Below, piece by piece: positions 1 through 64,000 of a DNA stretch of 64,000 nucleotides. The notes beneath the pieces were generated by a model. The model did not search any database. It was not told where the DNA came from and saw only the letters and a list, made by a program, of their open reading frames with translations. The stretch is from Nannochloropsis salina CCMP1776 (taxonomy: Eukaryota; Sar; Eustigmatophyceae; Eustigmatales; Monodopsidaceae): positions 294,541 to 358,540 of the forward strand of contig SDOX01000018.1 of assembly GCA_004565275.1 (NCBI GenBank). The letters run 5' to 3'. A program made the position numbers and the translations under genes. Within the stretch, counting starts at the first letter, position 1. Every line of letters starts with the position of its first letter.

Positions 1-18
1 CCCTCTCTGTTTTCACAG

Positions 19-987
19 GCATATGCCGTGGCCAAAAAATACGCCCTTCAAGAAGGCTACTATCTGAATGTCAATCGAGAGCTCCTAAGTCTAGGCGCCG
101 CTAACCTAGGCGCATCATTTTTTTCTTCCTACCCTGTGTCAGGCTCCTTTTCTAGGAGTGCAGTCAGCTATTCCGCTGGAACGCAGACTCAGCTCGCCAA
201 TGCCATCAGTGCTGTCTGTGTGATGATGGTCCTTTCCTTTTTCGCGCAATTTTTCTATTACCTTCCCCGCGCGACTTTGGGTGCCATCATCGAGGTAGCC
301 CTCCTCAATCTTTTGGACTTTGAGAGCATGAGAAGGGAGTATCGGCGGTCCAAACTCGACGCAATCGTAGCTTTCGTCACGTTTTCAATCACCCTTGCAT
401 TTGATACCGAGCTGGGTCTCCTGGGAGGGATCTCGGCGTCCGCTCTTCTCGTGTACTGGATGCCGCGAGGAGGGGCGTTCATCACTCGCCTTTATGTCAG
501 ACCCAGGTTCAGGAGACATGATAAATGTAGTATATGTGTCATAGATCTGCCTCGCTTGCTTCTTTCTCCAACCTGGGCTCAACGTCGGCTTACGGACTAT
601 TTGAAATCTGCTCGACGGTCTGGAGGCGCCGCAGGTATGCTCGTGATTTTGTCCTGGCACGAGAAATGGAAAGATGAGGAGAAGTCTGGCAGAGATGACA
701 AAGTTTCGTGGGAGGCCAGGAGGAGGAATGGTCAAATGGACGAGCACCGTGTCCAGGCGATGATCCAGCGGGCCATGGAGGCGGCGGATGCCGCAGGAGT
801 GCCGCGAGAGATGACGACAATAGTGGGGCTGCCATTGCCGGGCAAAAGCTGTCAAAGTGCCGATCTCTCTTTGCTCGTGACTGAGGGGCAAAGAAAGGTC
901 GCAGAAAATGTTTTGAGAAGAGCCAGCTCCATTTCGCTGCTGGCTGCGTACGGAGAGGAACTTATGACGGACTTGTTGACAAGATGA
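19..987 (+). CDS. SulP/SLC26-family sulfate or anion transporter, C-terminal exon (5' part outside window)
   Basis: This is the last exon of a SulP (SLC26) anion transporter. A pyrimidine-rich stretch ending in AG at 17-18 is the 3' splice site, so the exon starts at 19 in the frame A-Y-A-V-A-K-K. The family signature NRELLSLGAANLGASFF followed by YPVSGSFSRSAVSYSAGTQT is present, then hydrophobic spans (about residues 55-80 and 110-145) matching the last membrane helices. SulP proteins normally end in a cytosolic STAS domain. The roughly 170 residues after the last helix are Arg/Lys-rich and I cannot recognise a STAS fold in them. Likely role: proton- or anion-coupled sulfate or bicarbonate transport at a membrane. 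The substrate cannot be told from this part. Family confidence is high; exon limits are good. Confidence 0.85.
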   Translation, partial: AYAVAKKYALQEGYYLNVNRELLSLGAANLGASFFSSYPVSGSFSRSAVSYSAGTQTQLANAISAVCVMMVLSFFAQFFYYLPRATLGAIIEVALLNLLDFESMRREYRRSKLDAIVAFVTFSITLAFDTELGLLGGISASALLVYWMPRGGAFITRLYVRPRFRRHDKCSICVIDLPRLLLSPTWAQRRLTDYLKSARRSGGAAGMLVILSWHEKWKDEEKSGRDDKVSWEARRRNGQMDEHRVQAMIQRAMEAADAAGVPREMTTIVGLPLPGKSCQSADLSLLVTEGQRKVAENVLRRASSISLLAAYGEELMTDLLTR

Positions 988-2127
988 TGAAAGACTGACT
1001 TACGTCCACAAGCTTGTGCACGCCACTTGTAAAATTGTACCATCCCGTGTAAAAAGCAACAATCATGACATGATCCTATTTTCTGCTCTTGCCAGAAAGG
1101 GAGCCCTTTGACGCATGTTCATTCTTGCTTTTTCTTTTCTTTACTCAGCTTCTTTTTGTTGCCTTACACAACGTAATTCATGCCGCACACCTATTTTTAA
1201 TTGGATTGTAGAGACTAAGTGGTTGTGCTCAAGCTGCTATCTCGCCCAGGCTAAGCAGGAATCCAAAGAAATGACAAACAAGAAGTTTTTTCCACATACC
1301 ACAACATACTTTCCCCGTGTCATTGCTGCCTCTGCTGTCGCTGACTTTCTGCGAGCGTTTTTAACGTCATGGGAAGATATTTGGAATGTCTTGTTGGGGC
1401 AAAGTAATTCGACAAAGAGACGTATAAGGGAGACACCTTCTTGCAAGCTTTCTTCACAGCCTCTTGAATCATATGAAGGCGAGCGTATCTTCTCATCAGA
1501 TGTTATGAAATGAAAACCAAAACACCCTCCAAGTAGGTGGAATTTCCCACCAACATGTAAACGTCAAAGATAGTTTACAGAAAGATAGTCGTTGCAACAA
1601 GAATGGAATAGGTAAAACGAGGACAGAAGCCAAAAATGGCACCAATAATTCCCCAAATGACGAGCACCCGAGTGAAGGCGAACAGGACTTCAGAAAGAAA
1701 GGGAGTAATTTATTCGTGTCTAAAACATAAATACTTTCAGAGCGAAAAAGGTGACAAATTTCTTAGCCAACGCTTGAACAACGAACTCTTCCTCTCATGC
1801 CTGCACAAATAATTCTGTCACGATGCTGATTGTGCACGCCACGTAGCCTGTTTAGACGGTGAGAAGGCCAAGGTTGACTGGATGCTTTTTTGAAATGCAT
1901 ATTTGAACAGCTAAACCGACACAACTGAGGCGTGTCTTCAAAAGCTACACGCTTTCGCGTCAAACCCCTATACCTCCCCAGGCACTCGGCTGCTTGAACT
2001 TTCCTTGCTCGCTGGTTTTCCGTTACTAGGAAAGGCCTTACCCAAAAATCAAAACAATTAAAAACGTGCCTTTTTTTCATTTGATAAAACCTCTGAGGTC
2101 AATTTTCTTGCAAAGATCACAGCAGCT
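988..2127. other. Intergenic, no gene seen
   Basis: This is the space between the SulP stop and the DRC10 start, holding the 3' UTR of the former and the promoter of the latter. A 132-residue open frame at 1115-1513 (+) and a 105-residue one at 1763-2080 (-) have no recognisable domain and biased composition, and I do not treat them as genes. Confidence 0.5.
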
Positions 2128-3525
2128 ATGATTGTCATAGCCAATAAGACGGAAGCTCAGCGGATACTGTCATTGCTGGAAGATGCGCTAAATTCTCTAA
2201 ATTTGGTAGCCGGAATCCCTCTACGTCTGTCGCAAGACCCAAACCTACACTTCTCCCCAGATGTTTCGAATATTTTAAGCGAACAGGATATGGAAGAAGA
2301 CATGCTGAAGTCGTTTTTAATGCCGCCATTCCCATATTTGCCTGCATTGCCGATCCCTGAATCATCTCCTTTTTTTCCACCGCCAGAAACCGAATTATCT
2401 GCATATCGAAGTCAATCCTCGAACCTAATTCCTTCCAGGTGTTCCCCCCGCTCGTCAGGAAACTCCTCACATGATACAATTTTGAAAAACCATCTATCTA
2501 CTACCCGTCACCTGGTCCGCACAATGCGCCGCTTCCATCCTAAAATTGATGCATGTGCTTCGCCTACACTCTCTTTATTCATCGGTGCCCTTTGCGACCT
2601 TAAAAATATTTTGACTCAACGCTTCTCCACTACCTTACAAGATGACCTTCGAAGGGTGAATGCCCTAGGAAAATTAACGGATAAAGAGAAACAAACGTTT
2701 GATAGCCTTGCTTTGCTTCAGCACGTGTCTACCACCAGAGAGCGCGAACAATCTGGAGAGATTTCAACCCTTGAAAGCTTGCGCGAAAAGCTAGAAACTG
2801 AACTAGCTCTACAGGAAGCCCAAGTTAACGAAGAGAGGGATAACATTGCCCAGGAACTGAAAAATTCGCTTGACCTCGCCCACACAAGGCATGCAGCGAA
2901 AATTACAGAGCTCAGAAAGTGCCTAGAAGACTCAGTCCCGATCCTGGCTCAGGAGGCTCAAAAATACGAGTTCACAGAGAAATTGATGAAGAAAAAGCAG
3001 ACACTCCTCGAAGAAAAATTGGCTGATTTAACGCAGAATTACGAGGCGGACGTAAAACAAAAGCAGGATGATATTCGTTGGTTGAGGGCTACAGCGCGGG
3101 AGGAAAATAATGAATTGCACGAGCTGCGGGAACATTTTGCGGTGGTAGAGCGCCAGCAAGCTGAGCTCAATAATATGGAGCGAGAGCGGCAAAAACGGGC
3201 TTTAGAAGCGGAAGCTCGTATGCGCCATGCTGTTGAGTGTGCTATTCGGATTCAGTCCGTGTTCCGGAAGCACAAGGCTGTTGTGGGATATCAAACTCTC
3301 AAGAAGTCAGGTAAATTGGCGGGGGGGGACAAAAAAGCCAAGAAAAAGAAACCGGGGGTAAAAGCAGGTACTAAGGGTATCGTCAAGAAAGCAAACATGT
3401 CAAAAGCCGCAGTCAGCAACGTATCGAAAAATGAGTCGGCTACGCCCGTCAGGACACTCAGGAAGGCAGCACATGGCTCAAAAAAAGAGGGCGCTGGCAG
3501 GAAGACAATAAAGAAGACAAAATAG
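2128..3525 (+). CDS. DRC10: Dynein regulatory complex subunit 10 (IQCD-like), coiled-coil with IQ motif
   Basis: DRC10/IQCD is a subunit of the nexin-dynein regulatory complex, which links outer doublets in motile cilia and controls dynein. The 465-residue protein follows the family order. An N-terminal helix carries the EAQRILSLLEDALNSLNLV signature. A long coiled coil runs from about residue 190 to 370, including MKKKQTLLEEKLADLTQNY, which aligns with the MKKK/KYKVETEIENWIQKY region of vertebrate IQCD. An IQ motif (IRIQSVFRKHKAVVGYQ, about 375-392) is a probable calmodulin site, followed by a Lys-rich tail like that of animal IQCD. It is a single exon, with ATG at 2128. There are no upstream partners in the window. 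A generic coiled-coil IQ protein is the alternative, but matching both ends favours DRC10. Confidence 0.8.
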   Translation: MIVIANKTEAQRILSLLEDALNSLNLVAGIPLRLSQDPNLHFSPDVSNILSEQDMEEDMLKSFLMPPFPYLPALPIPESSPFFPPPETELSAYRSQSSNLIPSRCSPRSSGNSSHDTILKNHLSTTRHLVRTMRRFHPKIDACASPTLSLFIGALCDLKNILTQRFSTTLQDDLRRVNALGKLTDKEKQTFDSLALLQHVSTTREREQSGEISTLESLREKLETELALQEAQVNEERDNIAQELKNSLDLAHTRHAAKITELRKCLEDSVPILAQEAQKYEFTEKLMKKKQTLLEEKLADLTQNYEADVKQKQDDIRWLRATAREENNELHELREHFAVVERQQAELNNMERERQKRALEAEARMRHAVECAIRIQSVFRKHKAVVGYQTLKKSGKLAGGDKKAKKKKPGVKAGTKGIVKKANMSKAAVSNVSKNESATPVRTLRKAAHGSKKEGAGRKTIKKTK

Positions 3526-3698
3526 TCCATTCCATGCCCACAAGTGAAAGTTGTCATTACTTACTATACCAAAACGTCACGCCCTTCTCTTTCATATTGT
3601 GTGCTTCGAATGTGTGGTGGAAGAACGACGATATGAAAGGCGCGCCGTGAGTGATATTAGACTTAACACATGATTACATTTATTTCTTTGAGACTGAT

Positions 3699-5708
3699 CT
3701 AACAAGCAACTTTAGCGAATATTTCAGCTTCTTCAGCTTTGTCCTTTACGCTTTTAATTTTGCCTGTTGTACCATCGTCGTCATCGTAATGTGTGCGATG
3801 CGCATTTCCATTTTGTTTTCGATTTCCACCATCGCTGCTGCCACCATTTTCATCTATGTAGACAGCAAGCGCCGTGCTGGCATAGCGCTCACCAGGGCCG
3901 AACATTTCTTCGTCTGCGATAAATGCTTGGAGCAAGGCAGAAACTGCCATCGAAAAAATCTGACAGAACATGTCGGCAGTAAACCACGCCAAAATGACAA
4001 CTAGGATGGTAGGACCGATAGGCGAGTGAATCCTGTCTTCCAAAAAGAAAGTCATCGTATAGAAAGAGATAGCGCCGGCAGTAACAGAGACAAAAACCTT
4101 CCCGATTATTATGACGAATTCGCTCACAAGGGATACCGCTCCGATTCGCATGATATTGCGGGCGATGAGGAAAAATGCCATCTTCCCAGAGGTGCAGAAA
4201 GAGGTCCCATTCACAGCGGTTTGAATGTAGGCGTTTTTGTTAACAAATTTCAAAATCTTTTCCAGACACCAAAAGCCACACTGACAACAACAGAGAAGGT
4301 ACTGTGCGACCTTATTCTCTGAACGCTTGAGTATTTTTTGTACGTAGGCGATGATTGATCGGATTGCTTCGACGACAGCGATGACCAAAGAACCGAATGC
4401 GGCTGTCCCGAGATGATAGAGACCCGTGATGCCCACAGCCTTACATAGAGTACCACTTCCAATCGTACCCTTGTCTCGCGTGAAATACCAAGTGGATACG
4501 GCCAAAGCGAGGGTAATTTGCCCGACTGCGATTATAAATTGGGCGGTCCAGAGAAGAACAAAAAGCATGTACCAGGCGAACTCCGAGCCGCTTGCGCCGT
4601 ACTGAAAGCGCTGGACGATTACTTCGGGGCCAGCCTCCGCAAATGGATTGACGCCGGTGCCTTGGAAAAGGCGAGGCTCGAAGTGGCCCATGGAGGCAAT
4701 GTTGACGGAGTAAGAAGACCAAGGCACGAGAAAAAGCACAAGGCCGGCGGCTTGGAGGAAGGGGTACAGGACAATCAGGGGCATGTCGATCACTGCCCGG
4801 GCCGCCTCCCTAACTAATCCGACTGCCAAGTTGATCCGTTTTCGCAAAAAGACAAGCGTGCAAAGCCACAAGGCGCACATTACCAAGAAAAAGATGCCGA
4901 GGCCTTTTGCCACCCAAACCTCGCGATCCGAATGCGTCCGGGGAACATCATTCTTCCAGTCATTCGCCCACAGATACATGAACGCGCCTAGGGCGCCCAA
5001 GCACGCCCACACAAGCATATTGACTGTCCAAACAGCCACATGAATGAGACCAGGGGTACGTAAAAGCCATGTCCACAAGAATCCCAAGATCAGTGCGGCG
5101 CCGAAGCCGATTCCGAAAATGAAGGTCCGAGCATTTATCACGTCTCCGTAGAACTCCGTCAAAATTGATACATCCAGATCGTCCCTATATGATTTAGCCA
5201 TGCTGAAAGCCTCCAGTGCCGTGCTGTTGGTAATGTAGCACCGATTCATGATCTCTTTGCTCGGGTACTGAGGAATACAGTAGCCTTTCTGGATGTTGTC
5301 CTCCGTGGGGGCCACCTCCCCGATGCAGAAGACGACAGCCGGATCATAGACTTTGGGACATTCCTCAAGGCAAACGCCCATAGTTTTGATGTTCAGAGGC
5401 ATGAAAAAGGGAGTGGAACCTTGGCACACAGTGCCATTCCAATCGTATCCGTTTGTCAAGACCTCAACATGCCCATTCAACATGGCCTCCCGTCCGATCC
5501 ATGACATGGCTGCCCAAGCCCCGAGCAGTAAAACGAGAAAACAGGGATCCGTACATGTACGCTTCTTGACGGGACCTTGGAAGTCTGCAGCCGCCTCGAA
5601 CTTACTATTATTGACATGGGCCTCGTCTTGTTCCGACAAAATATAGCGGCGAGGGACAACAGAATTTCCGCCCGATGTAAGGGTAACGCCGGCAGCTGAT
5701 GCAGGCAT
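3699..5708 (-). CDS. Choline transporter-like protein (CTL/SLC44 family)
   Basis: This is a 669-residue multi-pass membrane protein of the CTL/SLC44 family, which moves choline (or ethanolamine) across plasma or organelle membranes for phosphatidylcholine synthesis. The hallmark cytosol-to-TM1 junction KKRTCTDPCFLVLLLGAW lies at about residues 48-65. A large Cys-containing extracellular loop follows (about 80-190), then about nine more hydrophobic segments (for example 197-217, 225-245, 320-345, 395-420, 515-545, 560-590). The tail is cytosolic and acidic, rich in His, Gly and Asp. It is a single exon on the minus strand, and the first ATG at 5708 gives a plausible cytosolic N-terminus. The neighbouring gene to the left ends convergently at 3525. 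Family assignment is firm; the substrate is inferred. Confidence 0.9.
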   Translation of the reverse strand: MPASAAGVTLTSGGNSVVPRRYILSEQDEAHVNNSKFEAAADFQGPVKKRTCTDPCFLVLLLGAWAAMSWIGREAMLNGHVEVLTNGYDWNGTVCQGSTPFFMPLNIKTMGVCLEECPKVYDPAVVFCIGEVAPTEDNIQKGYCIPQYPSKEIMNRCYITNSTALEAFSMAKSYRDDLDVSILTEFYGDVINARTFIFGIGFGAALILGFLWTWLLRTPGLIHVAVWTVNMLVWACLGALGAFMYLWANDWKNDVPRTHSDREVWVAKGLGIFFLVMCALWLCTLVFLRKRINLAVGLVREAARAVIDMPLIVLYPFLQAAGLVLFLVPWSSYSVNIASMGHFEPRLFQGTGVNPFAEAGPEVIVQRFQYGASGSEFAWYMLFVLLWTAQFIIAVGQITLALAVSTWYFTRDKGTIGSGTLCKAVGITGLYHLGTAAFGSLVIAVVEAIRSIIAYVQKILKRSENKVAQYLLCCCQCGFWCLEKILKFVNKNAYIQTAVNGTSFCTSGKMAFFLIARNIMRIGAVSLVSEFVIIIGKVFVSVTAGAISFYTMTFFLEDRIHSPIGPTILVVILAWFTADMFCQIFSMAVSALLQAFIADEEMFGPGERYASTALAVYIDENGGSSDGGNRKQNGNAHRTHYDDDDGTTGKIKSVKDKAEEAEIFAKVAC

Positions 5709-6796
5709 ACCACCGGGTACCGGATGCGTTCTACTGTGGGAGCGTATGGTTCTCTAGCAGATGTGATGGACGCGATGTAAGTGTGGGGGTATTTTGACAT
5801 GAAAGAGAAGGCCCATGCCGGTCAGCGATTTTTCATCGTTAGATGATGTAACAGACCAGGACGACATTTTTGCAGTGAGAGATTCGACCATATGTTATAT
5901 CTCATCGGCATAGGGCTGAAAGTCGGTAATAGAATGCAAGAGTACGGTTTCACCCGCACCCGCCGACTTGTGTGCCAGGCTTGTGTTAGGGGGCCCGGCG
6001 GGTGCTGGCGAGCGGCTTGAGGCCGATGGGGGTACGTGGTACGTGGTGCTCCTCGAATGCTAGGTCTGCTCGAGACGTCGCGGTCGGGGGTGGTTTCCTG
6101 CTCCCTACGGAGCATCACCACGACACGTGCGGTGCGGATAAAGAAGATGTACATCAGACGCTATGACTAGGACTTTGCAAGATTGTCATTCGCCAAAGAG
6201 GTTGAGGATGTCAGAGACGATTTTTCCATGCGAGCTGAGCCTCGCCGCGAACGGCGCAGCCTTGTTCTTACCTCCGCCAGCTGGCATAATTATTCTGAGT
6301 ATCACACAAGGTCTTTAAAGATGTGCAAAATGCATAAAACGTACGACAATTTTCTCCACAGGGTCAGAGAAACGAAATGAGAACGAAAGTGGAAGGAGAA
6401 ATACAGTAAAAGCAAAGGCCCCTACAGGTCCCACTTCATATCGACATATGATAAAGAGACAAGCTGATTCCCTTTTGTTTGTGTGTGTAACAGCAACCCT
6501 CCGTGCACATGGGCTCGTTCGGTTGCTATCTTTTCGCTAAACTTCTGCCTCAAGGCATCACACATGCCGTCCTTTCACCATTCCCTACTCCAGAAATGCA
6601 CAATGCACAACCGACCTTATTCCAAGCCCTTTCAAATTCACATGTTACTTGGAAAGCACCACGCCGCCCATGAAAATCTGGACAACCGCGTCAAAGAAAG
6701 ACTGAGACACTGTAACCTTTTCCTCCACTACCTGTGTAAATCCCCCCCATATTGCTCCGTCTCTCAATCTTCCCAGCTCTTGTACACCGCTGCTTT
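5709..6796. other. Intergenic, no gene seen
   Basis: This lies upstream of the SLC44-like gene and downstream of the MAP kinase kinase stop. It holds the promoter of the former and the 3' UTR of the latter. Open frames of 65-111 codons here have no domain features. Confidence 0.5.
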
Positions 6797-9700
6797 TCAT
6801 CGACACTGCTCTAACTGACCTTGCAGGCCCACATTTCTCTCATCTCGCTTCCCGGCCTCCAACTCTGGAGCGGTTGCTTCTTCCTGTCTCCACGCACTCT
6901 CTGCTGTCACCTTCGTGAAGGTCTCAGGCTTTCCCTCCCCCTCCTCCGCCTTCCGTCCCTCTGTCCGCTCCTTACCTTCGAGAGACTCCCTTCTCTTCAG
7001 CATCGACAAGTCCATTGAGGAGGTCAGTGACAAGACCGAAGAGTTCTTGGGCAGTAAGGGAGGGGGCGAGGGGGCCCTCGCTATCAGTGCTTCTTCTGAC
7101 TCCTCCTCAGCGGCGGCAAAAGCAGCCTCAAGGCTCGCTGCAACAAGTCCCTCCTCCAGAGCAAGCTCCTCCGCCAGGCGTTGCACCATGGTCTCTCGCA
7201 ACATAGGCAGCCTTGTCTGCTCTCCCTTCTCCTCACCGCGCTGGCCCTCGATCCCCGCTTTGCCACCTTGCCACCCCTCCTTCCCGTCCTCCTCCTCGTC
7301 AATATCCTTCCCCATGTCGCCCTCCGTGGCACACTCCTCATCCCTATCTACACCTGATTCTTGCTTGTTATCCTCCCCACGTCCCTCGCCAGTTCGCCAT
7401 TCCTCCTCCGCCTCTCCCAGCGCACCTTCCCCCTTTTCGACCTTCACTCTTCTCTTCCACCCTGTGTCCGACTCAGAGTTTCTACACGCGGAATCAGCCT
7501 CAGCCGCCAGCTTCCTCCGCTTCTGCGTCAAGTGTCTGGCTAGGACCTGGCAGACCGTCTCCAGCTCCGCGACCTTGACCTCCCGGTCCTCCAAGAACTC
7601 CATGACATGGCCGCGGGCGTCCTTGTGCAAGTGGTGGCGGGAGGCGATGAAGGGATGTTGAAGGAGGGCGTGCGAGGAGGCACGCTGGCCCGGATCTTTG
7701 GTCAGGCACTGTCGAATAAAGTCATGGAAGAGGGGGGAAAAGGCGGGCGGGGCCTCCGGGGACGGGCTGTCGCAGACCGCGTGCACCAAGCCCCAGTAGC
7801 AAGACGTGGGCTGCTTGAGGGGAAAGGCGCCCACAGCCACGGCCAGCATGCTCAGGCCGAAGCCCCAGATGTCTGCGCCGAAAGAGTAGCCCTGGCCGGT
7901 GATCCTCTCGGGGCTCATGTAGCCGAGCGTCCCGATGAAGGTGTCGGCTAGCGGCTGCTTCGCTTCCTCCCCCTCCGCTGCCTCCCCCCCGTCCAAGGAC
8001 CTAGAGACCCCAAAGTCCGCCAGCTTGATGAAGCCCGCGCTGTTGAGCAGGAGGTTGGAGGGCTTGATGTCCCGGTGGATCTTCTTGCGCGCGTGCAGGA
8101 ACTCCAGTCCCTGCAGCACGTTGTAGGCCACGTGCGCCAGAATGTCCTCGCTCCCGCAGCCCCCCCGGTCCACGAGCAGGTCCTGCAGCGATCCCCCGTT
8201 CATATACTCCACCACCAGTGTCAGGCACCCGTGCTTTGCGTCCGCGAAGGCATCGTAGAAGGAGACTATGTAGGGACAGTGCCCCCCGTCGGCGCTGGAT
8301 TCCACTTTCTCCGCCGGGGACCCCGCATCCCTCCATCTCATATCCTCCCTCGCCTCCTCTACCTCCTTCTTTTCTTCCAAACTCAGCGCCCCAGTCGCCT
8401 CTCTCAACGTTGTCATCCCTGTCTGTCCAGTCGAGAAAGCTGCTGCCCCCCCTCCCATTTCGCGCCCAAGGTCTTCCTTGTCCGCGACCCCGCCCTCCTC
8501 CCTCTCAGGCCCCGCAGCACACTGCTCCTTGTCCTCTTCACCGCGCAGACTATCCCCTCTTACCATCAACGCCCCGGGATCCGCATTCACCTCTCCCACA
8601 CCCTCCTCGGCTACTTTGCCCTCCCTTCCGCCCTCCTCCCCACCCTCCTCCCCGTCTTCTTCCATGTCCTCGATGCTCGGCTCCACTCGTGTCGTCCTCT
8701 TGGCGTCGATGCTCGCCAGATTCGAGTAAAGTATTTTCAGCTCCCGCATGACCTGCGCCCGTCTCCCGGCATCGTACAGAGGCAGAGCCTTCAGGGCGAC
8801 CAGGCGCATGCTCGGCACGTGCAAGGCTTTGTGGACCGCGCCACTATTCCCGGACCCGAGTCGCGCCAGGACCAGGAAGTTATTCCCCTGGTTCAAAGAG
8901 GGGCGCCTCCGAAGGCTGTTGCGGGGGGAGCTGACCAGTCCGCCACGACCGATGGTAAAGCCGCCCAGGTCGAAGTTCTCGCCGGCCGAGCGGTAGAAGA
9001 CCACGCCCTCCTCCTCTCCCTCACCTGCTCCTGCCCGCACTCCCGCCTCGCCCAGGTCTTCGTCCTCCTGAGCCGCCCGCGCCGCCTTCAGGGTTGCGGA
9101 GGGCCGAAACACGAAGTCGCCCTCATGGTGAGGCAGCGGCGGCGGGTATTGAACGCACTGGCCGGGCGCCGCGTCCCCCCCAGGGGCCCACCCAGGCACC
9201 CCACGCTCGAATCTTTCTGCAGGAGCCATCCCCTCCCCACCGCTTCCATCCATCCCAACTAAAACTGCTGCCGAGTTCACATCCTGACCAGCCTGCGTGC
9301 ACGTCTGCCCCTCCCCAAGGCCTCCCTCCTCGCCGCCCCCTCCCACGCCCTCGAGTGCCTCCTGCGCAGTTCTTCCCCCGGCACCGTCCGCGAAGGGCCC
9401 GCTGCGCTCAGTGCCTTCTCCAACACTCCCGCTTCTTGCTTCTTGAGACAGTGGTGAGAGGAAGGGCTGGGAAAGCTCCCTGTGCTCCGCCGCAAGCCGA
9501 CTCGAAGACCGCGCACTGCTGTTCCCGCTGCTGGCGTTGCTCTCCCGGCTGCTAGTGCTCGTGCAGCTGCCGTAGCCTGCCGTCGGCGCCGGCTTCTCCT
9601 GCTGAGAAAGCGACGCGCTGTTGATACTGAGGGATCCATAGTAGCCCCCGTAGCCCTGTGAGAGAATCATTCCGTTCGGACCCATCCGACGCCCGCCGCC

Positions 9701-11014
9701 CCCCCGGGTATCGTAGCAGTCCCCGTCTTCGTCCTCCACGTTGATGTGTAGACACTTGCGACGCTCCAGCCTTCCCGGAGTATTGCTACGACTAGCGGCC
9801 ATGCCGGCATGCGGGGTGGTGGCCAGGGTGCGCGCCGAGGAGGACACTTGCGGCTTGGGGGGGGGCGGGCGTGAGTCCCAGATTGTGGAAACCATGGGGG
9901 ATTGCTCCCCCTCCCCCGACGAGTCCTCCTCCTCGTCTTCATCGTCCCAATCTACGTTGTCGCCTGTGTTCGTGGAGTCCGTCTCGCTCCCTGCCGTATC
10001 TTCAACTCCACCTCCGTCCCCTTCTCCCCCTTCCTCCCCCGCTGCCAGCCCCTCGCTGCCGCTGTCTTCAGGGCTGTCGTCGCCCCAGTCCACCTGCGAG
10101 GACGTGGACAGCCTCCGCAACATTTTAGCCGAGGAACCCACGTAGGATCCTCTTACGTCCGAGGTGAGCTCCAACTTCAGCTTGGCGGGGGAGCGAGGAC
10201 TGCGTGCGTTGGGCCTGCCCACAGCTTGCTCGAGTCCGGAGCGCACGCCCGAGGGGAGCGCTGTCTTCTCCTGAGATGCTTGAGTCGCCGGTGAGTCTTG
10301 AGGACTGTCTGTACTACTGTCATGCATTCTTTCGCCTGATGACCCCGCTGGGCGCGCGCAAAGGAGAACATGAGAAATGAGGAAAATGTCCACGTCAAGC
10401 AATGTGAACGCCAAAGAAAGACTAGGTTAAAAAGTTGCCACAGGTGGGCAATTTTACAACAGTCCGTTAGATATGAAATAATAGGAGTTAGATCAAAACA
10501 GACGTCGACCGATAATCCAGACACGAAGACAAGAAGCTCTCGGGACGCAAGGCGGCATTCCCTATTTCCCTACCCCTTACAAGTTACTCGACCAAAGTTA
10601 CTGGTCCTTCATGTTCTCATCCATCCTGCAGCATTTTCTTATTCCAGACCCATGGTTTACCCACAAAATCATGGGCTCAAACAATACAAACTCACCATTT
10701 GTATTATTCTGTGATGACGAGGACGAAGAGCTGCTGCTGCTCTCCTCCTTCTGGTCGGGCAAGGCAGTCTGGACGCCGAAATGGATCCCTATCCCCACGG
10801 GCGTCTCTTTCGTGGTCAAACTGGTAGATGACCTGCGAAATAATTGTCTAAACCATCCCTTGTGGCCAACTCGTGAAGAGAACGATTTGGCTCTTGCCGC
10901 CCGCCGTGGCTCTGCCATGTCAAAGGGTGCTAGCCGCTTCGACCCCTCGAAATCTTTCGAGCAAGAGTGCGACAAGGAGCGATCCCCCCAGCTTCTCCGC
11001 GTCCCCGCACCCAA
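6797..11014 (-). CDS. MAP kinase kinase (STE7/MKK-like) with very long acidic extensions
   Basis: This is a serine/threonine/tyrosine kinase of the MAPKK group. Two exons are inferred: 11014-10696 and 10347-6797, with a 347-nt intron (GTGAGT...CCCAG). The split codon g|cg keeps the frame, giving about 1289 residues against 350-550 for most MKKs. A start at 10917 (MAEPRRAARAK) is an alternative. The kinase domain is encoded at about 8890-7650: glycine loop LGSGNSGAV, ATP lysine in VALKALP, helix-C Glu in MRELKILYSN, catalytic IHRDIKPSNLLL, DFG in LADFGVSRS and the MKK signature GTLGYMSPERI. An acidic, low-complexity insert of about 130 residues separates helix C from strand 4. The activation loop is also about 10 residues longer than usual. 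The N-terminus has poly-Ser and acidic tracts; the C-terminus is Glu/Arg-rich and partly coiled coil. It shares a 355-bp divergent promoter region with NOL10. Confidence 0.85.
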
Positions 11015-11369
11015 ACCCTGTCAATGTACATGCATTTTAAGTGAGGACCCCACCAAGCCCACTTTGTGGTCCGTGGAGCGCCCACGGCAGTATTGTCACC
11101 GGCCGGTCTGTCACCCTCCCCCCATCTTCGCTCCTCTCTCGCTGGAGTATCTTCCCATGCCCCTGGCCGCGCCCCCAAGGCAACTCACCTTCCCGTCCTC
11201 CAACAGACGCACGGCACTCGATGCAAAAGAGCGAAAGCACGCGAGACGTCGAGAATCCGAACAGGAGGTAGCCCGTCAGGGGACTCCTATTTTTGGCCAT
11301 CCCGCGCCTTCCATCGTGGTCTGCTGGGACTACCCTCGCCATCCCACCTTTCCCGCAGACGACTGAAGC
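11015..11369. promoter_or_regulatory. Divergent promoter region between the MAP kinase kinase and NOL10
   Basis: These 355 bp separate the two predicted start codons on opposite strands, so both promoters and 5' UTRs must lie here or overlap the ends. I can point to no defined TATA box or operator. Open frames here in both directions lack domain content. Confidence 0.4.
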
Positions 11370-13981
11370 ATGTCACGCATGCAAGTAGCCACGTTTTCGG
11401 GATGCAAAGTATACAATTTGAGCGCAGGTATGTTGTTCCAGGAATTATGTTATCAACACCCCCATTCGGTCTTGGGTGAGCATCAAATAGTACTATCGGC
11501 GTGGTGGTTGCCCTGATCAATGTAACGTCTGTGTCTTTCGGAATACCCGATGTATTCGACGATAAGAGATTCTTATTTTCAGCGGTCCTTTAAGGAGAAA
11601 GATATGAATCGCACATGCATTGCACATGCACTGAATTCAAGCGCTTTGAGAGAGGATTCAGGCAGACCTCGCCCCCTCTCCGAGAATCCTATGTATCCGG
11701 GCTACTGAATTCCACCCTAACATCGACTTTTTCGCTCGATTAGGTAAAGCCGTCCCTCAATGGCTGTCAGAAAAGCACCGACGTCAGCTTTCCAAGGAGG
11801 AGGACTACCGCCGGCGGGTGGAGCTCATCCAAGACCTGGAATTCCCGACGGCCTCTCAGCGTCTGCGTGTCTCGCCCGACGGACGGTTTTTGGTGGCCTC
11901 GGGCATGTATCCTCCCGCTGTGCGCGTGTACGAACTGCAGGAAATGAGCTTGAAATTCGAAAGGCGACTGACGGCGGAGGTTGTGGATTTCCTCATTCTC
12001 TCCGAGGATGTCGGCAAGCTCTGCTTCCTTCAGAACGACCGCACTCTCTCTTTTCACGCCCCCTACGGCACTCACTACAGCCTTCGTATCCCTACCTTCG
12101 GGCGTGCCCTGACTTACCATCCCCCCAGCTGCGACCTTTACATCGCCGCGGCTGCCTCGGAGCTCTACCGTCTCAATTTGGAGGAGGGTCGCTTCCGCGC
12201 GCCCGTCCCGTGTTCCTCCCCGGGGGGCGTAAATGTGCTGGCGCTCAACCCTGTGCACTTCCTACTGGGTGCAGGGGGGGTAGACGGGAGGGTCGAGATG
12301 TTTGACCCCAGGTCTCGCGAGGCGCTCTCCTCCCTGGACGTTGCGGGGGCCGTGGCGGAGGCCGGGCGATGGGGCGGGGGCCCGGAGGAGGGAATGGCGG
12401 TCTCGGCGCTGGAATTCGACCGCGACGGACTGACAATGGCGGTGGGCACGTCTGCCGGGCACTGCCTCCTGTACGACTTGCGGTCGTCCCGGCCCCGGGC
12501 TTTGAAGGAGCACCAGTACGGACTGCCCATCGTGGCCCTCAAGTTCCACCAGAGGGCCAGGCAGGTCCTCTCCGCGGATTCCAAGGTTGTGAAGGTGTGG
12601 GGGAGGGACGGGGCGGGGCTGGAAGGAGGGCGGGCGCTGCTCACAAACATCGAGACCCCGGCAGCCATCAATGATCTGTGCGTGGTGCCTGACGGGGGGG
12701 GCGGGAAGAGGAATGACTCGGGTCTGCTCTTGATGGCCGGGGAGCAGGAGAGGATCATGACCTACTACGTGCCTGCGCTCGGCCCTGCCCCTCGGTGGTG
12801 CTCCTTTCTTGACTCTATCACGGAGGAACTGGAGGAAGGAGGGGGGGACGGCCTTGAGGGGGGAGCGTGGGGCCGGGGGGGGGGCGGCATCGATCTACGA
12901 TGACTACAAGTTTGTGAGCCGAGAGGAGCTGGAGGAGCTGAACGGGAGTAATTTGATAGGGACGCCCCTGCTCCGGGGCTATATGCACGGTTTCTTCATG
13001 GACGCAGGCCTCCACGCCAAGCTCCGGGCGGTAAGTCAACCGGCCGCCTACGACGAGTGGCGTAAGGCCCGCGTCAGGGAGCGTCTGGAGGCCCGGCGGA
13101 GCGCGCGCATCTCCTTCCAGAAAGCCCTGCCCGCTGTCAATCGGGTACTGGCTGAGCGGCTTTTGAAAACGAGAGGCAGCGGGAAGGGGGGTGAGCGTGC
13201 GGAAGAGGATTCGGGGGGCGAGGGGAGGATCGCGGCCGGCGCGGAGGCAGTCAACCCCCTGGGAGACGACCGGTTCGCGAGCCTCTTCACGCGCTCGGAC
13301 TTCCAGGTGGACGAGGAGTCGGAGGAGTTCAAGCTGCGGAACCCGAACGGCGTGGCGGCCGTCCCGGGGGGGAGGAGACGGCGCGGTCGGCGGGAGGGGT
13401 CAGACGAGGAGGGATCGGACGACGACTTGGCGGTCGTGCAGAGCCACTTCCGGGAGGTGGAGGGGAATGGAGGAGAGGGGGGAGGTGATGATGGCGGAGA
13501 GGAGAGTGATGAGAACGAGGTGCCGTACCTGTCTGGGATATCGGGGATGACAGGCCGCGAGAGAAGCCTCCGTTCGGAAAATCAGGGGCCTCGGCGCCCA
13601 TCAGGCCCGCAAGTCAAGGAGAGGGAGGTCCGGCGGCCGCGCTTTATGGAGGCCGAGGGGGTAGGCGAGAGCGGGCGTGCCATGCTTCTGCATGATCACA
13701 AGCGGAAAGCGGGCGCCAAAGCGCGTCTGGAAGAGAGGAGTCTCCCTCTTTCCGAGAGGGTGAAGCGCTCAAAGGTGACGTCAGAAGGGACGGATGAGAG
13801 GCCGGGCGTGACGGTGACTGGGAAGCGTGGAAAATTGAAGAGGTTGAAGGCGCACGAGGGCAAGGGCTTCGTGCGAGAGGTGACTTATAATCCTGAGGAG
13901 CGCCGCAAGGAAAGGAGGATGGATGCGTTGGATCGAGGCGTAACGAAGGATTCCATCGCAAAGAAGAAAAAAAAAAAGTGA
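11370..13981 (+). CDS. NOL10: Nucleolar protein 10 (NOL10/ENP2), ribosome biogenesis; apparent +1 slip in a poly-G tract
   Basis: NOL10/ENP2 is a WD-repeat factor of 40S ribosomal subunit assembly in the nucleolus. Exon 1 (11370-11427) encodes MSRMQVATFSGCKVYNLSAG. Intron 11428-11743 (GTATGT...TTAG) splits a Gly codon, and exon 2 starts KAVPQWLSEKHRRQL. Family landmarks: YRRRVELIQDLEFPT, LKFERRLTAEVVDFLILS, IPTFGRALTYHPPSCDLY, LYDLRSSRP, HQYGLPI, LGPAPRWCSFLDSITEEL, SIYDDYKFVSREELEEL, LRGYMHGFFMD, and a NUC153-type block DDRFASLFTRSDFQVDEES. The WD part (to about 12840) and the C-terminal part (from about 12885) are in different frames. Exon lengths sum to 2296 nt, one over a multiple of three. 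The slip lies between 12841 and 12884, which contains G7, G6 and G10 runs, so a one-G sequencing or assembly error is most likely. Corrected length would be about 764 residues. The tail is basic and ends in poly-Lys. Confidence 0.9.
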
Positions 13982-14297
13982 TATATGCACCCACCGGAAT
14001 TTTGATGGCAGACGACAGAATGTACATTTCCAAAGAAATAAAATTTTGATCAGCTCAATATTCGTATGGGATGGAGACAATCACGTTGTGCTTCCGTGAA
14101 CATTCATATTTTCATCTCTGCCATTTCTTTGCTATTTCCTGGTTGCATGGTCCTTTGGGAGTTTAAACTTCAGGCCTCCACCATCACTCACGAATACTTT
14201 TGCCACAAAGCCTTTCATATTACAGTAGCCATTAGATGTTGGATTTCACCTCTGCCTCTCACTTGCACGGCCGTTTTTTGCAATCTCTGTCTCATCA
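13982..14297. other. Convergent 3' region of NOL10 and kinesin-14, with a poly(A)-signal-like AATAAA
   Basis: These 316 bp separate two convergent stop codons. An AATAAA hexamer at 14037-14042 on the plus strand lies about 56 nt after the NOL10 stop and could serve as its polyadenylation signal. No gene is seen. Confidence 0.4.
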
Positions 14298-17200
14298 TTA
14301 CCGCTTAGCAAGTCGCGAAGACGATGAGGCTGTCGCCGACGTCAGTGTCGAGGCCCTGCTCAGGGTGCTAGTCGTCGCCCCGGGTCCCACCGCGCTGGCG
14401 CAGCTACTTCCGTCTTGCCCAACCATATGGAGGTTCCGACGGGCTTGTCCGAGCTCGCACTTGTTGACCTGGCTGGCGAAACGCAGTGTGCACAAAGACT
14501 CGAAGTAGGATTGCTCGGTGGGAGAGAGATTGATCATCATGAGGGTCTTCCCGTCCCCCGAAAGACATTGCTGCAACAGGTAGGTCAGTTTGCTGTTGCG
14601 GTAGGGCACATGTGCCTGCTTGTTGGCGATGGCCACGAACACGTCTGTGAGAGCACTTAGGCTCTTATTGATCGCCTGTGTTTCTTTGAGCCGCTCCCCC
14701 GTTGCGTTCGACCGGCTTAACCTCTCCGAGCCCGCCAGATCACAAAGGTTCAGCTTCCCACTGAGCTGGGAGCGTCGCTCTTTATTTGATGCACGCATGT
14801 GGAGTGTGAAAACAGAGTGGGAACGAGAGCTTCGCTCGTTCATGGACGTCGCCCCTACAGATCGGTGTCGGCCTGCTACGTCCATTATGCGCTGCACAGC
14901 CTGAGGGTCGTTAGGGTCGAGCTGGATCATCGCCACATCCGTCACAAACATGTTCCCCTTTCCGTCCTTTTTGATGTCATGCGTGGTGCTGGTGCTCTCC
15001 TCTCCGGCTCCTCCGTTGGGGGGTGCAAGGCTCCGCAGCAGGTCTCGGATCTGCTCCTGGTAGATCTCAATGAAAGAGACCTCCATCTCATATAGCCAGC
15101 CTTGAGCCTCCAGCATTTTCTTGTACCGCCCCACCTGTTCCATAGCACGGGGAATGATCCCTTTCATGGGCCCCGACCCGAAGCCCTGCATCGTGTGCGT
15201 CTTGCCAGAGCCTGTCTGGCCGTAGGAGAAGAGGCAGACGTTGTAGCCGTCGAGCGCGGACTGCACGAATTCTGATACCTCAGCAAAAACCACTTCCTGC
15301 CCCGCTGAGGGGGGAAAGCAACGGTCAAAAGTGAATCCATGGCTTTCCAAGACATTTCCATCGCTGCTCCCGTCCTTTTTCAAGATGGCGAGGCTGTCGT
15401 CATGCGCGCTCACGTTGATGCAGTGCTGAGCGGAAGCGTCGACTTGATCTGAGGGTAAGAATGGTCGCACGCGGGCGTACACGCGCACGTTGCCTCGCAG
15501 TTCTTGGATCAGGTTGTGCATTTTTCGTCGCTGAAGCTCGCCCTCCTGCACGGCTTTCTCCAGGTCCGACACTTGCTGTCGATACTTTTCCGCGCCCATC
15601 TCCCGGTCCCTGTCCGCCTCCAGCAAACGATGCCGCAGGACCTCAGCCTCACCAGAGATCTGCGCCAGCTCCTGAAGCTGCTCGGTTCGAGATTCTGCAT
15701 CCTCAAGAGCCCGACGTAAGGTCTTCAGCTCGCTTTCTAGGGTCATCGCTGTTTCCTGTGCGTCACGATTCTCCCGCAGAAGCCTCTCTCGTTCTTGCTC
15801 GCCATCCTGGGCGCGGCGCTCCCACTCCTTGACGGCCTCCATCTTCTCCGCACGTTGATTTTCCATCTCTGTCCCATAGGCTTGCTGCATGGCCAGCAAC
15901 TGAGCATTTGCGGCCACGCGTTCTTCCCGCTCTTCCGCCTCCTTCCCCTCGGCCCGCGATCGCAGCTCCTTCTCCACAGCCAGGGAGGCTCGGAGTTCTT
16001 GCAAGGCGGCTTGCGCTTCCTGAGCGGCGTTGAAGTGGGCCTTGGCCTCCTCCCGCTTGGACGCCAGCTCGACTTTCAGGGCTGTGCCTTCTCCCATACT
16101 TGCTGCCATTCCGGTCCGCAATCGGCTCATTTCCCCCTCCAGATCGCTCACTTTCGCTTCAGCACGCAGTACGCGCTCCTCCCCGTCCTTCCCGGCCTGC
16201 CGGAGCTCCCCCTCTCGTTCTTGCGCGGACCGTTGCATATCTGCAAAGGACTTCAAGGCCATGAAAAGTTCCTTGTTTTTCTCCTCCAGAATTTTCTGGG
16301 TGTCTTCTAGCTTGGTTTTCAGCGCCATAGTTTCTGCCTCTGCTGCGCTCCTAGCGACCTCGCTCTCCCGCCTCATGGCCTCCTTCCCGATAAGCTCTTG
16401 CTGCACCTCGCTCAAGCGTCTTTCTGCCTCCAAACGGGTTTGAGCCAGCTCATCTTGCCGCACAGCCAGGGTTTCTCGCAATTCTTTGAGTTCCTCTCCC
16501 AGTCTGACACTCTCTGCCTCCAAGCGCTCGCGTTCTTTCGCCTCGACCGCCGAGCGGCCTTGCACTTCCTTCAAATTCCCAGAAAATTCTGCCACCTCTA
16601 TCTCGAGCGCTGCTTTCATTTCCTTCAAGTCGTCTCTCTCCACTCGCACGCCTTCTAATGCGATCTTGATTTCGCTCAATTCGCCGCTCAAACCTTCATT
16701 TACCGCCCGGGTCTCAGCAAGCTGCCTCTCCATCGCCCCAGCTACCTCAGCCTTGGCGAATTCGGCAGCGGCGGCATCATTCTTGCTCTTCTCCAATGCG
16801 CTCTGACTTTCGTCCAAGTCGGATTTGAGCCTCTCCATTTCCAGATCCTTGGTCTCCGCTGCCTCTGCTTGAGTAGCTGCTTGCTTGAGCGCCGATTCGC
16901 ACTCAGCGCGCAGGGCCTCCACCTGGCCTTCAACTGTCCGATTGCGCGCCTTTAAGTCCGTCACTAAGGCCTGCGCGATACGAGCGGTGCGCAACTCCGT
17001 TCGAAGCTTCATCTCAATGTCCACGGCCGCCTGCACAAATTCTTCTTTGTGCGTGAGGAGGCCAGCGAAACCTTGGCGGAGAGCCCGAATGACGTCGTCG
17101 CGCTTGGCGATTTTCTCCTTGTAGTCCCATTTATTGCTCAATGTAAGCTTACCCCTTGCCAAACTCTCCACCTTTGTCCGCTCCTCCTCCTTTCCGAAGG

Positions 17201-17654
17201 CATGGGAGGCGAGCTCCTCGATAGCACTAATCATTTCCTCTTGTTCGCGCTGCTGCTGATACACCTCTTCCTCCTCAACCGGCACCAACTCTCCCGCCTT
17301 GGTCGTCCCAGCCGCTGCTCCAGCGGCAGAATTACTTTCAATTCCATTCTTTTCGGCGGCGATACGTCGACGGGGAATAACCACGCCAGCGCCTTTGATG
17401 GTGTGGGCTTTCAGCGGCTTGGCCACCGCCGGTTGCAGCGTGCTTTCAATGGCAGCCGCAGGATTTTCTGCACCTGCTGGTGGAATAACAAAACCAAAAC
17501 GCGTTTTAGGGCCATTTCCGCGCTGGGGCCGGGTACTTAAGGGCTGGCGGTTGTTATCGATTGCCTTGGTGGTCTTCCGCATTTTTCCACTGTGGAGCTC
17601 TCCGTCCCCTTTTCCTGTAATCCGCTGCTGATCGGCCAGGACTTTCCTCTTCAT
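14298..17654 (-). CDS. Kinesin-14 (C-terminal motor, Ncd/KIFC-like)
   Basis: This is a minus-end-directed microtubule motor of 1118 residues. Residues about 1-110 are basic and disordered, a possible microtubule-binding tail. About 140-690 is one long coiled coil rich in Glu, Ala and Arg. The kinesin-14 neck LIQELRGNVRVYARVRPF joins the C-terminal motor (about 700-1060). Motor motifs are intact: P-loop GQTGSGKTHTMQG, switch I NERSSRSHSVF, switch II LNLCDLAGSERL, and KLTYLLQQCLSGDGK. The neck placed before the motor defines the class. Typical roles are spindle pole focusing and retrograde transport along microtubules. It is a single exon, with ATG at 17654. The Ser/Ala-rich tail after the motor is short. 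Confidence 0.93.
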   Translation of the reverse strand: MKRKVLADQQRITGKGDGELHSGKMRKTTKAIDNNRQPLSTRPQRGNGPKTRFGFVIPPAGAENPAAAIESTLQPAVAKPLKAHTIKGAGVVIPRRRIAAEKNGIESNSAAGAAAGTTKAGELVPVEEEEVYQQQREQEEMISAIEELASHAFGKEEERTKVESLARGKLTLSNKWDYKEKIAKRDDVIRALRQGFAGLLTHKEEFVQAAVDIEMKLRTELRTARIAQALVTDLKARNRTVEGQVEALRAECESALKQAATQAEAAETKDLEMERLKSDLDESQSALEKSKNDAAAAEFAKAEVAGAMERQLAETRAVNEGLSGELSEIKIALEGVRVERDDLKEMKAALEIEVAEFSGNLKEVQGRSAVEAKERERLEAESVRLGEELKELRETLAVRQDELAQTRLEAERRLSEVQQELIGKEAMRRESEVARSAAEAETMALKTKLEDTQKILEEKNKELFMALKSFADMQRSAQEREGELRQAGKDGEERVLRAEAKVSDLEGEMSRLRTGMAASMGEGTALKVELASKREEAKAHFNAAQEAQAALQELRASLAVEKELRSRAEGKEAEEREERVAANAQLLAMQQAYGTEMENQRAEKMEAVKEWERRAQDGEQERERLLRENRDAQETAMTLESELKTLRRALEDAESRTEQLQELAQISGEAEVLRHRLLEADRDREMGAEKYRQQVSDLEKAVQEGELQRRKMHNLIQELRGNVRVYARVRPFLPSDQVDASAQHCINVSAHDDSLAILKKDGSSDGNVLESHGFTFDRCFPPSAGQEVVFAEVSEFVQSALDGYNVCLFSYGQTGSGKTHTMQGFGSGPMKGIIPRAMEQVGRYKKMLEAQGWLYEMEVSFIEIYQEQIRDLLRSLAPPNGGAGEESTSTTHDIKKDGKGNMFVTDVAMIQLDPNDPQAVQRIMDVAGRHRSVGATSMNERSSRSHSVFTLHMRASNKERRSQLSGKLNLCDLAGSERLSRSNATGERLKETQAINKSLSALTDVFVAIANKQAHVPYRNSKLTYLLQQCLSGDGKTLMMINLSPTEQSYFESLCTLRFASQVNKCELGQARRNLHMVGQDGSSCASAVGPGATTSTLSRASTLTSATASSSSRLAKR

Positions 17655-18842
17655 ATGAGAGTTGCGTAGGTATATTCGGGCTCAGCACATGCTGCGATAG
17701 TACACCGCTGCTCTGCTCTCCTGTAGTAAAGCGTGCGAGGGGAAGAGGAAGTCAGGAAAGAAGAGCGTGGCCGCCACGGGAGGGCGAGCAGGGCAATGGA
17801 GGAGTTAAGGTGGCGGATTCAAACGTTCAAACGGATCCGACTCGCCGACCGGCGGCTGCGGGGGGGTATCGCGAGTTTTATCATCTGGCATGCGTATAAG
17901 AGCCTCATCCTTTGACTTTACTCTTCAGAGTAAATACACAGGTTATAATGAATATAAGCTTGTCTTTTCTGAAGCTTTTTTACTAAGATTAAGACATGTG
18001 TTGTTGCTGTGGCTGGTCAGTGGAGTTCAGTTTTTCTCCCTCCCAGACCTGAAAAAGAAAAGGAAGAGTCCTTCCTGTTAACAACTTGACAGCTTTTTGC
18101 TCGAGTGGAAAGCCATTTTATTGGTCGCATGCGAACGCCGTAGGTGGAATGACGGGTGCATACGAAAGCAGTACAGGCATGACGGAGAGGTTGACAGCAA
18201 TTTGCTCGAGGTAAGTAGGGAGAGGCACGGCGGACGAGGTCGCCAACTGATGAGAAACTTTGGGAAGTCCGCCTTGTCACATGTTGCGGCATTCTATGAA
18301 AAAATTCCTGTTCTTCCCTGTACAATCCATTCCTTAGGGGCTTTCCGCGTCTGACTTTGGAGTTGTAGGGCAAGACTGTGGCAGACGTGAAAGATAGATA
18401 CCACAGTGCAAAAAGTGTCAATCTGAACACTTGTATAGTAGGCGACAGTAGTTAATGTGCCCCGTCCTTCCCCCCGGAAAGAAACCACGCTGATCGACGG
18501 ACGACATACACTTTGATTTAATTAGATTATGACACTGCAAGGTCATCTAGGCGGAAAAAAACGAGCTCGTACTGCAACAGGGGTTTGGGACAACGAGCTT
18601 TGTGGCTCTAATCATGTTATTTTATGTGCAGAAGGTTAACAGCTGAGCTGTCTGACAAAAGCAGTCAATACTAATTCCATGTGGTTATACTGCCATACTA
18701 CAAGTATACAGTCTATTAAAGTTTACCAATTTATACAATTTATACGCGAGGTCATGCGCCTGAAAAGCTCTGTAGCGTGGGGAAAACTGTGGCGGTTTTC
18801 ATTAGTATCTTTTCCAGTCCGAGGAAAAAGATTCAAAACTAC
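17655..18842. other. Intergenic, no gene seen
   Basis: This is the promoter side of kinesin-14 plus the 3' flank of the peptide transporter. Small open frames (for example 18017-18430 minus, 137 codons) show no domain or membrane pattern. Its right half is AT-rich compared with the flanking exons. Confidence 0.5.
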
Positions 18843-21042
18843 TCAATTGCTGTCAATCCCATCAAACTGGGATATGGGCTTGTATTTCCGTGCGTGGAAA
18901 AAAAATGCTACAATCATGCATGCCATTATACCAGCAAGCATGAAAAAAAATGCCGCCAGGTTGCCCTTGTTCACGTCGCTGGGAACCCACTGCACCTTTC
19001 CCGAATTTGCTAGGGCAACAAGGGGGATGCACAACCATGTGCCGAGGGCGGTGGTCAGAAGATTCAAAGAGGCCGAGAAACTTCGCATATTTGGAGGGGC
19101 TTGCGCGTAAAAGAAGGCATAGGACGTGATACTCGTCAGAATCTCAGAGATACCGACCAAGACAAACTGCGGAATCTGCCAAAACACGCTAACACGTGAG
19201 ATCAGGGGCACAAAGTCGCACTCAATAGATGACAAGGGGAGTGTCCCGTTGGAGTAGGTTGGACCAACTTTCGCGCAAGCCGATGGAGGGGGTTTACCGG
19301 AAGCAGCGGCCCCAGCGGCAAACCAGGACTGATAAGCAAGAGGGTTGTAGTCGTCGATGTTCTTACATGCAGAAATATGCTCCTTCAAAAAATGTGCAGT
19401 AGTCATATCGTCGGCGTCGGTAGGGTATTTTGTTTCTACAGGACTTTGCGACTTGCGATAAAGCTCTAGGACACCCGCAGTTCCCATCGCGAGAGCCGCG
19501 AAGACAAAACCCGCGCCGAAACGCTGAAGTTGCGTCAGAGGCTGACCACGCCGTTCAAAAAAGGGGTAAACAACGCGGTCGAATAAGGGCACAAGGAGAA
19601 TGATGCCGAGGGTATCGAACAGATTAAGCGTGGAGACCGCGATCTTGGTGGCGGGAAAAAAAGGCTTGAGGGAGAGGTCCATCTGACAGCCCTGGTTCTG
19701 AAAGGATGTGCTCATCTGCCGCACGAGATAAAATGGATGTGAGGGTATTAAACGATGGCATATGTCAGGCATATACACAGAGAGAGGCCCCAAAGCAAGC
19801 TAAGACAGTCACACAACGCCATCTGACTTCTGGGGTAGGAAGGGTTCTAACCTGCGTGTAACACGTCCAATACGGGATGAGAAAGAGTAAAAACGGCAGC
19901 AGCCGCCACACGCATTTCACGCCCTCCACATCTGCGGCCGCGAAAGACCCGCCATGTGACCGTTTAGCTCTGTCTAACCAGGATAATGCTGGGCTTCCTA
20001 ATTGCGAGGGAAAGGGCGGTGGCGCTGATGGCAACAAGTGTACAGTGCCAATATTTGCATGGTCGCCAATACTGATATCGCCGCGGTGGCTTTCCGAAAA
20101 TGCCGATCGTCGACTTCCGCGCCAATGCCCGTAGCCTTTGCGCGCAGCTTGCAACAGAATACTCAAAGACCTGGCTAACACACTTCCTGAGGGGGGCAAT
20201 TTTGTATAACGGTGGCGGCCGAAAAGAAAGATAGCGATTCCACATGTGGTTATTATCGCTGCGACACTGAAGCCCACTGAGAACCGATAGTCCATGCCGC
20301 CTATCCAAGAGACTCCGTACTGAGTGATACTTACAACCAGAGTAAAGCTTATCAAGGCCCCGCAGTTGATAGCCGCATAAAAAATGTTAAAAAATGATTC
20401 CATGGCTCTTTTGCCTTCAGCCGATCGGCTGTCGAATTGGTCGGCCCCAAATGTTGAAACGTTTGGCTTAATACCCCCATCACCCAATGCCATCGTGTAT
20501 ATCCCAATGTAAACTAAAACTTCAGTCAGAGTACGGGCAGCCGATGCGTCCGCATAAGTAGCATCCATCTGATCGCGGGGAAGAACACCGATGATTAAGA
20601 CTATGAGTCCCAGTAGATAAACGCCGCTGAAAATACCAATGGTCTTGAAACGGCCAAGGTATGAATCGGCAAGCCATCCCCCTAAAAGAGGGGCACAATA
20701 ACAAAGCCCCGACCAAACGGCGTAAGAGTTGTCCGCCTGTGCATTGGTGTAATTTAGCTGCGACTGAAAAAGCAACACCAAACTCCCCCCGATTCCATAA
20801 TAAGACAAGCGCTCGCAGAACTCCGTGACAAGGATAAAGCTGCAAATTCGTACTAATACTTGAGATTGAGGCGTTCTTGTCTGAAGCGGCTCCGGTGCGG
20901 CAATGCCTGCTAGCTCCTCAAAGGCACTTAAATCTGTGCCTTCTTGATCATGTGCGTCCTCATTCACACCTTGTAGCAGGGGCAACACGGGAGCCCGCGT
21001 CATCCTCGCTACCGCTGAGGCTCGGAGCTGTTCGTCATCCAT
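18843..21042 (-). CDS. Proton-dependent oligopeptide/nitrate transporter (POT/PTR, SLC15/NPF family)
   Basis: This is a major-facilitator peptide transporter, driving H+-coupled uptake of di- or tripeptides or, in plant relatives, nitrate. Two exons are inferred: 21042-19852 and 19715-18843, separated by a 136-nt intron (GTTAGA...GGCAG) in phase 0. The join reads IPYWTCYTQ|MSTSFQNQGCQ, exactly the conserved family sequence, and the protein is 687 residues. The N-terminal half shows the ExxER proton-coupling motif in EFCERLSYYGIGGSL, then LLGGWLADSYLGRFKTI and DGGIKPNVSTFGADQFD, all POT signatures. The C-terminal half has the usual helices, a central luminal or extracellular loop with several Cys (about 490-550), and a short basic tail. 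Start ATG at 21042 gives a cytosolic N-terminus of about 60 residues. Confidence 0.92.
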
Positions 21043-22065
21043 GGAGACGCGCCGCCACGAAGGGGACGCGTTGGCCCGCGCAAAGCACGAATCGGAGCGG
21101 TGTCTGAATATAGTGAGCCGTATAATTTAATTATTGAGGACGAAATGATTGATTATACGGTTTCGTTCACGCAAAGAGGGCCTTCTTCAGCACCGTCTCG
21201 CTTCCTGCAGCATCAGGGCTCGCTCCCTCGACCGTCGCCAAAATAAATGATCTCACAAATGACACAATGTTGGAATATGTGCCGTGATGCCTGTCTTCCT
21301 GGCTCTAGATAGCACACACGCAAGCGATGTATTACCCCTTGCCGCCCTCTCACGAGCCGCCCGCACCCACTCAGCCCCGGTACCTCGCTATGGATGTCTC
21401 ACTTGATTGTTGGATATTGTGGTTCGGCATACACATTTAATTCCGCGGAACATTTGCTCCTAAAGTACGTCAAATTGGCTATTCGCCACATATTACCCCC
21501 CGAATGAGCAAAGCCTCTGTCATACTCACAGCTGAGTGGTATGAAAGTAGTCAACGCATACGGGTCCAAGTTTAACTTGGCCGTTCGTCTGAGTGTCTGT
21601 CGGGTCGTGACAAGAGTATGCTGCTCTTTCAAATCGCTGTCGTCCCGCTAAGATGGTATCGAATGAAAAAAAACAACGATTTACGTTCCCATGTAGAGCG
21701 TATACGCCCTCAACAAAGGTTCCGACCATCTTCTCAGCTGTATCTTTGAGTTGCACTTCCGTTTACTTTTGATCAGTTTAAGTTCAACGTAGAAATATCT
21801 GGCCTCTGCGCAGGTGCTTCCATAAAGCTGAGATAACGTGACTAGCCGACCGTAATCTCAATGTCTGTTGTCGTACAGTGTCTCTGAGTAAGCCGTTCCG
21901 CCTGACTACATTTCTGGATCCAAACAAATCCCAGCGGTGGCTACAGATCAAAACGTGCACCAGCTTCCATTGACTTCCCTGACATGAATGGCATGCTTAC
22001 CACTGTCGAAAGTCTTACCAATGAAGGAATTGTTTTCCTCTTGTCGCAAATCTCCTTCTTGAATG
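21043..22065. other. Intergenic, no gene seen
   Basis: This is upstream of the peptide transporter and downstream of DGAT2. Short open frames of fewer than 80 codons on both strands lack any recognisable feature. Confidence 0.5.
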
Positions 22066-23429
22066 TTAAGCACGAGAACCCTCTATGAAATCTATATCCC
22101 TGGTCTCCCATTTCGGGCGATGACGATAGTACATGCAGGCAATCTTTTTCTTCCATTTATCGTATATCTCATCAACCTTGGCTGGATCTGGCTCCGGCAC
22201 AGGCTGCCCCGCGGGCGCGCCGTACAGCGCCGCTATGTTCATGGGCGAGCCCACTACTGTCACCAAACGTACACGTTTCGGCACCAACGTCAGCCCACCA
22301 CCCCGGCCTCCGACGAGAAAGAAAGGAAAAGGGAGACAAGAGGATAAAGATCGCCAAAAGGAGGCGGAGCCGATAAATCGATACATACGCGTTGCCCCGT
22401 AGTGGAACATAGGGACTATATCGTACCCGTTCCGCAAAGCCTCACGGATGAAGCCCTTGCGAAGTTGCACCTGCTCTTTACACTTGCTTTGCAAGAACAT
22501 CTCCGCTACCCCCCCCACTACAATCGAGCAATGCTCCCCTTGCTGTCTAGCTTTAGCTACGGACTCTTTATCTGCTGTAAGCGCACCCCACTCGCCCATG
22601 AAAAAGCGCACGATGGGAAGGTGAAAAATTCCGCTGTTTATATAAATATAAGAGGATGCGCGTGATATGTAAGATATTGATTTTATATGCGTCCATAAGC
22701 AACGTCTTTATGGAGGAATGGAGCTCGAACCGACTCCCGCGTTTTCACATCCATATTAAGACCAGCACGATCTTGGATCTACAAATCTTAGTGTGCGTAC
22801 CTGTGTATCAGACAGAATATCTTTCCTCCCGGCACGACGTCCGACACGAAGTAAGCAGACAAGACAGGGCAGAGCGGGAGGATCCCGTGAGGGTGCTGCG
22901 CGAACATGTACAGCTTACGAGTATCCAGCTTCTCCTCCATAACCAGCGTCATTTCGAAATAGTTCGTCATTTCTCTAAACAACCACGACCGCTTCATGGC
23001 CGCAGGATTTTGATGCAGTTTTTTGACAGGAATAAGTGCTTGGCCCACCCAAACTCCCAGCAGAATTGAGGGGAGCACGCGATGGCCCAGGACGCCAAGG
23101 CCGATGACAATGTATAGCGCGGAAGCGACTACAAGATAGAGTGATGAGGCCATAAGTGCGAGGAATAGGACAGCACCCCAAGTCTGCAATCTGCCCCACA
23201 GGCCTGGAGGGCATGGATCAGGGCGCACCACAATTGGCGTCCCGGGCATATTCGTTGCTGGCGCCGTGGACCTCGACAAGTTGACAGAGGGTCCCGATGT
23301 AGTTGATGATGACACCCTTTCTACATCACATGCCATATCATGCCGTGTACTGGCCAAAATAAGCTCATCCTGCGCTAATGGAAGAGTGAGCGAGTGAGTC
23401 AAGTGGGACATTGTGCCGAAATTTTTCAC
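22066..23429 (-). CDS. DGAT2: Diacylglycerol O-acyltransferase type 2 (DGAT2)
   Basis: DGAT2 makes triacylglycerol from acyl-CoA and diacylglycerol at the ER and lipid droplets. Two exons are inferred: 23429-22801 and 22633-22066, with a 167-nt intron (GTACGC...AACAG). The split codon gives CLIHS|GIFHLPIVRFFMGEWGA, a conserved DGAT2 stretch. The protein is about 398 residues, or 392 if ATG 23411 (MSHLTHS) is used. A hydrophobic hairpin (about residues 80-125) precedes the catalytic HPHG in MFAQHPHGILPL. Further family blocks are VVGGVAEMF, FIREALRNGYDIVPMFHYGA and a closing VVGSPM plus VDEIYDKWKKKI. The FIGSASFWRSL stretch after HYGA is longer and less conserved than usual. Stramenopile oil algae carry many DGAT2 paralogues, so the exact orthologue is uncertain. 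Confidence 0.9.
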
Positions 23430-23615
23430 CTTTCTCTTGTTCTACACAAACCACCTACCAAGAGCTTGATTGTTCTGACTTGTAGTCGTAGCACCCATAA
23501 TTGTGCATTGAGTAACTGCAGACAATCGGATCCCTGGACCGGTGTTCTCACACCCACCGTTTGTTCCTGCTTGTGAATGCGAGCGACGTCACGTTTTCTG
23601 TGGGACTCCTTGTTC

Positions 23616-23647
<32 letters not shown>

Positions 23648-24195
23648 CGATCCATGGTATTGTAACGAGCAAGCAATGGTGAAGATTCTAATTTTATTGG
23701 CAAAATGCCAAACTTTGAATATTATCCTCGTGAAATAGTGAAATCCTGTAGCATACCGGGTGAACAACACGGGCAAGCATGTGAAAGCGGGCGCACTGAG
23801 ATGCGTGAAGGACCTGTTCGGCGACGTCACCCTTCCGTTCCGATCTGTCCATACAGACTTGCCTTGCCTTGCTTTCCGCGTAGCACGATCCCCATAAGGC
23901 ATTTTCGATTCAAAAAACCGAAAGAGGGGTGGAACAGTACTCTCACAGATTTTTTCAGAGAAGACTTGCGCACGTCCGTACTCAGTCTGCGTGTCATAAT
24001 CCTTCGTTCTGCCTCACCCAATTTTGTGGAAACACACACCTTTAGCTCTAACCTCTATCAAAACCAATGTGGTTATCTAATCAGAGAAGATCCGCGAGTC
24101 TACTTGGTTGGCGGCTCACACTAACAATAAAGCAAATGTATTTGTATCGCTTCATATGTTCTTGGTTGAAATGCAAGGGATCTTTTGCACATATC
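23430..24195. other. Intergenic with a CAA microsatellite
   Basis: This lies between the DGAT2 start and the GEX1 stop, on tandem minus-strand genes. Apart from the trinucleotide repeat listed separately, nothing is recognised. Open frames of 139 (+) and 158 (-) codons lack domain features, and the minus one owes a poly-Leu tract to the repeat. Confidence 0.5.
23615..23648. repeat. (CAA)n microsatellite, about 11 units
   Basis: A perfect run of CAA trinucleotides, 34 bases long, lies about 190 bp upstream of the DGAT2 start. It is noncoding in the gene models given here and is likely polymorphic. Confidence 0.95.
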
Positions 24196-25989
24196 CTATT
24201 CACTGCTCTCGGACAAAGTCTCAAGGATTCCTCGATTCGTCAATAATCTACGACAAGACTTTCCAGAGCTGTCGAAACTGAATGACGTTCGGGACTGTAG
24301 ACGTGCGGAACGTCGCTGGGGAGTAAAGTTACCATCTTCGCTGCTACAAACGCTGTGAAGAGGAGTGACTAGGCCTGAGTAAGACGAAGATGCCGCATCC
24401 AGTGGCTGAGTGTATGAGCCTGCCGACAGTGAAATGGCTCTTCCTATTCCCTTAACACCTTCACATTTTCTTCTAACACCCTTTTTCACTTGTGTTCCGG
24501 TTCCTCCATGCACAACTTTCTGCAAAACAGCGCGCAGCCTCATCTCTTCTGTATCGCCTAATCGCCTATCATTACAAGTGTTCTCACTCGCGTCGCCGTA
24601 CTCACTACTGTTTGATCCTTCAATATTTCTACCTGTGATAATCTGCCACATGGTTCTCGATGGCTTCCTTATTCGACGCCAGAGGGAAAGAAGAACGCCG
24701 ACAACGGCTAGGGAGTGCAAGATGCGAATCCCTTCGCTACCGCCGTCGAACAATGTGTCCAAAATGACAAGCACTTTTGATGAAAGCAAGCTTGGCGATA
24801 GAATGTACCGCGCAGCTACAAATACGCTGTGGACCACACTTACCAAGGTGGTCAGTAAAATTGCCACGGCAGAGCACTTACTTGCATAATACTCCGTGGT
24901 GGCAGGTGCGAGTATCCAACATGCACCCACACACACTGCCATTGAAGCCAGTCGCCCACCATATAAAGCAATGTCCAGGATAACACAAGCTTGCCGCAAT
25001 ACCTGTTTGACTAGGTTAAAGCGCTGGGATTCCTTCACGAACTCTTCCTCTATACGCATGGTGAAATCGCGGACTTCTTCGTTGGCTCGTTGTAATCCAG
25101 CCAAAAGTTCCTTTTGTCGCTGTATATTAGACTCTTGCATGTCTAGAAGAGCCTGATACTGCTCCCCAATGGCTCCGAAGCCTGTTTCAACTTCATCGGT
25201 AAGACGGCTAAACTGTATCGTCGACGCTTCCAGACCTGCATGCAATTGATGCTGGGAGTCTGCTAGGTCCTTCTGGAAAAGCGTCGACTCCTGTTGGTTC
25301 TTTAAGAGTGTGTTTTGCACATGTGCCGACTCCCCCAGAAGAGTCACCGCCTGCAGACTGCTTTGTCCCAGCTTGTTGATGAGAAGTTCAGTCTGTGTCT
25401 GCCATGCATCTGTTTGCAGGCTGGAGCAATAACTGTCCGCAAACAGGAACAGATCGGTGTACGTTGACCATGCAGCATCTCCTTGCACTCTTTTTAGACA
25501 GTTTCGCACGTCTTTCTCCCTCTCTGGACATCGCACGGGCTGGCGGCCCCCCTCCTCGAGATGGCAGCTAGCCAGATGTAATGCGATTCTTTGTTTAGTC
25601 GGCATATCCATATCCTTACACGACGAAGCTAGAAGACGCATTGCTTGACGCCAACAGATGCTGAACCGGTTGTTCGGCTTGGCTCCACTTCCTTGGCTCC
25701 CCTCGTGCAAAGCACGGTCTTGTTCTGCAATGAGCCAACCGTACTGCTTATGAAAGGGCTCTGGTAGGTTTTCTTGTGCTGGTTTTGGTAACGAAAGCGG
25801 CGCATAACTGCTTGCCTCGATACTAGATAAAGATGAAGTGGTCAATGTGCTGGAAAGAGGGCTGGAATGGCCTGCCCCTGAACCAAAAAACCACGCTAGG
25901 AGACGGAAGGAGTATGTCGTCTGCAGCATTGTAGCTACAGCGATTCCCGACAGGGCCAAACTTCCGCCAAACTGGGTGTAAATCTGCAT
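24196..25989 (-). CDS. GEX1: GEX1/KAR5/Brambleberry-family nuclear fusion (karyogamy) protein
   Basis: Proteins of this family sit in the nuclear envelope of gametes or zygotes and are needed for nuclear fusion (yeast Kar5, zebrafish Brambleberry, plant and Chlamydomonas GEX1). The 597-residue product has the family layout. A hydrophobic N-terminus (about residues 8-36) is a possible signal. The Cys-rich domain (about 110-205) has the conserved pattern FSICWRQAMRLLASSC, IALHLASCHLEEGG, a CPEREKDVRNC pair, then YTDLFLFADSYCSSLQTDAW. A coiled coil follows (about 215-350). Three C-terminal hydrophobic helices come next (about 365-382, 390-412, 440-458) and then a Ser-rich tail. It is a single exon, with ATG at 25989. 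Identification rests on Cys spacing and architecture, since overall identity in the family is low. A different nuclear-envelope coiled-coil protein is the alternative. Confidence 0.8.
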   Translation of the reverse strand: MQIYTQFGGSLALSGIAVATMLQTTYSFRLLAWFFGSGAGHSSPLSSTLTTSSLSSIEASSYAPLSLPKPAQENLPEPFHKQYGWLIAEQDRALHEGSQGSGAKPNNRFSICWRQAMRLLASSCKDMDMPTKQRIALHLASCHLEEGGRQPVRCPEREKDVRNCLKRVQGDAAWSTYTDLFLFADSYCSSLQTDAWQTQTELLINKLGQSSLQAVTLLGESAHVQNTLLKNQQESTLFQKDLADSQHQLHAGLEASTIQFSRLTDEVETGFGAIGEQYQALLDMQESNIQRQKELLAGLQRANEEVRDFTMRIEEEFVKESQRFNLVKQVLRQACVILDIALYGGRLASMAVCVGACWILAPATTEYYASKCSAVAILLTTLVSVVHSVFVAARYILSPSLLSSKVLVILDTLFDGGSEGIRILHSLAVVGVLLSLWRRIRKPSRTMWQIITGRNIEGSNSSEYGDASENTCNDRRLGDTEEMRLRAVLQKVVHGGTGTQVKKGVRRKCEGVKGIGRAISLSAGSYTQPLDAASSSYSGLVTPLHSVCSSEDGNFTPQRRSARLQSRTSFSFDSSGKSCRRLLTNRGILETLSESSE

Positions 25990-26572
25990 GCGCCCAACAA
26001 GCTATTGAAACTTCTTTGCTATGGACCGGGAGAGTGTATGGAAATACGCTTGAAACATACATCGTAAAGGACGCAGACAGAAAGTCAGATGGCTCCCCCT
26101 AACCTCCCCGCAACTAGCACTGCAAACGTTACCTTCTTTTCGGACCACCATGTAATGCCTCGTACGGCGTCAAAGAAGTCCACATGTTATCAATAAGTTG
26201 ATTGGGAAATTAGTGTGTAAACATGTAGTATCAAACATCGTAAGGCTATCAAATCGAGTGTTATGCTGCACGTGCTTCGATTGCGTAAAACATCGATCTG
26301 CACCCAGAAAAAGAACGTGCATGCAAAGCGTCACCGGCCCATACTACCTACATGCCACATCGAGACTTTTCTGATTTTACGTTAATGTTTACCTCCGATG
26401 ATGCATTTGCACTCCATTAATTGTCTGGAAACGGTGCATCTTACGAACATCTTCCTATATTCTAGATTGCTGTACGAAATGTGATGCTATGGATTTTATT
26501 GGCACACTATCACATCTGGTCTGGACACTAACCATTACCCTTGTCAGTGACTCGCATACATCACACACTTGC
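25990..26572. other. Intergenic, no gene seen
   Basis: This is AT-rich sequence upstream of GEX1 and downstream of the MED15-like stop, with the promoter and 3' UTR expected here. No open frame of interest. Confidence 0.5.
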
Positions 26573-29289
26573 TCACAGGCACATACGATAGGCCAAACCG
26601 CTCCCAGTCCCTCCTGACAGCGTGTAAGGAGGCACTGGTTCGAAAGAAGCCCCGTCTACCTTAAGCATCCTACCAGTGAGATCACAACGCGCACCGTGCT
26701 GAACACGCAAACGCAATTCTTCTAGGACGGCTGCAATCGTTTGGACGGGGTCATCTTGTGTCCAGTCTCGCCACCGGAGCAAAGCCGCTCGAACTTCTTG
26801 CTCCAATCTCCCACTCCAGCTCGAGGCTCGATTTCCAGCAGCACTCACCCACACAAGAAGCGGAAAAAGTGTCCCCTCCGTTGCCGCCCCTGCCGAGCGA
26901 TCTCGCTCTGCTCGAGTCAATCTCTCCGCCAATAATATCTCGGCTTCCCATTGGCCTTTCTTGAAAGTGGCGGAAATCGTGTTATGGTGGCTTGAGCTCG
27001 AGAAGGCGAAGTCTTTGAAATGACTTGACGCTCGAAGGACTTCTTCAACAGCCGTTACGGCACGAATGCCGGTTGCCGGAGAGCGTAGGGCCTCCAACCA
27101 AGCTTCTCCTGGCTTCAGAGTCTCAGCCATTAATCGAGGCGAATTTAAGGACACACCGCCCTCTCGGGACTGAAGCGCGTTCAAAAATTGATCCAGAGCT
27201 TGCGGGTCGCCCTCCCAAGGGCCCCTGACCGCACCTCGACCGGGATGCCAAGGATTCGAGCTTCCTGTGTCCGCCGCTACTCCCATCTTCTGATGCCTTC
27301 GAAGCTCTTGCAACATGACGTCTACACTTTTCAACAACTCTAGTGCCTTCATGAAACCCATCCCTACAGGCTTGCTCCCGTCCCACCCCGGCCCCTCCCC
27401 ACCGCCCCCTGACTGTCCCCCTCCATGCTCAGCCAGACATGCCAGCGCCGCGTTATAGGTGGCCCGCAACCTCGTCAACACCCCGTCCAAGCTCTCAGGC
27501 CGCTTCAAAGGCGTAGACAGCACTGGTGTCGCGGCCGGGTCCCACGGCAGGCCCCGCTTCTTCAAGGCAGCCGCCACAAGGCCAGGAATGGCTCTGAGCA
27601 CGTTCAGACGCTTGGTCTCCCGCCCCTCCCTGACCATGGTCTGTACTTTTGCCTGCAACACATCCCATGAGAGCCGCGAATGCACCCTTGGGGCCATGGC
27701 TGCATCTTCCGACAGTCGCTGCGCAAAGGCATTTCCTAGTAAAACTCTTTCCTGTAGCTCCTCTGTCTTGACGCCCGCCCCCTCTGGTATATTCAGATAA
27801 GAGCATTGCGAAAAACCTTGCTCCAACATCGCCAACTCCGTCTCCAGGTCGGTCTTGGGAACAGTGGAGATAGTGGGTTGCCGCGCCGACACTTCCAAGT
27901 CCTGGACCGCATTTGCTGCGGACATTCGAACCACCTTGGCCTGCACTGCTTTCTGATACTGCTCGTGCCATCGGTGGACGAAGAGGATGGCCTTCTTCAT
28001 GGCTTCTTCCTGCTTGGACGTCAGCAGAGTGTTGGCGGAAGAGGATAATTCCAATGCGGCCACCTGATTGCTTATGAATTGTTTCCACTGTGTGTGAGAG
28101 GGTAGGTGTGCATACTTGAGTGAGGGGGAGGGCTGACTTCTGTCTGCGCGTCCTGGTCCCTGTATTAATTTTCATTCCATGCGCACGCACCTGCTCGAGC
28201 TTGAGCACGTTATCCTGACGAGCACTCGGCATATACTTGTCCACGTGCTCTAGATAGAACCGAAACAGATCGGCGTACGGACCCAGCAACACTGCACGTG
28301 TCGTCGGAGGCGATACCTCCTGTGAGACGCCCTGCGCTTCCCCAAGCCCTGCCGGAGTAAGCTGTTGCAGCTGCCCCCCGTGAGACCGCTGATTTGACTG
28401 CGCATCTTCAAAACGATCGGGTCCTTGACGAATGTGGTGCTGCGCGCGGACATCCATAGGCGACGAGGCTGGCATGCTTGCGCTCTGCGTGGTGTTTCCT
28501 CCTGTCCTCGCCCGTTTTCCTTCCGATGAGACGGGTTCCTGAGCCATCATGGCTGTCGAAGGTACACACCCCTCTGCAAGACGCACGCCAATACTACGTG
28601 TGCTGCCAGCCATGTCGCCTAGCTTGCGTTTGCCTCCGTGATTTTCGATGCTCGGCTGTGACACCAGAGCCGAAGGCGGTGGGAGCTGTTGTCGGTACTG
28701 CTGATGCTGCTGCTGTTGTTGTGGCTGTTGTGACTGCTGAGAGGGGATGTACGTACTTCCCTGTGTGCCCTCATGCTGTGGTGGTGTTTGTGACGATACA
28801 GGGGGGGCGGGGGCCGGGGCAGTAGCCGCCTGGAGCTTGCTGCACTTCAAATCGATCTTCCTTTCGTAATCCTCCTGTGGGGTGTAAAGGCAATAGAGTG
28901 CGGTGAAGACTTATTCTATGGGACAATATTCAGGTTATATATGTCAAGCGGGCTCACATATTATAATTCAACCCCCCCCGCACACGAGCAGCCTTTCGCA
29001 CTCACGATGCTTTTCGCTTTCATCCACAAAGATTGCTCCGTCTGCTGGCACAGGACCCCCTGCTGCTTCGCATCCATTTTTCTGTCATACCTCTTGACGA
29101 GCGCAAATCTTAAAATACGGATAAAAATTATAAAGTCCATCGCTTAGTGTTGGAGCAATGATATGGGGACGTCTCAATCAAACCTTAAAGTCCATCGAGT
29201 CAGTCCCACCACATCACGTACATTCGGTTTAATGCGCTCATTCGCACTTGTTTCTGAAAGTGAGCGTCATACTGCGCCCGCCAGTCCAT
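26573..29289 (-). CDS. MED15: Mediator complex subunit 15-like protein (KIX domain, Gln-rich)
   Basis: Four exons are inferred by splice phase: 29289-29222, 29108-29006, 28874-28191 and 28063-26573, giving 781 residues. Introns begin GTACGT, GTGAGT and GTGCGT and end in AG. The spliced N-terminus reads MDWRAQYDAHFQKQVRMSAL ... EQSLWMKAKSIEDYERKIDL, which follows the KIX domain of plant and animal MED15 (DWR start; F/W-x2-A-x-S-x2-DY-x-RKI end). KIX binds activation domains of transcription factors. Residues about 75-140 are Pro/Gln-rich with a CAG-type tract, typical of MED15. A conserved-looking segment LGPYADLFRFYLEHVDKYM precedes exon 4. The C-terminal half is helical and ends with CDLTGRMLKVDG and PPYTL, unassigned. 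KIX assignment is fairly strong; the MED15 name for the whole protein is an inference. Start is 489 bp from the divergent CysRS start. Confidence 0.68.
28690..28740 (-). repeat. CAG/CAA tract coding for poly-Gln in the MED15-like gene
   Basis: An imperfect run of CAG/CAA codons (minus-strand sense) encodes a Gln-rich stretch with scattered His, Pro and Ser. Such tracts are usual in MED15 and may vary in length between strains. Confidence 0.75.
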
Positions 29290-29777
29290 TTTGCAGCAGC
29301 TGTGACCCGCCCTGAAGGCGTCACGTCAAAGTCAGCCCGCAGCTCTTCACCGCCCCCGGAACTACCTCCTCCTGGCTGGCTGGCTCAGCTACTAGCCAAC
29401 AGCTGGCTCGTCCCACCGAATATTAAGCCATCACAGACCCTTGCGCTAGATTCTCTATGAGGACTTCCTGTACAAGGAATATTGGCATGATTTTGGTGGG
29501 CATGTGGACTGTCCAAGTCATAAGTGGTAGTCCGATAAGGAACAAGGCTTTTTCCGTGTCCTCGCTCAGCGCTCGCTCACAGGCAAGCCGTATCTGTGCT
29601 GCCAGTAGTCACTCAATTGGCAGCTTAACTTCCTGGGCATATGACAACCAAATGTAGATATTTTCCTGTTGATGATTATTCATTTATCTACAGGCTACAT
29701 GGGTTTAAGAAACGGACCGTGCAGGCGGCACTAGCCGGCGAAACGCTTAAATTCTGCAGTGGCAGAGGCAACAGAGC
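29290..29777. promoter_or_regulatory. Divergent promoter region between MED15-like and CysRS genes
   Basis: These 488 bp separate start codons on opposite strands. They must contain both promoters. No definite element is recognised. Short open frames here (66-70 codons) are not supported. Confidence 0.4.
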
Positions 29778-31985
29778 ATGTCATTCCCAGGGCGTCCTCG
29801 TGGCGCCCTCGAGACGCTTGCAAGGTCGACATACTTCGTGAACTTGCCACGGTTAACACTTTCGGCGGTTTCAACACGCAATAGAAGGCATTTTGGCGCG
29901 TCCTCGTCGCCATTAATTCCTTTGCTTAAAAAGTTGGCGGAAAGACCCTCTCTGGAGGCGCTGAAATGGTATGCCTGCGGGCCCACCGTCTACGACTCCG
30001 CCCATTTGGGCCACGCCCGGACTTATGTTTCCCAAGACGTGATACGCCGGGTGCTGACAGATTTTTTGGGTCAAGACGTAGTTTTTGTGATGGGTATTAC
30101 TGACGTCGATGATAAAATTCTTCACCGTGCAATGGAAAGGTGTGTGTCTCGTAGCGATTGGGCGGCCTAATCTCTCTTGCAATGTTTTTTTGGGTGGCAT
30201 TTTTATAATAAATATTAAAACAAAGAATCCATCTGTAAGCCTTTAGTCATAAATCTACTTATGGTCAACATCTGTTGCCATTTCTGACCCAAAAAAAGGA
30301 AGGAAGACGCTCGTGCTCTGGCTCGTCGGTACGAAGCCGACTTTTTGGCCGATATGCGGGCTCTCAACGTTCTGGAGCCATCCGCCCTTGCACGGGTGAC
30401 AGAACACATCGGGGATATCATAGACTACATCAAGCAGATCGATACAAACGGAATGGCCTACGAAACCTCCAGCGGCGTGTACTTCGACGTGAGGGCGTTT
30501 TCGAAGAAGTTTGCCTACGGAAAGCTAAAAGCAAAGGGCAGAGTGCGGAGCGCCAACGCAGAGGCGCCAGTGGGACGAGAAGAAGGACAACAGGAGAGGA
30601 TCGGCGTAGATGTGGTGGGGATGGATGAAAAGAAAGACTTGAGGGATTTCGTGTTGTGGTAAGCTTAATGAGGCGAGGGACACGGTGCTGAGACCTTTCT
30701 TCATTGCCATCATCATCAACGTTCTTGAGCTCACATGGAGTCTTGTCCATAGGAAATTTAACAAGCCAGGGGAGGCGGCCATGTCTTGGGATTCCCCTTG
30801 GGGTCGCGGACGGCCCGGTTGGCACATCGAGTGCTCGGCGATGACGCAGCACCTATTGGGCCCCCACCTGGACATTCATTCCGGAGGCGTGGATCTCTGC
30901 TTCCCCCACCACACGAATGAGATCGCCCAGTCCGATGCCTTCAGAATGTCGGAGGACCCTGCCTGGGTCGGCGCCTGGCTACACACAGGTCACCTTTACA
31001 TTAAGGGCTTGAAGATGTCCAAGTCTCTGAAGAACTTCATCAGCGTGAGGGAGTTCTTAGCGGGACACGACGCTGACGATTTTCGCATGTTTTGCTTACA
31101 GAGACGCTTCGATGCGGATGTCGACTACAGGTGAAAAGCGGGAAATGTTGCTAGATGGCAAATTCGGTCAATACTGTCTCCTGCCTCTCCCTCAGGGCGT
31201 ACTGTTTCTGGATACTCATCCCCACACCTAAATTCTCGCATTATTACAGTGAGAGTGCCCTTCTTGAAGCCCGAAGCCTGAGGCAGATGTTCATCAACTT
31301 CGTCTCTTTGACTCAGCAACGAGTCCACGTCCCCTCCAGGGACGGATGTAAGCGTTGGGGCGCGAAGGAGTTCGAAGTAATGGCAGAGCTTGCTCGAGTC
31401 AGAGTGGGCGTGAGAAAGGCGTTTGTGCAAGGGGGTTTGGACACGCCCGAGGTCCTGCGACTGTTGCGGGACCTTGTCGGTCTAGGCCACGAGTACATGC
31501 GGCAGGGAGACGGCAAGGCGGAAGAAAGGGATGGGGCGGAAGCGCGCGGGGAGGTGGTGAGCAACCTGGCCGCATACGTGGCCAAGCTGCTGGCACTCTT
31601 TGGCTTGCGGTGTTTTAACCAATTCACGCTCCAACACCGGGGTTCACTTTCTGGTGCGGACGTCGAAAGCCTGACTAAATCTTTGGTAGACTTCCGTGCT
31701 CGCGTCCGGGCAGCGGCCTTGGAGGGAAGACGACGCCGTCCTCGGGATGGTAGCGACGTGGAGGAGAAAGAGGGGACAACGGCGGCGCTCGCGCAAACGC
31801 TTCTCGTTTTATGCGACGAGCTTCGGGAACGAGACCTAATTGAATTGGGAATACAGGTCAAGGACACAGGCGTTGGAGAGTGTAGCTGGACTCTTGCATC
31901 ACCCTCATCTGCTCCTTGCGAAGCTGCGGACCAGAAACTCGACGTTCCTGGAGTAACATTGCTTGCGTCGAGGCATCCCAATTAA
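29778..31985 (+). CDS. CARS: Cysteinyl-tRNA synthetase, probably organelle-targeted
   Basis: Class I synthetase charging tRNA-Cys. Four exons are inferred: 29778-30139, 30299-30658, 30753-31130 and 31250-31985, giving 611 residues. Each join restores family sequence: [40 protein letters not shown] and [15 protein letters not shown]. The first motif block is [20 protein letters not shown] with the HIGH signature [45 protein letters not shown] and the KMSKS loop [11 protein letters not shown] follow. Zinc ligands are the Cys of ACGPT, the Cys of IECS, and the His/Glu of HHTNE. About 60 N-terminal residues, Arg/Ser-rich with few acids, precede the catalytic core and look like a mitochondrial or plastid presequence. 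A charged insert (about 195-225) sits before FVLWK. The C-terminal anticodon region is divergent. Confidence 0.93.
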
Positions 31986-32556
31986 GAATGACGTGTACGC
32001 GCTATCAAGGGCTCCTTGATTTACGGGAAAGGAATCGAAGACAATTTTCGATCCCATGTGGCTCTGAGCGCCTGCACCGATGTCTCTCATAAGGTAACAC
32101 TTGTGTGGCATCCCTTGGGGCTCCTTAAGACTTAAGGTATAGTTGTAAACACTGGCGGGGTCGTCTATATCGTTGAGATATGTGAGCATCTGAGGGCAAC
32201 ATGGTATCAAAAAAGACCAGCTCTTGAAATTTTCTGAAATTGAATTGGAAGTTAACTCCGCACATAAGCAAATTGTTTCCTTCTTCTTATCAGTCATCCT
32301 GCCGATAGCTCAAAGAAATGGGCCGTGCATGCACATTCATGGGTCCATCCGTACGTGAGTCTCTGTCTGCCCCTATCTCAGCGTCCAAGCATACCCTGAT
32401 CTTTTTATAGCCCTTTCTGTCCTCAAATTGTACAATGCGAACCACTCCCCAGGTTCCACCCCGATCCCACTTCCACATTTTCCATCCCTCACTACTGTCA
32501 ACGAGTAAAATCGCTCATCAAATAGCTACACTGTCGCCGCAATACATAAGTATTCT
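31986..32556. other. Convergent intergenic region, no gene seen
   Basis: This is the 3' flank of CysRS (+) and of the plastid-targeted unknown gene (-). A 130-codon minus frame at 31905-32297 overlaps the CysRS end and shows no domain. Confidence 0.5.
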
Positions 32557-34159
32557 TCATGCAAAGAGATTGTCCAAAACGTCGTCAACTGTCACCGTCT
32601 GACTGGACTCATGCTCCGGTGTGAGCGTTGTGCTCGCAAGCGTGTGGCTCCAATCCCTATTTCCGCGCAGGCCACTCCCGTCCATGACCACCAGTTCGCT
32701 TCTGTAGCTCAGCGAGTTCACCAAAGCCATGAAAAAGGAGACGGCTGCGATGCCGCCCACCCAGACTCTCCAATCACGGCTCCAGGCAGGAAGTTGGAGC
32801 TGAGAGGCCGGAGACCCGCGGTTTCGGTTGCGACGGCCCATTCCGCCTTGCGCGTCGAACTCCCCTGAGAGGGAACCACGCCGCTTGGAACCGCGGGATC
32901 TCCCGGTCCCGGCGCCGGCCAAAGACGAAAAGGGTTGTTGCGACTTTTGCTGAGACATGGGCTGGACCGGAAAGCTGGGAAACGAAAATTGATTTTGACC
33001 GGAGTTCGCGCCGGCGTTCTTCATGTTGTTGCCACCCTGCTGGTTTGGGCCCCCTTGAGCACCCACCCCGGGATTGCCACTGCTGGCAGGATTGTTAGGA
33101 TTCATTGCTGCCCCGTTGCGAAGATTTTGTACTTGCACTTCCGTGAGACGCGTGGGTGCTTCTTGGATGGAGCGCTTCACCTCAGCCATCTGAAAAGCGT
33201 TGTGTAGAACACCACAGGCATGAAATTTGACACCCGCCCGACACGTACTCAAGTACCTCCGCACATTACCCTGACACAGAAGAACACCACAGGCATGAAA
33301 TTTGACACCCGCCCGACACGTACTCAAGTACCTCCGCACATTACCTTGACACAATTCCTTTTTCAATTACCCCCCGTCGCCATGCCCTCCCATCCCACTC
33401 ACCCACCTTCTCGGAAAGGTCCACTCGCCGAGGCCGTTTCGGGAAACTCCGACCCGGGATCTCGGCTATAACGCCTTTCTGGTTTCTTCTTTGTCCCGGA
33501 GCCACGCTTCTGATTTCCAGAGGCGCCTCTTCCTGATTTTGGGGGATGATGTACACCTTGGGGCCAGTGCTCATCATGTCCGGGGTCCCTCTCAGCGGGC
33601 TGCCGCTCATTCCCCCTCCTGCCCCGCCCGCACTCCCTGCGCCTCGGGCTGAGAAGCTCGGCGCCTTTTTTTTCATAGACTCCAGAAACCCGCCGCTCCC
33701 AACGCCACTACCCCCACCACCACTGCCACTGGATCCCAGAAAAAACGAAGCAGTAGGCGATCCCGATGAGGACGAGACTTTCACCTTGTCGTCCATGGGT
33801 GTGCCGCGGCGCAACGAGTCGATGATGCTTGGATCCATGTCCGCAATTTCCGCCGCGACGCGCACATCGTCCGTAGGTTCGCCTTCATTCATACCCATAA
33901 AGCGTTGGTAGTACAGGTCGTCTTTGTTGCCGCTCCCGGAGTTCTCTCCGCTTCCGCTGGCGGCCTGCATAACCAACTTCGCAGGTTGAGGAAAACAAGG
34001 CACCACACCGCGAGTCCGAAGACGAAATAATTGCGAACTCTCTCTTGAGTGACAAGTGAAGGGCTGCATTACAAAGGCCGGTGCACTGATGCTGGCGCTT
34101 GTGCCACTAAGGCACGTCATGATGGTTAAAACGACGGCTGATGCTTCAGCCCGTCCCAT
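32557..34159 (-). CDS. Unknown plastid-targeted protein with one C-terminal membrane helix
   Basis: I do not recognise the family. Two exons are inferred: 34159-33407 and 33189-32557, with a 217-nt intron (GTGGGT...TTCAG) in phase 0 joining RVDLSEK|MAEVKRSIQ, for 461 residues. Residues 1-25 form a signal peptide with a hydrophobic core (VVLTIMTCLSG). It is followed by ASISAPAFVM, a good match to the Ala/Phe cleavage motif of secondary-plastid presequences, so plastid import is likely. The mature part has an acidic helix (LYYQRFMGMNEGEPTDD), Gly/Ser-rich linkers, a basic segment (GRSFPKRPRR), an Asn/Gln-rich stretch and one membrane span (VWVGGIAAVSFFMALVN) near the C-terminus, then DDVLDNLF. 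Topology suggests a thylakoid or envelope anchor. The intron holds a 75-bp tandem duplication. Confidence 0.65.
33206..33355. repeat. 75-bp tandem duplication inside an intron
   Basis: Two direct copies (33206-33280 and 33281 to about 33355) are head to tail with a period of exactly 75. They differ by one clear substitution (ACCCTG versus ACCTTG near 33346) before the match ends. The array fills about two thirds of the 217-nt intron of the plastid-targeted gene. The near identity implies a recent duplication. Confidence 0.95.
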
Positions 34160-34690
34160 GGCTTACTGCCGTCGGCGCAAAAACAGCCAGATGGCGGCAA
34201 AAGGTATCAGATCGGCCTGCTCGTGCCTCTGAGGGTCGGAGCCGAACTCCTGTGCACTATGTCGTATAAGTACAAAATGTGTTGGAGATTCTGATTGCCA
34301 CGCTTTCGCCGCGTCGACATGGCAAAGATCGAGCGCCTTAGCAGTCAGAAAGATATGGGGGAAAATAGAGCTACAGAGCGCTTCCGCGTTCACCGACACG
34401 ACTTTATTCCGACTTCGAAGCGACAAACACGGGTGTGGGATGAAGCTGTCACGGGTCGTACATCCGATGAGGAGGGAGGCATGAGTCAGCAGAAAACGAG
34501 GCGGCGAGAGGGCTAAGGCCAGACCGTCTGACCCCATCGCCTTCTGGCGCCCGCCCTGGTGCCATTCCCGAGGGCTTGCGCGGCCCCGCTTCCATCGCTT
34601 CCGCTAACTTGCCCTTTTAACGCCCATTCCAAATTCAGGACTCTGTGCAGGACTCAGGCCAATTCTTTAGCGCGTTTGTGTGGGACTGAA
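34160..34690. promoter_or_regulatory. Divergent promoter region between the plastid-targeted unknown gene and FBPase
   Basis: These 531 bp lie between two start codons on opposite strands, both for predicted plastid proteins. The FBPase frame stays open upstream to a possible ATG at 34559, but those residues lack signal-peptide character. No defined regulatory motif is recognised. Confidence 0.4.
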
Positions 34691-35999
34691 ATGGGAGTTC
34701 GGGTTTTCTGTTGCCGCTTTACCTCCCCATTACCCCCCTCCTGGTTGATATTTTTGGTGCTCTTTCTGAGCATAAAATCTTATATAAGAACTGAAGCCTT
34801 TGTAAATACAAGCCCCATGTTACAACACATCTATCAAACCCAACCGCACTTGATGGCCGCGTCCTTTACGGCCTCCCCACACACAAGCGGGCAAACGCTT
34901 CTCTCCTTTCTCTTTGAGGAGCAGGCAGCCCATCCCATCTCAAGTGATGGCGATTTGCATTTAGTATTGTTAGCCATCAGCTCAGCAGTAAAAACTATAA
35001 GTCATGCGGTGCGGCGAGCAGGACTGGATAATTTGACGGGTTTTCACGTGAAGAAGCAAGGTGGAGAGGCCACCACAAATCAGGGGGGGGAAAGGCAAAA
35101 GAAATTAGACGTCTTGGCGAACGACATTCTAAAGGAGGCACTACACGGGTGTGGTCAAGTGGCGGGATTTGCTTCAGAGGAAGAAGATGGTATAATTTCT
35201 CTGCGGACTGGGGCTAAGTATCTGGTTGTGGTGGACCCTTTGGACGGCTCTTCCAACGTGGACGCTAGTATTCCCACTGGCACCATCTTCGGGGTGTATC
35301 GGAGCCTAGGGGATACGCCAGCGCAGCTTCAGGCGGGGGTATTGCAAGCTGGGAAAGAGCAAGTAGCTGCGGGGTACTGTTTGTTTTCAGCAGCCACCCT
35401 CCTAGTCATGAGTATGGGCTGCGGGACCGGCACCCATGTCTTCACGCTCGACCCGCACATCGGTGACTTCATTCTCACTCATCGCCGCATTCGAATACCA
35501 GAGCGCGGTTCGACGTATTCTTTGAATGAGGCCAGGCACCAGGATTGGCCACAAACACTCCAGCGCTACGTGACAAACATGAAGCTCGGCCAGAATCGAA
35601 CCCGCAAGCCGTACGCCTTGGTGTACGTGTGCTCTTTGGTCGCGGACGCGCACTGGCTTCTATTCCGAGGTGGGATGGCCTGCAATCCTCGCAGTCACTT
35701 ACGGCTGTGCTACGAGGGAAACCCCATGGGATTGGTGCGTTATTTCTCCCATGCAAGGTAACTTGAGTTTCTTCTCTATTTAACCTATCCCTTGTACTCC
35801 CACCGCTCCTATCACGCAGATAATAGAAGAAGCCGGGGGCCTAGCAAGTTGCGGGGATGGCGGTCGCATTTTAGAAATGTCGCCATCAGCCATCCATCAA
35901 CGCACCCCCATTTTCCTGGGTAGCCTTGACGATATATTGGAATTAGAGTCCTATGGGGACGTGACTCAAAATTATAATCCAGGCTACAGTGCTCTTTAA
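34691..35999 (+). CDS. FBP: Fructose-1,6-bisphosphatase, plastid-type presequence, no redox Cys loop
   Basis: Hydrolyses fructose-1,6-bisphosphate to fructose-6-phosphate (Calvin cycle or gluconeogenesis). Exons 34691-35734 and 35820-35999 are separated by an 85-nt intron (GTGCGT...CGCAG). The join YEGNPMGL|IIEEAGGLASCGDGGRIL is canonical. Length is 407 residues. Metal and substrate motifs are intact: FASEEEDG, VDPLDGSSNVDASIPTGTIFG, and IHQRTPIFLGSLDDILELE. The N-terminus has a hydrophobic core (SWLIFLVLFLSI) followed by RTEAFVNTSP, a signal-plus-Phe presequence for secondary plastids, so I chose ATG 34691. An upstream in-frame ATG at 34559 would bury this signal. After GTIFGVY the sequence runs straight to AAGYCLFSA, without the Cys-containing insertion that lets thioredoxin activate plant chloroplast FBPase. 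It resembles the redox-independent plastid form. Confidence 0.92.
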
Positions 36000-36776
36000 A
36001 GACCAAATAACAGCGCAAAGGAGAAGAAGGGAAAGGTATCTCGTTCGTTTCCATACTTACCATCTTAATTGCGAAAACGGCTAGGTGTAAATAAAAAAGT
36101 GTTATAATTTCATGCTGCTCGGTTTGTATTTCAAATGCTTTTGTCCCAGAAAAAAGCAAGAGCACATTGGTTGAAAATGTTTTTCAGAGTATATTTGTGC
36201 GTATGCTTAACCATCTTTGCGAGGGAGGACGGGGCCCTAGGGGAACCTCCTGGTCCGCCCCTGCGACTCGGCCGAACGAGGAGGATCGGATCGCTGCGCA
36301 CAGCTTGCACTCCTTGGGACCTCTTTTCCCACAAAAGCATCACAACATGTCCTATCAAATCCCGAACCAAGTAACAACATATGTATATCGAAAATTCGTG
36401 TTTTATTTGAATTTTGACATCAATGAAATTCATGGGGGAAAGATGATGGGACACAATGTAAAGGTGGATTTGGCCCCTCATCTCGTTTGTGCGCGCGACA
36501 TTTAACATCGTGTTTTGCATTAAAAGCAGGATACAGGATATAAGATCTATCAGGCTGAACTTTAAACAGAGCGACAAGCGTCGATGGTTTCTCCTGCTTC
36601 GAATGGAGGAAGTGGAGGTGGCCTTCCTCCTTCGCTCCCGAGACCCACCTCGGCCGGCAACTTGAGACGAGGAGGTAAATGCAACTTTGGAAGAACGAGG
36701 CACGCTTATATCGGATCTTCGTGATTTGGATGAGCTAAGTTGCGGGATCATAAAACTCTGTGACATCTTTCACGAT
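36000..36776. other. Intergenic or 5' region of the bZIP gene
   Basis: This is the 3' flank of FBPase and the upstream region of the bZIP gene. A 211-codon minus frame at 36131-36766 is antisense to the bZIP start, has a mixed basic and hydrophobic composition with no domain, and is not accepted. The bZIP frame is open without an ATG back to at least 36687, so a further 5' exon could lie here. Confidence 0.45.
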
Positions 36777-38312
36777 ATGGTTAGGCTCTTGTATGCAGAA
36801 AATCTGACATGCAAACCTCACTTAATCACAGTTTCTTCCAATCCAGATGTTCTCCCCCATCAACAAACGAGCCAACAACAGCAACAAGCGCAATCCATGA
36901 CTGCTCCTCATTATCAAGTTTTAAGCCCCACCACTGATCTTTCGCAAGGAATGGAGCAAGCAACTATATGCTCTCGGGGAAACATACTTCAGCAAAATTC
37001 CATGCCTCCAGGCACCTTGTCCGTTCCCCATTCGAAAAGCTTGCGCCACAATGACGACGATGATCAAGATAGTCAACAAGTAAAAGGAAACATGCATCAG
37101 CATGGACAAATTAATTCGTTGCCGCAAGCCTTTGAGAAAAAGCTTCGACGGCTGGAGAAAAACCGTGAGTCAGCACGCGAGTGTCGCAGGCGGAAGAAGG
37201 AGCATGTCGTGGAGCTGCAGAAGCAGGTGGCGCACCTAGAAGCTGAGAATTTGAAACTCAAGTTACAGCTGAAGGTGGGAGAAGAGTCTCAAGCGCAAGA
37301 GAGGCAAGAGAAAGCCCGCATTACGAAGAAGCTGGATGAAATGGTACGTCTTTCTGGAGAATTGCACGTTCCACTTTCCGGGAGGGAATCTTTCGGTCAT
37401 GAATGGGACGTCTTACTTGCTCTTTTACAACTACGGGGAAAATTTTCTACACATACCGGTGTCTTTGGGTAGGTTAAAACGGGTGCGAGCGAATCAGACA
37501 TCTGGCAAACCATTGACATGTTCAAGGAGAGATATTCGGATTACGGCAGCGACCGTCGCTCCGCGATCGAATTTCATACGAATCAACTCGAGAAGGTCCG
37601 TGCTATTATAGCAGGAAAACCGTGACCTAAAACTATTTATTTTCATAAATACTCTTATTGTTTTTGTAAATCGGGTATAAACTGATTCTTACTCCCGACC
37701 CATCCACGCACTTTTTCGCAGCTCCTACTTCCTACCAAGCTCACCAAGGTGTGCATGTGGATGCTTCTCAACATGAAAGGGACCGACATTGTCGGTGGAC
37801 TTAACGTGACCGAGTCAAAAGGCCTGGTGGGCTCTCTGTGCAACGTAGAAGACGCTGCTTCTGAACCGGCGCGACAGTTGTGGGCTGTCTTATCGGAGGA
37901 GCTGCACGTAACGAGGGAGCAGCAAGCCGCTCTTCTTCAGCGCCGAGATAATATCGTGGCTATGGACGCAGATATAGGTGTCACATCAGCCATGCTTCGA
38001 GAGCTGCGGGCTTTGATCGAGGACAAGAACTCCAGCCTGGACCAGGAGCTGCTGGAGGTCCAGAAGATACTGTCCCCTACCCAGACGGCTAAGTTCATTC
38101 TCTGGATAACACGCAACCCGGCCTGTATGCACATGCTCAACCAGCTCTGGCGCGCTGTTTACGAGCGTTCTGGAGGCGGAGAAGGAACGGGAGACAGAAG
38201 TGGGACGCGGGAAGGCAGCGGGGAGGCGGATGGGCATCTGGCTCTTGGGCAACAAGCCCCCTCGGCAAACCTGGAGGAGCCCTACCAAAACGATAGGGCC
38301 GTATCAACATGA
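36777..38312 (+). CDS. bZIP transcription factor with conserved C-terminal helical region
   Basis: DNA-binding regulator. Three exons are inferred: 36777-37343, 37473-37595 and 37722-38312, in phase 0 throughout (introns GTACGT...GGGTAG and GTCCGT...TCGCAG), for 426 residues. The basic region is NRESARECRRRKKEHV (the N-x7-R core N..SARECR), followed by a leucine zipper with heptads VELQKQVAHLEAENLKLKLQ. The N-terminus is Gln/Ser/His-rich. After the zipper, a helical region begins DMFKERYSDYGSDRRSAIEF and continues to LSPTQTAKFILWITRN and MLNQLW. This region recurs in stramenopile bZIP proteins as far as I recall, and is not an aureochrome LOV domain. ATG 36777 is the first in frame, but the reading frame is open upstream, so a missing 5' exon is possible. 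The gene sits between FBPase and aldolase. Confidence 0.82.
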
Positions 38313-39225
38313 GAGGTGCAATACATTCAAACTAGAGGAGATTACTTTCCTAACCATGCCCTAGAAAGATAGCGGCCTGAAAGCAGCTTGTAGCCGCCCT
38401 TCTACGAGGGGTTTCAGAGTCTGAGGGACTCCACAGCACTGTACTATTTCACCCATCCAACTCCTCTCCTGCGCGCGCCACGAAAGATGTACTTTGTCTC
38501 GGCCTTCACACAGTACAGCACCTGCTTCCCTTCACTATTGCCAAACTCCCTTTTTGTCAATTGGCCCATCACACACGGCTCGCTACGAAGAACACGGTCT
38601 GCGCGACGAATAAAGCTGTGGCCGTCCCCTCATTCTGGTCCTGAAAGAATCCTGAAGGCACGGTTCGCTTCACTCCATTCCTATTCATAAATTAATGAAA
38701 CTATAGCAGCAGACGTAACAGTCAGAGTGTCATTCCTTTACTCATTGCTTCTTGATATGTTTCATTCTTCTCCTCGCTATGACAAGTAGGATTCGGAAAA
38801 GTCAGGACCAGTGGGTGCCTGACACATTAAACTAAGACACATCACCTCATCAACAAAAAAGAAGTAGTTATTTCTTCCCCTGAGGCCCACGAATAAATCA
38901 AAGCGCATGAGCTTCGTCTCGGTGACGAGATCAGTCCACCTTTCCCACAAGGCGCTGCGCCCTCTTGCGCAAGCTGCGGCCCCACGGAGCCTCTCGTCCG
39001 TCTCAATACTCCTTCCTATTCATCCCGAAAATCTCTCGAACTTGAAGTGATAGCAGCAAATGAACTCTCACTCGTAATCAACCAAATTCTCCATCGACCA
39101 TAAAGTGATAGCAGGACATCCAATTTCCTTCGTGACCGCTTGAATTTCCATGGACTCCGGACTCGGCAGCCATCCCTCCCTCCAGACCTCATCCAGCATC
39201 CAGTTTTGTACGTGGATGCGAAAGC
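38313..39225. other. Convergent intergenic region, no gene seen
   Basis: This holds the 3' UTRs of the bZIP gene (+) and aldolase (-). No open frame with domain features. Confidence 0.5.
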
Positions 39226-40667
39226 TTAATACGAGTAGTTTGCCACAAAAGTGGACTCCTTTGCAGCTGCACCCCCGGCCCCCCCGCCATACACACCTGT
39301 GGCCGCCTCAGAGTTGGCCTTGGCGCGCACCATGAGTGTCTCCTGGGCCGCGGGGATATTCTCGTCCTTGCCCCCCCAGGCCTTCAGGCAGGATTGTTGC
39401 AACGCGCGACCATACGAGAAAGTCAGCGCCCACGGCTTCTTGCCCGGGACCTTGTTGAGCGCGTCCAGGGCCAGGGAGGCGTTTTCCTCCGAGAGCCCGC
39501 CCGAGAGGAACGTGATACCGGGGACCGCCACAGGTACAGTGTGCTGCAAGACACGCACGGTCGCCACCCCGATCTCAGCCGGAGATGCCTGGACTGCGGC
39601 TGCTTCGCCAGAGCGCACCATATTAGGTTTGAGGAGGGTACCCTCCAGCAAAACGTGATGGTCCGAGAGCGCCTTGTAGGTGGCGGCCAGGACTTTCTCG
39701 GTGATGGCGGCTGAGTGTTCAATGGAGTGCGTACCATCCATCAGCACCTCGGGCTCCACGATAGGAACCAGGCCACTTTGCTGGCAGAGCTGCGCGTAGC
39801 GGGCCAGGGCTTGGGCGTTTTGGTCAATGGCTAACTGGGAAGGAGTGGCGCCCGAGCTGTCGTTGATGTTCAGCACCCCGCGCCACTTGGCGAAGCGGGC
39901 GCCTGCCTTGTAGTACGCAGCGCAGCGTTTCGCTAGGTCATCAATGCCTTGCGTAACAGTCTCTCCGTCTGTGCCGGGAAGGGGTACCACGCCCTTGTCG
40001 ACCTTAATGCCGGGGATGATGTTGTTCGCAGCCAGAATGTCCACGAAAGGTGTCCCGTCATCCGCCTTCTGATACAGGGTCTCTTCGAAGAGAATTACTC
40101 CACTGATATATTTGTTGAGGCCTGTAAATGGTTTTAGATAAGGAGCTGAATATTCTCTTGCAATATTCAAATCAAGCAAGTGCAACGCGGCAAAAAAAGT
40201 CCCGTCCCAGCTTTTCCGTACTTCGCACAACCACGAGACATTACTTACCCTTTGTGGTAAACAAGAGCTGACGGTACTTGCGCCGGTTTTCCTCAATATT
40301 TTCAACATTAATGGGAGCAAAACGCTTGCCGATGGTGCCGGTAGACTCGTCGGCAGCAAGAATTCCTGCAGAAGGCAAGCGGAGATGCGGGTGAGGGATT
40401 TAGCTATTTTATTAAAAAATAATCCAGAGTGAGGGGCATGGATCCTTTCCACGACAACTGTGATAAGTTAAGCACGCATTCTTTCCACAATGTGCATTGA
40501 GTGTAAATCACAAGAAACTGCTCGGGTGACCACCTTGTTACAATTGCTAGAAGAACAAAGAGGGTATCTTTGACAATCGGGTGAGAGGTTGGATACCTCT
40601 ACTGACCTTTGCCTGTTGCAACGATGGCGTTGGCGTTCGCGATCAGCTCGGCGGCGTAAGAAGTCAT
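39226..40667 (-). CDS. FBA: Fructose-bisphosphate aldolase, class I, cytosolic type
   Basis: Schiff-base aldolase cleaving fructose-1,6-bisphosphate into dihydroxyacetone phosphate and glyceraldehyde-3-phosphate. Three exons are inferred: 40667-40607, 40365-40249 and 40121-39226, with split Gly codons at both joins and introns GTCAGT...CTGCAG and GTAAGT...TTACAG, for 357 residues. The spliced N-terminus is [20 protein letters not shown], then [20 protein letters not shown] and [15 protein letters not shown]. Active-site Lys lies in [13 protein letters not shown], and other blocks are [10 protein letters not shown] and [11 protein letters not shown]. The C-terminus ends NYSY with the conserved terminal Tyr. 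There is no presequence, so a cytosolic location is likely. It lies 3.2 kb from the plastid-type FBPase end. The long open frame continuing to 40452 runs through intron 2 and exon 2 in a wrong frame. Confidence 0.94.
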
Positions 40668-41352
40668 TGTTTCAAAGCGTGAAAGTTGTGAAGCCTAAAA
40701 GAATGTGCGGACAAATATTCGTAGTGTGAGCCAGCAGGCGGGGCTTTTCGCGCATCATGTCCCTTCCTACACAGGCGCGAGCGAGGCATCAATTGCCAAG
40801 TCAACACCTGCAGCGCAAACAGCGTATGCATAATGCGCGTGGTCCCAGTCGAAAAGATCTGGCCGACAAAAGATGCACGGGGAGCGTCCAATGGCCACAT
40901 TGGCCCGGGGAAAAAGAGGCACACGATTCTGAGGGTTCGCTTCTTTCAACGCCTCACCCGCCCGGCCGCCTCGTATAAGATGCGTGGTCTTTGCAAAGCA
41001 CCACACGTCCGGTTCGTTTCCCAACCGTCACTCAGAAACTATTCAAATATGACCTGTCAGCCATTCATAGGCGTCCAGCATAATTTTTAAGGACAAGAAT
41101 GGTGGAGACAGGTTGGATTCGGTGGAAGCTTTGTTTCGATCCGTCTATCGTCTGATACGAGGCAGGTCTCGCATCTTTTGGGGGCTCACAAACCATCGAT
41201 GACAGAATAAGAGGTCAGGGAATGGAAAAAATAATGCCAGAGGGAGTCATCAAACCGCGTACGGCGATTCTGAGTTTCTTTACAACATCTTTGACGTTTT
41301 CCACTAGTGCGAATGTCGCTTACATCACTGCGTCGTCACGAGGTTACTTTTC
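40668..41352. other. Intergenic, no gene seen
   Basis: This is the aldolase promoter side and the 3' flank of Nup133. Open frames of 64-86 codons lack features. Confidence 0.5.
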
Positions 41353-44300
41353 TCAAAATTCCCGCCACAAAGTGTTCCGCGTTCGGTCAAGTGCTGTCAA
41401 GAGTGCCGAATATTGAGGTTTGTGCTTTGTGGTAGCCAGGACTCCACGCACTACTACCGCAAGTACATCTTCAGTGGGCGTTGATAGTCGCTCTGAAAGG
41501 TGACGTCTGTCTTCTTTCCTTCTCGGAGACTCGAAGTACCTGCGAATCACTGTGGCGTAAGCCGTTTCCTCGACCTTACGCCCCGGGTCGACCGTACCGC
41601 AATTGCACCAAACCAAGTTCCAGTCGTCATCCCGCCGAATCAAAGCCTCCCACAGGGCCTCCACGAGTTGTCTGACCACCGGCCGTGGGACCTCTTGGCG
41701 ACGACCCCCGTAGTGCTCGATTAGGTCCATTGCTCGCAACGAGAACTCAACTGCTTTTTCTTTAGAAGTCCCTCTCAACGGTACCAGCTGAATCAGTGCC
41801 TCAATCGTTTGGCTTGGGCCGATTGCAACGCCCTCTTGAAGACTTTTCATAGCACCTTTGGCATCTTGTTTCCCATCTCGGATGAGTCTCACGAGCCAAG
41901 ACTGTGCTTGCAACAATTCTTGTTCTTCCTGCAAAGCCCATCGCGCTTCCAGATTGGTCTCCTCACTTTGGCAATGGTTTCGCGCAGTCTCGTCGCTGAG
42001 AATGCCTATGTCCACCCACAGCCTCTTTAAGTCGAGCGTTTTCTCCTCATCTGCCAGCCCCAGCAAATCCTGAGCGCCATTGCTGAGCAGAGAGAAATGA
42101 GAAAGTGCTGTGAGTGACAGAAGCTCAGAATACGACAATATTACCGCTTGTATAGATAAAACATAACACAACTAAACTCCCAATCGCAGCCATACTATTT
42201 GTGAATGCGTGGTTTTAAAAAAAAATTGAATTGGCAACAGCGACTTCCACTACGACAACTTACTCAAAAGCTTGAACATGGGTGTGATGAATCCACGACA
42301 GACGAGCAGCCGCCAACTGATCAGGCCTGCTCATGAAAATCTTCTCGATCTCAGCCCTTGCCATGGATGACGTTGCTCCGTACTCCAGCACGTCCTCGAG
42401 ATGGGCGCACTCTAGCAGCCAGTTCAAAACGTGCGCTGCCACCTCTTGATGCCGCGCCATGTCCTCGACCAGTGGCGCCCAGTCTCGATACTGATACTCA
42501 AGCTCTCCCAGGACCTCCCAGGCCGCAAATCGCCGGGCCATGTCTATCGCTTCTCGAGCCAAGCCATACTCGGCCACACACGTGACAGCGAGGCGTTTCT
42601 TCTTACGCGTCTCTTCCCCTGCGGCCTTCCACCTCCCACTCAAGGTGCCAAGCTCCAGCCATCGTACACCCAACAGGCGGGCCTCCTCGCCGATGGCAGC
42701 ACGCTGTGTCGGGATGAGCTTCGTCGTTTCCCGCTTGAGATCTTGCAATTGACCTACCTCGCACTCCATCACCTGCAGAGTCGGCGGCTCTGTCAGCCAT
42801 CCACCTTTCCCCCCCGTGTGCGGCAGCAGGCCGTACTCTTTGCGGAGCCTTGCCCGCCGGTTGATGGCAGCCTCCAGTGCTCGCCGAACAACCACGGTCA
42901 CGGCCACGCTCGCCTCCACTTGCTCTTTTTGAGGTACCGGTTGCGCGGTCCGTCTGACAAACTCCTTGCGCGCCGCCTGCAGGGACGCTAACTTCCCGAC
43001 CACTTGGCTGGGGTTGGCAAGGAAGATGTCCAGCGGAGGAAGTCCCGCGGCCTCCAAGCGAGCCCTCACATGGGGCCCCAAGTCTTCTCCCCACCGGGGC
43101 ATGGCATGCTCTCTAAGTAGCTTCCTTAGAGCCATAGGCATGTCGCGTCCTTTCCTTTCTCCTTGATGCCCTCCACCGGGCAGCAAGGCTTCGCAGATCT
43201 GCTCGCAGGCAGCCACATGCTCAGCGCCCTCAAGGAGGGCCTCGGCCTGCGCCTCGGTGAGCTTGGTCCACAAGCCCGTTTCCGTCACGAAGCGGAGCCA
43301 CCGCTCGGCGACTGCCAGCTTGCGTCGCAGCGATTGCTGAATCAAAAGGTGGAAAGTCTCGCCCTCTGTGACATCTTGTGAGCCCGTATGTTGCGGTGGG
43401 AGGGGCCCCTGCCCTGCCCAGTACGGCGCTGTGTCGGGCTCGAGATCAACGTCTTGCCGAATGGCGCACAGGAGTCCCGCGCCCAGATCAGAATCTCCAT
43501 CCGGCAAATCGAACAGGCCCTCCGCTTCTAATATCGATTGAGCCGCGGCCGGTCGCGCATCCAAATGGAGGCGAAAGGCGCTCTGAAGCTTTTCCGCGAG
43601 CTCTCGTCCGCGCGACCCGTGCCCGCCATCCCGTGCCCAGGCCGCACCTTGCTTGGCATTCGGGCCTCGGGCATGTCGGAGGTACCGCACACGCATGACG
43701 CAATTTGGTTCCATCAGCAGAATCAATCCATCCGTGCGAAGATACATCCCCGTACCCAATACCCTTCCTGTTGTCAGGCCCTCCCCGATCACTCCTCGCG
43801 GCACGGCCATGGAGCGAATCTGGAGGCTGTCGGGTTCCAAGGACTGGCTACCATCGTCCAGGCGGAAGTTCACGATCGAGATGAAGCCCTCTTGATGAGA
43901 ATCGAAGGCGTGTATGACATAAGCCAGCAGGTCCGTGCGCGTATTCCCACGACTGGATACTAGTTGCGTCTGCAACAAAGCATCAAGCGAGGAGCTGCCC
44001 CCCGTTGGCGCGGCCAGTTCTAATACCAGGGGTATCACTCGGACACTGCTCGTGGAGCGCTGCTCTCGGAAGTCCAAGAGAAAGAGCGACAGATGCGCCT
44101 CACCCTCCACCGCGCCCACGGCCGCCGCCAGCAGCACGACCCGTGGCGCTAGCCACGTGGCCCGCACCAAGGTCACTGAATCATTAGAGCACATGCTTCG
44201 CAGCTGCTCCAGAAGCTTCAACTGTAGAAGAATCGCCTATTTGATAGGTAATGAGGATTTTAAGAGTAGTGGAAGTCTCAAAGGCACAAGACGTGGCCCA

Positions 44301-45169
44301 AGCTACCGAGGCAGGGAAGCGCTACGCATGCCGTTACCTACCCCAGAGGCGTCATACAAGTGGACCCCCTCTCCTGTCAAAGTCATGACGCGTCGCGCCT
44401 CTTGTCCAGTCGGCTCCTCCCAGACCATGAGGCTTCGCACGCTTTCCAAGGGGCCCGGACCTCGAATGCGCCACGGCAGATAGTCCGACAGTCCCCCTGG
44501 GCGCGCCATAGCCCCGGAGGCCATCACCGCATTGCCTCTCCGCACCCCACCACCGCCCAAGGGGCCCACGCGATAGACACGGCCATAAGAGGTGCCCAAG
44601 AAGGCCATTGTCTGTGGACCCTCGCCGCCGCCAGCCAACAAGTCTCCGGCTACCACCTCCCAGGCAGCAGCCGTCACTTCCTCTTCAGGGTCAAGCTGAG
44701 CCATGTATTCGCTCTTAGCTCCCCCGCGCTCCAATTCTCGCCATATAAGTCGTCCATTGGACAGCACCACCGCCACCGGCATCCGAGGACCCGCGGGCGC
44801 CAAAACTGTCACGGCCGGCGCAGATGTCGTCACGCACGGAAGTCCTTGTCGGTCCAGCAATTCCAAGCATGTATCAGTTGGAGCCTGCATTTCTTTATCC
44901 AATTCTGCTGGCTCTAAACGCCAGGTGAACAATCTATTGCCCGCAAGGATGTAAGCCCGTGCCGTGCGATCATCGACGCCCGCTAGAATGGACGAAGCAT
45001 CGCACCCCGACAGTTTGCATGCCACTGACTCTGGCAGCAAACCAACTTGACCTTGATCTGCGTTGGCTACTAAAAAGTAATTCCGCAATGAGCGTACCTG
45101 AACAGCCTGTTTTCCACCCCGCCTGCGCTTGGCAGGAAGAAATGACATTTTTCCAGACCTGGACTCCAC
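41353..45169 (-). CDS. NUP133: Nucleoporin Nup133 (Y-complex scaffold)
   Basis: Nup133 ends the stem of the Y-shaped Nup107-160 complex of the nuclear pore. Three exons are inferred: 45169-44342, 44221-42264 and 42082-41353 (introns 120 and 181 nt, GTAGGT...ACAG and GTAAGT...CTCAG), for 1171 residues, close to human Nup133 (1156). The N-terminal third shows beta-propeller repeats (YILAGNRLFTWRLE, AVVLSNGRLIWRELE, GTSYGRVYRV, YLRTDGLILLMEP). The rest is an alpha-helical stack: REAIDMARRFAAWEVLGELE, VLNWLLECAHLEDVLEYG, then LAAARLSWIHHTHVQAF|DNGAQDLLGLADEEKTLDLK. The last stretch aligns with the Nup133 signature (LAWLHQI ... LLKLANEEK) and is formed across the second splice. ATG 45148 is an alternative start. 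Nup155 shares the fold but not this C-terminal signature. Confidence 0.85.
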
Positions 45170-45682
45170 CTACATAGGACGTTGAGACGGAAGGGCGTGT
45201 GACAATAAAGAAGGCTTTCCATCGAGCACCAGTGGGAGACAGGTCGCCGGCACAATTGGGTGTGGCTCATGGTATCGTCCAAGAAAAGTTGGTGGTGTGA
45301 GTTGTTTTGACTGATCCTCCAAACTAGAGCCCACAGGCACGCAAGGCCGCTTCAGCCTCGCCTTCTTGAGCGAGGACCGCGCGGAGAGACGGGCGACAGG
45401 CAGGAGGCGTGTCTGGCATCTTCTCCACGCTCATAGTGGCATTTTTATACCAGAAATCGGTGTAAAAAACCAATCAATGGTCGGTAAGGAAAACAAAAAA
45501 GAGCACGTGATGCTTGGAAATCAACAATGACCAACTTTGCATGCGCATGTTTGCTCTTCCTTTCCCTTTGCTGGCCCGTTCCCAGCACCCGCACCATCAG
45601 CAATATAAAATATCTTGTGTATGTGTTCACATCTCTATGTACTTATGTACGTGTTTATTCTCAGCAGCTCTTTGGCCCGTAA
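45170..45682. other. Intergenic, no gene seen
   Basis: This is upstream of Nup133 and downstream of the sterol oxidase stop. The short frames present are not supported. Confidence 0.5.
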
Positions 45683-46540
45683 CTACGCTTTTTTACCTTT
45701 AACGTCCATCTTGACATGCTTTTGACGCAATAGATGCTCCTTGAATTCTTTGTCTGTACCGAATATATAGTCCATGAGGCCTAAGACACCATATGCTCCC
45801 TTTGTGGTCGTCATATGATGGAAGTCATGAAATAACGGACCTGCAAAACATGGCAACAAATAGTAAGGGGACCATGGCAGAGCAAGGCCTGAATGTGCAT
45901 CTACTGTCTCCCAAATGCGAAGCGCGAGCCACAGGTATAGAACTAGGGGGTGCACACCTAGAATGACTGGAGGCAATAAAGTCGACGGCAAATTAAAGAT
46001 TAAATCTTCAAGCACGTGGGCGTATTCTGACGAGATACCTATTGGCGATTTGAATTCGTGGTGCTGCTTGTGGAAGTACTTGTAAATAGAGGGATGGTGG
46101 AACATGCGATGTGCCGAGTAGAACATGAACTCTGTCCCTAGTGCACAAACTAGCAATTGCCAGGTGCATTGCATTGCAGATGGTAGCGAAGCGTGCATAC
46201 TTCCGCCACAATGCTTCCACAGACAAAAGTAGCCCACGATTGCCGGAAGCTGGATGAAAAGTCGACCCAAATATATGTGAAGTACAGCCTTATGAGTGAG
46301 TTCCGTAGAGGGGTTCACCCCTTTTTGAATTTTCCATCGTTGTCGACATATCGGAACGTAGGAGATGAGCGTGTAGCACAGATTGCCAGTAACAAAGATG
46401 CTTTCATGAACAAGAGTCCCCGCAGCTAAGAAAGTGACAAGCTCCCCGTGGTCAACCGCCGAACGTGAAAGTAAATCCGCCAAGTACCTAATCCATGTCC
46501 CAATCGCATCGTATGTCATCGCCTGCGCAAGTGTTAGCAA
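45683..46540 (-). CDS. C4-methylsterol oxidase (ERG25/SMO), fatty acid hydroxylase superfamily
   Basis: Di-iron membrane oxygenase that starts removal of C4 methyl groups in sterol synthesis in the ER. It has 285 residues. The three His boxes are present in order: HRMFH, HKQHH and HDFHH. The ERG25/SMO-specific stretch ETVDAHSGLALPWSPYYL precedes the last box, and MDYIFGTD follows it. About four membrane spans flank the boxes (about residues 35-58, 95-110, 125-145, 190-215). The tail VKGKKA carries a KxKxx-type ER retrieval signal. ATG 46540 gives a hydrophilic N-terminus. An upstream minus frame at 46534-46764 could be a 5' exon or UTR, and a CAG just before the second Met is a possible acceptor, so the start is uncertain. 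General fatty acid or sterol hydroxylase is the fallback. Confidence 0.88.
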   Translation of the reverse strand: MLTLAQAMTYDAIGTWIRYLADLLSRSAVDHGELVTFLAAGTLVHESIFVTGNLCYTLISYVPICRQRWKIQKGVNPSTELTHKAVLHIYLGRLFIQLPAIVGYFCLWKHCGGSMHASLPSAMQCTWQLLVCALGTEFMFYSAHRMFHHPSIYKYFHKQHHEFKSPIGISSEYAHVLEDLIFNLPSTLLPPVILGVHPLVLYLWLALRIWETVDAHSGLALPWSPYYLLPCFAGPLFHDFHHMTTTKGAYGVLGLMDYIFGTDKEFKEHLLRQKHVKMDVKGKKA

Positions 46541-47298
46541 AAACGAGTATTAAGCATCGACTGTCGGCTCTGATGACCCGCATGTCTGCCAGTGAAGAGG
46601 CTGAGTTGGGGTTGAAATGGCCTCTCGCTTTCAGGGGTCTCCCTCCTTCCAGGAGACGTCATCGCGCGCGCGCTCTCCGGTTGATAAAACAAAATCAAGC
46701 CACCACACGTCTCCTCGCTGCGTAACATCGACCTCATTGCTTCCAAGAGGCCTACATCGGACACTCGTGCACGGTTCAGTGGTCCGCTGTGGCCAGTCCC
46801 TTCGACTCGGCTGGGCGTGAGCGAGGCGGCGCCGGCGGGAGGGGAGGGATCGCCGGATCACCTGATAGATGAGGCGGGGAAAGGCGTTCGGGGTGGCGGC
46901 TCAATCCCGTCATTCAGTGTAACAAGTACAAAGTGGAGACAATGGTGAGAAAGGTGTGTGAATAGGGGGCGGAGGACATGTACTGCACGTCATGATACCA
47001 AATAGATTTATTAATTAAGGACCAACGACCTTGGCAGAGACACGAAAGGGAAAAGTTGCTGCTCTGTCGGCTTTTATGAGGAAAATTGGGTTTTCAAAAT
47101 CGGGTCATAAACTTAGTTACTTGTAAGCAATGCAAAATCCGCATTAAAAGATTTACGCTGCTGGAGCTTAGGAAGGTACCAAATAAAGTAAATTTCGTCC
47201 GTAATCGTGTGCTCCCAAGTCCGCTTTTTTTCTATTCTTGATGATGGCCGGCGAGCTGTGTGGTACATTTAACTTCAGTTGATAATGCTGCACTGCGT
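46541..47298. other. Intergenic, no clear gene
   Basis: This is the upstream region of the sterol oxidase and the 3' flank of the acid phosphatase. Frames of about 70-90 codons here are short and lack domain features. Confidence 0.45.
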
Positions 47299-48948
47299 TT
47301 ATGTACACGGAACTTGGCTTCCTCCTCTAGGTGACATGCGCTCCACGTACTCCTGCAAACAACCGAGGGGCAACAGCGTCTCCTCTTCCATTCCCTGTCT
47401 CCCCTCATATTTACCTCTGTATTCCGGGCAATGCAAACTCCGTCGCGAAACGGTGTTGCCGTTGTAGAGGATACGGACGGCATTTTCCTCGCTCTCTTTT
47501 GATCCAAGGAGGTGACCCACCTTTGTATCAGCCTTCAGTGAGCTTCCTTTGGCGATGGGAGGCCCCCAAAGCTCAAAGACGATCCGACTCGCGTAGGGTG
47601 GCCAATAGCAGTGCCTATCAAGCACATCCAAGGCACCCAGGAGTGGGGACAAAACTGTGTCATGCGCTGAATAAAGCGCCAGCTTCAAGCGCGTGTCTTG
47701 ATATGACTGAAATCGACCTAGGACTTCACGAAGGAAAGGCTGCATACCCAAACGGGTGCCCTCCCGCCCGCCCTCGGCTCCGGCAAAACGCTCGCAGAAC
47801 ATGCGGTCAGTCTCTTGCTTCAAGAGATACACGAGGCTCCTTTTAACAGGCAGTTCTTGGCTGTGGCAAGTCATGCCCATAAGAGGATCTGTAGCGTCGG
47901 CCACGCTCAAGTTCCGCGCTTCTGCCTCTACTGCTGGACTCAGCTTAAGCTGTTCGAACAATTCACGGTCTAAATCTACCGCAACTTTGAAGGCTTTCTC
48001 CTGCTGTGCCCCTAATGCAAACGCAGCTCGACAAGATCCTTTTTCCTCTGGTGCACTCTGGAAGGGATCAATGTTCCTGGGTCGAGATGCGCCGATCAAA
48101 CCTCGTCCAAAAAGTGCCTCCTTGTTGTTTTCCTCCTGAACAACCACCGGCATGTGCTCGGGCACTATCGGGGCCAGAAAGCTCAGCATCAGCACTGCCC
48201 CAGAAATAAACGTCCGCGGGTAATTGGTGCTGCGAAAGTAGATCTCTTTATCCATGTCCTTGATGCCTAGGGCGGTACCATATCTGTCTCGTAGGTACTG
48301 TCCATTCCGAAGCTGCTGCTGAAGGCCTCGCTCAGTCAATTGGCCCGGAAAGCAGGCTTGACTTTCATTGCCCGAGAAAGCCGTTTCAGGTCCTGCTCTG
48401 GTCTCATCTCGTTGCATTGCAGCTAAATCCTGTCCCTTCCCTGGCGGATCCCTGGTCGGCGCAAGCAAGGCATGCGTGAGGTACTCTAAAGAGGCTTTGC
48501 CCTGGACTCCTGCCACGCTAAACCTCTCCCGTACCAGCTGCGCCACTCGACGCATGGTTGGGTCCTTCAATTTACAATCGAATTCTGGGGAAGGCGAGGT
48601 CAGACTCGTGATCGGCGAACGATCTCCGTGCCGAATCACAACCTGAATTTGTTTCAGATTCCTAGTGCGCGTGCCTGGTGGAAGAATTCCATCCTCCCCA
48701 TGCATGGGGGCTTCGCAGTAGGAGAATTCATGTTTGCCGCCTTTGAGCTTCAAGGTTAAATTACCATGCGGAAATTTTGCCGGCAGCAGGAGGCACGCGA
48801 CGAAGAGGAGACTGCTTGCGGTAAATATTACTGCCATGCCACGCGACGAAAGATGAGCGCGGCCGCCATCACTTCCTCCTCTCTCCGCCTCGAAGCGTCG
48901 GTGAGATATTTTTGCTCGTATTGACGCCAGTACACGGCGGTGCAGCAT
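47299..48948 (-). CDS. Histidine acid phosphatase-like protein (HP2 clade, PXYLP1/ACP type), membrane-anchored
   Basis: Branch 2 histidine phosphatase. The catalytic RHG motif is [14 protein letters not shown] (about residue 105) and the proton-donor HD is in [15 protein letters not shown] (about 420). Both are needed for the phospho-His mechanism and both are intact. An N-terminal helix (about 38-56, [18 protein letters not shown]) suggests a type II membrane or secreted protein with the catalytic domain in the Golgi or endomembrane lumen. Several Cys (for example [20 protein letters not shown]) could form disulfides, as in PXYLP1 and lysosomal acid phosphatases. It has 549 residues in a single exon. 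Substrate (phosphoxylose, phosphomonoester or inositol phosphate) cannot be told. ATG 48948 lies close to the divergent J-domain gene. Confidence 0.85.
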
Positions 48949-49186
48949 CCCCTGTATTTCAATGAGGTTTTTGCGAAGTTCTGAATTCCAAGGATCACTA
49001 GCCGGATTGTCTTTTGCAAAGGACGATGGCGCAGGGAGGCCTCATGGGCCGGTCGGTCGGGTTGCGGATGCGAGGGGCCCGGGCACTTCCACCTCCCGGG
49101 GAGCTCATGCATACACGCCGATCACACCAATCCGCTCACATCAAGGCTTTTCCACTCGCAGGCTGTCCAGTAGATCAGACGCCTTA
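48949..49186. promoter_or_regulatory. Compact divergent promoter: acid phosphatase and ER J-protein
   Basis: These 238 bp separate the phosphatase ATG (48948, -) from the preferred J-protein ATG (49187, +). The J-protein frame is open through this region back to an ATG at 48962, which would leave only 13 bp between starts. Confidence 0.4.
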
Positions 49187-50911
49187 ATGAGAGCAAGGGA
49201 GGGGCGTTGGCTCGAGCGAAACGGATCACCTGGACGCTCAGTACTGGGACGACTGGTGTCGCTCAAGCTGGCATGTATTTTCCTCATGATTCATGTCCTG
49301 ATAGCTCCTCTACATACCGCAGCGCAAACGCATCCTGAATATGCGCATACAAATCTATACGAAGCACTGGGACTAAATCCGAATGCCACGCCCGCAGATG
49401 TTAAGAAGGCATATCGGACACTGGCCCTCAAAAACCATCCTGATAAAGTCAAGGTGGATGACAAAGAAGCTGCTGCTAGCGTGTTCGCAGAAATCGCAGA
49501 AGCGTATGAAATCCTATCTGATCCAGTACGACGCAAGCAATACGATTTAGCACGTAAGCAGGTGGAAGAAGCGAGTAATTTGGGGAAGCAAGGCCGCGAC
49601 CATCACCATTCTGATCGTGGATTCGGCTATGAAGACCATTGGGACGAGGATGTGGAGGCATGGAGCGCGCAAGGTCGGAGAGACCCTAACTTCGCTCACC
49701 AGGATCATGGAAGAGATGAAAAATGGGTCTTCACAGATCCGTTTCAACTTTTTGAAAGTTTTTTTGCCGACACCCGGGAATGGGGCGATCTGCGATGGGG
49801 CTGGGACCACGAGGCAGCAGGCTACGCTGGCTACCCATCTGGCAATGAAGTCAGCGATTGGGAAAGCGCTGTGTACGAGGACATAGAATGGCACTCTTTC
49901 GGTGGACAGGACTTTATACGCATACAAAGGGTATACGGAGACGGCCGGATTGAAATGGAAACGAAAGAGGCGCCCTCTTCGTCGTCTGGGCGAGCACGTG
50001 TTGAGCTGGGAGGGCGCAAGAAGACGGGGGAGTGGGCCCACGAAGAAAGGCGAGAACACAAACGAGACTCGTTTGAGCGCTTTCATCGACCATTCTTAAG
50101 CTCGTGGGGTACAAGCACCATGGGTGTTGCTAGGCAAGCATTGCGGACGGGAGAAAGGCTGAAGGTGGGGGATCAACTCTTGTCCCCCGAGGGAACTCAT
50201 GTGTGCTTTCTAGACCACAAATACGAAAAATTGGTTGTTGCAGAGAATTTGGAGGATGGGGACATCCTATGGGAGTCAAACGGAAGGGGAGAAGGATGGG
50301 AAACGTGGGAAGAGGGGGACAGCCTCAAAGAGGGCGCAAGGCCGCACTCTCTCCACGAAAACCATCTGTCAGCAGTCGTGTCGCGACAAGGTCGGGTGGA
50401 GATATGGAGGGAGGAGCGAGTGGGGTCGATAGGCGGTAGGAAGGAGCTGGTTTGGCAATCCACTCAAGATGCGGGCGGTCCAAGCGTGGACGAGGACCTG
50501 AGCAGCCTCGAGTACGTTCTCACCCTTTCGGATGTGGACGGAAACCTGGCGTTGTACTGCGTCGCGAAGGAAGGGAGGGCTTTGGGAGACGAAGATGGGG
50601 AGGAGGAATGTGTGTGGGCTAGCCGGGGTTGTCCTGGGATGGGGCGTACTGCTCGCCAGGCGCTGGGGGAGTTTGGCCGTCAGGTCGTCTTCCCCGTCTT
50701 CCGGCTGGGTGTAGCGGGGTTCACTTCCCTTTTAAAGCAGCTGCGGGCCTTCGTGAGGGATCATGGATTTCCTAATTTGAGAAGGGGGTGGATGTATGTA
50801 TATAGGCTTACGAAAAAGGCAGCAAGCAAGCTCCGGCACGCCGTTGCGGAGAGGAGGCGCGTGGAGAGAAAGAAGCAGAGCCAGGGGAGAGGTAGCGGGA
50901 GCAGCATATAA
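49187..50911 (+). CDS. J-domain (DnaJ/HSP40) protein, predicted ER-luminal
   Basis: Co-chaperone that stimulates an Hsp70 (BiP in the ER). The J-domain starts at [20 protein letters not shown] and holds the HPD motif in KNHPDKVKV, then [16 protein letters not shown] prefer ATG 49187 because it places a hydrophobic signal ([22 protein letters not shown]) near the N-terminus, giving 574 residues. The frame is open to ATG 48962, which would add 75 residues. After the J-domain there is an acidic, aromatic region (about residues 140-280), no G/F or Cys zinc domain, a Trp-containing beta-rich region, and a strongly basic C-terminus ([12 protein letters not shown]). It is therefore a class C (DNAJC-like) protein. 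A hydrophobic helix near [17 protein letters not shown] is marginal. Convergent with the secreted Cys protein. Confidence 0.85.
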
Positions 50912-51120
50912 ATTAAATCCACACTGGTGTGTGGTATGCATGTCAGTGTATATGAGAAGAAATATAAAGCACCGGAGGACTGAGGTGTGTGGCATTGCAT
51001 TGAATATTGTTTTCCGAAAACAGTAACGGGACGCCGTGCATTGATGTAAAATCCTGATGGTCGCCTCTTCTTGGGAAAAGACTGCTCTTAGAGCGAGAAG
51101 CTCCATGTCTTCTTTTTAAC

Positions 51121-51882
51121 TCATTTCTCTTCGCGCATCGATACGCCCTGTACGCCCTTGACCAGCCCGTTCACGAACGATTTGACTGAGAAAGCGCTGA
51201 GGAGGGAAAAGCGGCGACTGGAGCTCGTCAAAAAATTACCCTGCGCGTCCGTGCCGGTCCACGTTATGTACAAGCTCAATTGGCAGGCATTTCGATCTGC
51301 CTGGGCGTTAAGGGCGCATTCGGCGTCCGTCAAAAAACAGTCCGACGTAGCGCCAACACCCGTGTAGCGCTCGCCCGTGAAGTCGTACGTATTCTCTACA
51401 CACCTATCGCTATTGTCGCAAAGGGGACAACCATTATCAAAAGTGATGCCAGTCACCACTCCTCTATCCAGGTTTATGATTGCGGTGAGAACAGAGAATG
51501 TCCGTCCTAGACTGTCTTCCTGCCGGTAGAGTTTCTGAAACGAGGCGACGCCCATGCTCTCGACATGCACCGCTACGTTTGGCCCATACAAATTTGCGAC
51601 GCCTTGAGAGGTAAGATTGGAGAAAGTATCGGAGAATTGGAGACGTGTAAATCTATCCACGGTTGGAGTAAATGCTACGCGCGAAAAATTGCTTGTCCCC
51701 TCTTGCCAAGCGGGCGCCGAGAACACAATGCAGACGTACGTCCCTTGGGCCTGGGTCACACCCGAATTCACTCCACCCGGCGGCAAGCAGCCATAGACAA
51801 ATGTGAAGCACTGAAAAATGCAGAACAGTAACGTTCTTCGGGATAGGAAAGCGGCCAAATACCCTCTTGATGATGCGGACAT
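51121..51882 (-). CDS. Secreted Cys-containing protein of unknown function
   Basis: I do not recognise this family. The 253-residue product has a clear signal peptide (basic LSRRTLLF, core CIFQCFTFVYG, likely cleaved before CLPPGG). The mature part is beta-rich and Thr/Ser/Asn-rich with several N-glycosylation sequons (SNFSR, SNLTS). It has a tight Cys cluster FDNGCPLCDNSDRCVENTYD and three more Cys (SDCFL, AECAL, NACQL), consistent with disulfides in the secretory pathway or cell wall. The C-terminus is amphipathic and ends MREEK with no membrane anchor. It is a single exon, and its ATG at 51882 diverges from the HAT-repeat gene. Lack of recognised family makes it a candidate lineage-specific extracellular protein. 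Confidence 0.65.
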   Translation of the reverse strand: MSASSRGYLAAFLSRRTLLFCIFQCFTFVYGCLPPGGVNSGVTQAQGTYVCIVFSAPAWQEGTSNFSRVAFTPTVDRFTRLQFSDTFSNLTSQGVANLYGPNVAVHVESMGVASFQKLYRQEDSLGRTFSVLTAIINLDRGVVTGITFDNGCPLCDNSDRCVENTYDFTGERYTGVGATSDCFLTDAECALNAQADRNACQLSLYITWTGTDAQGNFLTSSSRRFSLLSAFSVKSFVNGLVKGVQGVSMREEK

Positions 51883-52388
51883 AGGTACCTGAGACCAAGG
51901 AGGGGATAGTTTGCGGAGGCATTAGATGTCGAAGGGCAAGGTAAAGGGCGCAAATTTCGATTCGCACGACTCAAGTCGACTTTGTGGTTGGGATTATCCT
52001 TTCATTGTATTCATCCCCATGGGTATGGCCAAGGGACACCTCTTGAGGCTGCCGGTGTCAGGCTTTGAGGGCGGCCAAGCTTTTCGTCCGTCATGGGCCA
52101 GGCCCCACCCCCAGCCCCTCTCCTGACCTCCCGGCTCCGCGCCCAGTCCCCGCAGCTTGGCTGCGAGGACCACAAAAGGATGTGCCGGTCCGCCAAAATG
52201 CCTGTATCCGCGCAACAATAATGAACAAATGTCTTCTGTGGAGCTACATGGGTTAGGGTCAGGGCAATTTTCTCACATGATAGATACAAAATGACACAGG
52301 GTCCAGCCAGTTTTGTAGTGCGATTTTCCGCCCCGCCCTTTTTCACCATACATCACACACTTCTTCCAGAAAACGCCCCCTTCGACGC
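51883..52388. promoter_or_regulatory. Divergent promoter region, secreted protein and HAT-repeat gene
   Basis: These 506 bp separate two opposite start codons. The frames of 60-112 codons inside are not supported. No defined element is seen. Confidence 0.4.
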
Positions 52389-54293
52389 ATGCAAGTCTCT
52401 GCCGTTGTTGACTATGACGTTGAAGCTGTCAAGGCACAGGTAGACACCATTTTGGCGTCACAAGGGGTGGAAGATGCACGCAAACATTTCGAAGAAACGC
52501 TTTCCTCTTGGGCTGACGAGTACTCCCGTATATTAGAGGAAGCCAGCCAACCTCTTTCCGTTGCGGATAGACAACCCTATGAAGAAAGTCTAGTTGACCT
52601 TTGGCTTGCATACGCTGCCTTCGAAAGGCGACTGCGCCAATGGAAACAAGCGGTAAAGGTGTTTGAAAGCGCCACAACGGACGTTATCGGAGAGAAGACA
52701 TCCCGACTATGGGTTGAATATGGGCGCTTCTGTCGAGAGCGTGGCAAACTTGCCAACGCGCAAAAAGTGTACCTGCGGGCGGTGGAAGTCCTAGATACCA
52801 AGGCCGAGCGAGACATGATCTGGTCTGAATTCCTAGAGGCACTCAAGGCCAAAGGCGGGCCTGGAACAGATGTCATTGAGACAGTGGCCCAGCTCAAAGC
52901 TATGCTTGGCATCCCTGAAGAGGAAGAGCAAAAACACGAGATAAAAGGGGTTGATGAATTCTCTGCAGAATCAGGGCCGGGAGATCCGAGCAGCGATGCT
53001 TCATCAGAGTCTGTCTCTGGGTCGATGGTCAGGGGGATGGAGAAGCCAGCATCGGGGGGAAATTTACCAGACAACGCCGTTAATGATGCACCAGTCTTCT
53101 CGGAGCCTTCAGTTCTTCAGTCGTCACCAGACGGAAAAAGAGAAACGCTCACATTGGGCTCTCAGGTGCCAATGGTCCCTGCGCAGTCTACAGCACCCGA
53201 GCTCGTAGATGCCTCAGTTGCCAAAATACCACCAGCGCAACCTGCAGACACGGAGCCACCACCCCTGTTGTTTTCCACCGAGGCACTGCTAAATATGGAT
53301 GACGCGTACGGTGCAGGTTTGGAGGAGGAAATTCTTGGGGCCGTGAAGGTTCTTTTGGGGGACCCGGCCGTGCTGGACGTGGTCGAGGGGCAATGGCTGG
53401 TGCAGGCCATGAAGCAGCAGCTGGCAAGCACTATTTTGGCGGGGTTGGAGGCCAAGCATACCGAGGCAAGAGAACGCCTGGCTCTTCGTCATGCGCAGCT
53501 GCAGGCAAGTATCCCCAGTGTTTCTCTATCACCTCAAGTGGAGCAGGAGCGACAGGCATTGGCGACGGCATGCGAACGAGAACGAGCACAGCTCAGAACA
53601 CAGCTCTCGGCCGAGTTCTGGCACGTGCTTGAGGCCCAGCAATCCGTCCTAGGGGAGGGCGCTGGGGGCGCGGGGCTGCCAGGGTTGGAGATAACGCGTG
53701 ACCGAACAGCTATAGCAAAGCAGCAAAAAGTTCTCCGCGTGGTCACGGCCAACATGCAGCTCTACCACTTCCATAGGAAGCGGCAACGCATGGCAGAAGA
53801 CCTGGCACACCAAACTGACCTTTTGCATGAGCTGCAATGCGCTGCAAGCGGTGTAGAAAGTGAGAGCGGTAAATCCACAGCCACCGGAGCAGAGACGTCG
53901 AAACCTTCATCCTCGTCGGCGCCTGATGCCCCGTCGCCGGATTCCCTACCTTCCGGCGAGCATAGCACTGGAAGCAGCCGGAGCAAGAGGGGCACTTCCT
54001 CGGGCACGAGGTGGGAACCCGTGGCCTCAGTGGAAAAAACGGTGGAGGAGGGGAAAGGCGGGCAAAGTGAGGGCGGCAGACCCCGGAAGCAGATGAGGGC
54101 GCGTGGAGACCGAGGGCATTCACCGCACGTTGAATCGGCGAACGTTGGACGATCGCCGCCGCGGCGAAGCAGTCGTAGAGGGGGTCATGGCAGCGCTTAT
54201 AGGGATGGCGCTGAGAGTAAGGAGAAAGCCACATCAGCTCCGAGTGCCGACAATAGAGCCATCCTTCGTAGAATGATGGAACATTTCAAGTAA
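52389..54293 (+). CDS. HAT-repeat (half-a-TPR) protein, probable pre-mRNA processing factor
   Basis: It has 634 residues in a single exon. Residues about 70-150 contain tandem HAT-type repeats: LWLAYAAFERRLRQWKQAVK, then LWVEYGRFCRERGKLANAQK, then MIWSEFLEAL, with the W-x2-Y/A-x2-E/F spacing seen in CLF1/CRNKL1, Prp39 and CstF77. HAT repeats are found almost only in RNA-processing proteins. The middle part is acidic and Ser-rich, followed by a coiled coil (about 355-480). The C-terminus is Ser/Arg-rich (GRSPPRRSSRRGGHGS), as in splicing factors, and ends AILRRMMEHFK. The repeat number is far lower than in CLF1 (about 15), so this is not that orthologue. Naming the exact factor is not possible. 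Confidence 0.65.
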   Translation: MQVSAVVDYDVEAVKAQVDTILASQGVEDARKHFEETLSSWADEYSRILEEASQPLSVADRQPYEESLVDLWLAYAAFERRLRQWKQAVKVFESATTDVIGEKTSRLWVEYGRFCRERGKLANAQKVYLRAVEVLDTKAERDMIWSEFLEALKAKGGPGTDVIETVAQLKAMLGIPEEEEQKHEIKGVDEFSAESGPGDPSSDASSESVSGSMVRGMEKPASGGNLPDNAVNDAPVFSEPSVLQSSPDGKRETLTLGSQVPMVPAQSTAPELVDASVAKIPPAQPADTEPPPLLFSTEALLNMDDAYGAGLEEEILGAVKVLLGDPAVLDVVEGQWLVQAMKQQLASTILAGLEAKHTEARERLALRHAQLQASIPSVSLSPQVEQERQALATACERERAQLRTQLSAEFWHVLEAQQSVLGEGAGGAGLPGLEITRDRTAIAKQQKVLRVVTANMQLYHFHRKRQRMAEDLAHQTDLLHELQCAASGVESESGKSTATGAETSKPSSSSAPDAPSPDSLPSGEHSTGSSRSKRGTSSGTRWEPVASVEKTVEEGKGGQSEGGRPRKQMRARGDRGHSPHVESANVGRSPPRRSSRRGGHGSAYRDGAESKEKATSAPSADNRAILRRMMEHFK

Positions 54294-54585
54294 TTGACGA
54301 AGCAAATTTATAAAGCAGACATCTCATAATTTCCACTTCGGCGGTGATTTTCCTAGCCCCATCGAACGTTACGTGATTTATCGAGGCGCAAGTTTAGGGA
54401 AAATATTCTTCTCACTCTCGTGCCCCTAGCGAGCTTTCCTCTTTGCCCGCACCACTTGAAGTCAAGTATTTAGCATTGCACCTTATAACCTCTTTCACCC
54501 TTTTCTTGCAAAAAAATCAGAGATACTACCTATTTTTTGTGCATAGCCTCAACGGAAGACGGACGCCAAGCCACTTGTCACATTT

Positions 54586-54918
54586 CTAACGGCGGCGCTT
54601 CTCTTCACGCAATTCTTCCATCTCTTCCGCTTTCATAACGACCAATTTATGTAAAATGATACTGCATGACATGATGGCAATTAACACGGCGCCGAGCATC
54701 ACACTTGTGAGGGAAAACGAGAGTTGCTTGCCGCCGAAAAGCCTCTCAATGAGGTTGTCAATGTGAGCCAGGAAGATATGGCCTGGCAAGGAGCGGGTGC
54801 GAAGCGCCAACGTGTGCACACCCTTAAGGGCAATATCCAGTGCGATCAATAGCGTCAAACTTGCTAGGACGGCAGGCACAGCCCATACTGTTGCGTATTG
54901 GAGACTTGTGGCATCCAT
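54586..54918 (-). CDS. Small membrane protein with C-terminal basic tail, unknown
   Basis: It has 110 residues. Two hydrophobic helices are clear: VWAVPAVLASLTLLIALDIA (about 12-31) and LTSVMLGAVLIAIMSCSIIL (about 70-89), separated by a loop with LPGHIFLAHIDNLIERLF. The C-terminus is a charged helix ending EELREEKRRR, giving a dibasic ER-retention-like end. In-frame stops lie shortly upstream and there is no AG acceptor between them and the ATG at 54918, so this is the true start if the gene is real. The layout vaguely recalls BAP31-type or other small ER proteins but no family is claimed. Confidence 0.5.
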   Translation of the reverse strand: MDATSLQYATVWAVPAVLASLTLLIALDIALKGVHTLALRTRSLPGHIFLAHIDNLIERLFGGKQLSFSLTSVMLGAVLIAIMSCSIILHKLVVMKAEEMEELREEKRRR

Positions 54919-56035
54919 GAGTGATTCGGTTTGACGGGTTCAAAGGGAACGAGATGTGTGGAAGCAGAACCAAACCTGTTGACAGATGTGATAGTGGAGT
55001 AAGAAAGCATGACAGGAGTAAAAGAACATTGTGCGCGTGTCTCCACGATGCGTTCGTCGGCTGGACAGGGAGCCAGGTGTAGGGAACGTGCGACAAAGGG
55101 AAATTCTAACGTTGGCAAGGAGGTTCAACACAAGAGTCCGGCCACGTGCAAACCAAGCGAGCAAAATTTCAGATGCAGATTCCGTACGTCGCACACACTC
55201 ATGTTCGAACACTATGAATTGGGAAATAGAAACAAAGATGATGGCCCATGAAGAGCTGGCGTGTGGCGTGTGTAGCCTTTTGGGCTGCTGTTCGAGAACA
55301 AGTGAGTGAGGCACCCCCTGGTGTTTCTCGGCCGCCCGGCCCCCTCCTCGGGGCTCGGAGCTCGTCGTTTTTTTGGCGCGAACGGAGCACGAGGCGGAGG
55401 ATGATGCAAGCTCGATCCCGGACCCGGCAACATTACTGGGATGAGCTTGCGCTTTTTCGAATCTACGCTTTCCCAAAATCACGGACAAAAGGAAATGAAA
55501 GCATCGCACTCAATCGTGGCTTCATTAGAGCGTACGAATCTCAGGGTATTATCAGAATTATGGTGGTAACAAGGACGTATTCTTTACCTTCTCCGATCCA
55601 CTGCATGAGCTCGTAGTCGCCCATTGCACACGTCTCCACGTTGCTGCTTCCTTGAGAGTTGCAAAAGTGTTCAACATCGCAGGGAAAGACGTTTAATTAT
55701 TGTTGATAGATGGAACAGAGAGACTGATAAATCAATAGCATTACTCTCCTGACGGGAGTCAACTCGTAGGATGTGTGATACGTGGTCTTGCAACTCAAGT
55801 GACAATGTTGCTTTCCTCCACGTGACGAGCTTTGCGGGAATCGACGATCTTACTCTTTCGTTTGATTTCAAGGCTTGTCATTGTTCTTCAGTTTGACCCC
55901 CCATTCACTTAAAGCTCATTGAAATGTCTCTTTTGTTACACATAGGCAAAGGCTCTGGGCACTGCCGCCGTCAAAAGGGAGTTACTTAAACGTGCACAGA
56001 TATCTCTCGATCTCCCGAATCAGACAAGGCAAGGC
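54919..56035. other. Intergenic, mostly noncoding; possible 5' exon of the PFK-2 gene
   Basis: This is 1.1 kb between the small membrane protein and the PFK-2/FBPase-2 start. The PFK-2 frame is open upstream of its ATG back to an acceptor-like ACATAG at about 55940-55945, so an additional 5' exon may lie here. The frames at 54940-55509 (-) and 55248-55616 (+) have no recognisable domain. Confidence 0.45.
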
Positions 56036-57868
56036 ATGAGTGAAGACGTTATACCAGTCGTTCTGTACTCAATCTCGGCAGCTGCTTTGCTTTACGTCAT
56101 CCGGACCCGGAGACATGAGATATTGGTGCGCAAGTCTGGCCTTGACCTGAAAGGAAGCGCCGACTCGTCTCCGTCACGAGTTCGGGGAGTCTCTGCCGAT
56201 CATATCGTAGCCTTGGAGAAGTCTGACAAGGGTGCGCTCATTGAGCATCCTCGTCGACAAGCTCTCAAGACGGACTTTGTCGGCTTTAGCACCATGCAAC
56301 GGAAGCTCATACTGGTGATGGTAGGCCTCCCAGCACGGGGCAAGAGCTACATCGTGAAGATGCTCATACGCTACCTGACATGGACGGGAATTTCAGCGAA
56401 AGTTTTTAATGTCGGGGACTTTCGTCGAAAATTGGTAGGTTCACACCTAGATGATCGAACTAAGATTTGTTGGGGGGAGGCCACACCTGTGGTGAAGAAT
56501 TGTCAAGAATGCCGCAGTATGCATATTGACATCCTCCGAAAAACCATGTAGATACGAAGAGCGTCGTATGCTTCTTATTTCAGTTATGACCATGACAATA
56601 TGTTTTACTACTCTGGAAAGAAACTCTTTCAGTGATCGTTCCCCCTGATCTACCTTTCAAGTTGCGCCGTCCTAGCCTTCCTTGACCGATCCTCTCTGAA
56701 CATTACTTGTTTGATAAAATCTTGACAGGGTTTAAGCGGAGTTGATAAGTCTTTTTTCGAGGCGAATAACGCAGAGGCTCAAAAAACCCGGGAGAGTATG
56801 GCAGCACAAGTCCTGGACGAGGCATACGAGTGGCTGTCGGCGGGCGGCGAGGACGAGCCGCGGGTAGCACTCTTCGATGCTACTAATACGACGCGGGCGC
56901 GACGGGCTACGTTATTGACGCGGAATCGGCAAGAGACAAACGCCACCCTGCTATTTGTTGAAAGCATCTGCGACGATGAGGAAATTCTTCATCGCAACTA
57001 TAGTATGAAGCTGCAAAACAACGACTACAAAGGCATGGACCCCGCAGTAGCCCTTGCGGACTTCATGCAGCGAGTCAAGGCCTACGAAGCGGTCTACGAG
57101 GAGCTGGGGGACGACGAGGATGACGGAAACATTTCGTATATCAAGGTCTACAATGTTGGTCGCAAGGTGGTTACGCGCAATACGACGGGCTACATTCCCT
57201 CTCAGATTGCATTTTATTTGCAAAATATCCATATCGAGCCCCGTAAGATATGGTTAACGCGTCACGCTGAGTCGCTGGACCAGGTCAACAACATTCTGGG
57301 ACGGGACTCGGGGGACTTGACAGACGCTGGTCGCCAGTACTGCTTGATGCTCACGCGCTTTATCAAGGCGCAGCAGGAGAAAGTCATGGGCACGGGCCAC
57401 GAGGTCCTCATTCTTGCGGGGACACAGCAAGTGCACAATGCTACCATTGAGCACCTGCAACTTATTTACCCGTGTGTCTCAACACCGCTTTTGAACGAGC
57501 TACGCGGAGGAGACCTGGACGGTATTGACAGAACACAGCTCAAGGCGCTATTTCCTGAAGTGTGGGAGGGAAGGATGCATGACAAGCTCAATTATCGGTA
57601 TCCAGGAGCGGGGGGCGAGTCTTACGCGGACGTGATCCAACGGATTAGGCCTATTATTGTGGAGCTGGAGCGTCAACGTAGGTCTGTGCTTGTAGTAAGT
57701 CACTTAGCCGTGCAGCGTTGCCTTTATGGCTACTTTATGGGCACTGCCATGTCAGAAATTCCCTATCTTGACCTGCCAAAACATGTTGTTATCGAGCTCA
57801 CACCTGGTCCGTTTGGAACAACTGAGAAGGCCATACCTTTGTTTGAGCGCGGGGATTTGACTGAATAG
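56036..57868 (+). CDS. PFKFB: 6-phosphofructo-2-kinase / fructose-2,6-bisphosphatase with altered phosphatase site
   Basis: Makes (and in most species also degrades) fructose-2,6-bisphosphate, the regulator of glycolysis and gluconeogenesis. Exons 56036-56434 and 56729-57868 join in phase 0 (GTAGGT...GACAG) as VFNVGDFRRKL|GLSGVDKSFFEANN, for 512 residues. The kinase half is intact: Walker A VGLPARGKSY, FDATNTTRARR, FVESICDD and SYIKVYNVG. The phosphatase half starts WLTRHAESLDQ. Compared with the human enzyme the RHG motif is RHA, the Asn of RHGESELN is Gln, and the Arg of TSHMKRT is replaced in AGTQQVHNAT. The NEL glutamate and the second His (VVSHLAVQRCL) remain. An N-terminal hydrophobic segment VIPVVLYSISAAALLYVI is unusual and may anchor the enzyme. 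A frame upstream of the ATG suggests a possible missing 5' exon. Confidence 0.9.
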
Positions 57869-58767
57869 AATGAGGGACATGTATTTAAGACGAGTAGGAG
57901 TTAAGAATTATAGCTGCGCGTGAATATGTATTGTAAATGTGCGGCAGGCTCTGCAACTATGGAATTTTTTGTGCCGCGTATTGCACAATGTACATAGTTT
58001 TCTGCGCTCTTTGTTCATAAGGCCCTCCAGACCGCACAGATACGTAAGATAAATAATGGATTTTGGGAAATGATGGCAGAGTTGCTTTAGTTGTGCTCGT
58101 GCTGCCAGCGCAGATTCGTCCAACGGTACACGCAAGATCCATTTGCTTAACAATTTAAAATTCGCCATGTATCATTGCATCGGAGAATTGGATGATGAGG
58201 AAAATAAGGCAAAAACAAGAATAGTTTTTAGAAGCGCCATGATGTTATGCTGGAGAAAATGACGAAGCCTATTTAAGAAATCGAAAGGGCCGCCTGTTCT
58301 TTCAAATGATACACAATGGTGCATTTGACATGGCGAGAGTTTTTGAAAAGCGTTTTTAACGTAAATTCGCTGGGTTGCCATAGCGTCATGGTATTATAAC
58401 ATCAAGATGACCCTAAGCTCAACCGTACCACAGCATCCATAAGAAGTCCGCACGGTCAGGGCCGCAGTGCACCCACGAGAAGGGACGCCATGATACCCGG
58501 AGGTGCGGAAGACGCCGGGTTATGCGGGCCATGGGGCTCGCTCAGAGCCTCGTTCGCCAAAAAACACTCGAACCCTGTGCAGCGCGTGTAGAAGTACGCC
58601 CCCGCGCTCATCGAACAAATATTGGAACAACTCCCCCGTCAGGAAAATACCCTTCTCGAAGTGGTAGACACTGCTCTTCAAAACACTGTTGCTGTTACGG
58701 TAAATACGGTCTCTACAGCGACTTAACTCTTGTAAACCCCGTATATTGCCCAGCGGCTATCGTGAAA
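57869..58767. other. Intergenic / 5' region of the H+-pyrophosphatase
   Basis: This is downstream of PFK-2 and upstream of the pyrophosphatase. The pyrophosphatase frame is open back to an ATG at 58522, but those 82 residues are Cys/Arg/Ser-rich with no targeting character and are more likely 5' UTR. Minus-strand frames here are unsupported. Confidence 0.45.
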
Positions 58768-61323
58768 ATGAATCGACGGGCTACCGGTGGAGCTGGAGCC
58801 AGTATGAGCGGCACAGATGGTATCGCGATGGGTGGCCTTGGCGGTGGCGGTATACCTACAACATATCCTTATGGGGCGAATGTTAATACCCCACCTTCAG
58901 CGGTGGGAGCCGACATGGCAGAGATGGGCGGAAGTGGCTTTCTCATGGATCACGAGAAACAGACCATAGATTACGACAAATTAAGCAATCATCATCATCC
59001 TTTTGGTGCAGGGAGCGTAACACAAAGCGTGGCTCATGCGTATTCTCAGTCTGTGAACGTGGGACCTACAGCCTCGTTAATCTGCCTGGCTGGACTTCTG
59101 TGTTTTATCGTCCTTCCCGCAAACTTCCGATGCGCTGTCTTTATCTTAACAATATGCGCTCTTGGAACATTGTTCGCTTTCTGGTTGTCACGTTTCGTAC
59201 TTTCCAAAGATGATGGGAGTGCTGAGATGCGCGCAGTTGCGACACCAATCCGCGAAGGTGCTGAGGGCTTTCTGCGTGTGCAATACAGTGCAATCGCAAA
59301 GATCGCGGTTGTGCTCTCCATTCTCATAACATTGTCCTACATGATGCGACCTGAGGATGGAGGTGGCAATCACGGTGTTGGGAAACTGGGCAACACCATG
59401 TTAGGTTTGCTGGGCTCCATTTCATTCATCTTGGGGGCGCTCTGCTCCGCTGCCGCCGGCTATCTTAGCATGTGGGTTGCAGCTCACACGAATGTAAGGG
59501 TAACAAGTGCTGCACGTAGGTCGTACATGCAGGCGCTCATTGTGTGCTTCAACGGAGGTGCCTTTTCAGCGGTCCTCGATATTACTCTCTGTGTGGCTGG
59601 TGTAACCTGCCTCTACTTGGGCCTTTATCTGGTGTTTGTGCCAGCTGGTGTATTACATGCGGGAGAGGTGCCCATGCTTATGGTGGGCTACGGCTTTGGG
59701 GCGTCATTCGTGGCCTTATTTATGCAGCTGGGTGGTGGAATTTACACCAAGGCAGCCGACGTCGGCGCAGACCTGGTTGGTAAGGTCGAACGAGGTATTC
59801 CAGAGGACGACCCCCGGAATCCGGCCGTCATTGCCGACCTAGTTGGAGATATGGTGGGGGACTGTGTGGGATCTTCTTCAGACGTATTTGAATCCGTGGC
59901 TGCGGAGATCATTGGGGCCATGATTCTTGGTAGTACTTTAGCGAAGGAGGCAGGGCTGACAGACCCCACTCCTTTCATGTTTTTCCCTCTCGTGGTGCAC
60001 GCTCTGGATATCGTTGTTTCCTCTTTGGGCATTATGTACGTGGGTTCCACAAGCCAGGTTCATGCGATAGACCCGATGAACGTCCTTAAAGGCGGCTATT
60101 ACGTGACAGCAACTGCGGCTGCAGTGGGCTTCTTCTTCACGTGCTGGCTTCTACTTTCGGTGCCTGATATGCCACAGGCATGGCTGCACTTTGCTGGATG
60201 TGGGGCCTTGGGCATGCTAACGTCATATATTTTCATCGCGTCAACTCAATATTACACGGACTATGAGTATTATCCCGTGCGCTCGATTGCCGAAGCCAGT
60301 ACGACAGGTCATGGTACCAACATCATCACCGGTGTAGCAGTAGGTATGAAAAGTACTGCTGTGCCGTCCCTTACGGTCTCTTTCTCAGTTATTGCGGCTT
60401 ATCACCTCGGTAGAACTTCAGGAATTGGCATTGGTCATAACGCGGGCCTCTTTGGGACGGCAGTAGCCACAATGGGTATGTTGTCTTCAGCATGCTACGT
60501 CTTATCCATGAATAACTATGGTCCCATTGCAGACAATGCGGGAGGAATAGCGGAAATGAGCCAGCAGCCGGAGTTTGTGCGCGAATCCACGGATCGATTA
60601 GATGCAGCCGGCAACGTGACTAAAGCCATTACGAAAGGGTACTCAATCGGGTCTGCATCTTTAGCCTGTTTTTTGTTGTTCGGGGCCTTTATGGACGAGT
60701 TCTCTCAGTTTTCTGGGAAACCGTTCCGAGTAGTAGATATCGCTGTCCCAGAGGTGCTCGTTGGAGGTATTATCGGTACCATGATGGTTTTCTATTTCGT
60801 TGGTTTGACTGTGGCTGCTGTAGGGAAGACTGCAGGTGAGGTTGTGAAAGAAGTCCGGCGACAATTTCGTGACAATCCAGAAATCATGACCTTCAAGGCG
60901 CGGCCCGATTATCGGTCATGTGTGGCTTTGGTTACCCATGCTGCGCTCAAAGAGATGGTTTGGCCTGGACTGCTTGCCACAGGACTTCCGATTGTAGTAG
61001 GAGTCGTGTTTCGTGGTGTTGGAGCAATCACAGATAGACCGTTGCTAGGCGCAGAAGTCCTGGCTGGATACTTGATGTTTGGCACTGTCACTGGTATAAT
61101 GATGGCTTTATTTCTGGACAATGTTGGTGGGGCATGGGATAATGCGAAGAAGTACATTGAGCTTGGTCATCACGGTGGTAAGAACAGTGAAGCCCACAAA
61201 GCAGCCGTAACAGGTGACACTGTCGGGGATCCGTTCAAGGATACTGCAGGTCCGGCTTTACACGTGGTGATTAAGCTCCTTTCAACTACAGTCCTTGTAC
61301 TGGGACCACTTTTCATCAATTAG
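58768..61323 (+). CDS. Membrane-bound H+-translocating inorganic pyrophosphatase, K+-independent type (AVP2-like)
   Basis: Couples PPi hydrolysis to proton pumping into an acidic compartment (Golgi, vacuole or acidocalcisome). The preferred start is ATG 58768 (MNRRATGGAGASM), giving 851 residues. An upstream in-frame ATG at 58522 is less likely. About 16 membrane spans follow a cytosolic N-terminus. Catalytic motifs are intact: DVGADLVGKVERGIPEDDPR, GDMVGDCVGSSSDVFES, DNAGGIAEMSQ and the C-terminal GDTVGDPFKDTAGPALH. The potassium-site segment reads GNVTKAITKGYSIGSASL. A Lys replaces the Ala of K+-dependent pumps (GNTTAAIGKG), so this is the K+-independent class. It is a single exon, convergent with the Tat-SF1 gene. 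Confidence 0.95.
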   Translation: MNRRATGGAGASMSGTDGIAMGGLGGGGIPTTYPYGANVNTPPSAVGADMAEMGGSGFLMDHEKQTIDYDKLSNHHHPFGAGSVTQSVAHAYSQSVNVGPTASLICLAGLLCFIVLPANFRCAVFILTICALGTLFAFWLSRFVLSKDDGSAEMRAVATPIREGAEGFLRVQYSAIAKIAVVLSILITLSYMMRPEDGGGNHGVGKLGNTMLGLLGSISFILGALCSAAAGYLSMWVAAHTNVRVTSAARRSYMQALIVCFNGGAFSAVLDITLCVAGVTCLYLGLYLVFVPAGVLHAGEVPMLMVGYGFGASFVALFMQLGGGIYTKAADVGADLVGKVERGIPEDDPRNPAVIADLVGDMVGDCVGSSSDVFESVAAEIIGAMILGSTLAKEAGLTDPTPFMFFPLVVHALDIVVSSLGIMYVGSTSQVHAIDPMNVLKGGYYVTATAAAVGFFFTCWLLLSVPDMPQAWLHFAGCGALGMLTSYIFIASTQYYTDYEYYPVRSIAEASTTGHGTNIITGVAVGMKSTAVPSLTVSFSVIAAYHLGRTSGIGIGHNAGLFGTAVATMGMLSSACYVLSMNNYGPIADNAGGIAEMSQQPEFVRESTDRLDAAGNVTKAITKGYSIGSASLACFLLFGAFMDEFSQFSGKPFRVVDIAVPEVLVGGIIGTMMVFYFVGLTVAAVGKTAGEVVKEVRRQFRDNPEIMTFKARPDYRSCVALVTHAALKEMVWPGLLATGLPIVVGVVFRGVGAITDRPLLGAEVLAGYLMFGTVTGIMMALFLDNVGGAWDNAKKYIELGHHGGKNSEAHKAAVTGDTVGDPFKDTAGPALHVVIKLLSTTVLVLGPLFIN

Positions 61324-61906
61324 AAGGCGAAAGGAGTAAAAGAAAGTCTCGAAAAAGCTGTGTTCGCAAGAAAATTCTGTTGTCAACCCTTTTTCGGAAA
61401 ATGTACAGTCATGTCACACTTTGATCTCATTTCTATTTCCTCCTGTACGTGAGAAAGACTTTGTCTGCTAGAGCTATATCATTTCGAAGGCCTTAAAAAC
61501 GTTTGGCAAGACAAGACTACATTAGACATGTGGCAATACATTATTCACACTTTTATGACCTCAATCATATAACCGCACCTCAAAATTAAGTTGTCGAATA
61601 GCTTTACCATGGCATATATGCAGAATATTCGACAAGACAAACCAAAAAAGTTCACAATTTTTTATTTAACCTCTTCATTTAACTTCTAAATCTAGAGCGG
61701 TTCTTAAACGTTGAGCAATAATTTTATTGCGTCTATTCCTTCGTGGAATACAAAGAAGATTGCAAACAGAGATAATACAGGAAGAGCATGTTAGCATTTA
61801 GCGTAAAGCATCATCTAAAAAAAATGATAATAATTATAGTAATAAGTAAAATTTCGAAAATCCAAACATATTTTTTCAAAAGATTGGTAGCCATTCCATT
61901 GACATC
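61324..61906. other. AT-rich convergent intergenic region
   Basis: These are the 3' flanks of the pyrophosphatase (+) and the Tat-SF1-like gene (-). The region is much more AT-rich than the exons. No open frame. Confidence 0.5.
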
Positions 61907-63872
61907 TCATTCAGAAGCAACCTCGAGTTGGAACTCTGCTGGTAAATCTTGATTGTCTAGCTCAGCCCCAAAGTCTGCTAGGCGCTTCTCTTCTTCGTAA
62001 TCTTCGTCATCCTCAGCCAGCGTCAATTCTGTGGGTTCTTTTCCTTCATAGGCACGATCATTGCCCTCTGAACTTATAGAAGTGACTTCTTCATGATCCC
62101 AAGAAGTACGAGCTGTGGTTTGTCTATCTTTGTAGTTCGCCTTCGTGTAGTCAGTGCTGCCATCCCAGTAAAAAGATTGAAGCTTTCGCCCCGCAAAAAA
62201 GCGTCCATTCATCAGCTTGACACATTGCTCTGCAGCAAATGCCGTTCCAAATTTGAGCACGATAACACCCTCTGGGTGCCTCTCAAATATTGTCATTTTT
62301 TCTAATGGACCTAAGGCAGAGCATTCAACTTCCAAATCCTTTCGTAAATCTTCAATAAATTCTGCCGATTCACAATCGGAGGGTTCAAACATGTTTTTGA
62401 CTATCACGATACGTAACGCCTTGCCTCCAAGTCCAGAATCATCGGCCTCCGACCAAGACAAGGCCTGCTTAGCCGCCGCTCGCGCAACCTTAGCTTTTGC
62501 CTCGTTTAATCTACGCTTTTTAACGGGCTCTGTCTTGCTCTTTTCACCCGCTGTACTTGTTTTTTGATGGAAAACAGCCTTGGTAATGTTTAAGGGCCAA
62601 CCCGGACGTAGCATTCCTTCATTCAGAATTTCTACGGCTAGTTCTACCGATTCTGGGCGTACGAATGCGACAGAAGCGTCCCCTTTGGGAGCACCTGACG
62701 GATCACGGTACATTTTGATCCGTGGGCGTTGTGTTTCTGGGTCTATCGCTAGGATGCCAACTTGCTTGAAATGAGCCTCCAGCTCTTCCGCTGTCGCGTC
62801 CGTAGGAAGGCCTGTTATATACACCCATTTATTTGATGCTCTATCCCATCCTTCTCCCCCTCGATTTTTCTTCTTTCTCTTTCTTCTCTCCACCGTCCCA
62901 TATTCCGTCGAGGAAGCCGCGCAATTTTGCTGACTAGGTTCATCATTTCCTTCCTTATTGCCTTTCTCAATTTCATCCTCGCTTTCATCATCCGATGCGA
63001 CTTCTTCCCATTCGTTGGTATCGATATTCAGACGGTACTTTGTGCCGTCATCCGCAACATATGATTGCTTTACTCCGCCATCATCTGTCTTTTTATTGGT
63101 CGATGTAACTGCCATGGACATGCCTGGCATCTCCTCAGCTTGAAAAACTTGTCGCTCATCCATTGTGAGGTTTAAGTCGGCTCCACCGCCTGCCTTTGCG
63201 CTACTCCCTGGCTCGACATCTTGAACCTTGTCGCTTTCTTCTTCTCCAAGTTCTGATGGCATAAAAAGGCGAAGCAACTGTCGTAATTCGTCCACTTCAG
63301 ACAATGGCCTCCATCCCCCGGCTAGATCCTGATGCCAAACTAAGCTCAACCCATCGACTTCTCCACCATGAAGTAAGTCTGCCACATTTTTTACATCTGT
63401 AGGACCTTGCTGCTGTCCATTTTTGTCCAAATAATACCAAGCAGCGCTTTCGGCCTCCAACACGGAACTAAAATTCGTCATCTGCCCGATTGGCCGCCAC
63501 TCCTCCATGCCCGGAGTCCAGCAAAAAGATGAAGTGTCCAGACCCGGCAACTTTTTCACCAGCATTCGTATCAAAGTGGACTCTGGGAAAGGTCCCTGTC
63601 GGTTCAAGATAAACAACAGAGGAATAGTTAACACCTTATACCCTGACTGGGCGCTGTGTGTGGAATAATTGCAGCTCCTAGTCTCAGTCAAGCGTCAGGG
63701 CACCACATTCATACCCATCGGTTTCCATTTTTTTTTAAATCTTTTTGTCTTTGCTACTGAATGAGAAAATACATTCAAAGTAATCCGAACAACTTGTACG
63801 CACCTTCTTGTCCCCCGACGGTGCGAGATAGTTCCACACGCGCTCACTTACGCCATCACCAGTTACAGCCAT
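61907..63872 (-). CDS. HTATSF1: Tat-SF1/CUS2-like U2 snRNP splicing factor with GYF-type N-terminal domains
   Basis: Assists U2 snRNP during spliceosome assembly. Exons 63872-63804 and 63595-61907 are joined across a 208-nt intron (GTGCGT...GACAG) as WNYLAPSGDKK|GPFPESTLIRML, for 585 residues. The N-terminus has two GYF_2-like modules (WNYLAPSGDKKGPFP ... TPGMEEWRPI, and AWYYLDKNGQQQGPT ... WRPLSEV). RRM1 follows with WVYITGLPTDATAEELEAHF, and a second RRM with UHM character (LRIVIVKNMFEPSD ... GVIVLKFGTAFAAEQCVKLM, then GRFFAGRKLQSFYWDG), the order found in Tat-SF1/CUS2. The C-terminus is acidic. The 63691 ATG in the long open frame lies in the intron and is not the start. Confidence 0.9.
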
Positions 63873-64000
63873 GTTCCTATCCCTGTCATGTAGATGGTAT
63901 GATATATACTGTTGTTAGATGTAAAGATGCAAAAATATAGGTAGTAATGTAGCAATTGGATGGCTTTGTCCGGGAAAGAATCGGAGCGGTGAGTCTTACT
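63873..64000. promoter_or_regulatory. Promoter side of the Tat-SF1-like gene
   Basis: The last 128 bases lie upstream of the minus-strand start. Only a general promoter assignment by position is possible. Confidence 0.3.

Follow-up and report, generated by a model that had tools for sequence, protein, structure and literature searches.

We identified an intact, single-copy gene of the GEX1/KAR5/Brambleberry family in the window, by which we mean the whole 64,000-nucleotide stretch of DNA analysed here. The gene is conserved in related algae and shares its genome with candidate meiotic genes. Judged by profile comparison, its 597-aa product is a homologue of GEX1, KAR5 and Brambleberry, and so a further member of an already known family. 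We consider it likely that the protein is a nuclear-envelope fusion factor of the GEX1 family, kept for a rare and unobserved sexual phase. An intact and conserved GEX1 supports a hidden sexual cycle without proving it. An earlier note on this DNA had taken such a gene, should the alga belong to a group described as asexual, as an argument that mating still occurs; its intactness does argue for retained function, but not that mating takes place.

Gene model and family assignment

The gene lies on the minus strand and runs from ATG to TAG at exactly the position, and with exactly the intact 597 codons, that the earlier note had given. The features of the gene and its product are as follows.

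24196..25989, minus strand: GEX1-family ORF, 597 codons plus stop, one open frame, single copy in the genome
25885..25980, minus strand: N-terminal hydrophobic helix, residues 4-35, possible signal sequence (predicted helix, low pLDDT)
25426..25656, minus strand: Cys-rich domain, residues 112-188, with six signature cysteines (alignment and profiles; pLDDT block means 80-91)
25000..25389, minus strand: central long-helix region, residues 201-330, presumed coiled coil (predicted helices)
24670..24984, minus strand: C-terminal membrane region, residues 336-440, with three (perhaps four) hydrophobic segments (hydropathy and predicted helices)
24289..24315, minus strand: basic motif RRSARLQSR, residues 559-567, near the C-terminus (kept in algal alignments)

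Upstream of the ATG the frame stays open for 4 more codons, reaching 26001. By comparison, open frames in 20 mononucleotide shuffles of the window reached at most 269 codons. Using a codon-usage score trained on 8 other ORFs of the window, we obtained 0.031 per codon for the GEX1 frame versus -0.035 to -0.092 in the other five frames, with the final 100 codons of the ORF scoring slightly negative. The genome comprises 103 contigs totalling 26.5 Mb, with the window on C47, and a search of it with the protein returned one locus, the sole further match being short (32%, E 0.03).

Several neighbouring features were also noted. A kinesin with a C-terminal motor (residues 728-1065 of 1118) is encoded on the minus strand at 14298-17654, ~6.5 kb from GEX1. 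This is the kinesin-14 arrangement, a class that includes yeast Kar3, a karyogamy motor; since such kinesins also have mitotic roles, its nearness to GEX1 may be coincidence. Adjoining GEX1 is a diacylglycerol acyltransferase (DAGAT) fragment (22788-23429, minus strand; 25.6 bits, cut-off 22). The ORF at 22066-22611 appears by eye to continue this fragment, and the DAGAT gene therefore probably has an intron. Downstream of GEX1, ~550 bases past its stop codon, a run of CAA/AAC repeats occupies 23615-23648.

The family search was seeded with an inexact Arabidopsis GEX1 sequence, which returned 293 database proteins; many of those among the best 120 are named GAMETE EXPRESSED 1. From these seed matches we chose 28 aligned angiosperm GEX1 proteins as a plant set (A3), and the window protein was aligned with its homologues P0002-P0006 as an algal set of 6 (A2). 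A custom HMM of the 28 plant proteins, serving for the profile search proposed in the earlier note, placed the window ORF at the top of 913 window frames (E 5e-18; runner-up 0.25), and the Cys-rich part of this HMM matched all six algal homologues (E 5e-20 to 7e-15, for a small set). Profile-profile alignment of the 6 algal and 28 plant sequences with hhalign gave a probability of 98.6 and an E-value of 5e-16 over 173 columns, with a score of 128.9; the highest of 100 column shuffles scored 23.8, and the reversed alignment 27.7. The Cys-rich domain alone scored 93.3 (E 7.5e-17), the best of 50 shuffles reaching 20.4, whereas the profile-profile comparison of algal with plant membrane, coiled-coil or tail regions, each taken alone, was not significant. 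On these alignments it is the Cys-rich domain, ~100 residues, that carries the likeness to plant GEX1. The likeness is also visible between single sequences: phmmer matched the window protein with plant P0055 at E 8e-18, and the best algal-plant pair, P0003 and P0081, at 3e-20 (both from small sets). Searched against the whole genome, P0055, a plant GEX1, found the GEX1 locus (E 4e-15) as its sole significant place, the next reaching 0.05. Together, the plant HMM, hhalign, the shuffles and the genome-wide match bear out the GEX1-family assignment made in the earlier note.

No Pfam match above cut-off was found for the window protein or 4 relatives, and the Tht1 model (PF04163, the KAR5/Tht1 model) had no match in any genome searched, controls included; the window protein is not assigned to this model. 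Because none of the three plant GEX1 proteins scanned reached a Pfam cut-off either, the silence of Pfam on the algal protein is uninformative and points to a gap in Pfam. A sequence search of solved structures gave no match of note, fold comparison gave no significant match, and word-based searches started from the algal proteins led back to the algal set alone (5 of 7994 scored candidates in one search, counting the window protein itself, and 6 of 167 in another). While these blanks, and the confinement of the likeness to ~100 residues, are what could be said for an unrelated Cys-rich membrane protein resembling GEX1 by chance, we find that reading scarcely credible in view of the shuffle controls, the first rank among 913 frames, the genome-wide match, the direct pairwise matches of algal to plant proteins and the equal lack of Pfam matches above cut-off in the plant GEX1 proteins (3/3).

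Protein architecture and conservation

The six signature cysteines (C112, C124, C142, C154, C164 and C188) correspond to C23, C35, C55, C68, C77 and C100 of an Arabidopsis GEX1 record, at a spacing of 12-18-12-10-24 here versus 12-20-13-9-23 there. Both the Cys-rich pattern that the earlier note had recognised and the alignment of cysteine positions that it proposed as a check held up, the six cysteines occurring at near-identical spacing. Across the 34 aligned sequences, C142, C164 and C188 are retained in all, C124 in 33 and C112 in 32. The gaps at C112 and C124 fall in P0004 and P0006, which have a shorter N-terminus and are without two and one of the cysteine positions, respectively. C154 is kept in all six algal sequences, and the corresponding plant cysteine, invariant in the 28 plant sequences, lies one column away. 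The domain is modelled as short helices. For yeast Kar5p, which is described as mostly ER-lumenal, all domains and the conserved cysteines are reported to be required for nuclear fusion, and six cysteines are said there to be conserved in every orthologue (excerpt of PMC4291462).

Beyond the Cys-rich domain, the structure model predicts long central helices at residues 171-268 and 276-360. The N-terminus of the window protein missed a hydropathy cut that those of P0003 and P0005 passed. Towards the C-terminus, three segments (336-354, 374-392 and 396-414) passed the Kyte-Doolittle cut, and helices are predicted at 369-396, 404-414 and 419-451. Among the 4 relatives tested, two have three such hydrophobic segments and two have four. 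The three C-terminal membrane helices proposed in the earlier note are thus plausible for the window protein, in which three segments pass, although the number varies between three and four among its relatives. Near the C-terminus, the RRSxRLxS columns are invariant in 6/6 algal sequences. By eye alone, this motif recalls YNLRxR at the end of plant GEX1; comparing the tails gave no significant result.

The five further homologous protein clusters are unnamed or annotated as 'hypothetical', and one is labelled Nannochloropsis oceanica. Identities of P0002-P0006 to the window protein are 95, 52, 53, 44 and 39%, respectively. All five are counterparts of the window protein in related algae. P0003, the N. 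oceanica hypothetical protein VYU27_006157, is the nearest homologue that carries a species name, and the database search put it at 48% identity. The low-complexity tails differ. Comparing the window protein with P0002, we counted 30 differences, 3 of them within the 226 residues of the Cys-rich domain and helical core and 27 within the 371 residues elsewhere, so that the core has fewer changes (Fisher p 8e-4, on protein differences). This suggests that the core is under constraint between near relatives. When the relatives' DNA was sought in viral contigs, 7 pattern matches were obtained, none of which was a relative.

The closest characterised comparison is with plant GEX1 (Arabidopsis thaliana At5g55490). 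The two share the six-cysteine domain with its near-identical spacing (173 aligned columns, ~23% of them identical), long helices in the centre, membrane segments towards the C-terminus and a similar length. They differ in that overall identity is ~18-21%, cysteines 3 and 4 are one residue closer in the algal protein, the algal helical stalk is shorter and there is no measurable likeness outside the Cys-rich domain. Yeast Kar5p and fission yeast Tht1 are alike by the literature only, in having a signal sequence, six conserved cysteines, coiled coils and C-terminal membrane helices (excerpt of PMC4291462), while the Pfam model of Tht1 (PF04163) does not match the algal protein. Zebrafish Brambleberry is likewise similar by the literature only, with a Cys-rich domain, coiled coils, a nuclear-membrane location and a role in pronuclear fusion (passages of PMC10609895), but by description it has two membrane domains rather than three and also fuses karyomeres.

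Meiotic and gamete-fusion genes in the same genome

Whether these algae have sex is disputed. The premise of the earlier note, that the group has been described as asexual, holds in print: the available text of PMC6610115 states that N. oceanica has lost meiosis and sexual reproduction, and lists as missing HOP1 and HOP2 for N. gaditana, and HOP1, DMC1 and MND1 for N. oceanica. On the other side, the available text of PMC8570151 infers cryptic sex from meiosis genes, while noting that sex has never been observed in eustigmatophytes.

We searched the same genome for meiotic genes exon by exon and found candidates, of uneven strength, for all five of DMC1, HOP1, HOP2, MND1 and SPO11. The evidence for DMC1, SPO11, HOP2 and MND1 has some weak point in each case. 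The located matches referred to below are as follows.

G000:C14:308382-309176, plus strand: HOP1-like HORMA protein (L011; HORMA match 132.5 bits)
G000:C78:697691-697774, plus strand: HOP2/TBPIP candidate (L008; partial match above cut-off)
G000:C93:464825-465010, minus strand: topoisomerase VI subunit A-like protein, 641 aa (L006; TP6A_N and Toprim domains)

The HORMA match on C14 crosses two stop codons, which we read as marking an intron; for the ORF that holds the larger part of it, HORMAD1 was the sole solved-structure match below E 0.1 (9.6e-13). A second HORMA match was set aside as MAD2. For the HOP2 candidate on C78, the PDB search gave a TBPIP-family protein at E 0.011 and a HOP2 homologue at E 0.042, both weak matches, and the MND1 candidate on C21 is a partial match over cut-off (37.6 bits). 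These candidates suggest that the reported absences of HOP1 and HOP2 are annotation gaps, if the genome is that of N. gaditana or close to it.

The putative DMC1 gene on C29 consists of three pieces, which score 211.8, 50.6 and 139.1 with the DMC1 model versus 210.7, 34.6 and 109.7 with the RAD51 model. It is a DMC1 candidate by its summed scores, and its longest piece is closer to RAD51 than to DMC1 in the PDB. The best match of the DMC1 model, a gene on C6 (450 bits, over the cut-off), was dropped: it scores higher with the RAD51 model (524.8) and is therefore called RAD51, which is also its nearest PDB match. The stronger TP6A match, on C93, was rejected as SPO11 because it looks like topoisomerase VI subunit A (below NCBI cut-offs). 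The gene on C2 is called SPO11-like mainly because it is the second TP6A gene and a divergent one; in the PDB it is nearest to topoisomerase VI A chains (5.9e-7), followed by yeast SPO11 (3.3e-4).

The MutS_V model had 13 matches in the genome, with any MSH4 or MSH5 counted among them. Two Rad21/Rec8 kleisin genes (L026 and L027, on G000:C29 and C1) were above cut-off, and PDB matches did not distinguish REC8, which had been reported missing, between them. Neither HAP2 nor SPO22/ZIP4 was detected in genome searches run without a eukaryotic positive control. The search for HAP2, SPO11 and DMC1 proposed in the earlier note thus yielded candidates for the latter two but not HAP2. The missing HAP2 says little, because among stramenopiles HAP2 and GEX1 together are reported only from a bicosoecid, with GEX1 alone reported from Ectocarpus and other taxa (excerpt of PMC6678668).

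Possible functions of the algal GEX1

If the protein acts in karyogamy, its C-terminal membrane helices would anchor it, with the Cys-rich domain and the helical stalk on the lumenal side of the nuclear envelope and ER. Where nuclei meet in a fused cell, it would help to join and fuse both envelopes, as do yeast Kar5p and Arabidopsis GEX1. The gene would then be retained in algae that are mostly haploid, with a rare and unseen sexual phase comprising cell fusion, karyogamy and meiosis. Counting against cryptic sex are the lack of any observation of sex (stated in the available text of PMC8570151), the argument for its loss (made in that of PMC6610115), the failure to detect HAP2 and SPO22/ZIP4 or to single out a REC8, and the weak points of the DMC1, SPO11, HOP2 and MND1 candidates.

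The main rival, which we consider unlikely, is a vegetative role for this GEX1 homologue at the nuclear envelope, perhaps at the nucleus-plastid junction. The protein would then fuse or remodel the envelope during mitosis, or do so where the ER joins chloroplast and nucleus, and sex would not be involved. The earlier note had described known members as acting only in nuclear fusion after gamete fusion. This is contradicted by Arabidopsis GEX1, which also fuses polar nuclei in female gametogenesis, and by zebrafish Brambleberry, which in the early embryo also fuses karyomeres (excerpts of PMC7586128 and PMC10609895); the family is therefore not bound to gamete nuclei alone. A vegetative role would also fit the nucleus-plastid continuum that persists through the Nannochloropsis cell cycle (excerpt of PMC6610115), the nucleus-plastid junctions figured for N. 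salina (excerpt of PMC12309347) and the unobserved state of sex in eustigmatophytes (excerpt of PMC8570151). Set against this, sexual reproduction is described as requiring the members characterised in yeast, Chlamydomonas, Plasmodium and Arabidopsis (passages of PMC10609895), the same genome retains candidate meiotic genes, and no result here directly indicates a vegetative function.

It is distinctly improbable, in our view, that the gene is a relic, left intact after a recent loss of sex for lack of time or through slow drift. The tail and membrane region do vary between near relatives, as a relic might, but changes between near relatives avoid the core, and homologues persist in divergent lineages with 39-53% identity to 4 of the 5 others and the Cys-rich domain kept. 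Very improbable, too, is a more specific form of the vegetative role, in which vegetative cells came to use GEX1 to form or keep up the ER junction between nucleus and chloroplast, so that a former karyogamy factor would now serve an organelle junction.

A karyogamy role in a cryptic sexual cycle thus remains our preferred explanation, and the interest of an algal GEX1 stems from the dispute over sex in Nannochloropsis/Microchloropsis. In the literature searched we found no report of GEX1 in Nannochloropsis or eustigmatophytes; the surveys of GEX1 by Ning et al. 2013 and Speijer et al. 2015 may list it. GEX1 marks nuclear fusion, a step separate from the recombination genes, which can have repair roles. 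Taken with the candidates for HOP1 and HOP2, it makes the published argument for a loss of sex less strong. It also offers a single gene to tag and delete in a search for mating, and crosses would help in these oil-producing algae.
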